Shown in pieces: positions 1 to 33,122 of a stretch of 33,122 nucleotides of DNA; position 1 is the stretch's first letter; each line of letters starts with the position of its first letter. The notes below the pieces were generated by a model that was not told the DNA's origin, made no database searches, and saw only the letters and a list, made by a program, of their open reading frames with translations. Source of the DNA: SAR86 cluster bacterium (GTDB lineage Bacteria; Pseudomonadota; Gammaproteobacteria; Magnimaribacterales; TMED112); contig JADHNL010000011.1 of assembly GCA_016779525.1 (NCBI GenBank), positions 1-33,122 of the forward strand, in the 5' to 3' direction. The translations under genes and the position numbers were made by a program.

Positions 1-1
1 T

Positions 2-505
2 AAGCAATATCTTGATTCAGAAACAGAAAAAATTGATGCTATGCACAACTTAATAGAATGGATACCAAAAAAAATTCCTAAACAAAAGTACGCTTCTATT
101 GTCCATGGTGATTACAGATTAGATAATATAATTTTCACCAATGATGATAAATGTCTAGCTATTCTAGATTGGGAACTTTCTACTATAGGAGATCCCTTAG
201 CTGATTTTGGTTACCATTGTATGTTGTGGGATATTGGCAATATCAGTGATGATGCTGCCAAAGAGAATGGCATCTTCACTCAAAAGGAATACGTAGATCT
301 GTATTTATCTCGCACCAATTTTGCACTGGATAGCGAATGGGAATTTTATATAATTTTTTCTCTGTTCAAGGTAGCAGGCATATGCCAGGGTATCCTTGGT
401 CGCGTCAGAGACGGAACTGCATCGAGTGATTTTGCTAAGCAGATGGGAGAACGAGCAAAGTTTTTTGCTGAACTTGGTTGGCAGAAAGCCAAAAGAATAA
501 CTTAA
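2..505 (+). CDS. APH/ACAD10-11-like phosphotransferase, 5' truncated by window edge
   Basis: The C-terminal part of a small-molecule kinase of the aminoglycoside phosphotransferase (APH) superfamily. The frame is open from base 2, so the gene begins outside the window; the first internal Met at 41 is not the real start. The catalytic Brenner motif HGDYRLDN is followed about 20 residues later by LDWELSTIGDPLADFG, the metal-binding Asp region with the GDPLxD pattern. That pattern is typical of the kinase-like proteins that accompany acyl-CoA dehydrogenases (ACAD10/11 type), which in characterised cases phosphorylate hydroxyacyl substrates. The substrate here is unknown. The stop overlaps the next start as TAATG, which suggests translational coupling to the DUF1338 gene. 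No signal peptide or membrane segment is visible in this part. The superfamily call is firm; the ACAD10/11-like placement is an inference from the GDPLxD motif. Confidence 0.85.
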   Translation, partial: KQYLDSETEKIDAMHNLIEWIPKKIPKQKYASIVHGDYRLDNIIFTNDDKCLAILDWELSTIGDPLADFGYHCMLWDIGNISDDAAKENGIFTQKEYVDLYLSRTNFALDSEWEFYIIFSLFKVAGICQGILGRVRDGTASSDFAKQMGERAKFFAELGWQKAKRIT

Positions 506-1281
506 TGGATATTACCACTTTAATAGACAAATTCTGGGAAAAATATACCTCCTATACTCCTTCAGCAAAAAAAATACATCGTTTATTTGGTGAAAAAATT
601 ACCAATGATCACATAGCCTTTCGTACTCTAAACCTTCCTGGAACATCAATCGAAAATCAAAAAGAATATCTGCTTCAATATGGCTATCAGGAAAAAGGAC
701 AGTACGATTTTAAAGTTAAAAAATTAAAAGCAATACATCTCGAGAATGTGGATGAGACGATACCAAAAATTTTTCTTTCTGAACTCCTATTAGAACAATT
801 TAGTAACAACCTTCAGGAAATATTTCATAAGATTTTCAGAGAAAAATCTATTGCTAGTGAGGATTTGTTAATGGCGGGAAGAAGTTGGGAGATAAATCAC
901 AATGAGTATTTTCAGCTTGCAGAGGAATCAGAATATGCATCATGGCTATATGTTTGGGGCTTTTGTCCAAATCACTTCACTGTATCAGTAAATCATCTCA
1001 ACAATTATAAAAGCTTAGAAGAGGTAAATAATTTGATTAAAGAAAATGGTTATAAACTCAATGAATCTGGAGGCGAAATAAAAGGAACTCCAGAAGAGTT
1101 ATTAGAACAGTCGTCAATTATTGCTGATCTCCAAAAAGTAGATTTTTCAGGCACTATTTGTGATGTGCCCAGTTGTTATTATGAGTTTGCAAAAAGATAT
1201 GAAACTAAAGATGGAGAAATATATCAAGGCTTCATAGCTAAATCAGCTGATAAAATATTTGAAAGCACTAATAGAACTTAA
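505..1281 (+). CDS. DUF1338 (2-oxoadipate dioxygenase/decarboxylase-like) protein
   Basis: A 258-residue protein of the DUF1338 family, whose characterised member HglS is an Fe(II) 2-oxoadipate dioxygenase/decarboxylase. The N-terminal NDHIAFRTL segment (His36, Arg40) matches the family's metal His and substrate-binding Arg. The central PNHFTVSVN supplies a second metal His, and the late SCYYEFAKR a candidate metal Glu. At about 260 residues it belongs to the short form rather than the roughly 450-residue HglS form, so the exact substrate should not be assumed. I chose the ATG at 505, which overlaps the previous stop by one base. An upstream TTG at 478 would add nine residues inside the previous gene and is less likely. 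The gene converges with folK. Confidence 0.8.
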   Translation: MDITTLIDKFWEKYTSYTPSAKKIHRLFGEKITNDHIAFRTLNLPGTSIENQKEYLLQYGYQEKGQYDFKVKKLKAIHLENVDETIPKIFLSELLLEQFSNNLQEIFHKIFREKSIASEDLLMAGRSWEINHNEYFQLAEESEYASWLYVWGFCPNHFTVSVNHLNNYKSLEEVNNLIKENGYKLNESGGEIKGTPEELLEQSSIIADLQKVDFSGTICDVPSCYYEFAKRYETKDGEIYQGFIAKSADKIFESTNRT

Positions 1282-1300
1282 GAAATTCATATTATATGAA
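1280..1300 (-). terminator. Weak hairpin between convergent DUF1338 gene and folK
   Basis: TTCATAT-T-ATATGAA is a perfect inverted repeat (1286-1300) in the 23-bp gap between two convergent stops. Read on the minus strand it is followed by TTTCTT, so it could end the tsaD-folB-folK transcript. The stem is AT-rich and weak; this is a suggestion only. Confidence 0.3.
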
Positions 1301-1304
1301 GAGA

Positions 1305-1721
1305 TTAAAAAAGTTGCTCTACATTTTTAAGCTCAAAGTATGGTGTTCCTACAAAAGTTCTTTTCTTAATTTCAGGGTCGGGAAATTTCTTCCCATTAAT
1401 TTTACCCTCAAAACCATTCCAATCAATTATATCTAGATCCAATGTTCTTGACGTAAATTTATTGTTAGGATCCCTTATTCTTCCGCATTTTGATTCTATA
1501 TGTTTTAACGTCTCTTCAACTTCTGAAAAATCTTTGGCACTTTCCATAAGTATTACTAGGTTTATAAAATTATCTCCTTCCATTCCATAAGGTTCTGATT
1601 CATAGTAACTGCTTTTTTTAACTATATTTATGTCTGGATGTGCATGGATTTTAGATAAACCTGCTTTTATATTTGCTTCTGGATTAATATTTGAGCCAAC
1701 CAATACATAGAATTTATTCAT
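1305..1721 (-). CDS. folK: 2-amino-4-hydroxy-6-hydroxymethyldihydropteridine pyrophosphokinase
   Basis: FolK transfers pyrophosphate from ATP to 6-hydroxymethyl-7,8-dihydropterin in folate synthesis, in the cytoplasm. Visible marks are the N-terminal VLVGSNINPEANI (the family GSNLG..-type start), SEPYGMEGDNFINLV in the middle, and the signature TSRTLDLDIIDWNG with the metal-binding Asp pair. At 138 residues it is shorter than the E. coli enzyme (about 160) and ends soon after the signature domain. I chose the ATG at 1721 because MNKFYVLVGSN matches the family N-terminus; the frame stays open upstream inside folB. The start overlaps the folB stop by eight bases (ATGAATAA), so folB, which makes the preceding intermediate, and folK are probably translationally coupled. 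Confidence 0.92.
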   Translation of the reverse strand: MNKFYVLVGSNINPEANIKAGLSKIHAHPDINIVKKSSYYESEPYGMEGDNFINLVILMESAKDFSEVEETLKHIESKCGRIRDPNNKFTSRTLDLDIIDWNGFEGKINGKKFPDPEIKKRTFVGTPYFELKNVEQLF

Positions 1722-2085
1722 ATGAGCTTTTGTTTCTCTCGATAATAACTCCAACATCTTTGGAATAACGTAAAGCACCAGGCTTTGAGACTCTTAGCCT
1801 TATTTCTGCGATGTTGAAATCTTTAATGACCATCTCTGCAATTTTTTCGGCGAATGTTTCAAGAAGTTCAAATTTATTGCTTTCAACAAAGGCAATAATT
1901 GCTTTGGTAATGCTTTTATAGTCGGTTGTGGCCTCAATGGCATCTGCTGCTGCAGCTTTTTTATTGTCATGGGGTATTTCGTAAGAAATGCTGACTTCTT
2001 GTTTAATTTTCTTTTCCCAGTCGAATATTCCAATAGTAGCTTTCACTCTTAAATCTTCGACGTAAATCTTATCTCCCTTAAGCAT
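1714..2085 (-). CDS. folB: Dihydroneopterin aldolase
   Basis: FolB converts 7,8-dihydroneopterin to 6-hydroxymethyl-dihydropterin and glycolaldehyde, the step before FolK. The N-terminal KIYVEDLRVKATIGIFDWE carries the family start (the I-x-G-x-x-x-W-E pattern; the Glu is substrate-binding). TTDYKSITKAI, FELLETFAEKIAEMV and the C-terminal RLRVSKPGALRYSKDVGV complete the T-fold; the Lys in VSKPGAL corresponds to the catalytic Lys. The protein is 123 residues, a normal length. The ATG at 2085 overlaps the tsaD stop by eight bases; a longer reading with 11 extra residues exists but does not match the family. It is the middle gene of an overlapping tsaD-folB-folK set. Confidence 0.92.
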   Translation of the reverse strand: MLKGDKIYVEDLRVKATIGIFDWEKKIKQEVSISYEIPHDNKKAAAADAIEATTDYKSITKAIIAFVESNKFELLETFAEKIAEMVIKDFNIAEIRLRVSKPGALRYSKDVGVIIERNKSSYE

Positions 2086-3082
2086 AAAGTTCTCCCAGCG
2101 GCCATCTTGGACGAGCAAAGTTAGTTTGATGGCTTTTTAAATTAAATTTTTTCCTAATATATCCAGCATAAGCTATCATTGCAGCATTGTCGGTGCAAAA
2201 TTCTAAACTGGGGTACAAAACTTCGATGTTACTCTCGGCACTTAATAGCTGCAATCTTTCGCGTAGGTTTTTGTTGGCTGCAACTCCACCAGAGCAAATA
2301 AGTCTTTGATGGCCAGTATCCTCAAGCGCCCAAGCAACTTTTTTCGTTAAAACATCAATCACAGCTTCCTGGAAAGATGCAGCAATATCTGCATAATCTG
2401 ACTCGTCTGAATCATTCACTGTGTAAAGTACAGAAGTTTTAAGACCACTAAAGCTAAAATTATAATTTCTATCTTTGGTTAAAGCTCTTGGAAATTTAAA
2501 CCTACTAGAGTCTCCACTATCAGCCAATTTTGAAACTTTTGGTCCGCCAGGGTATTCAAGATTGAGCAACTTACCAACTTTATCAAATGCTTCACCACAC
2601 GCATCATCAATTGTCTCACCAATAATTGTGTAATCACCATATGACTTACAATCTATAATTTGAGTATGGCCTCCTGACACCAGCAAACATAAATATGGTG
2701 GAGGCACATCTTTATCTTCCAGGCCGGGTGCTAGAATATGGCCCTCTAAGTGATGTATTGGTAAGATTTCTATACTTTTTGTCTTTGCAATTGTTTTGGC
2801 TACTGTCTCGCCAACCATCAGTGAACCTATCAAGCCTGGGCCAACGGTATATGCAATCAAATCTATATTCTCAAGGGAAAGATTTAGCTCACTCAAAAGC
2901 TTTTCAAGTAGTTTGATTATCTTTACGCTGTGGTCTCTAGCTGCAATTTCAGGTATTACACCACCGTACTCGGTAAATAGGTCTATTTGAGAATTAACCT
3001 TATGCCCAAGCAGGCCTTTTTCTGAGCAATAGACTGCTACTCCAGTCTCGTCGCAAGAACTTTCAATGCCTAAAACTTTCAT
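2078..3082 (-). CDS. tsaD: tRNA N6-threonylcarbamoyladenosine transferase subunit TsaD
   Basis: TsaD, with TsaB and TsaE, transfers the threonylcarbamoyl group from TC-AMP to A37 of ANN-decoding tRNAs. The 334-residue chain is the usual bacterial length. It begins MKVLGIESSCDET (ASKHA fold phosphate loop) and has the metal-binding HHLEGH at 110-115, LLVSGGHTQI, GEAFDKVGKLL, and the C-terminal SGGVAANKNLRERL and TDNAAMIAY nucleotide-binding segments. The gene is divergent from rpsU across 43 bp and is the first gene of tsaD-folB-folK. The tsaD/rpsU divergent pairing is classical in gammaproteobacteria, where dnaG and rpoD normally follow rpsU; here they do not. Confidence 0.97.
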   Translation of the reverse strand: MKVLGIESSCDETGVAVYCSEKGLLGHKVNSQIDLFTEYGGVIPEIAARDHSVKIIKLLEKLLSELNLSLENIDLIAYTVGPGLIGSLMVGETVAKTIAKTKSIEILPIHHLEGHILAPGLEDKDVPPPYLCLLVSGGHTQIIDCKSYGDYTIIGETIDDACGEAFDKVGKLLNLEYPGGPKVSKLADSGDSSRFKFPRALTKDRNYNFSFSGLKTSVLYTVNDSDESDYADIAASFQEAVIDVLTKKVAWALEDTGHQRLICSGGVAANKNLRERLQLLSAESNIEVLYPSLEFCTDNAAMIAYAGYIRKKFNLKSHQTNFARPRWPLGELYA

Positions 3083-3085
3083 TTG

Positions 3086-3113
3086 TTGATTCTTTTGTAA
3101 TTATCCTTAAAAT
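3086..3113 (+). promoter_or_regulatory. Candidate sigma70 promoter for rpsU
   Basis: TTGATT (3086-3091), a 16-bp spacer and TAAAAT (3108-3113) resemble -35 and -10 boxes. Transcription would start near 3120, only about six bases before the rpsU ATG at 3126. No Shine-Dalgarno sequence precedes that ATG, which fits a leaderless or nearly leaderless message. Confidence 0.5.
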
Positions 3114-3125
3114 ACACGTTACATT

Positions 3126-3335
3126 ATGCCAAGTATAAAAATTAAAGAAACTGAATCTTTTGATGTAGGTTTAAGAAAATTCAGACGAGCTTGTGAAAGA
3201 GCAGGCATTGTCACGGAAATAAGAAAAAGAGAATTCTTTGAGAAACCTACTGAAGAAAGAAAAAGAAAAGCTGCAGCAGCAGTAAAGAGAAACTACAAAA
3301 GAGTAATGAAAGACTCTTTTGCTAAACTCAAATAA
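3126..3335 (+). CDS. rpsU: 30S ribosomal protein S21
   Basis: A small basic protein of 69 residues bound near the 3' end of 16S rRNA in the 30S subunit, where it helps initiation. The sequence is typical S21: the N-terminal [23 protein letters not shown], the [19 protein letters not shown] basic helix, and a short lysine-rich tail. The ATG at 3126 has no visible Shine-Dalgarno and lies close to the predicted promoter, so translation is probably leaderless-like. yqeY follows after two bases. In the classical macromolecular synthesis operon rpsU is followed by dnaG and rpoD; their place is taken here by yqeY alone. Confidence 0.96.
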
Positions 3336-3337
3336 AT

Positions 3338-3781
3338 TTGTCTGATACTTTCAATCAAATAAAAGATGATCTTAAGCAAGCGATGATTGCTAAAGATGTC
3401 TTTGTTAGAGATACCCTGCGTCTTGTAACCTCAGAAGTCAAAAGGTTTGAAGTCGATAATCGAGTTGAAGTTACTCAGGAAGAGATTGTTGTGATTTTAA
3501 AGAGGATGGCAAAACAAAGAAAAGATTCCATTGATCAATACATGGCTGGTGCTAGAGCTGATCTTGCAGAAGTTGAACAAAAAGAACTAGATCTAATTAA
3601 TCAATATTTACCAGAATCATTAAGTGGAGCTGCTCTCAAAGATGCAGTAAAGATAATTATTGAAGATTTGGGCCTCAGTGAAATAAAAGACATGGGGCAA
3701 GCAATGAAAGAGATCAAGCTCAGACATCCCGATGCCGAAATGTCTGAGGCTAGCTCTGCAGTTAAAGAACTACTCTCTTGA
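3338..3781 (+). CDS. yqeY: GatB/YqeY domain protein
   Basis: A 147-residue free-standing YqeY protein, related to the C-terminal tRNA-binding domain of the amidotransferase subunit GatB. Its exact role is unsettled; an effect on tRNA or mischarged tRNA is usually proposed. Family marks are DTLRLVTSEVKRFEVD near the N-terminus, KRMAKQRKDSIDQY, the LDLINQYLPESLS segment, and the terminal helical part MGQAMKEIKLRHPDAE. The start is a TTG two bases after the rpsU stop. I accept it because the first in-frame ATG would remove the conserved first helix. The last 12 bases overlap the convergent amidohydrolase gene. Confidence 0.9.
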   Translation: MSDTFNQIKDDLKQAMIAKDVFVRDTLRLVTSEVKRFEVDNRVEVTQEEIVVILKRMAKQRKDSIDQYMAGARADLAEVEQKELDLINQYLPESLSGAALKDAVKIIIEDLGLSEIKDMGQAMKEIKLRHPDAEMSEASSAVKELLS

Positions 3782-5044
3782 TCTATACGAGTTAGGTAGG
3801 TCTTTTTCTTTAGTGTATCTGTCGGTTAATTCTTCATATCTATTTGACAGATCTTGCTCAACACCATCGATTAATACTTTTTCAACAAACGATGTTAGTT
3901 CCAATGGATCTGCATCCCAAATAGCTATGTCGCCTTCAAAACCTACCGATACCTGGCCCACATCCACTAAACCAAAAATATCTGCAGGGTTTTTGGTAAT
4001 AGCATTTAGAGCTTCATTGTAAGGAACTCCCATGGCTACTGCATTCCCGGCAGATTGAGTAGCAAGATATGCATTATGTGATCCTGCTCCCTGATTGTAG
4101 TAAAAAGCCATTTTTACACCAGCAGCATTTAGTCTGGCTACGTTCTCGTAGGTTGCATTAAGAGAATCAAAAGAGCCAGGAATGTTATTCAAAGGATCCA
4201 GCACAACAGGAACACCAGCTTTGGCAATTTCATCTGCGACCATATGTGCCTCATTTGCTTCCCATAGAATTAATTCTATGCCTTCAGTATCAGCAAACTT
4301 AATCACATTAAGTATATCTGTCGCTTTGTTGACCCTGACAACCAAAGGCAATTCGTTACTTAGAAGTTTTCTTATTGCCACCAAATCCCTGTTTGTAAAT
4401 TGGTAATCGTTTTGCGTGCCAAAGAAAAACTGAATATTATCTGTTTCATAGTTGGCCTTATCTTCAGGTCTATTTCGCACAAAATCCATAAGGTCAGACA
4501 TGAACTGAAGTTCGGCAGCTCTTGAATCTCCTCGGGATTGGCCATAACTTGTCAATACTGCAAGAGGACCTTGTTTCTTCTGCTTCCAACCGTTATTAAT
4601 TTTAGTGTGGCTAAGCAGTCCTGAAAAATATCCGGATGCACCAGGAATATGAACAGTCGATGTAACTCCCTTTGATCTATTTAGCCTGACCGCTTGTGAA
4701 AAAGGGTTGTATGCTTTTGAAGGATCAAAGCCTGCGTTGTAAATATCTGAAGAATTATCATTGGTTTCACTTAAAGCGCCAATCTCTAATAACCCTAGGG
4801 AGGAAAAAACAACAAGACCTGGGGTAATGTACTTGCCATCAGCATATATCGTTTTACCTGTAACTCCATCATCAATTTGGTCTTCAATGCTAACGATTTT
4901 GCCTTCTTCGATTAAAAGATCTTTTTTAACAAATCCTTGATCTGGTAAGAAAACATTTCCACCTTTAACTAAAACTGAATTTTCAGTATCAGCAAGGGAT
5001 AGATAACTAAAGCCTAAAATTAAAATTAAATAAAAATATTTCAT
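3770..5044 (-). CDS. Exported amidohydrolase-family protein lacking the metal site
   Basis: A 424-residue protein of the amidohydrolase (imidazolonepropionase-like) fold with a Sec signal peptide (MKYFYLILILGFSYLSLA, then DT), so probably periplasmic. The N-terminal beta-sandwich part (NVFLPDQGFVKKDLLIEEGKI) and the C-terminal NPADIFGL, VGFEGDIAIWDADPLE parts are normal for the family. However, the HxH metal motif that should follow PGL is replaced by VFSSLG (residues 79-84), and the later His and Asp ligands are not apparent. I infer a catalytically dead or altered partner of the neighbouring amidohydrolase. The ATG at 5044 overlaps that gene's stop as ATGA, which implies coupled synthesis, perhaps as a hetero-oligomer. 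Substrate unknown. Confidence 0.8.
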   Translation of the reverse strand: MKYFYLILILGFSYLSLADTENSVLVKGGNVFLPDQGFVKKDLLIEEGKIVSIEDQIDDGVTGKTIYADGKYITPGLVVFSSLGLLEIGALSETNDNSSDIYNAGFDPSKAYNPFSQAVRLNRSKGVTSTVHIPGASGYFSGLLSHTKINNGWKQKKQGPLAVLTSYGQSRGDSRAAELQFMSDLMDFVRNRPEDKANYETDNIQFFFGTQNDYQFTNRDLVAIRKLLSNELPLVVRVNKATDILNVIKFADTEGIELILWEANEAHMVADEIAKAGVPVVLDPLNNIPGSFDSLNATYENVARLNAAGVKMAFYYNQGAGSHNAYLATQSAGNAVAMGVPYNEALNAITKNPADIFGLVDVGQVSVGFEGDIAIWDADPLELTSFVEKVLIDGVEQDLSNRYEELTDRYTKEKDLPNSYRSRE

Positions 5045-6423
5045 CACTCTCCCTCCCACTCTTTTACACCTAAATCAAAATCAGTATGAGGCATAAATTG
5101 CGTTGCTTTATCAAATGCTAAAGCTCCATCAATAAATACGTGTTCCGCCTTTGTATATACGCTAAATGGATTGCCATCCCAAATAACAATGTCAGCATTT
5201 TTGCCAGCTTCTAAGGTTCCAGTTTGATCAAGTATCCCAGCAGCTTTTGCAGGATTTTGTGTGATCCAAGTCATGGCTCTGGCTTCAGAAATATTAAATC
5301 CAGCTTTATTTCCAGCTGCAAGTGCCTTTGCAGCTTCCTGATTCAATCTTTGAATACCGCTGGCACTATCAGAATGGACAATAGCACATCCTGTGCCATC
5401 TCTGGCTTGGTCTACAATTGCCACGTTAGCAATAGTCATATCATAAGCTTCATGTTTAAAGCCCCACCAGTCTGCCCACATTGCTGCACATACACCTTCA
5501 TCTGCTAGTAAGTCTGCAATTTTATATGCCTCCACCGCATGATGGAAGGTTGTAATCTTGTAATCAAATTCCTTAGAAATATTAATCATTGTTGCCATCT
5601 CATCTGCTCTGTAGCAGTGGTTTTGAATCAATATTTCACCATCAAGCACGCCCACCAATGTTTCATTTCTTAAATTTCTTGAACTTGGATCTTTTTCGAG
5701 AGATTTTTTGTATTTCTCTGCACCAATCCAAGCTTCTCGGTACCCCGCTACATTTCCCATTCTTGTAGATGGGCCTCTGGAGCTATAAACTCTTTTTGGA
5801 TTTTCACCACAAGCCATTTTTAAGGTATGCGGTGCGTCTGGAAATTTCATTGCAGTAACAGTATTTGCTGATACATTCTTTAGAGTAACGCCTCGGCCAC
5901 CAAAAAGGTTTGCCGATCCAGGCAACACATGAAAGCTTGTGACACCTCCAGCAAGAGCTAGCTTGTATTGTGGGTCTTGTGACCAAACACTATGTTCAGC
6001 CCAGACTTCAGCAGTAACAGGGCTTGTCGCTTCATTACCATCACTACTTGTTCTTACTCCCGGAGCAGGATAGACACCCATATGTGAATGTATATCGATT
6101 ATCCCTGGTGAAACATACTTACCAGTACCATCAATCTCTTTAGCATCAACTTGTAGATTCATGCCCAATGCCTGAATTTTTCCGTCAGAAAAATGAACAT
6201 CGTAGTTTTCGTACATGTTTCCGAGACCATCAAATATTGTTGCATTTCTAATCACAGCATTCTCAGAACTTAGTGGAACATATGTAGAACCATATGTACC
6301 ATGTGTGTCATTGTTAAATTTCGTTACAGAGCCTTCTGCCTCATCTTGCATTGATGGAAATGAATCGTTAGAACATCCAAATAAAACAAGGAGCAAAAGG
6401 CTTAAAAATAATTTTCTTATCAT
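5044..6423 (-). CDS. Lipoprotein amidohydrolase with intact metal motifs
   Basis: A 459-residue amidohydrolase that is probably a membrane-anchored lipoprotein: the signal peptide ends in the lipobox LFGC with Cys17. The metal-binding IDIHSHMG motif is intact (His112, His114). Further candidate ligands are TTFHHAVEAYK (around 292-301), WGFKHEAYD (His324) and AIVHSDSASG (His350, Asp352). The C-terminal TLEAGKNADIVIWDGNPFS is the usual end of the family. The substrate cannot be read from sequence; relatives hydrolyse dipeptides, imidazolones or lactams. It is the upstream member of a two-gene unit with the metal-less paralogue, and is divergent from rph across only 36 bp. Confidence 0.85.
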   Translation of the reverse strand: MIRKLFLSLLLLVLFGCSNDSFPSMQDEAEGSVTKFNNDTHGTYGSTYVPLSSENAVIRNATIFDGLGNMYENYDVHFSDGKIQALGMNLQVDAKEIDGTGKYVSPGIIDIHSHMGVYPAPGVRTSSDGNEATSPVTAEVWAEHSVWSQDPQYKLALAGGVTSFHVLPGSANLFGGRGVTLKNVSANTVTAMKFPDAPHTLKMACGENPKRVYSSRGPSTRMGNVAGYREAWIGAEKYKKSLEKDPSSRNLRNETLVGVLDGEILIQNHCYRADEMATMINISKEFDYKITTFHHAVEAYKIADLLADEGVCAAMWADWWGFKHEAYDMTIANVAIVDQARDGTGCAIVHSDSASGIQRLNQEAAKALAAGNKAGFNISEARAMTWITQNPAKAAGILDQTGTLEAGKNADIVIWDGNPFSVYTKAEHVFIDGALAFDKATQFMPHTDFDLGVKEWEGE

Positions 6424-6443
6424 CTTTAATATCCCTTTGAATG

Positions 6444-6449
6444 TATAAT
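6444..6449 (+). promoter_or_regulatory. Consensus -10 box for rph-pyrE-ribE
   Basis: A perfect TATAAT lies in the 36-bp gap between the amidohydrolase start (6423, minus) and rph (6460, plus). The -35 region would fall inside the amidohydrolase gene start and is a weak match. Transcription would begin about four bases before the rph ATG, and no Shine-Dalgarno is visible, so the message is probably leaderless. Confidence 0.5.
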
Positions 6450-6459
6450 ATTAGCAAAT

Positions 6460-7173
6460 ATGAGTTCACAAAGAATAGATAAAAGAAAAAATAATCAACT
6501 TAGAGAAGTTAGCATTATTCCTGGATTTAATATTCACTCTGAGGGATCTGCCTTGATCAAGTTTGGCAACACTCATGTGGTATGTAACGCAACAGTTGAA
6601 AAGGCAATACCCAGATGGATGCAGGACAAAAAAACCGGATGGATCACAGCAGAATATGGCATGCTACCAAGATCCACAAACGAACGCATGGCAAGAGAAG
6701 CTCAGAGAGGCAAACAATCGGGTCGCACACAAGAGATACAAAGGCTTATCGGTAGATCGCTAAGACAAGTTGTAAACCTTGATCAACTCACAGGATATAC
6801 AATCACTGTAGACTGCGATGTTCTTCAAGCCGATGGAGGAACAAGGACTGCATCAATTACTGGTGGTACCGTAGCACTGTGCATGGCACTTAAAAAGATA
6901 TCAAAAGAAAATGCAATAAACAGCTTGGTTGCCGCAATAAGCGTAGGTACATTTGATAACGAGTTAATTCTCGACCTGAACTATCACGAAGATAGCCAAG
7001 CTCAAGCCGATGTAAATATTGTTATGAATGAAAAACTCGAGCTAATCGAGGTTCAAGGCACAGCTGAAGAAAAAGCTTTTAGCAAAAAAGAATTTTATAC
7101 TCTACTTGATATGGCAGAAGCAGGCATTAAAGACTTGATACAACTGCAAAAGAAAACCATAGAAGCGCTGTGA
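6460..7173 (+). CDS. rph: Ribonuclease PH
   Basis: A phosphorolytic 3'-5' exoribonuclease that trims tRNA 3' ends, forming a hexameric ring in the cytoplasm. The 237-residue length is standard. The N-terminal MSSQRIDKRKNNQLREVSI, GWITAEYGMLPRSTNER, and the phosphate-binding RSGRTQEIQRLIGRSLR match the family closely. CDVLQADGGTRTASITGG and EDSQAQADVNIVMN provide the later conserved blocks, including the catalytic Asp residues. Unlike the truncated rph of E. coli K-12, this gene appears complete. Its stop overlaps pyrE as GTGA, the same rph-pyrE order seen in many gammaproteobacteria. Confidence 0.97.
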   Translation: MSSQRIDKRKNNQLREVSIIPGFNIHSEGSALIKFGNTHVVCNATVEKAIPRWMQDKKTGWITAEYGMLPRSTNERMAREAQRGKQSGRTQEIQRLIGRSLRQVVNLDQLTGYTITVDCDVLQADGGTRTASITGGTVALCMALKKISKENAINSLVAAISVGTFDNELILDLNYHEDSQAQADVNIVMNEKLELIEVQGTAEEKAFSKKEFYTLLDMAEAGIKDLIQLQKKTIEAL

Positions 7174-7802
7174 AAGATTTTCAGTTAAGATTCATCAAAC
7201 TGGCTATAGAATCTAAAGCTCTACAATTTGGTGACTTTACCCTAAAATCCGGCCGCAATAGCCCATATTTTTTCAATGCCTCAGCTCTTTTAAGCTTTGG
7301 TCATATTTCAGAACTTTCAGAAATACTTCTATTGAAAACCAAAGATTTGAATATTAAGTTTGATATGATTTTTGGGCCTGCTTACAAAGGTATTTTTTTA
7401 GGTTCGCTACTTGCAGCTGAGTTAAGCAAACAATCTTCAATGCCAGTATGTTTCAACAGAAAAGAGGTTAAGAATCATGGCGAAGGTGGCTCACTAATTG
7501 GTGCCACACCAAATGGCAGGGTTTTAATTATTGATGATGTTTTATCATCAGGACTAGCTATTACTGAGGCATGCGACTACTTGGCTCCTTTTGATGTAGA
7601 TATAGCTGGAGCACTTGTAACTCTTAACAGGCAAGAAAAGGGACAGGACTCTGATCAAATGGCAGCCGATGAATTAAGAGAAAAGGGTACAGAAATTTTT
7701 CAAATAATATCATTGGATGATTTAATCAATGCAGAGTCTCTCATCGATAAAACCAATTTGATTAAGATGCAGGAGTATCGCGAAATATACCAAGGAGTAT
7801 AA
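7170..7802 (+). CDS. pyrE: Orotate phosphoribosyltransferase
   Basis: PyrE joins orotate to PRPP, giving OMP, in pyrimidine synthesis. The 210-residue protein has the family N-terminal FGDFTLKSGRNSPYFFN, the flexible-loop segment FNRKEVKNHGEGG (catalytic Lys and His), and the PRPP-binding motif VLIIDDVLSSGLA. The start is a GTG at 7170 overlapping the rph stop by four bases. It matches the family N-terminus (MKDFQLRFIKLAIESKALQFG), so GTG is preferred over any later Met. The stop overlaps the ribE start by one base (TAATG). In E. coli rph-pyrE, expression is set by attenuation after rph; no terminator can fit here. Confidence 0.97.
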   Translation: MKDFQLRFIKLAIESKALQFGDFTLKSGRNSPYFFNASALLSFGHISELSEILLLKTKDLNIKFDMIFGPAYKGIFLGSLLAAELSKQSSMPVCFNRKEVKNHGEGGSLIGATPNGRVLIIDDVLSSGLAITEACDYLAPFDVDIAGALVTLNRQEKGQDSDQMAADELREKGTEIFQIISLDDLINAESLIDKTNLIKMQEYREIYQGV

Positions 7803-8410
7803 TGTTTGCTGGGATCGTTCAGGGCACTGGAAGTGTTATTGAAATCAATAAAAACAACTCTGTGCTTAATTTAAATATAAAAGTTCCACAACCCATAGCA
7901 AAGAAATTAACTATAGGGGATAGTCTTGCTGTTGATGGGGTATGTTTAACAGTAACTAGAATATCTGATGTAAATGTTTCATTTGATGTTGTGAATGAAA
8001 CTCAAAATAGAACAATAATATCTGACTACAATAAGAATTCTGTCATCAATCTAGAAACCTCTCTGGAATTTGGCCAACAAGTTGGTGGTCATTTAGTTTC
8101 TGGGCATGTGCAAGCTTTAGGCACCATAAAAGAAGTTGAAATAGATGGAGATACAAAAAATATTCTGCTTGAGATAGCAAATAATTACAGCAAATATATT
8201 TTTGAGAAAGGATATGTGGCTATAAATGGTTGCAGCCTGACGATTGGTAAAGTAATAAAAAATACATTCTATGTGCATTTGATACCTGAAACATTGCGCG
8301 CAACAAATCTTGATAGCCTAATTTATGGTGACAAAGTTAATCTAGAGCTCGATCAAAATACCATAACAATAGTAGATACTACTGAGCGAATCCTAAGTAA
8401 TAAGATCTAA
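7802..8410 (+). CDS. ribE: Riboflavin synthase alpha subunit
   Basis: Riboflavin synthase dismutates two 6,7-dimethyl-8-ribityllumazine molecules to riboflavin. The 202-residue protein holds two lumazine-binding repeats: the first begins MFAGIVQGTGSV with SLAVDGVCLTV, and the second begins with GQQVGGHLVSGHVQALG and has VAINGCSLTIG. The N-terminal MFxGI is the family start and is critical in the trimer. It is the third gene of rph-pyrE-ribE. It is unlinked here to ribD, ribBA or ribH. No FMN riboswitch is seen. Its 3' end overlaps the convergent pyrB gene by 18 bp. Confidence 0.96.
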   Translation: MFAGIVQGTGSVIEINKNNSVLNLNIKVPQPIAKKLTIGDSLAVDGVCLTVTRISDVNVSFDVVNETQNRTIISDYNKNSVINLETSLEFGQQVGGHLVSGHVQALGTIKEVEIDGDTKNILLEIANNYSKYIFEKGYVAINGCSLTIGKVIKNTFYVHLIPETLRATNLDSLIYGDKVNLELDQNTITIVDTTERILSNKI

Positions 8411-9280
8411 TAGGGCAGTTCTGATATACAAACCATTTTCGACCTGTTTTAGGATAAGTGATTGCTCTGATCCAGCTGTAAATTCATCGATTTCCATTCC
8501 TACATTAATTGGGCCAGGATGCATCAATTTCCCAGCAAAACCAGTCTTTTTTAGGAATTCATTATTAACCTGAAAGTTGGCTATGAAATCAGCTTCATTA
8601 ACTGATTCAGATTTTAAAAATCTCTCTCTTTGTATTCTTAAGATGTAAAGAATATCTTTGTTTGCCAAACATCCATCATTGGTTTCATGATAAGCAGGCA
8701 CAAATTCATTCTTTATTAGTTCCTTTGGCCCAAGAAAGCTGACATCATTACAGCCCATTGTTTGTAGCAGGGTTATCGTTGAAGGAATAACACGAGAATG
8801 TTTAGAATCACCCAAAATAGTCAAAGCCATATTTTTCAGGTCTTGATAATGCTCTTGCATTGTATAAACATCTAACATGGCCTGTGTTGGGTGTGCATGG
8901 TTACCATCTCCTGCATTGATAAGAAAAACATCTTCTGGTAACCACTCTGATATTTTATTGATGATTTTATCTTCGGGATGTCTTATCACAAAGCCGTCTA
9001 CTTTCAGTGCTAATAAAGTTCTAATGGTATCTTGAAGTGATTCTCCTTTTTTGATTGACGAATGTTCCGGCGAAAAATCAATCACTTTAAAACCTAATTT
9101 TTTTGCTGCATGCTCAAAGGATAGTTTTGTCCTTGTACTAGGTTCCCAAAATAAAAGACAAACCGTTTTGTTCTTCTCAAGAGATAAATTTGGCCATTGC
9201 TCTTTAATCTCAGTTGTTCGTTGAAAAAGCTGATTTATGAATTCTCTTGAAAGAGAGCTGATATCTTTAATTTTGTTCAA
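8393..9280 (-). CDS. pyrB: Aspartate carbamoyltransferase catalytic subunit
   Basis: PyrB condenses carbamoyl phosphate with aspartate, the first committed pyrimidine step. The 295-residue chain has the carbamoyl-phosphate loop EPSTRTKLSFE, HSSIKKGESLQDT with the Ser-Lys loop, GDGNHAHPTQAMLD, GDSKHSRV, and the late MHPGPINVGMEI. These are aspartate rather than ornithine transcarbamoylase features. No pyrI or pyrC-like partner lies next to it in the window. The start is a TTG at 9280 overlapping the spoT stop as TTGA, with GAGG about nine bases upstream. No ATG gives a family-like N-terminus, so TTG is the best choice. It is the last gene of the minus-strand unit starting near 13821. Confidence 0.95.
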   Translation of the reverse strand: MNKIKDISSLSREFINQLFQRTTEIKEQWPNLSLEKNKTVCLLFWEPSTRTKLSFEHAAKKLGFKVIDFSPEHSSIKKGESLQDTIRTLLALKVDGFVIRHPEDKIINKISEWLPEDVFLINAGDGNHAHPTQAMLDVYTMQEHYQDLKNMALTILGDSKHSRVIPSTITLLQTMGCNDVSFLGPKELIKNEFVPAYHETNDGCLANKDILYILRIQRERFLKSESVNEADFIANFQVNNEFLKKTGFAGKLMHPGPINVGMEIDEFTAGSEQSLILKQVENGLYIRTALLDLIT

Positions 9281-11424
9281 GATGTTTGCCTCAATATTTT
9301 AGTTACTGTTTTATTGTTCTTTAACTTTGCAAAAATAAGATCAAGGTGATCTAAATCCTTCACAGATGCTTTAATATTTAACTCAACAAAGTTTTCATCT
9401 AAGTTTTTTGTGCTGACTGATTCAATGTTTGATGAAGCACTGGCTATAAGTTTTGAAATATCAGCCAAAACGCCCGGTTCGTTTTTAATGGTAATCAATA
9501 AAGAAGTAAGGAAATTTGACCCATCTTCTTTTTCCCAAAGAACATTGGAACACTTGCCCGGCTTGTTTAAAAAGCTTTGAAGATTTTGACAATCACTTCT
9601 GTGAATAGTTATGCCTGACTCATTATGAACAGCTAGGCTTGGATCTCCACTGACTGGATAGCAACATTCAGGATATTTGATGGCTCCATATTTTTTTGAC
9701 GAACCAACTCGAAGCTCTGTAACAACTCTTGAAACATTACGTTTCTTTCCACGTAATGCTTCGGCAAAACTTTCTGAAACAAAATTACTGGTTCTTCTTC
9801 CAGAACCTATATCAACCATAAGTTGGTTAAGAGATCTTGCTCCTAGCACATTGAAAACTTCCTTAAGCCTTTCACTAGGAAACTCTTTAAGATCAATGCC
9901 TGAATCTTGCAAAGACTCTTCAAGCAGGTCTTTTCCATAAGCTCTTGCATCACTGATTTTAATGCTCTTTAAGTCTTTTTTTATTTCTGTTATTGCTTTT
10001 GAAGTAACAACAAAATTTAACCAATCTGGATTAACATTCTTTTTCTTACTTTTTATAATTTCGATTGTCTGGCCGCTTTTCAATACAGTAGATAGTGGCG
10101 AAAGCTTCTTATCTATTTCACATGTGAGGCAATAACTACCCAAAGTGCTGTGCACTGCATAGGCATAATCAACTGGTGTTGCTCCAGCTTTTAAAGAATA
10201 TATTCTTCCATTTGGCGAAAAAACGTAAACCTCTTTTCCTTTAAAATCTGACTTGATATTTTCTAAGAATTCAGATGAAGTGGCGCTTCTATTTTTTGCT
10301 TCCGTTAATCTTTGAACTAGTTGTCTTGTCTTTGCTTGAATCAAATCATCGCTAACATTTGTTTTATAGAGACCATGAGATGCTATTCCATAGCTTGCAA
10401 ATGTTTCCATGGCATCGGTCTGAATTTGAACCTCTAATGGAATGGCATCGAAAGTCATCACACTTGTATGTATTGCTTGATAACCATTCATTTTTGGTAC
10501 TGCAATATAATCCTTAAATCTCCCAGTGATTGGTGTGAATAAATTGTGCACCATGCCTAGAGCTTTGTAACAATCCTCTGCCTTTTGCACTACGATTCTA
10601 AATCCAAAGACATCATAGATATTAGAGAAGCTCTTTTTCTTTTTCATCTTTTTATAAATGCTATATATCCTTTTTTCTCTTCCCGTAATCTTCACTTCCA
10701 AATTGGCATCTTTAAATTTCTTTCTAAGAGCATTTTTGACTTTGCTTACCAATGTCTTTTTATCTAGATCGCTCTTTTTTAGTGCATCTAAAATTAATTT
10801 ATTCCTAATGGGATGGATGATTTTAAATGAGATATCTTCGAGTTCCGTTGCCATCTTATGCATTCCTATCTGATGAGCAAGCGGAGCATAGAGATCCATT
10901 GTTTCCTTGCATTTTTTTATTTGTTTCTCTCTTGGTAAATGCTCTATGGTTTTGAGATTATGTAACCTATCGGCAAGCTTTATGATTACCACTCTGACAT
11001 CTTCTGCCGTTGCTAAAGCCATTTTTTGAAAGTTTTCTGCCTGACTTGATCCTTTCATTTTCTCATCCAGTTGCAGAAGTTTGGTAACTCCATTAACTAG
11101 CAAGCTTACATTTCTTCCAAATTCTTGCCGAACTTTAGAAAGTGAAATATCACAGTCCTCAACAACATCATGTAATAATCCAGCAATAATGGTGTCCGAG
11201 TCCATTTTTAAAGAGGCAAGTATGAGCCCAACATTAATTGGGTGAGTTAAAAATGGTTCCCCACTTTTTCTAAATTGACCATCATGCGCTTTATCAGCAA
11301 ACTCAATAGCTTTCTTTATTTTTTGACTTGATAGGGGATTAAGGTAAATTTTAGATAATTGGTCTAGCTCTTCACTTAATTTGGAAGTTTGAGGTTTCTT
11401 GAAAATGCTAAGTGTGTCAAACAA
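9277..11424 (-). CDS. spoT: Bifunctional (p)ppGpp synthetase/hydrolase, RSH family
   Basis: A 715-residue RelA/SpoT homologue that makes and degrades the stringent-response alarmone. The N-terminal HD hydrolase domain looks active: HDVVED at 85-90, with upstream HPINVG and downstream KLADRLHNLKT. The synthetase domain shows FGFRIVVQ, DYIAVPKMNGYQAIHT and EVQIQT. TGS, helical and C-terminal ACT domains follow (VYVFSPNGRIYSLKAGATPVDYAYAVHS; LLITIKNEPGVLADISKLI). The hydrolase motif argues for SpoT rather than monofunctional RelA. The best start is a TTG at 11424, eight bases after the rpoZ stop; the next Met is too far in. The order gmk-rpoZ-spoT-recG is like E. coli, but recG is on the opposite strand. 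Confidence 0.95.
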   Translation of the reverse strand: MFDTLSIFKKPQTSKLSEELDQLSKIYLNPLSSQKIKKAIEFADKAHDGQFRKSGEPFLTHPINVGLILASLKMDSDTIIAGLLHDVVEDCDISLSKVRQEFGRNVSLLVNGVTKLLQLDEKMKGSSQAENFQKMALATAEDVRVVIIKLADRLHNLKTIEHLPREKQIKKCKETMDLYAPLAHQIGMHKMATELEDISFKIIHPIRNKLILDALKKSDLDKKTLVSKVKNALRKKFKDANLEVKITGREKRIYSIYKKMKKKKSFSNIYDVFGFRIVVQKAEDCYKALGMVHNLFTPITGRFKDYIAVPKMNGYQAIHTSVMTFDAIPLEVQIQTDAMETFASYGIASHGLYKTNVSDDLIQAKTRQLVQRLTEAKNRSATSSEFLENIKSDFKGKEVYVFSPNGRIYSLKAGATPVDYAYAVHSTLGSYCLTCEIDKKLSPLSTVLKSGQTIEIIKSKKKNVNPDWLNFVVTSKAITEIKKDLKSIKISDARAYGKDLLEESLQDSGIDLKEFPSERLKEVFNVLGARSLNQLMVDIGSGRRTSNFVSESFAEALRGKKRNVSRVVTELRVGSSKKYGAIKYPECCYPVSGDPSLAVHNESGITIHRSDCQNLQSFLNKPGKCSNVLWEKEDGSNFLTSLLITIKNEPGVLADISKLIASASSNIESVSTKNLDENFVELNIKASVKDLDHLDLIFAKLKNNKTVTKILRQTS

Positions 11425-11432
11425 TAATAAAT

Positions 11433-11675
11433 CTACTCCTCATCTTCATTATCGAGAAAAACCTCTTCGGTGTCACTAGAAGCAAGATTTTCTTCAGTCA
11501 GAAGTCCTTCTTCTATTTCTCTTAATGCGATGATGGTAGGTTTATCGTTTTCAGGCTCAACTAGAGGCTCAGCACTTGTTGAAATAAGGTCCCTTGCTCT
11601 TTCAGCAGCTTTTAATACTAGATCAAATCTACTATTAACCTGTTTTAAGCATCCTTCAACTGTAATTCTTGCCAT
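11433..11675 (-). CDS. rpoZ: RNA polymerase omega subunit
   Basis: Omega helps assembly of beta' into RNA polymerase and forms part of a ppGpp-binding site in gammaproteobacteria. The 80-residue protein begins MARITVEGCLKQVNSRFDLVLKAAERAR, the typical omega N-terminus, followed by DNDKPT-like ENDKPTIIALREIEEGLL. An acidic tail ends the protein. The ATG at 11675 is chosen by this family start; the frame is open upstream for 16 more residues, but those lie within gmk. Its start overlaps the gmk end by 20 bases, and spoT follows after eight bases. The sensor subunit is thus cotranscribed with the ppGpp enzyme. Confidence 0.95.
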   Translation of the reverse strand: MARITVEGCLKQVNSRFDLVLKAAERARDLISTSAEPLVEPENDKPTIIALREIEEGLLTEENLASSDTEEVFLDNEDEE

Positions 11676-12252
11676 TGTTTTCTCCGAAGATGATATTAAT
11701 AAGGTTTTTAGTTGCTGTGTCAAGGGAAATATTAACTATTTGATGCTTAAAATGAACTGCTTTCTTCATTTCTAATGCAGCACCTTTTATTCTTTTTTCA
11801 ATAACTTCTTTCGTATCAAGTCCTCTATCTTCAAGACGTTTCCTAAGCTGATCAATTGATGGAGGTGAAATAAAAATACTTTCTGCATTTGGGTAAATTT
11901 TTAAGATTTTTAGTGCTCCTTGCCAGTCTATTTCTAGAAATACTTTGTTACCATCCGCTAACTTTTGGTCTATCTGTGTTTTAGGAGTGCCATAAAGGTT
12001 GCCATGAACAACAGCATATTCTAGGTACTTTTTGTCTATTATATTTTTGTTAAATTCTTCGTCAGATATAAAATAATAATCTTTTGAAGACTGCTCTCCT
12101 GCTCTCGGTTCTCTAGTCGTATGTGAGATTGAAAGATGAACTTTGTGCTGCTTTTTTTTAGCGTAATCAACTAGACGTTTAATGAGTGTGGTCTTGCCTG
12201 CTCCAGATGGCGCAGTAAAAATATATAGGTTTTTTTCGTGATTATTCGACAT
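11656..12252 (-). CDS. gmk: Guanylate kinase
   Basis: Phosphorylates GMP to GDP with ATP. The P-loop APSGAGKTTL is near the N-terminus, followed by the GMP-binding HLSISHTTREPRAGE and DYYFISDEEF. EYAVVHGNLYGTPK and FLEIDWQGALKI follow. The C-terminal RLEDRGLDTKEVIEKRI is the lid and helical part. With the ATG at 12252 the protein has 198 residues, near the usual 205. An ATG three codons upstream (12261) is possible and has a slightly better purine stretch before it. The start overlaps the yicC stop by 11 bases. It is in the conserved gammaproteobacterial yicC-gmk-rpoZ-spoT order. Confidence 0.95.
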   Translation of the reverse strand: MSNNHEKNLYIFTAPSGAGKTTLIKRLVDYAKKKQHKVHLSISHTTREPRAGEQSSKDYYFISDEEFNKNIIDKKYLEYAVVHGNLYGTPKTQIDQKLADGNKVFLEIDWQGALKILKIYPNAESIFISPPSIDQLRKRLEDRGLDTKEVIEKRIKGAALEMKKAVHFKHQIVNISLDTATKNLINIIFGENNGKNYS

Positions 12253-13087
12253 TTTGAGCATGTTCTTTGACTCTCTCGATTAAGCTCTTCAATTCGACAG
12301 CTTCAAGCTTAATATGCGAAATAGATGCTTTTGAAGTTATGGTATTAGTTTCTCTTAGCAACTCTTGAGTAAAAAAATCGAGCTTTTTGCCAACTTGCCC
12401 TTTTGATTTGATCAATTTATCCACCTGATCAAGGTGTGATATGAGCCTAACAACCTCTTCATTAATATCGAATTTGCTTATGGCTGCAAATATTTCTGGG
12501 TAATTTACTTCAGAATTCTTAAGATTAAGCTCTTTTTTATATTTATTATATTTTTTAAACACTTGCTCTGAGTTTTTCTTTTCATATTTGGTAATTTTAT
12601 TTACATGCTTTTGCATCTTTTTAACTACTGATTCCAAATCTTTTTTTGTTGTGTTTCCATCTTGCAATCGCGAGTCAACTAAATTTTTTAATGTGGATCT
12701 AATTACTTTTTTAAAGTTTGCAGCACTTAAACTACTGCTACTGCCCAATGAATCTTTAAGTTTCAGAAGCTGGAAGTAAGATATTGGAACAAATTCGACA
12801 CCTTTGCTTCTTAATTCATCCTCATTCTTTTTAACTTTCCGAGCTAGACTTTCAGAAACCTTGAGCTGGTCATCTTGAGAGGTGTAAGCATAAAGCTCTA
12901 TTTCAACCTTTCCCCGAGTAAACATTTTTTGGACTTCATTTCTGACCCATCCTTCATGCCCCTTAAGGTTTGATGGAAGCTTTACTGCCACCTCAAGAAA
13001 CCTGCTGTTAAGTGACTTGCCAATGCATTTATATTGTATGCCCTTCTCATCATGAGAAACCTCTGTAAAACCTGTCATACCAATCAT
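12242..13087 (-). CDS. yicC: YicC family endoribonuclease
   Basis: A 281-residue YicC/YloC family protein; characterised members are endoribonucleases acting on small RNAs or mRNA. The N-terminal MIGMTGF plus GKSLNSRFLEVAVKLPSNL matches the family (MI..MT..., then SLNSR-LE). The mid part is predicted to be helical and rich in Lys. The C-terminal DINEEVVRLISHLDQ, GKKLDFFTQELLRETNTI and ASISHIKLEAVELKS block is the DUF1732 catalytic end with the conserved E-x-x-R-x-x-x-H. The ATG at 13087 overlaps the upstream stop as ATGA. It sits before gmk as in many bacteria. Confidence 0.93.
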   Translation of the reverse strand: MIGMTGFTEVSHDEKGIQYKCIGKSLNSRFLEVAVKLPSNLKGHEGWVRNEVQKMFTRGKVEIELYAYTSQDDQLKVSESLARKVKKNEDELRSKGVEFVPISYFQLLKLKDSLGSSSSLSAANFKKVIRSTLKNLVDSRLQDGNTTKKDLESVVKKMQKHVNKITKYEKKNSEQVFKKYNKYKKELNLKNSEVNYPEIFAAISKFDINEEVVRLISHLDQVDKLIKSKGQVGKKLDFFTQELLRETNTITSKASISHIKLEAVELKSLIERVKEHAQNVE

Positions 13088-13821
13088 AGCAGTGATTTTA
13101 TATCCTTATATTTGAAAACAATATTATTATTGTATTGCAATGACCGTACATTGGCATTCACTGGGTCATCATTCTTAATGTGTTTAGAAAAATCAGAGTA
13201 TCGTTCTGAGCTTGGCACAACTCCATTAATTATTTGTGACTTGATTGATAAATTTATTTGCTTCTGAATAATTTCTACTACATCTTCTATATGAATAGCA
13301 TTAATGAATTTGTCTTTAATTTCATCTTTTTCTGCCCTTTTAAGTATTGCTTTAATAAAATTACTATCCTCATGAATAATGCCCGACAATCTGAGGATCT
13401 TATTGTTTTCAAATTGCATCGCTTTGTTTTCAAACTTAACTATAAGCTCCGACAAACTATCATTTGGTTTGGGAGATGTTCTTTCATCAACATCGATATT
13501 TTTGTAGCCATTAAAGACACGTGTCGATGATATAAAAAGTTTATTTTTTATCTCAAGCTTTGTGAGTTGTTCTGGAATTTCAATATAAGCCTGTTGATAC
13601 GAATCATATGATGCTGATAAAGTTTTTGGCATATAAATTAGCCAATCACATTCAAAAGAATCTAACTTAACAATGCTTGTGGGTCTGATTTGCATCGGAC
13701 ACTGAGCCACATTATCAGGATAATCCTGTTGAGTTCTTCTTATTGCAACGAAATGCCAATCAGGATTTTTCCTAATTAAATGATCAGCAATTTTGCCTGC
13801 ACCTAAAATTAAAATTTTCAT
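13084..13821 (-). CDS. NAD(P)-binding SDR/epimerase-like protein
   Basis: A 245-residue protein starting MKILILGAGKIADHLI, a Rossmann-fold GxGxxA/G dinucleotide site. The beta4-like LFISSTRVFNGY and LRLSGIIHE segments resemble extended short-chain dehydrogenases (NAD-dependent epimerase type). The canonical YxxxK catalytic pair is not clear, and the C-terminal substrate domain is small, so I cannot name a reaction. It opens the minus-strand unit before yicC (ATGA overlap) and is divergent from recG across 29 bp. It could be a YeeZ-like reductase; confidence in the fold is better than in the function. Confidence 0.65.
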   Translation of the reverse strand: MKILILGAGKIADHLIRKNPDWHFVAIRRTQQDYPDNVAQCPMQIRPTSIVKLDSFECDWLIYMPKTLSASYDSYQQAYIEIPEQLTKLEIKNKLFISSTRVFNGYKNIDVDERTSPKPNDSLSELIVKFENKAMQFENNKILRLSGIIHEDSNFIKAILKRAEKDEIKDKFINAIHIEDVVEIIQKQINLSIKSQIINGVVPSSERYSDFSKHIKNDDPVNANVRSLQYNNNIVFKYKDIKSLL

Positions 13822-13850
13822 TTTTGATATTTAGCAATAATAATAAATAT

Positions 13851-15911
13851 ATGTCTTCTTCACCAAAAATTGATGCTTCTTCACTATTGGTTACATCAAT
13901 CAAGGGTGTCGGTGAGAAAATGGGTGTTGCATTTCTTAAGCTAGGGATCAAGAATGTTGAGGATCTTTTATTTCACTTTCCTTCAGATTATCAAGACAGA
14001 ACAAGACTCTTAAAAATTGCAGATCTTGAGCCAAATCAGGAGTTTGTCATTCGTGGTACAGTTGAAAAGGTTTCGCAAACTTTTGTTCCGCGTAAAATGC
14101 TAATCGTTAAGCTTTCAGATAGTACAGGACATATTTACCTTAGATTTTTTTATTATTTTCCTGGCTTGAGAAACCTATTTAGGACAGGTGCTGTCATGGA
14201 AATTGCAGGCACATCAAGATTAGGAAGATATGGTCTTGAAACAATCCATCCAGACTATGAATTATGTACAGACTTAGAATTTTTCCCAAAAATACTTCCA
14301 AAATATCGACTTACAAGAGGGATAACTAATCAAAGATTACGTAATGCTATAGCTCAAGCTATTCAGATGATGAATAACGAAAAAATTGAGGTAATGGATT
14401 ATTTCCCAAAAAATAATCTAGTTAATTTAAGTGACTCAATACAAAGAATTCATACTCCTCTTCCAGATGATGACATTAATGATTATTTAGTTGGAGGAAG
14501 ATCACCACATAGAAAGAGAATTGGTTTAGAAGAGATAGTTGCTAACAAAATAAGCTATCTTTCAATTAAACATCAAAATAAAAATAAACCAGCAGATATT
14601 TTTTCTGATGAATTGCTAGCAAATCAAATAATCAAGTCATTACCATTTAAATTAACACAGGATCAAAAATTAACATATCAAGAAATTAAAGATGATATTT
14701 CATCAGGCTCACCAATGTTACGGCTTCTGCAAGGCGATGTGGGATCAGGCAAGACTATCGTAGCTGCGCTGATTGCTGCGAGTGTAGTTGCTGAGGGAAA
14801 ACAAGTGGCAATTTTAGCTCCTACAACCATCCTTGCTAAGCAACATTATAAAAACTTTGTTGATTGGTTTGGAAGCGATATTGAAATTGAATTACTGACT
14901 TCAAAAATCCCTGCAAAAGAACGTAGAGAGAAATTAAATGGCATTGCAAATGGGAGTGTGAAGATTGTTATTGGGACACATGCTGTTTTTCAAAAAGATG
15001 TGGTCTATGAGTCATTGTCTCTGGTTGTCTATGATGAGCAACATAGGTTTGGTGTAACCCAACGACTTAAACTTAAAGAAAAGGCTGGTGATTACCCTCA
15101 TCAACTACTTTTATCAGCCACACCCATACCAAGAACTATGGCTATGAGTGTTTTGTCTGGATTGGATGTATCCACAATTAAATCATTGCCACCAAACAGG
15201 AAACCAATAGTCACAACATTGTTGAGCAACAAAAGACGAGAAGCCCTTATCAATAGAATTAAAAAAGCCATTGAGTCTGGGTCGCAAGTCTATTGGGTAT
15301 GCCCAATAATTGAAGAGAGTGATAGCAGCTTAATAGGTATTGAGGATTTAGAAAAAGTTTTGAAAAATGATTTTGATAATAACCAATACGATATTCTGCA
15401 TGGCAAAATGCCCGACAAAGTTAAGAATCAAATCTTAGAAAATTTTAAAAATAAATCGACAAAAATTTTGTTGGCTACCACTGTTATAGAAGTAGGCATT
15501 GATGTGCCCGATGCAAATATTATGGTCATTGAAAATTCCGAACGTTTTGGATTAGCGCAACTGCATCAATTAAGAGGTCGTGTTGGACGTGGCGATAAGG
15601 AAAGCTATTGCATTCTAATGCATGAAGATAATCTCTCAGAACTTTCGGAAAAGAGATTAAGTGTAATATCCAAATCTAATGACGGCTTTTTGATAGCTGA
15701 GGAGGATCTCAAATTGCGTGGACCTGGTGATATCCTTGGTTTATCTCAAACAGGACAACCAAGCTTTACTTTTTATGATTTGATTGCAGATGAAGAAATA
15801 CAATCTGAAGCAAATAGAATCACTGATGAGATAATGGAACTGCCAATAGAGCAACAAAGAAAAATTATTGAACGGTGGTTTCCAGCACACCTTGAACTTT
15901 CAGATATTTGA
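13851..15911 (+). CDS. recG: ATP-dependent DNA helicase RecG
   Basis: RecG remodels stalled replication forks and branch-migrates Holliday junctions. The 686-residue protein has the N-terminal wedge/OB domain (SIKGVGEKMGVAFLKLGI, then FVIRGTVEKVSQ), and the helicase core: LTQDQKLTYQEI (Q-motif like), Walker A QGDVGSGKT, APTTILAKQH, the DEQHRFGV box, LLSATPIPRT, then ATTVIEVGIDVPDAN and QLRGRVGRG in the second RecA lobe. The C-terminal EEDLKLRGPGDILGLSQTG is the RecG/Mfd TRG motif. I chose the ATG at 13851; a TTG at 13824 would add nine unlike residues. No Shine-Dalgarno precedes the ATG. The GST gene follows after 16 bp. Confidence 0.97.
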   Translation: MSSSPKIDASSLLVTSIKGVGEKMGVAFLKLGIKNVEDLLFHFPSDYQDRTRLLKIADLEPNQEFVIRGTVEKVSQTFVPRKMLIVKLSDSTGHIYLRFFYYFPGLRNLFRTGAVMEIAGTSRLGRYGLETIHPDYELCTDLEFFPKILPKYRLTRGITNQRLRNAIAQAIQMMNNEKIEVMDYFPKNNLVNLSDSIQRIHTPLPDDDINDYLVGGRSPHRKRIGLEEIVANKISYLSIKHQNKNKPADIFSDELLANQIIKSLPFKLTQDQKLTYQEIKDDISSGSPMLRLLQGDVGSGKTIVAALIAASVVAEGKQVAILAPTTILAKQHYKNFVDWFGSDIEIELLTSKIPAKERREKLNGIANGSVKIVIGTHAVFQKDVVYESLSLVVYDEQHRFGVTQRLKLKEKAGDYPHQLLLSATPIPRTMAMSVLSGLDVSTIKSLPPNRKPIVTTLLSNKRREALINRIKKAIESGSQVYWVCPIIEESDSSLIGIEDLEKVLKNDFDNNQYDILHGKMPDKVKNQILENFKNKSTKILLATTVIEVGIDVPDANIMVIENSERFGLAQLHQLRGRVGRGDKESYCILMHEDNLSELSEKRLSVISKSNDGFLIAEEDLKLRGPGDILGLSQTGQPSFTFYDLIADEEIQSEANRITDEIMELPIEQQRKIIERWFPAHLELSDI

Positions 15912-15927
15912 CATAGATATAGAATCT

Positions 15928-16857
15928 ATGGGAAAACTCATTGATGGTGAATGGATAGTAAAATCCATTATTACTTCAGACAGTTCAGGTGCATATAACC
16001 GCCTACCAAGAACATTTCTAGACACAATTGAAGAGGACCATGCAATATTTCAACCAGAACTTGGTCGTTACCACTTGTATGTTAGTTTCGCATGTCCTTG
16101 GGCTACTAGAACTTTGATATACAGACAACTTAAAGATCTTAACGATCATATAAGTGTCAGTGTTGTCCATCCAGATATGCTTGAAGAGGGATGGGTATTT
16201 GATTCAAGCTTTCCAGGTGCTACTGAGGATCATTTATATGGCAAGAAGTTTTTAAGAGAGATATATCAAAAAGCAGACCCAAAAATCACCACCAGCGTTA
16301 CTGTACCAATACTGTGGGATAAAAAAACTGAAACAATTGTTAACAATGAATCTTCTCAAATAATTAGAATTCTAAATTATGCATTCAATGATCTAACTGG
16401 CAATCAGAATGATTACTACCCCGAAGACAAAAGAGAATTAATAGATGAACTGAACGAAATCATATATGACAACGTGAACAATGGTGTCTATAAGTCGGGT
16501 TTTTCTCTTTCTCAAGAGGCTTATGATAGTGCTGTTTCAAAACTGTTTGAAACACTTGATTCTCTTGATGACAGACTTAGCAGAACAAAGTTTCTAGTTG
16601 GTGATGACTTTACAGAGGTTGATTTAAGGCTGATTCCCACGCTATTAAGATTTGATGCCGTTTATGTCACGCATTTTAAATGCAATATTAGACGAATCAT
16701 TGACTACAAAAATTTATATAGATACATGCAAGACATGCTTGAAATACCTGCAGTAAAGGATACTTGTAATATTGATCACATCAAACGTCACTACTATTAC
16801 AGCCATGATCAGATCAATCCATATCGCATTATTCCTCATGGACCAATTGAACTATGA
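15928..16857 (+). CDS. yqjG: Xi-class glutathione S-transferase / glutathionyl-hydroquinone reductase
   Basis: A 309-residue xi-class GST that reduces glutathionyl-hydroquinones using a catalytic Cys. The family hallmark is RYHLYVSFACPWATRT with Cys56 in CPWA. PGATEDHLYGKKFLREIY and VPILWDKKTETIVNNESSQIIR (the ESSQ glutathione-binding pattern) follow, and the C-terminal helical domain has FLVGDDFTEVDLRLIPTLLRFD. I selected the ATG at 15928 after the recG stop; an earlier in-frame Met inside recG adds unlike residues. The stop overlaps the pirin start as ATGA. Together with pirin this suggests handling of quinones or aromatic compounds, an inference from pairing only. Confidence 0.93.
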   Translation: MGKLIDGEWIVKSIITSDSSGAYNRLPRTFLDTIEEDHAIFQPELGRYHLYVSFACPWATRTLIYRQLKDLNDHISVSVVHPDMLEEGWVFDSSFPGATEDHLYGKKFLREIYQKADPKITTSVTVPILWDKKTETIVNNESSQIIRILNYAFNDLTGNQNDYYPEDKRELIDELNEIIYDNVNNGVYKSGFSLSQEAYDSAVSKLFETLDSLDDRLSRTKFLVGDDFTEVDLRLIPTLLRFDAVYVTHFKCNIRRIIDYKNLYRYMQDMLEIPAVKDTCNIDHIKRHYYYSHDQINPYRIIPHGPIEL

Positions 16858-17666
16858 GTAAAGAGATAATTCCTGCATACGAAACCTCCGATGGCGCAGG
16901 AGTAAAAATTTTTCGCAGTCTAGGACAAACCCAAGATGTGCGCCTTGACCCCTTTTTAATGTTAGATGAATTCTGCTCTGACAATCCAGATGATTACATT
17001 GGCGGATTTCCTTCACATCCTCATAGAGGGTTTGAAACATTCACATATATGATTGAAGGGCATTTGAAACATGAAGATAGTATGGGTAATAGTGGTGAAC
17101 TAAAGTCGGGTGAAATGCAATGGATGACGGCAGGCAGAGGCATTATCCATTCAGAAATGCCTTTGCAAAAAAATGGTCTTATGAAAGGCTTTCAGTTGTG
17201 GGTTAATTTACCAGCCGAAGAAAAAATGAAAGCTCCATCATACAGAGATATAAAATCAGATGAAATGATTGAAATAGATGAAGGCAATGCCTCAATTAAA
17301 CTAATTGCAGGGAAATATAAACATCATTTAGGGCCTATTAATGGACTAAGCACCCAACTAGATTACATGGATATCACACTGGAGTTTGGTTTTTTTGCTT
17401 TTGATGGCTCAATAAATAAAAACTATTTCATTTATGTTTTTGAGGGCAATGTTTCAGTGGATGGAAGAGAGCTGCAATCAAAAAATGGAATGTGCTTCTC
17501 TGGGGAAATTGATGTTCATTCGAAACAAAAATCAAGGTTTCTATTGATTGGTGGCAAACCAATAAATGAACCAATATTTCAATATGGACCCTTTGTTATG
17601 AATACCAAAGCTGAAATTATTAAAACACTAGAAGATTTCAACTCTGGAAGTTTTGGCAAGTATTGA
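16854..17666 (+). CDS. Pirin family protein
   Basis: A 270-residue bicupin of the pirin family. The first cupin carries PSHPHRGFETFTYMIEGHLKH, the pirin signature with two metal His, and GIIHSEMP supplies the third His and the Glu. Bacterial pirins such as E. coli YhhW show quercetin 2,3-dioxygenase activity in vitro; the natural substrate is unknown. The N-terminal VKIFRSLGQTQDVRLDPFLMLDEF is the usual pirin start. It is coupled to the xi-class GST gene by an ATGA overlap. No signal peptide is seen, so it is cytoplasmic. The gene is followed by a 61-bp gap leading to the cold-shock gene. Confidence 0.92.
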   Translation: MSKEIIPAYETSDGAGVKIFRSLGQTQDVRLDPFLMLDEFCSDNPDDYIGGFPSHPHRGFETFTYMIEGHLKHEDSMGNSGELKSGEMQWMTAGRGIIHSEMPLQKNGLMKGFQLWVNLPAEEKMKAPSYRDIKSDEMIEIDEGNASIKLIAGKYKHHLGPINGLSTQLDYMDITLEFGFFAFDGSINKNYFIYVFEGNVSVDGRELQSKNGMCFSGEIDVHSKQKSRFLLIGGKPINEPIFQYGPFVMNTKAEIIKTLEDFNSGSFGKY

Positions 17667-17676
17667 GTCTAAATTG

Positions 17677-17704
17677 TTTACATACCACAATTTTGCTGTA
17701 TCGT
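17677..17704 (+). promoter_or_regulatory. Weak candidate promoter for cold-shock gene
   Basis: TTTACA (17677-17682) and TATCGT (17699-17704) are spaced by 16 bp in the short gap before the cold-shock gene. The -10 match is poor. The following AGGAG at 17717-17721 is one of the clearest Shine-Dalgarno sequences in the window and sits six bases before the ATG at 17728. Confidence 0.35.
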
Positions 17705-17727
17705 AGTCTCAACTATAGGAGATTGCA

Positions 17728-17931
17728 ATGCAAAAAGGAGTCGTAAAATTTTTTAATAATGCGAAAGGCTTTGGATTTATTGCACCCGAAGATGGTTCTA
17801 AGGATGTATTTGTGCATATCAGTTCTTTACAAAGATGTGGCATAGAAACTTTGAACGAAGACGACAACGTTGAGTTTACAGTGGAAGAATACAAAGGCAG
17901 AATAGGCGTCGGCGAAATAAAACTAGTTTAA
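17728..17931 (+). CDS. Cold-shock domain protein (CspA family)
   Basis: A 67-residue single cold-shock domain that binds single-stranded RNA or DNA. RNP1 is KGFGFIAP and RNP2 is VFVHIS, and the start [16 protein letters not shown] is typical, with the basic and aromatic face residues in place. The leader (at most 61 bases) is much shorter than the long cold-box leader of E. coli cspA, so cold induction by that route is unlikely; constitutive CspC/CspE-like or CspD-like use is possible. It has a strong AGGAG ribosome-binding site. It is a single-gene unit, followed by a likely terminator, and converges with hppA. Confidence 0.95.
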
Positions 17932-17952
17932 TTTAACCAACATCAAGCAATT

Positions 17953-17979
17953 GCTGCAAATGCAGCTGTTATTTATTTT
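17953..17979 (+). terminator. Candidate intrinsic terminator after the cold-shock gene
   Basis: GCTGC-AAAT-GCAGC (17953-17966) forms a 5-bp GC-rich stem with a four-base loop, followed by the T-rich TGTTATTTATTTT. It lies in the 46-bp gap between the convergent cold-shock gene and hppA and would end the plus-strand message. Confidence 0.55.
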
Positions 17980-19999
17980 AAAGCAGAGGAGCTATTACTA
18001 GGCTCACTATTGCCATAACATTAATCAATATATTCATTGAAGGTCCTGATGTATCTTTAAATGGATCGCCAACCGTATCGCCAACAACTGCTGCTGAATG
18101 AGTTTCTGTTCCTTTCCCACCAAAGTTTCCTTTTTCAACAAACTTCTTAGCGTTATCCCATGCTCCACCAGCATTTGCCATCATTAATGCAAGCAAGACA
18201 CATCCTAGCAATGCTCCAGCTAACATTCCGCCCAACTCAATAGCACCCAAACCAAAACCAATAACTATAGGACTTAAAATTGCTATTGCGCCAGGAAGGA
18301 GCATCTTTTTTAAAGCTGCATTGGTTGCTATGTCAACGCATTTTGCTGTATCAGGATCAGCTTTGCCTTCAAGTAGCCCAGGTATTTCTCTAAATTGTCT
18401 TCTTATCTCTTCTATCATTTCAAAAGCAGCATCACCTACAGCAGTCATAGTTATAGAAGAAACAAGAAATGGAATTGTGCCTCCAATAAACATTCCCACT
18501 AAAACTCTTGGGTCCGATAAGAGCAATTCTACTTTAGTGACTTGGGTAAAAGCAGCAATAATCGCAAGCGCTGCAAGTGCAGCAGCACCAATAGCAAATC
18601 CTTTGCCTATGGCTGCAGTTGTATTTCCTAATTCATCAAGTGAATCTGTAATCTCTCTGACTTCGCTTTTCATGCCACTCATCTCAGCAATGCCTCCAGC
18701 ATTGTCTGCTACTGGGCCATAAGCATCTATTGCCATAGTAATGCCAACTGTTGATAACATGCCAACTGCTGCAATTCCTACTCCGTAAAGTCCAGAAAAA
18801 TATGTAGAAACCCCAATAATTCCTGCTATAACCAAAATAGGCATCACAACAGAAATCATTCCTACACTTAGTCCAGAAATTATAACTGTTGCTGGTCCTG
18901 TCTCGCCTGATTTTGCAATTTTTCCAACAGGTGAATCAAGTGTAGAGCCTCCTGTATAGTATTCTGTAATTAGGCCTATTAATATTCCGCCTACAGCGCC
19001 AGTTAAAATTGAGTAAAAATAATTCATTTCAACGTTTGGAGAGTAGTAAATACTCAGACCGGCAAAAATTAAAAATATAATTGGTGAGAAAAAGGTGCCA
19101 TACCTTAATGCAACTGCTGGAGATCTTGAGACTTGAGATCTTACAATGCCAATTCCAATTAGAGAACAAAATAAGCCAGAAGCCGCAAGCCATAAAGGCA
19201 AAAACATTAAATCTGGATTGCTGAGTGTAGCTGCGATAGCTATTGAAGCAATCATTGCTCCACAGTAAGACTCAAAAATATCTGAGCCCATGCCTGCAAT
19301 ATCTCCAACATTGTCACCAACGTTATCGGCAATAACTCCAGGGTTTCTTGGGTCGTCTTCTGGTATTCCTGCTTCTATCTTGCCAACAAGGTCTGCGCCA
19401 ACATCAGCACTTTTAGTAAAAATGCCTCCCCCTACTCTTGAAAATAGAGCTACTGCAGATGCACCTACGCCGAAACCTTCAAGTGCAGATGCTATAGTTT
19501 TATAATCATCATTCATCGAGCCAACAAAATATACATACAGCCCACCAAGACCAATTAATCCCATAGATGCAACACAAAGACCCATAATTGAGCCACCAAA
19601 GAATGAAATGGATAATGCTCTTTCTTGTCCCGATTCTTCAGCTGCTGTAGCAGTTCTGACGTTGGCCTTTGTCGCAGAGTACATACCTATGAAACCTGCT
19701 ATAGCTGAGGATAGCGCTCCAACAGCAATTGCTAGTGCTGTATCCCATCCTAGAGGTGAAAATCCACAAGCTAATACTAAAACCAAGAGTACTGGGAGCA
19801 GAATTTTATATTCAGTTATCATGAAGACTTTTGCGCCAAGGTGAATTTGATTACCAATTTTTACAACCTTAGGATTGCCTTCTGGGTACTTCATTATTAG
19901 TCCATAAAGTGCAAAAGCACATACCAAACCTACTAATCCAACGATGAATGGACCCCATGGTGTCATTGGTCCGATAATAAAATTCTCAAAAATTCCCAT
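17978..19999 (-). CDS. hppA: Membrane-bound proton/sodium-translocating pyrophosphatase, K+-dependent type
   Basis: A 673-residue, about 16-helix integral membrane pump that couples PPi hydrolysis to export of H+ and/or Na+. The PPi site is clear: [20 protein letters not shown] with its DVGADLVGK signature, then [10 protein letters not shown] and the later [11 protein letters not shown]. The motif [14 protein letters not shown] has Ala rather than Lys at the diagnostic position, which marks the K+-dependent class. The pumped ion cannot be settled by eye. The gene lies 8 bp after the glutamate symporter gene and is probably cotranscribed with rubredoxin and that symporter. Such pumps conserve PPi energy in nutrient-poor conditions. 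Confidence 0.96.
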
Positions 20000-20007
20000 A
20001 ATTTGTT

Positions 20008-21267
20008 CTAGCTATTAAATACTTTTTCGTCTAGCCCCCTCTCTGTTTTAGCTACTATACAAGAAACTGCAGCATCTCCGCAAACATTTATTGAAGTTCT
20101 AAGCATATCTAAGATCCTATCTACAGCCAGTATCAGGCCAATTGCTTCTAAAGGTATACCAAGCTGACTCAGAATTATTGTCAAAGTCACAATGCCTGCT
20201 GAAGGAACTGCAGCAGTACCTATAGAAGTAATTACAGCCAGAAAAATAATCTGGATGTACTCAATCATTCCAAGCTCTATGCCTGGTGTAATGCCAGCAA
20301 TAAAAATCGTTGCTAGCCCCTGCATAATTGCTGTTCCGTCCATATTGATAGTTGCCCCAACTGGAACGACAAAAGATCCAACATCTTTTTTTACACCTAA
20401 ATCTTGTGTAACTGTTTTTAAAGTTACAGGAATAGTTGCTGCACTTGAGGAAGTTGAAAATGCAAACAGCATTACATCCTTCATCTTATAAAAAAACTTT
20501 ATAGGGTTTAATTTGGCAAACACAGCTAATATTAGCGAGTAGGTGAAGATCAGGTGAAAGATCAAGACAAAAATTAACAGCATTACATATTGAGCGACAT
20601 CACCAAAAATATCTAGACCTTTTGAAGCTACATAAGTTCCAATGAGGCAGAAGACCCCATAGGGAGCAAACTGCATGACCATGAGCACTATTTTTAAAAA
20701 TACCGTGTTTAGTTTTTCAAAGCTTTTGGATAGCCCGCCAGTTACGGAATCGGTTGCATTAAGTGCAATCCCAAACAATATGCTTATAAAAACAATGCCT
20801 AACATATTATTCTCAACAAAAGCGCCAAACATGTTGCTTGGAAATATTCGCATTACAGTGTCATAAAAGCTTGCCTCGCCGCCTGCAAGATCTGTTGGAG
20901 CGACATCGCCAGAAAACCCAGCACCCAAATTGGTTAGCCATCCAAAGAAAAGTGCTAAAGAGACAGCAAAAGCTGTTGTTAGCAGATATAGGCCTACTGT
21001 TTTATAGGCAATAGAGCCTAGTCTAGCCATATCGTTTAAAGATGAAATTCCTGAAACCAATGAAAAAAATACCAAAGGCACAACTATAAGCCTCAAGAGA
21101 TTCTTAAAGATATCTCCGCCTAAACTGAAAATGTATGTTGAAAAAAATTCCTCTAAAAACTTTGGAGCAATATTTGTATAAAAAATTAGGGCTCCAATAG
21201 CGAAGCCTGCACCCATTCCAATAAGCACGTTCCTTGTAAGATTTTTTGGTGCTGCTAGTTCTGTCAT
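20008..21267 (-). CDS. Dicarboxylate/amino acid:cation symporter, probably glutamate/aspartate
   Basis: A 419-residue SLC1/DAACS family transporter of the inner membrane. The re-entrant hairpin HP1 serine motif appears as STSSSAATIPVTL, the sodium-site NMDGTA is in TM7, and TM8 has DRILDMLRTSINVCGD. In that TM8 motif the Asp, Arg, Thr and Asn occupy the positions that bind acidic amino acids in GltPh, so glutamate or aspartate is more likely than C4-dicarboxylates, whose carriers differ here. Cation coupling (Na+ or H+) is not settled. Its ATG overlaps the rubredoxin stop as ATGA, and hppA follows by 8 bp; a Na+-pumping pyrophosphatase would help drive uptake (inference). Confidence 0.92.
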   Translation of the reverse strand: MTELAAPKNLTRNVLIGMGAGFAIGALIFYTNIAPKFLEEFFSTYIFSLGGDIFKNLLRLIVVPLVFFSLVSGISSLNDMARLGSIAYKTVGLYLLTTAFAVSLALFFGWLTNLGAGFSGDVAPTDLAGGEASFYDTVMRIFPSNMFGAFVENNMLGIVFISILFGIALNATDSVTGGLSKSFEKLNTVFLKIVLMVMQFAPYGVFCLIGTYVASKGLDIFGDVAQYVMLLIFVLIFHLIFTYSLILAVFAKLNPIKFFYKMKDVMLFAFSTSSSAATIPVTLKTVTQDLGVKKDVGSFVVPVGATINMDGTAIMQGLATIFIAGITPGIELGMIEYIQIIFLAVITSIGTAAVPSAGIVTLTIILSQLGIPLEAIGLILAVDRILDMLRTSINVCGDAAVSCIVAKTERGLDEKVFNS

Positions 21268-21434
21268 ATCTCCATCATATCAAAATCTTCTTTACCTACA
21301 CCACATTCAGGACAAACCCAGTCATGAGGAACATCCTCCCATCTTGTCCCGGGGGCTAAGCCCTCTTCTGGATGGCCTTTTTCTTCATCGTAGATCCATC
21401 CACAAACTATGCATTCCCATCTTTTGTATTCCAT
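21264..21434 (-). CDS. Rubredoxin
   Basis: A 56-residue one-electron carrier with a single Fe bound by two CxxCG pairs (CIVCG near the N-terminus and CPECG near the C-terminus). The intervening YDEEKGHPEEGLAPGTRWEDVPHDW is the classic rubredoxin core with conserved Tyr, Pro and Trp residues. Partners are often rubredoxin reductase with alkane hydroxylase, or oxygen-detoxifying proteins; none is in this window. I chose the ATG at 21434, preceded by AGAGG eight bases upstream; a longer frame adds 12 unlike residues. It is first in the rubredoxin-symporter-hppA unit and divergent from ubiC. Confidence 0.95.
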   Translation of the reverse strand: MEYKRWECIVCGWIYDEEKGHPEEGLAPGTRWEDVPHDWVCPECGVGKEDFDMMEI

Positions 21435-21459
21435 TTTATGTCCTCTTTTAATGGGAAGT

Positions 21460-21467
21460 ATTATAAT
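21460..21467. promoter_or_regulatory. Overlapping -10 boxes for divergent rubredoxin and ubiC units
   Basis: ATTATAAT contains TATAAT on the plus strand (21462-21467, toward ubiC) and TATAAT on the minus strand (21465 to 21460, toward rubredoxin). The gap between the two ATGs is 49 bp. The -35 regions are weak on both sides. A shared, symmetric promoter is a reasonable reading. Confidence 0.45.
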
Positions 21468-21483
21468 CATTCATCACTTGGAA

Positions 21484-21960
21484 ATGACACCTTTAATTCA
21501 AACAAACTGGCAGCTTTTTGCAAAAGAGAAGCTAGGCAATTTCAATCATATGGAATCATGGATTCTTGAAGACACCTCATTGATTGGAAGACTAACTGAA
21601 AAGCATGGCTCCATAAAGTTAGAACTTATATCAGAAAAAATCTGTCTTCATTGCGATCAACAAATATCATCGCAAGAAATCAGTGGAAACCATAGAAAGA
21701 TATTTTTGAAAGCCAATTCCAATGTTGTTTATGCAGAATCTTTTTTTAGTGAAGGTGTTATTAATCAATTCAGGAAATTTGGAGCACTCGGCAATGAGGC
21801 TCTTGGCAAATATCTCTTCTCGAATAAAGATATAAACAAAGTTGAAACCTACATAGCTCAATATCAGCTTAAAAATAAAGAATACGTTGCAAGAAAATGC
21901 ATATACTCATTAAACAAAGAGCTATTTTCAGTAATTGAAGTATTTTTATTTGATGAATAA
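21484..21960 (+). CDS. ubiC: Chorismate lyase
   Basis: UbiC removes pyruvate from chorismate to give 4-hydroxybenzoate, the ring precursor of ubiquinone. The 158-residue protein is near the E. coli length of 165. Family landmarks are WILEDTSLIGRLTEKHG near the N-terminus, a central Arg segment (HRKIFLKANSNVVYAESFF), LGNEALGKYLFSNKDI, and the C-terminal LNKELFSVIEVFLF, in which the Glu corresponds to the active-site Glu. The first half is weakly conserved, but ubiA follows directly and supports the call. The ATG at 21484 is preferred over upstream Mets in the same frame, which would lie on the rubredoxin promoter. The stop overlaps ubiA by eight bases. Confidence 0.87.
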   Translation: MTPLIQTNWQLFAKEKLGNFNHMESWILEDTSLIGRLTEKHGSIKLELISEKICLHCDQQISSQEISGNHRKIFLKANSNVVYAESFFSEGVINQFRKFGALGNEALGKYLFSNKDINKVETYIAQYQLKNKEYVARKCIYSLNKELFSVIEVFLFDE

Positions 21961-22801
21961 GTTGGGAGCGTATCTAAATCTCATAAGATTTTACAACCCT
22001 ATAGGTTTTTGGTTGTTATTATGGCCTGCACTTTGGGGCGTTTTCATTGAACCTGGATTCCAGCTGGAACATTTTGCAATTGTGGTCTTAGGTGCATTTC
22101 TGACAAGATCACTGGGTTGTGCAATAAACGATATCCTTGATCGAAACTACGATAGCAAAGTGGAAAGAACAAAAGGAAGACCTTTAGCAAACGGTGACCT
22201 AAGTTTGATGCAAGCACTAATATTTGCAACATTGATTGGTATAACTTGTATTGTTCTATTGCTGCAAACGAATTCATTCACAATTCACATTGTTTTTACT
22301 TTGGCCATACCTCTAATTATCTTTTACCCATTAGCAAAAAGATTCATTGGCGCTCCACAACTTATACTGGGAATCACATTTGGTTTATCTTTACCAATTA
22401 GCTATTCCATTATTCATAGCAATATCAATGCTGATGCTTTATTTCTTTACCTAGCCTGCATTTTTTGGATAATTGCTTACGACAGCTACTACGCTTTATC
22501 TGATCTGGAAGACGATATAAAGATAAATATCAATTCACTGCCTCAGCTTTTTGGTGACTCAGCTCTAAAAGTAATTAATGTTTTTTATGGTTTATTTGTT
22601 TTAATGATTACTCTATTTGCTTTTTATAACGGTTACGAAATTTTAAAGATTGGTGTCTTATTCTTAATTTATCAGGGTTATTACCAATACCAACTAGGCC
22701 AAGATCACCAATACATTCAAGCATTTAAATCTAACAGTCACGTCGGCTTGGTTATTGCCATGATATTTTTTATTGAGAATCAAAATGAATTTTTCAGTTG
22801 A
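21953..22801 (+). CDS. ubiA: 4-hydroxybenzoate polyprenyltransferase
   Basis: An inner-membrane prenyltransferase that attaches the polyprenyl tail to 4-hydroxybenzoate. The 282-residue protein has multiple hydrophobic helices. The first Asp-rich motif is GCAINDILDRNYDSKVERTKGRPLANG (Asn59, Asp60, Asp63), which binds the diphosphate through Mg2+. The second is YYALSDLEDDIKI, with the YAxxDxxDD pattern. The N-terminal YLNLIRFYNPIGFWLLLWPALWG is the family start. The ATG at 21953 overlaps the ubiC stop (ATGAATAA). The 3' end overlaps the next gene by 17 bases. Confidence 0.95.
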   Translation: MNKLGAYLNLIRFYNPIGFWLLLWPALWGVFIEPGFQLEHFAIVVLGAFLTRSLGCAINDILDRNYDSKVERTKGRPLANGDLSLMQALIFATLIGITCIVLLLQTNSFTIHIVFTLAIPLIIFYPLAKRFIGAPQLILGITFGLSLPISYSIIHSNINADALFLYLACIFWIIAYDSYYALSDLEDDIKININSLPQLFGDSALKVINVFYGLFVLMITLFAFYNGYEILKIGVLFLIYQGYYQYQLGQDHQYIQAFKSNSHVGLVIAMIFFIENQNEFFS

Positions 22802-23873
22802 AAATAGTTGCAATCTCCATGAAAGATCAATTAAAGAATTATCAAAAGATAATGTTTTCTTTAATTACGATTTTTTAAGTGCCTTAGAAGCTAGCAACTG
22901 CTTAAACCCAAATACTGGTTGGATACCTCATTCATTTAAACATCAAAATGGAAGCATTATTCCTTTTTACAACAAAAGTAACAGCCAAGGCGAATTTGTT
23001 TTTGACTATGCATGGGCAAATGCGTACTTTAAGAGTGGAGTAAAGTATTACCCTAAAGTTGTGTTAAGCGTTCCTTTCACACCTGTTGAGGGCGAAAGAA
23101 TTTTTTGTTCAGATGATAAAAAGGGTGAAGAAGCATTAAGAGATTTCACTAATTATGTAAATGAAAGCAATTTTTCATCTATCCATGCACTTTATGTTGA
23201 AGAGGAATCAAGTAATCCGTTTTTGGCAAATGACTACATTGAGCGAATTGACTGTAATTACAAATGGCATAATCATAATTACAGAGAATTTGATGATTAT
23301 TTAATATCTCTTAAATCTAGATACCGAAAGAATATCCTTAAAGAACGACAATCCATACAAGAACAAGGCATTATATTCAATGTTGTTCAGCAGCCTTCTG
23401 ATAAAGACTGGGAGGAGTTCTATCTGTTCTATGCTCTTACATATGTTAGAAGAGGACAAAACCCTTATCTAACCTTGGACTTTTTCAAACAAATTAATTC
23501 CCTCGAACCAATAATTCTTTTTGCAAATAGGAAGAAGGAAAAAGTTGCAGCGGCACTTTTTTTTATTAAAAGGGATAGCTTGTATGGCAGATACTGGGGC
23601 GCAAAGGAAGATATAAATTTTTTACATTTTGAAACCTGCTACTATCAAGGGATTGAACTAGCCATTGAAAAAGGTATTAAGACATTTGATCCAGGCATTC
23701 AAGGACAACATAAATTAAAACGCGGTTTTGAACCTGTGATTAATAGATCATATCACTGGATAAAGCATCCTGAATTTAGAAAGGCAATAATAAATTACTG
23801 CAAAGAAGAAGGAAGGCATGTGCTGGAATATCTAGAAAATGCAAAGAAACAACTCCCTTTTAAAAATGTCTGA
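22785..23873 (+). CDS. GNAT/FemAB-like acetyltransferase-fold protein (DUF482 type)
   Basis: A 362-residue protein of the family once labelled peptidogalycan biosynthesis/COG3146, a double-GNAT FemAB-like fold. Recognisable parts are FVFDYAWANAYFKSGVKYYPKVVLSVPFTPVEGERI and the C-terminal RYRKNILKERQSI, then YGRYWGAKEDINFLHFETCYYQGIELAIEKGIKTFDPGIQGQHKLKRGFEPV. These are highly conserved in that family across proteobacteria, but the substrate is unknown. There is no signal peptide. I chose the ATG at 22785; a TTG just upstream is in frame. It overlaps ubiA before it by 17 bases and yqiB after it by eight, so all five genes from ubiC to yqiA are likely one transcript. Confidence 0.88.
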   Translation: MNFSVENSCNLHERSIKELSKDNVFFNYDFLSALEASNCLNPNTGWIPHSFKHQNGSIIPFYNKSNSQGEFVFDYAWANAYFKSGVKYYPKVVLSVPFTPVEGERIFCSDDKKGEEALRDFTNYVNESNFSSIHALYVEEESSNPFLANDYIERIDCNYKWHNHNYREFDDYLISLKSRYRKNILKERQSIQEQGIIFNVVQQPSDKDWEEFYLFYALTYVRRGQNPYLTLDFFKQINSLEPIILFANRKKEKVAAALFFIKRDSLYGRYWGAKEDINFLHFETCYYQGIELAIEKGIKTFDPGIQGQHKLKRGFEPVINRSYHWIKHPEFRKAIINYCKEEGRHVLEYLENAKKQLPFKNV

Positions 23874-24279
23874 ATATTCCAAGACAAATAGTCACATTTC
23901 TGCCTGTTCAGCAAATTATTTACGAATAAGTAAATTATTAAATGCTTCAAAGAAAAACTCTTTATCTTTAAGAAATAAGATTGAGCAGACAATTTATAGT
24001 GCGCAAATTGATGTACAAAAATTATCAGAACATACCTGGATATGTCGCTTAGTTTTTTCCAACCTCAGCCATAAGCTATTGAATTCATTACAATTTGTTC
24101 TCAATATATATCATGATGTTGAGTTATGTGAAGTTGCTTCATTTAATGGTCATACACCAAATAGATATCCCTTTAGTGAAGAAAACTTTCCAAAGTCGGC
24201 AGATGAAAAACTACAACAAAACCGTTTTTTAACTGAAGTTGTTGATATGATTCTAACCAGTGGATTTTATGAAAAATAA
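23866..24279 (+). CDS. yqiB: DUF1249 family protein (YqiB-like)
   Basis: A 137-residue protein matching E. coli YqiB in its central and C-terminal landmarks: a LNIYHDVELCEV segment (family LYHD..xxEV), NRYPFSEENF, and a tail with DEKLQQNRFLTEVV and a final Gly-rich turn. The function is unknown. In E. coli it neighbours nudF, cpdA, yqiA and parE; here yqiA follows but cpdA and parE are absent. The start overlaps the GNAT gene by eight bases (ATGTCTGA) and its stop overlaps yqiA by 11 bases. A longer reading with nine extra residues lies inside the upstream gene and is not favoured. Confidence 0.85.
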   Translation: MSEYSKTNSHISACSANYLRISKLLNASKKNSLSLRNKIEQTIYSAQIDVQKLSEHTWICRLVFSNLSHKLLNSLQFVLNIYHDVELCEVASFNGHTPNRYPFSEENFPKSADEKLQQNRFLTEVVDMILTSGFYEK

Positions 24280-24853
24280 AGATTTAATCATCTATGTGCA
24301 TGGCTGGAATTCTTTTAAGAATGCAAGAAAAGCGTCGCTTTTAAAAAAGTTAATCAACAATGAGCATTTTGAAGTAATCTCATTAACTCTGGAATCACAC
24401 CCTAAAAATGCTATTGCACAACTTTCTAAGTTAATTGAACAAGAGATGATGCACCGCAAAGTTCATTTAATCGGCAGCTCTCTCGGGGGCTATTATTCAA
24501 CTTACCTTTCAGAAAAATACAATCTTAAAGCAGTAATGATAAATCCTGCTGTATGGGCATACAAAATATTTGAAAATAATCGCGGCGAAAATGAAAATCC
24601 AAATACTGGAGAAAAATACTACATTGACCAAGAATGGATTGATAGTCTTGAAGAAATTTTCATAGACAGCTTAAAGCTTAAATCTAACTTCTTGGTACTA
24701 CTTCAGACGGCAGATGAAACCCTAGATTATCGTTACGCTGAAAAATATTTTGAAGGCACCAGCATTGTTATTGATGAAGGTGGATCTCATAGTTTTGACA
24801 ACCTTGAGTCAAAAATAGCAAGCATTTCAATTCATTTTGGTGAAAATCAATAA
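24269..24853 (+). CDS. yqiA: YqiA-like alpha/beta-hydrolase esterase (UPF0227)
   Basis: A 194-residue small alpha/beta hydrolase like E. coli YqiA, which hydrolyses short acyl esters and palmitoyl-CoA in vitro. The N-terminal IIYVHGWNSFKNARKASLL is the oxyanion region, the nucleophile elbow is IGSSLGGYYS, an acid candidate is in LLQTADETLDY, and the catalytic His is in EGGSHSFDN. The physiological substrate is unknown. The ATG at 24269 lies inside the end of yqiB; an upstream GTG at 24260 is possible. It ends five bases before the putative glnA promoter, with no clear terminator. Confidence 0.9.
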   Translation: MKNKDLIIYVHGWNSFKNARKASLLKKLINNEHFEVISLTLESHPKNAIAQLSKLIEQEMMHRKVHLIGSSLGGYYSTYLSEKYNLKAVMINPAVWAYKIFENNRGENENPNTGEKYYIDQEWIDSLEEIFIDSLKLKSNFLVLLQTADETLDYRYAEKYFEGTSIVIDEGGSHSFDNLESKIASISIHFGENQ

Positions 24854-24857
24854 ATTC

Positions 24858-24886
24858 TTGCCATTTTGGCAAAAAAAGGCTAGATT
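24858..24886 (+). promoter_or_regulatory. Candidate sigma70 promoter for the glnA leader
   Basis: TTGCCA (24858-24863), a 17-bp spacer and TAGATT (24881-24886). The -35 box is one arm of a perfect inverted repeat TTGCCA-TTT-TGGCAA (24858-24872), which could be an operator. The layout matches the promoter before the second riboswitch array at 32893. Transcription would start near 24893, giving a leader of about 270 bases, exceptional for this gene-dense window. Confidence 0.55.
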
Positions 24887-24909
24887 TACATAGCATTTTT
24901 TATTTTTGC

Positions 24910-24930
24910 ACCATACTCCATGGTTAAAAA
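24910..24930 (+). promoter_or_regulatory. Leader inverted repeat ACCAT-N5-ATGGT
   Basis: ACCAT-ACTCC-ATGGT is a perfect 5-bp inverted repeat about 18 bases after the predicted start, followed by TAAAAA. A near copy (CCAT-N5-ATGG plus GTTAAAA) occurs at 32941-32960 in the other riboswitch leader. It could be a short RNA hairpin or a DNA operator. Confidence 0.4.
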
Positions 24931-24958
24931 GGAGCCTTTGATTAGGTAAGAGTTAAAT

Positions 24959-25006
24959 CGTTCATCTTCGCAAGAAGACGGAAGTAAGTAAAAACTGAAG
25001 GAACGC
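24959..25006 (+). ncRNA. Glutamine riboswitch aptamer 1 upstream of glnA
   Basis: A glnA-family RNA. CGTTC (24959-24963) pairs with GAACG (25001-25005) as P1. TCTTC-GCAA-GAAGA (24965-24978) is a second stem capped by a GNRA tetraloop. AGT-AAAA-ACT (24987-24996) is the third stem. The junction strings ACGGAAGTA and GAAGGAACGC match the conserved core of the glutamine aptamer (GACGGAAGUAG...GAAGGAACGC), which carries a loop-E-like fold. A near copy follows 70 bp downstream, so glutamine is expected to be sensed by two aptamers in series. Known family members control nitrogen genes in cyanobacteria and uncultured marine bacteria. Confidence 0.92.
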
Positions 25007-25028
25007 GCCGTTTACAGGAAACGTAAAT
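25007..25028 (+). other. Inter-aptamer linker with 5-bp hairpin
   Basis: CGTTT-ACAGG-AAACG (25009-25023) forms a perfect 5-bp hairpin between the two aptamers, and may insulate their folding. A related ACAGGA string recurs after aptamer 2 (25086-25091) within a 7-bp hairpin at 25081-25102. Confidence 0.5.
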
Positions 25029-25076
25029 CGTTCATCTTCGCAAGAAGACGGAAGTAAGCGAAAGCTGAAGGAACGC
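25029..25076 (+). ncRNA. Glutamine riboswitch aptamer 2 upstream of glnA
   Basis: Second glnA-family aptamer, the same length as aptamer 1 and differing from it at only three positions. P1 is CGTTC (25029-25033) with GAACG (25071-25075). The second stem is identical. The third stem is AGC-GAAA-GCT. Two of the three differences (T to C, A to G) are partners in one base pair, so pairing is kept; the third turns the loop into a GAAA tetraloop. The aptamer ends about 87 bases before the glnA ATG, and the region between holds a start-site hairpin rather than a strong terminator. Confidence 0.93.
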
Positions 25077-25122
25077 GCCCGTTAAACAGGACCGAGTTTA
25101 ATTTCTAAATATCCTGCAGATC

Positions 25123-25163
25123 AAAAATGCAAAATTTTAAATTAATTTAATTGGAGCATTTTT
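25123..25163 (+). promoter_or_regulatory. Start-site hairpin in the glnA leader (candidate expression platform)
   Basis: AAAAATGC (25123-25130) and GCATTTTT (25156-25163) are perfect 8-bp complements. The second arm abuts the glnA ATG and includes the last G of the GGAG Shine-Dalgarno at 25153-25156; the rest of the Shine-Dalgarno falls in the AT-rich 25-base loop. Forming this stem would hinder initiation. That it is switched by the aptamers is inference. Confidence 0.5.
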
Positions 25164-26570
25164 ATGTCAAAAAATACTTTAAAACTTATTGCCGATTCAA
25201 AAGCTGAATGGGTTGATCTACGCTTTACCGATACAAAAGGTAAAGAGCAACATGTAACAGTATCTGCTAGCACAGTTGATGAAGGCTTCTTCACTGATGG
25301 AAAGATGTTTGATGGCTCTTCCATAGCAGGCTGGAAACCAATCAATGAATCAGACATGATTCTCATGCCAGATGATAGTACCTGCGTTCTAGATGTTTTC
25401 TCTGATGATCCTCTTGTCATATTGAGGTGCGACATCGTTGAACCGAGCGACGGAAAAGCGTACGAAAAAGATCCTAGATCGGTCGCTAAAAAAGCAGAAG
25501 ATTTCATGAGATCTGAAGGAATTGCTGATGAGGCATTCTTTGGTCCAGAGCCTGAGTTTTTTGTCTTTGATGACATAAGATGGTCAACTGAAATGCAAAA
25601 AATGTCTTACCAAATCTCTTCTGAAGAAGGCGCATGGGAAACAGATACCGAATACGAAGAGGGTAACCTTGGTCATAGGCCTGGAATAAAAGGTGGATAC
25701 TTCCCTGTACCACCTGTTGACTCTCTTGCTGATTTAAGAGCTGCTGCTTGTAAAGCCTGTCAAGATTTTGGTCTTGAGACGGAAGTTCACCACCATGAAG
25801 TTGGTACGGCTGGGCAGTGTGAAATAGGAGTGAAATTTAATTCGTTAACAAAGAAGGCTGATGACATCCAAACATTCAAGTACTGTGTCCACAACACCGC
25901 ATTTAACTACGGAAAAACAGCAACTTTTATGCCAAAACCATTGGTTGGGGATAACGGTAGTGGGATGCATTGCCACCAATCTCTTGTTAAAGATGGAGTA
26001 AATCTATTCACAGGTAAAGAGTATGGGGGGCTAAGCCAAACCGCTCTTTATTACATTGGTGGAATTATGAAGCATGCAAGAGCAATCAATGCCTTCTCCA
26101 ACGCCACCACAAATAGTTATAAAAGACTTGTCCCTGGTTTTGAAGCTCCAGTTATTCTTACTTATTCAAATAAAAATAGATCAGCTTCTATAAGGATCCC
26201 TTATGAAAGCAATCCAAAGGCAGCCAGAATAGAAGTTAGGTTCCCTGATGCATCAGGAAACCCTTACTTTACTTTTGCAGCAATGCTTATGGCTGGCCTC
26301 GATGGTATACGAAATAAAATTGATCCCGGGAAGCCAGGTGATCTTGATCTTTACGAAGCATCTGCTCGGGAGCTAAGAAGATTCAAGACCGTTTGCAGCT
26401 CTCTTGATGAGGCGTTGCAAGCCCTAGATAAAGATCGAGCTTTCCTAAAAGAAGGTGGTGTCTTTACCGATAATCTGATTGATGACTATATTGCACTGAA
26501 AATGGAAGAAGTTGATAGACTAAGAATGTCTACTCATCCAGTAGAGTTCGATATGTATTATAGCGTCTAA
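25164..26570 (+). CDS. glnA: Glutamine synthetase type I
   Basis: GlnA forms glutamine from glutamate, ammonia and ATP as a dodecamer. The 468-residue length equals that of E. coli GSI. Conserved blocks are [10 protein letters not shown] and the [10 protein letters not shown] latch near the N-terminus, EPEFFVFD (metal site), [11 protein letters not shown]-like [23 protein letters not shown], and [12 protein letters not shown]. The C-terminal [11 protein letters not shown] contains Tyr397, the position adenylylated in GSI-beta enzymes, so control by GlnE is likely to be possible. It has a GGAG ribosome-binding site seven bases before the ATG. Upstream lie two tandem glutamine riboswitches; glnL and glnG do not follow. 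Confidence 0.98.
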
Positions 26571-26577
26571 ACTAATT

Positions 26578-26606
26578 GAGCCTTCTACTTCACGAGTGGG
26601 AGGCTC
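26578..26606. terminator. Hairpin between convergent glnA and rhodanese genes
   Basis: GAGCCT-T-CTACT pairs with AGTGG-G-AGGCTC around a TCACG loop: about 12 bp with two or three G-T pairs. It starts eight bases after the glnA stop and encodes the last residues of the rhodanese on the other strand. T-tracts are short on both sides (TCTT plus, TTAGTTT minus), so it may be a weak bidirectional terminator. Confidence 0.5.
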
Positions 26607-26989
26607 TCTTCTGCCCAAGAAACTAGACCATACTTCAAAAGAAATACCTCTTTTGCACCTAATTGCTTAAGCTCAACGCCTGCTCCGCCAGCATCTAAGC
26701 CATTTTCAGACACTACAATTATCGCTTTGTCATTCACTAGAAGATGCTCTTGTTGTTTGAAGCTATCTTTTGGAACATTTATTGATCCGTGAATGTGGCC
26801 TGACTCGTAAGAATCTCTATCTCTAATATCCAAGAAAAATGCTTTGTTTTGGTTGACTAGTTGAGTTGCCTCTGTTGGGCCAATCTTTTTACCGCCTTTA
26901 TTATTTTCGTATATCCACCAAAAAACTAAAGTTATAAATAAAGGGAGTGATAGATACCACCTAGAAAATAGAAAATCGAATAAATCCAT
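26585..26989 (-). CDS. Membrane-anchored rhodanese-like protein without catalytic Cys (YibN-like)
   Basis: A 134-residue protein with one N-terminal membrane helix (about residues 12-27) and a cytoplasmic rhodanese domain: FFLDIRDRDSYESGHIHGSINVP and the end VFLLKYGLVSWAEESLPLV. The active-site loop where Cys is expected reads VVSENGLDAGGAG with Ser94, and there is no Cys anywhere in the protein. It therefore cannot be a sulfurtransferase by the usual mechanism. Layout and length resemble E. coli YibN, which is also membrane-anchored with an unusual loop and lies near gpmI. Here gpmA is divergent across 54 bp. It may be a structural or binding module; the role is unknown. Confidence 0.85.
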   Translation of the reverse strand: MDLFDFLFSRWYLSLPLFITLVFWWIYENNKGGKKIGPTEATQLVNQNKAFFLDIRDRDSYESGHIHGSINVPKDSFKQQEHLLVNDKAIIVVSENGLDAGGAGVELKQLGAKEVFLLKYGLVSWAEESLPLVK

Positions 26990-27043
26990 ATATAAAAATT
27001 TTTTTAAGCTTATACAATATATACCTTATTTTAAAGATAAATC

Positions 27044-27655
27044 ATGAAATCTAATATTTTAGTCTTGGTCAGGCACGGACAGAGTGAATGGAATAAGCTC
27101 AATTTATTTACTGGCTGGAAAGACCCTAATCTGACCCAGCAGGGAATAACAGAGGCAAGTCAAGCTGGGGCAATGCTGAAAGAGATGTCAATTAAGTTTG
27201 ACTTAATGTACACATCTGTGCTCCGAAGAGCGCAACTTACAGGAACAATAATTCTAGAGAAATTAGATCAACTCAATATTCCCATAGAAAAGAATGTAAA
27301 TTTAAATGAAAGAGATTACGGTGATCTAACTGGGATGAACAAAGACCAAGCACGAGCCGAGTTTGGTGACAAACAAGTTCATATATGGCGACGTTCCTAT
27401 GATATTCCTCCTCCAGGAGGGGAGAGTTTGAAAAACACATATGATAGAGTTGTACCGTATTTCAAAGAAAAGGTACTTCCTCAATTAGAAAGTGGAAAAA
27501 ATATCCTAATAGCGGCTCATGGAAACTCTCTGAGATCATTGGTGAAATATATTGAGAATATCTCTGAGGAAAATATTTTGAAATTCGAAATTGCTACTGG
27601 TGAACCGCTTTTCTACGAATATAAAAGTGGCAACCTAAAAAAAGTTGATCGGTAA
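27044..27655 (+). CDS. gpmA: 2,3-bisphosphoglycerate-dependent phosphoglycerate mutase
   Basis: Interconverts 3- and 2-phosphoglycerate in glycolysis and gluconeogenesis. The catalytic LVRHGQSEWN with the phospho-accepting His is at the N-terminus. FTGWKDPNLT, TSVLRRAQLTGTI, NERDYGDLTGMNK, RRSYDIPPPGGES, and the second His in LIAAHGNSLRSLVKY follow. The chain has 203 residues, the short dPGM form, lacking the extended C-terminal part of the 250-residue E. coli enzyme. TACAAT at 27013-27018 in the AT-rich gap may be its -10 box. The 3' end overlaps mutY by 11 bases. Confidence 0.95.
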   Translation: MKSNILVLVRHGQSEWNKLNLFTGWKDPNLTQQGITEASQAGAMLKEMSIKFDLMYTSVLRRAQLTGTIILEKLDQLNIPIEKNVNLNERDYGDLTGMNKDQARAEFGDKQVHIWRRSYDIPPPGGESLKNTYDRVVPYFKEKVLPQLESGKNILIAAHGNSLRSLVKYIENISEENILKFEIATGEPLFYEYKSGNLKKVDR

Positions 27656-28577
27656 AAACATATCAATCTGGTATAAAGAGCATGGCCGCAAAGATCTGCC
27701 TTGGCGCCTTGATATAACACCATACAAAATTTGGATTTCCGAACTAATTTTGCAACAAACTCAAGTAAAAACTGGAATAGAGTATTTCCATAGATTTATA
27801 AGCAAATATCCTACTCTTGGCTCAATTAAAGATGCTAGCGAAGATGATATTTTAGGACTCTGGAAAGGATTGGGTTACTACAGAAGAGCAAACTATATTT
27901 TCCAAGCCAAAGAAATGATATTTAAAACATTTAATGGTGTTTTCCCTGAAAGTTATGATGATTTAGTTCAACTTCCTGGCATAGGTCAATCAACTGCAGG
28001 AGCAATACTATCGATTGCTTACAATAAACCTTACCCCATCCTTGATGGTAATGTAAAAAGGCTTATTTCTAGATATTTTCATAAGAAACATTTCGATGAG
28101 AAAGTTTTTTGGGACTTATCAAAACAATTAATTGATCAAGATGATCCATTCTCATTTCAACAAGGTGCAATGGATATTGGAGCAACCATATGTGTTCCTG
28201 CAAAACCTCTATGCAACCTATGCCCATTAAAGAAAGCTTGTAAGTCATTTAAAATTAACTCATTTCCTAGACTGAGTAAAAAAAGAGTTGTTAAAAAACA
28301 AGTGAATATTAACTTCCAGATTATTGTAAAAGGTAAAAAGATAGCGATGACAAAGAATAACAACTTGGGCTTTTGGAAAAATTTGTGGCTATTCCCTCAT
28401 GAAATTGTTCGACAAAATAAACCAACCATTGTGCATAACTTATCGCATCGAAAACTAAATATAGAGTACATTGTTTCTTCTGAAACAGAAAAGGCGACCT
28501 TTTTTAGTTTCAAAGAGGTTCTAAATTTAACGACCCCGAAGCCAATATCTGATAGATTATTAGAGATATGCAGATAA
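27645..28577 (+). CDS. mutY: Adenine DNA glycosylase MutY
   Basis: Removes adenine opposite 8-oxoguanine. SELILQQTQV holds the catalytic Glu33, LPGIGQSTAGAI is the helix-hairpin-helix, and LDGNVKR holds the catalytic Asp134. The 4Fe-4S ligands are Cys183, 190, 193 and 199 with the C-x6-C-x2-C-x5-C spacing. The NUDIX-like C-terminal domain that recognises 8-oxoG is present but short (about residues 215-310), and its usual FSH motif reads NLSH. The total is 310 residues against about 350 in E. coli. The start is a TTG at 27645 inside gpmA; no nearby ATG fits, and the first 20 residues align with the family. yggX follows with a 10-base overlap. Confidence 0.95.
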   Translation: MIGKNISIWYKEHGRKDLPWRLDITPYKIWISELILQQTQVKTGIEYFHRFISKYPTLGSIKDASEDDILGLWKGLGYYRRANYIFQAKEMIFKTFNGVFPESYDDLVQLPGIGQSTAGAILSIAYNKPYPILDGNVKRLISRYFHKKHFDEKVFWDLSKQLIDQDDPFSFQQGAMDIGATICVPAKPLCNLCPLKKACKSFKINSFPRLSKKRVVKKQVNINFQIIVKGKKIAMTKNNNLGFWKNLWLFPHEIVRQNKPTIVHNLSHRKLNIEYIVSSETEKATFFSFKEVLNLTTPKPISDRLLEICR

Positions 28578-28831
28578 TTTTATGTAAGAAATATCAAGAA
28601 GAGCTGCCTAGCTTGGATGCGCCTCCATTGCCAGGAGATAAAGGAATGCATATCTTCAAAAATTATTCAAAAAAAGCTTGGGAAGCATGGATTGCACTAC
28701 AAACAATGCTAATTAATGAAAATCACCTCGATCTCTCAGATAAAACGAATAGAAAATGGCTTAATGAGCAAATGGAACTTTTTTTCGATAATAAAGACTA
28801 TCAGCGCCCTTCAGGATATATTCCAGAATAA
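28568..28831 (+). CDS. yggX: Fe(2+)-trafficking protein YggX
   Basis: A small (87-residue) cytoplasmic protein proposed to carry Fe(II) and protect Fe-S clusters from oxidation. The family landmarks are the N-terminal Cys at position 6, LPGDKGMHIFKNYSKKAWEAW, QTMLINENHLDLSD, and the end GYIPE. The mutY-yggX pairing is conserved in gammaproteobacteria, which makes sense because MutY is an Fe-S enzyme. The ATG at 28568 overlaps the mutY stop by 10 bases. Its stop directly abuts the stop of the convergent gene with no base between. Confidence 0.95.
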   Translation: MQIILCKKYQEELPSLDAPPLPGDKGMHIFKNYSKKAWEAWIALQTMLINENHLDLSDKTNRKWLNEQMELFFDNKDYQRPSGYIPE

Positions 28832-29959
28832 CTAGTCATCACCTCTAGCCACCCTTAAAGTCGTTGATGATATATCATCACGAAAAATATCTTCACCAAA
28901 GCCCTCGAACCTATCAGCAATATTGCTTGGCAAATCAATATCGGAAAGCGTTATGAAATTTTTCTTAAAGATTCTTCCAAAAACCAAAAATCTCGTATTG
29001 TTTTCATTAAATATCTCAAATTCTTCAATCATTGCTTTATAGCTACTATAGAATTTTTCATCGAGAATTCTCATTAAAGTATCCGCACCAATAATAAATG
29101 TTGCTTCAGGAAAAATTTTTGATTTATCTGAAAATTTACCTGCTTTTGTTAAAAGCCAATTGCCAGAGGTAAATTGACTCAATGTTGATGCTATTTGGTG
29201 ATAACTAAGTGGTGGCTTGTCCGCATTTTGTATACAAATCTCAAAAAAAGCCTGCTCCTTAACTTTGTCCTCAGCTAATTTAGACATCTTTCTGTGTCCA
29301 TCATGAATAGGGTTAAATGATCCTGGGAAAATGAGCTTTGGTGTTTGTCCCTCCTTGGTAATAAAACTAATTTCCTCTCTCATAAGCTCTTGCCAACCTT
29401 CTTTTGCTTCAACTCTATCAATAAAACTCTGTTCTTTAGTGTTGGGATATTGATAGTCAAGCCCCAATGATTCTGATATCAGATTGACAACATATTCTGT
29501 GACAAGTTGCTCTTCCTCCTCTCTAGACCGAGCTCCTTTTTCTAAAATACATGAAATGCTTTTAGAGTAGTCCTCAGTTTGCAAGGCAATATGAAATTTA
29601 TGATCACCTCTTTTTTTGTAGTTCGTTGCTAAAGCAGCTGTAATAGCAATTCCAAGCAATTTCTTTCTTGATGATTTAGGATCAATTTTTTTTGCAGCAC
29701 TATAAGCTTTTGCTGCCATCCGAAGTGCAGTTTCTTTTGAGCAATAAAAATCAGGTTTTTTTAACAAATAAAAATCGAGCGATTCTTTGGCATATGGAAT
29801 GTAAGCTTCCAATACAGATTTGCTGGCTCCAGGCACTTTTAATAGTGATGCAATGGCATTACTACCTCCGCCACTGGATACGACCACGAATTTATAGTCC
29901 GTGTTATGGATTTCTTTTATTTTTTGGTGCAAATTATTTAACATTGGTAAATAAGGCAT
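28832..29959 (-). CDS. CinA-like amidohydrolase fused to NadD-like nucleotidyltransferase
   Basis: A 375-residue two-domain protein. Residues about 20-170 resemble the CinA C-terminal (PncC, NMN amidase) domain: VVVSSGGGSNAIASLLKVPGASKSVLEAYIPY, then GIAITAALATNYKKRGDHKFHIAL. Residues about 205-375 are a NadD/cytidylyltransferase-like domain: FPGSFNPIHDGHRKM with the (H/T)xGH-type motif at 219-222, FIIGADTLMRIL, and the C-terminal ISSTTLR that matches the ISSTxxR motif. If both are active, the protein could turn NMN to NaMN and adenylylate it, two consecutive NAD salvage steps; this is inference. Similar fusions occur in plants. The Met at 29944 is an alternative start. Confidence 0.82.
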   Translation of the reverse strand: MPYLPMLNNLHQKIKEIHNTDYKFVVVSSGGGSNAIASLLKVPGASKSVLEAYIPYAKESLDFYLLKKPDFYCSKETALRMAAKAYSAAKKIDPKSSRKKLLGIAITAALATNYKKRGDHKFHIALQTEDYSKSISCILEKGARSREEEEQLVTEYVVNLISESLGLDYQYPNTKEQSFIDRVEAKEGWQELMREEISFITKEGQTPKLIFPGSFNPIHDGHRKMSKLAEDKVKEQAFFEICIQNADKPPLSYHQIASTLSQFTSGNWLLTKAGKFSDKSKIFPEATFIIGADTLMRILDEKFYSSYKAMIEEFEIFNENNTRFLVFGRIFKKNFITLSDIDLPSNIADRFEGFGEDIFRDDISSTTLRVARGDD

Positions 29960-30019
29960 CTACAAATTAGAAAATACTGCATTTGGGTATTTTCTTCAAA
30001 TTATAAATAAGGAGCAATT

Positions 30020-32095
30020 ATGACAAAATATCTGGCCCTGGCAATCGTACTAATTGGATGTAGCTCAGAAATTGATTATCCAGAAAGTGAAAAGAAAAGA
30101 GGCAGCTACAATGTTGGCGGTACAACAATTTACGATCCTTATATATATATGGAGGATTTTCAGTCTGAAGAAGTTGTAAATTGGTCAGATAATCAAAATG
30201 CATTGACCATTGATTACTTGCAAGACTCACGCTTTAAAGAAATCAAGTCCATGCTTAAAGACGCATACAGCTCAGAATATTTTTCACTATCTTATTTCGA
30301 TCCTAACAATGATTTTTATTTCTACAACTCAGGGCAAGATGAGCATCATCTTTACATAAAAAAGGGTGATACCAATAAAGTAATATTGGACCCAAACACA
30401 TGGTCAAATGATCAAACCCTTAATCTTGACAAAACCTCTCTAAGTCCAGATAAAAAATACCTTGCGTATTCCGTAGCTGACGGTGGAGTTGATTGGAGAA
30501 CAATAAAAATCCTTGATATGGAATCCGGTCTAAATCTAGATCATAAGGTGACTGAGGTTAAATTTTCAGATATTACCTGGAAATCAGATTCGTCAGGTTT
30601 CTTTTTTAACAAATATCCAAAACCGGAAGATAGTGTGCGTTTAAGTCAGCAAAGTTACGATGCTGCAATTTATTTTTTTAATATTGCTACAGGGCAAGAG
30701 GAGCTTTTTTATGGAAAGGTGAACTCAGAAGAAAACTATACGGTCAGCTTTGTTGGAGATGACGAAAATGTGCTCATTAAGGTAATAACTGGCTCCGAAG
30801 AAGAAAATTTTTATCTTTTTGGTGAGGATGTTGACGCCTTAGAGGTAGTTACTCCAATAAACGAAGCAAGTTTTAGTTACGTTAGTTCAGATTCTGAAGG
30901 GTTGTTCTTTATTACCAATTACCAAGCGCCAAAATATCGTCTTGTGAAGATATTTTTTGGTGGTTTTTTTATGACTGAAGTGATTCCTGAATCAAATCTA
31001 GCACTCAAAGGAGCATCTTTCGTCAACGATATGATTATTGCCGATTACATTGATACCAATATGCATTCAAAAATTGTCTTTTTTACTACACAAGGAGAAA
31101 CTGTTGATTTAGCTATACCTGAAGATATCACTGGTACCCTAAATGGATTTCAAAGCATCGATGAAAATACAATAATGTTCTCATCAAGTAGCTTCACCCA
31201 ACCACCTCGATACTTCAACTTTAATACCGATACTTTAAAAGCCGATAAGGTTTGGGAAGAACAGATCCCAGGATTTGACCCATCAGACTATCAGGAAATC
31301 AGTGCCTACTATCCAAGCAAAGATGGCACCATGATTCCAATTACTTACTCCTTCAAAAAATCATCTAAATTGAATAAAAATACTCCAGTCTTTTTGTATG
31401 GTTATGGTGGTTACAATATTTCTATTCGCCCTTCCTTTACTCCAAAATATGTTGCATGGCTTGAGATGGGCGGCGTGCTGGCTATAGCCAACCTAAGAGG
31501 TGGTGGAGAGCTTGGAAAAGCATGGCATAATGCTGGTCGCCTTAATACTAAGCAAAACGTATTTGATGATTTTCTTTATGCATCAAAATTTTTAGAAGAA
31601 CAAAATATAGGCAATAGGAAATCCACCGTAATAAGTGGTAGATCTAATGGTGGTTTATTGGTTGGGACAACCCTTATTCAAAACCCTGATTATTTTGGTG
31701 CAACGCTACCTGCGGTTGGTGTTCTCGATATGTTGAGATTTACAGAGTTTACTGAAGGCTGGGGTTGGCGTGGAGATTATGGGAGCCCGCTTGAAAATCT
31801 TGATGACTTTGCACGCAATTTTCAAATATCACCCTACCATCAACTCAAAATTGGCGAATGCTATTCTCCAACTTTAACAACCACTGCACGCAGAGACGAT
31901 CGTGTTGTGCCATCGCATTCGTATAAATTCACTGCAAGAATACAAGAATATCAAGGATGCGATAACCCAGTGATGCTTTATGATACACCTCGTGCAGGAC
32001 ATGGTTCAGGCAACGGGGTTGCTATGCCAAAATGGAAACGAATTGAGCTATTTTCTATCGAACAATCCTTTGCTTTGAAAAATATTACGAAGTAA
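30020..32095 (+). CDS. Prolyl oligopeptidase family serine peptidase (S9A), lipoprotein
   Basis: A 691-residue S9A peptidase that cleaves after Pro in short peptides. The signal peptide MTKYLALAIVLIGC has the lipobox LIGC (Cys14), so it is probably a lipid-anchored periplasmic or outer-membrane protein. The seven-bladed propeller occupies about residues 80-400. The hydrolase domain has GYGGYNISIRPSF, LANLRGGGELG-like IANLRGGGELG, the nucleophile in SGRSNGGLLV (Ser542), Asp626 in RRDDRVVP, and His661 in AGHGSG. The triad is complete. AAGGAG five bases before the ATG is a good ribosome-binding site. tRNA-Phe follows 15 bp after the stop. Confidence 0.94.
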   Translation: MTKYLALAIVLIGCSSEIDYPESEKKRGSYNVGGTTIYDPYIYMEDFQSEEVVNWSDNQNALTIDYLQDSRFKEIKSMLKDAYSSEYFSLSYFDPNNDFYFYNSGQDEHHLYIKKGDTNKVILDPNTWSNDQTLNLDKTSLSPDKKYLAYSVADGGVDWRTIKILDMESGLNLDHKVTEVKFSDITWKSDSSGFFFNKYPKPEDSVRLSQQSYDAAIYFFNIATGQEELFYGKVNSEENYTVSFVGDDENVLIKVITGSEEENFYLFGEDVDALEVVTPINEASFSYVSSDSEGLFFITNYQAPKYRLVKIFFGGFFMTEVIPESNLALKGASFVNDMIIADYIDTNMHSKIVFFTTQGETVDLAIPEDITGTLNGFQSIDENTIMFSSSSFTQPPRYFNFNTDTLKADKVWEEQIPGFDPSDYQEISAYYPSKDGTMIPITYSFKKSSKLNKNTPVFLYGYGGYNISIRPSFTPKYVAWLEMGGVLAIANLRGGGELGKAWHNAGRLNTKQNVFDDFLYASKFLEEQNIGNRKSTVISGRSNGGLLVGTTLIQNPDYFGATLPAVGVLDMLRFTEFTEGWGWRGDYGSPLENLDDFARNFQISPYHQLKIGECYSPTLTTTARRDDRVVPSHSYKFTARIQEYQGCDNPVMLYDTPRAGHGSGNGVAMPKWKRIELFSIEQSFALKNITK

Positions 32096-32101
32096 TATAT
32101 T
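32075..32101 (+). promoter_or_regulatory. Candidate tRNA-Phe promoter overlapping a hairpin at the peptidase stop
   Basis: TTGAAA (32075-32080), 15 bp, TATATT (32096-32101) could place transcription just before the tRNA at 32111. The spacing is short. The same bases hold ATATTAC-GAA-GTAATAT (32082-32098), a perfect 7-bp hairpin across the peptidase stop codon that may be a weak terminator or a processing site instead. Confidence 0.35.
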
Positions 32102-32110
32102 CACTCTTTC

Positions 32111-32186
32111 GCCCAGATAGCTCAGTTGGTAGAGCAAAGGACTGAAAATCCTTGTGTCGGTGGTTCGATTCCACCTCTGGGCACCA
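32111..32186 (+). tRNA. tRNA-Phe (GAA)
   Basis: A complete 76-base cloverleaf with encoded CCA. The acceptor GCCCAGA pairs with TCTGGGC and the discriminator is A at 32183. The D-arm AGCTCAGTTGGTAGAGC and the T-arm GGTGGTTCGATTCCACC are regular. The anticodon GAA is at 32144-32146 in the loop ACTGAAAAT, with the expected purine at position 37. Confidence 0.97.
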
Positions 32187-32202
32187 CCCAAGCCTAAAAA
32201 GC

Positions 32203-32868
32203 CTAAACTTTATTTCTTATATCCACTTTAAAAAACAAGAGAACACCAGTAATGGAGCTAATAAGAGCTAAAATTGAAAATATTTTTAAAAGAAGGTTGT
32301 CTATATCTTCACGAGTTTCCCAATCCATAATATGAAACCCCCACATCAAATCCCATATTCGCCATTGATTGGATCGCACCGCTTCAACCTCACCAGTGTA
32401 TACATTTAGGTAAACATTTATGCTTTCTCCAGCCTCGTTGACTGATTTAACTCTATAAATAGGCAAAGCTCTTCCACGATACTCAGATCCAATAGTATTT
32501 TCAGTAATAAGATCAACACTCTCAGGAATTAGTGATGTTTGCTTTGCTGATAAAGCCTTAGCCTCTTCTTCCTCTAATTGTTCTACATCTTTGCCTTCAA
32601 AATTTAAATACTCACGACCGTAAATACCATCGACTACTAAAATCTCTTGGTCCATTCTATCTATGACTCTAATATTTCGGGCGCCATCTATTTGAAAATT
32701 GAGTTTTGAAAAATCTACGTTAAAGTTTGGTTCTTCTCTGTACTGCTCTCCTCGGACGTTTTCAATTTTATTAAAGGCAAAATATATTCCTGAGACTGTC
32801 CATAAAAGAAGCTGAATAGAAATTAAAAAACTTAAGTATTTATGGATATTTCTAACAAGGAATTTCAT
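32203..32868 (-). CDS. PepSY domain membrane protein
   Basis: A 221-residue protein with a transmembrane helix near each end (about residues 11-31 and 192-212). The middle, outside the membrane, carries a PepSY-like segment ending in YRVKSVNEAGESINVYLNVYTGEVEAV, followed by WRIWDLMWGFHIMDWETREDIDNLLL, the pattern of PepSY_TM proteins with its conserved Trp-x-x-His. Such proteins often accompany TonB-dependent iron uptake or ferric reductase genes; none is visible here. It is a single gene divergent from the riboswitch-controlled gene at the right edge, and converges with tRNA-Phe. A 19-bp dyad eight bases upstream of its ATG may be its operator. Confidence 0.85.
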   Translation of the reverse strand: MKFLVRNIHKYLSFLISIQLLLWTVSGIYFAFNKIENVRGEQYREEPNFNVDFSKLNFQIDGARNIRVIDRMDQEILVVDGIYGREYLNFEGKDVEQLEEEEAKALSAKQTSLIPESVDLITENTIGSEYRGRALPIYRVKSVNEAGESINVYLNVYTGEVEAVRSNQWRIWDLMWGFHIMDWETREDIDNLLLKIFSILALISSITGVLLFFKVDIRNKV

Positions 32869-32876
32869 TTATTTTT

Positions 32877-32895
32877 CAATTCTAAATTAGAATTG
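32877..32895. promoter_or_regulatory. 19-bp perfect dyad, candidate operator
   Basis: CAATTCTAA-A-TTAGAATTG has 9-bp arms around one base. It starts eight bases upstream of the PepSY ATG and its right arm overlaps the -35 box (32893-32898) of the plus-strand promoter. A dimeric regulator could control both divergent genes here. I cannot match it to a known box; the similarity to Fur boxes is poor. Confidence 0.5.
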
Positions 32896-32921
32896 CCAGA
32901 TTTTTGGCATTTTGCTATATT
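32893..32921 (+). promoter_or_regulatory. Strong candidate sigma70 promoter for second riboswitch leader
   Basis: TTGCCA (32893-32898), a 17-bp spacer and TATATT (32916-32921), with an extended -10 TGC just before. Transcription would start near 32928. TGCCA and TGGCA (32905-32909) form an inverted repeat around the -35 box, as at the glnA promoter. Confidence 0.65.
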
Positions 32922-32925
32922 AAAA

Positions 32926-32960
32926 GAGAGATTTATCTCTCCATTTGTCATGGGTTAAAA
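32926..32960 (+). promoter_or_regulatory. Leader hairpin and CCAT-N5-ATGG repeat
   Basis: GAGAGA-TTTA-TCTCTC (32926-32941) is a perfect 6-bp hairpin at the predicted 5' end of the transcript. It is followed by CCAT-TTGTC-ATGG (32941-32953) and GTTAAAA, which mirrors the element at 24910-24930 before glnA. The aptamers begin 14 bases after the ATGG arm. Confidence 0.4.
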
Positions 32961-32967
32961 GACTACT

Positions 32968-33012
32968 CGTTCATCCCGCAAGGGACGGAAGTAGGCTAAG
33001 GCTGAAGGAACG
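32968..33012 (+). ncRNA. Glutamine riboswitch aptamer 3
   Basis: glnA-family aptamer. P1 is CGTTC (32968-32972) with GAACG (33008-33012). The second stem TCCC-GCAA-GGGA is one pair shorter than in the other copies and GC-richer, but keeps the GCAA loop. The third stem is GGC-TAAG-GCT with one G-T pair. The core strings GACGGAAGTAGG and GAAGGAACG are conserved. It is the first of a pair separated by only six bases. Confidence 0.9.
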
Positions 33013-33018
33013 TACCCT

Positions 33019-33068
33019 CGTTCATCTTCGCAAGAAGACGGAAGTAGGTAATGGTACCGAAGGAACGC
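33019..33068 (+). ncRNA. Glutamine riboswitch aptamer 4
   Basis: glnA-family aptamer. P1 is CGTTC (33019-33023) with GAACG (33063-33067). The second stem TCTTC-GCAA-GAAGA is the same as in aptamers 1 and 2. The third stem GGTA-ATGG-TACC has four pairs and differs fully from the others while remaining complementary. Core strings GACGGAAGTAGG and GAAGGAACGC are intact. It ends 22 bases before the ATG of the edge gene. Confidence 0.93.
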
Positions 33069-33086
33069 ATCTTTTTAAAAGGAGAT
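33069..33086 (+). promoter_or_regulatory. Shine-Dalgarno-sequestering hairpin
   Basis: ATCTTTT (33069-33075) pairs with AGGAGAT (33080-33086) over a TAAA loop, seven pairs including two G-U. The AGGAG ribosome-binding site of the edge gene lies wholly in the stem. The hairpin begins directly after P1 of aptamer 4, so ligand-bound P1 could stack on it and shut off translation. The switching logic is inference. Confidence 0.55.
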
Positions 33087-33090
33087 GTTT

Positions 33091-33122
33091 ATGACAAATC
33101 TGCAATTAATACAGCATAAAGC
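33091..33122 (+). CDS. Start of an unknown gene under tandem glutamine riboswitches, 3' truncated
   Basis: An ATG at 33091 with AGGAG six bases upstream (33080-33084) begins an open frame reading MTNLQLIQHK up to the window edge. Only about ten residues are visible, too few to identify a family. The tandem glutamine aptamers predict a nitrogen-assimilation function such as glutamate synthase, an ammonium transporter, a PII protein or another glutamine-related enzyme; that is inference from the regulation, not from the protein. Confidence 0.7.
   Translation, partial: MTNLQLIQHK

Follow-up and report, generated by a model that had tools for sequence, protein, structure and literature searches.

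A tandem glutamine sensor leads into a 43-codon gene at a contig edge

The window, meaning the whole stretch of 33,122 nucleotides analysed here, is the entire contig C2 of its source SAR86 genome (G000). It ends in two RF01739 glutamine aptamers, an SD hairpin and an ATG at 33091, and the contig stops inside the open reading frame (ORF) that this codon opens. The features of this edge locus, and of the glutamine synthetase (GS) locus in the same window, are:

24957..25079 (24957-25009 and 25027-25079), + strand: tandem glutamine aptamers of the glnA leader, 68.6 and 69.5 bits
25164..26570, + strand: glnA, type I GS (TIGR00653, 637 bits, cut-off 429); candidate target of the peptide
32893..32921, + strand: promoter-like TTGCCA-17-TATATT, proposed from its sequence
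32949..32961, + strand: 5′ leader element CATGGGTTAAAAG, linked to glutamine riboswitches in the genus
32966..33016, + strand: glutamine aptamer 1 (RF01739), 56.8 bits, cut-off 35
33017..33071, + strand: glutamine aptamer 2 (RF01739), 61.4 bits, cut-off 35
33067..33088, + strand: SD-sequestering hairpin, from sequence and folding; the platform also occurs in SAR86 and viral relatives
33091..33122, + strand: first ten codons of the 43-aa ORF, the rest lying on contig C4 (L007 108-239)

Both edge aptamers exceed the RF01739 gathering score, and the hairpin strands GCATCT (33067-33072) and AGATGT (33083-33088) enclose the SD sequence AGGAG (33080-33084). The tandem glutamine sensor and SD hairpin that a preliminary description had placed before ATG 33091 are therefore present, and ten full codons are indeed visible from there to the window edge.

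The first 139 bases of contig C4 of the same genome match the last 139 of the window exactly, and C4 carries the remainder of the ORF, which stops after 43 codons and is followed by a terminator-like hairpin (GGCACC...GGTGCC-T7) and then by a convergent, GST-like gene. In SAR86 cluster bacterium MED-G83 (G020), the locus runs uninterrupted on a single contig in the gene order of the window plus C4, which confirms the join; the ORF there differs from that of the window by one residue. A consensus scan of G020 found the promoter counterpart TTGCTA-17-TATATT, at no more than chance expectation. The preliminary description had predicted a nitrogen-related gene beyond the edge. The frame does stay open past the first few codons, but it closes without reaching a known nitrogen gene, and no recognisable nitrogen-metabolism gene was seen. 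Because the ORF closes at 43 codons, before the hairpin and the convergent gene, the supposed nitrogen gene encodes only a free-standing micro-protein. It forms a short transcription unit of its own and is not the first gene of a known nitrogen-enzyme operon.

The product, MTNLQLIQHKAAIKSNKRLTLKKYRFNLFLQKNLLIKEKSKTH, has 43 residues, a pI of 10.9 and a net charge of +10. It matched nothing in Pfam, NCBIfam, PDB or PHROGs, and it has neither a profile match to DUF4278 (PF14105) nor a YRG motif. AlphaFold2 predicts one helix over residues 3-42 with a mean pLDDT of 88 (six sequences), and a lone predicted helix says little about function. What ties this ORF to nitrogen is its switch, its co-occurrence with a GSI replacement and analogy; the protein as such contributes nothing to the link.

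A glutamine-riboswitch regulon in the SAR86 order

At E<=0.001 RF01739 has matches in 72 of 151 genomes of the order, and 59 of these pass the curated cut-off. The target in most of the window's genus is glnII (GSII); in G000 and G020 it is glnA (GSI). Further targets are an outer-membrane-type protein followed by amt, a GltB-like protein, a TonB-receptor-like protein, DUF4278 proteins, a DUF4177-like protein slightly under the Pfam cut-off and several sets of small basic ORFs (the GltB-like, TonB-like, OMP, amt, GSII and GST-like names were assigned by eye or by GS profile search). The one SAR86 DUF4278 protein of this regulon that was tested, 56 aa long, matches DUF4278 at E=1.1e-6. The edge ORF does belong to the glutamine regulon, as had been suggested, where it joins glnA in the window and the outer-membrane-type gene-amt locus on contig C9. 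It is also an unusual riboswitch target, a basic 43-aa protein behind tandem aptamers. The small ORFs have an expression platform unlike those of the glnA/glnII and amt leaders. In SAR86 genus g15, a DUF4177-like 71-aa protein lies behind a single glutamine aptamer and SD hairpin (L084, L096, L097, L099, L100, L104 and L112).

The cassette recurs across SAR86 and viral contigs

We searched for the cassette as the end of the aptamer plus the SD hairpin, GAAGGAACGCATCT N3-20 GGAGATG. Genomes of 84,980 species contained 42 matching stretches, 32 of them with an aptamer core upstream; the other ten look like chance matches. All but one of the aptamer-bearing stretches (31 of 32) come from SAR86 or gammaproteobacterial records, the exception being a Neomarinimicrobiota bin. 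IMG/VR held 69 pattern stretches, 67 with an aptamer core (67 viral contigs). In the SAR86 order, 32 of 203 genomes, belonging to 7 of 22 genera, carry the cassette, and a reversed control pattern gave zero matches in the same 203 genomes. The viral context is mixed: one contig resembles pelagiphage HTVC008M, another has a capsid gene like that of very large myophages, and a third has a region like that of large Pseudomonas phages. Searches of INPHARED phages (tblastn with four family members, blastn with one leader) returned only weak unrelated matches, and a search for related loci with alignment A1 yielded no further relatives.

Nearly all cassettes are followed by an ORF of 27-74 aa, the majority encoding basic peptides of 43-56 aa with the N-terminus MTKYQ...KRAVK and the C-terminus LPxYITDNPFYP, or variants ending in FFPYYL or FFVPDYLK. 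The 51 members besides the window peptide have net charges of +5 to +10 and a median pI of 10.1. Sum dN / sum dS was 0.18 across 26 locus-disjoint pairs, among them a few duplicated records and some ORFs of the DUF4177-like and DUF4278 kinds. Since dN was below dS in all 25 pairs with a defined dS, the cassette ORFs are under purifying selection at the protein level. A terminator-like hairpin lies within 130 nt past the stop in 52 of 74 cassette ORFs (a raw count without shuffled control).

Several individual loci stand out. The Neomarinimicrobiota bin (L146) and a viral contig (L189) carry an identical glutamine-switched DUF4278-like ORF, and the former is probably viral sequence within the bin. 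Viral peptides L191 and L203 combine a basic N-terminus, a DUF4278-like YRGVRY motif and an NPYYP tail, a possible bridge between the basic and DUF4278 small proteins. A 23-aa PqqA-like (PQQ precursor) peptide, recognised by eye, adjoins a glutamine-switched peptide in two phage contigs (L170 ~3800-3870; L197).

The window peptide as a probable, diverged member of the family

By leader architecture the window peptide is a member of this family, with a glutamine aptamer, a GCATCT...GGAGATG SD hairpin and a small ORF; by sequence, membership is suggestive. The N-terminal pattern MT..Q....K.A.K is present, and in a fitted alignment the peptide is 35-40% identical to the phage LQAM subgroup, with M1, T2, L4, Q5, K10, A12, K14, N27, Q31, K32, L34, L35 and H43 invariant. 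A registered ungapped shuffle test gave p=0.011, corrected for choosing the best of 51 members, and a PSSM built from 13 other members gave p=0.0036, all other ATG starts in the window scoring lower. Gapped local alignment against all members gave p=0.09. HMM scores corresponded to uncorrected p values of 0.04 (whole family) and 0.001 (LQAM group), and HMMs of the whole family or the FFPYYL group did not pick the peptide out convincingly. The sequence link is thus modest, p ranging from 0.004 to 0.09 by test. Just two viral contigs, each from the LQAM subgroup, carry exactly the 37-nt leader junction seen in the window. The peptide stops where that subgroup runs on with FFVPDYLK, and no aromatic/proline tail (NPFYP, FFPYYL or FFVPDYLK) is found in the ORF of either species. 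It looks like a diverged member lacking the usual C-terminal tail.

The cassette coincides with replacement of glnII by glnA

Within the genus (21 genomes), a third riboswitch cluster, the small ORF and a type I GS are confined to G000 and G020. Their glnA is flanked by the same two neighbours as the riboswitch-led glnII of the other genomes, so that glnA has taken the place of glnII in situ, behind the same glutamine riboswitch. Leader and ORF are almost identical between the two genomes (2 base changes in the ORF), with neighbouring proteins 86-96% identical. In G020 the cassette has a small lipoprotein-like gene on one side and the GST-like gene on the other; G008 and G003 have the counterparts of these flanking genes and no cassette. 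The small lipoprotein-like gene, found in G020, G003 and G008 at the site corresponding to window 32880-32966, is missing from the window's genome. The joint presence of cassette and GSI is limited to two related species and so counts as a single evolutionary event.

Elsewhere in SAR86, the genera that encode such peptides gave GSII matches only and possess PII, a family matched in 119 of 151 genomes of the order. Within the window's genus, G000-G019 all lacked a PII match, G020 was not among the matching genomes, and GlnE was found in 0 of 21 genomes. These are draft genomes and absence from any single one is weak evidence, yet the pattern is consistent across the genus. In the GSI, the region of the adenylylation site has the sequence LDLYEAS; the enterobacterial counterpart is KNLYDLP.

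A candidate glutamine-induced brake on ammonium assimilation

Crystal structures show that, on binding glutamine, the aptamer forms a G23-C60 pair, the linchpin, which closes P1 (PMC11477058). We equate C60 with the C directly 3′ of P1 (33068), the base that also begins the CATCT strand of the SD hairpin. When P1 was forced and this C removed, modelled opening of GGAG in the window rose from 0.00012 to 0.0026, absolute values that are low and come from a model of secondary structure only, with tertiary effects outside it. The same constraint gave a 20-60 fold rise in modelled SD opening across five leaders; P1 forced alone had almost no effect.

From these observations we propose that a stand-alone mRNA encodes the 43-residue, strongly basic, predicted helical protein, and that without glutamine its SD would be locked in the hairpin directly 3′ of aptamer 2. 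Glutamine would close P1 and take the following C as a C60-like linchpin partner, shortening the SD hairpin and turning translation on. Protein made at high glutamine would then damp ammonium assimilation, the likeliest route being electrostatic binding to GS, as for cyanobacterial IF7/IF17, and such damping may stand in for the PII/GlnE control apparently missing from the genus. The parts of this proposal differ in strength. The ON direction of the switch is probable, and would fit published ON switches; a nitrogen-regulatory role for the peptide is somewhat less so but still favoured; GS as its target, suggested by one correlated evolutionary event and by charge, is a tentative assignment. 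Taken as a whole, a glutamine-induced basic micro-protein restraining ammonium assimilation, most likely via GS, as drawn by analogy with IF7/IF17 and PirA, has about an even chance of being right. A wider and rather doubtful version holds that, outside cyanobacteria, the family shared by SAR86 and several marine phage lineages serves as a portable, post-translational means of braking nitrogen assimilation, that phages reset host nitrogen flow with it, and that it accompanied the GSII-to-GSI swap in a lineage without PII and GlnE.

The cassette may instead be viral in origin. In that case the phage peptide would act, once glutamine marks the host as productive, on a target other than GS (ribosome, RNA polymerase or nucleic acid), and the copies in SAR86 would be captures. 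Most known copies do lie on viral contigs from several phage lineages, the window's leader junction recurs only in two of these, and the peptides are Lys/Arg rich, like many nucleic-acid binders. We consider this unlikely, though to be taken seriously: copies with synonymous-dominated divergence are also spread across 7 of 22 SAR86 genera, and elsewhere in the order nitrogen genes lie under glutamine switches. Were the window copy merely a decaying remnant, a captured cassette whose own function went with its C-terminal tail, the absence of a tail found in nearly all relatives and the restriction to two species would be accounted for; intact aptamers, SD hairpin and terminator, and a leader and ORF nearly unchanged between two species whose neighbouring proteins are 86-96% identical, make such decay improbable.

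Reversing the switch, so that glutamine acts as OFF and starved cells use the peptide to promote nitrogen uptake or assimilation, appears slightly more improbable still. The aptamers of this genome also precede glnA and amt, expected to fall at high glutamine, but the small-ORF platform is unlike those platforms, published cyanobacterial glutamine switches before small ORFs activate, and the modelled SD opens under a ligand-like constraint. A conventional nitrogen-metabolism gene beginning at 33091, to which the identity of the riboswitch alone would point, has next to no chance and is refuted by the 43-codon ORF, the terminator-like hairpin and the convergent GST-like gene next to it.

Comparison with known systems

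The preferred reading, a glutamine-induced restraint on ammonium assimilation, has its closest parallel in cyanobacteria, where gifB is under a type 1 glutamine riboswitch that acts as an ON switch and the basic IFs act on GS (PMC6316151). Like IF7/IF17 (gifA, gifB), the window peptide is small and strongly basic, it shares with gifB a glutamine riboswitch in its leader, and it would be made in the same high-nitrogen regime. Unlike them, it is shorter, and no family match (Pfam, NCBIfam) links it to them; cyanobacterial IF control also uses NtcA. Its candidate role of binding or inactivating type I GS is drawn from the co-occurrence with GSI and from charge. PirA and other DUF4278 proteins are small nitrogen regulators, as is proposed here, and DUF4278 proteins lie behind glutamine riboswitches in cyanobacteria, to which our searches add viruses and the SAR86 genera g13 and g15; the window peptide differs from them in lacking the YRG motif and a DUF4278 match. 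It may work like IF7/IF17 and PirA, the likeness being one of proposed mode of action.

Picocyanobacterial downstream-peptide leaders (glutamine-II, RF01704) precede ORFs of 17-100 aa (PMC2864571), likewise placing a glutamine sensor ahead of a small ORF; here the sensor is RF01739, in tandem, and the peptides are different. The marine phages Melnitz and Mosig share RF01739-type switches with our viral contigs, and the available part of their account describes these as controlling tmRNA/ssrA (PMC9004378); the target here is a small-protein family, of which that part describes none. Phage glutamine riboswitches as such (PMC9004378) and small ORFs behind the related RF01704 (PMC2864571) are already known. 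A 2018 review called glutamine riboswitches restricted to cyanobacteria (PMC6316151), our literature search found no paper combining SAR86, riboswitch and glnA, and the main text of a 2024 SAR86 comparative study does not mention riboswitches. Our results place glutamine riboswitches as a regulon across abundant, hardly cultured ocean heterotrophs, with one target class, common to SAR86 and viruses, being a micro-protein family absent from the libraries searched. Should these peptides act on GS or PII, they would account for the control of nitrogen assimilation in streamlined bacteria that lack PII and adenylylation, and for the interference of phages with that assimilation.

Further elements in the leaders

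Across the genus (21 genomes) the 13-mer CATGGGTTAAAAG has 24 occurrences, nearly all of them 5′ of a glutamine riboswitch. A related unit, CTCCATGGNNNAAAAGGAG, was found in 25 of 203 genomes of the SAR86 order, only in the window's genus and g10; in genomes with mapped aptamers, every site lies just 5′ of an aptamer. The element takes the form CCATACTCCATGG(G)TTAAAA(A)GGAG or CATGGGTTAAAAG (window 24910-24936 and 32949-32961, L009 4930-5010, L267-L296), with up to three copies in amt leaders. It matched no Rfam family even at a permissive threshold and was absent from the viral contigs. In aligned leaders CTCC/GGAG changes to CCCC/GGGG, which suggests an RNA hairpin, and the element is possibly a new structured RNA. 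Upstream of the leaders of glnA and the peptide are the inverted repeats TTGCCATTTTGGCAA and TTGCCAGATTTTTGGCA, at 24858-24872 and 32893-32909, a possible site for a regulator.
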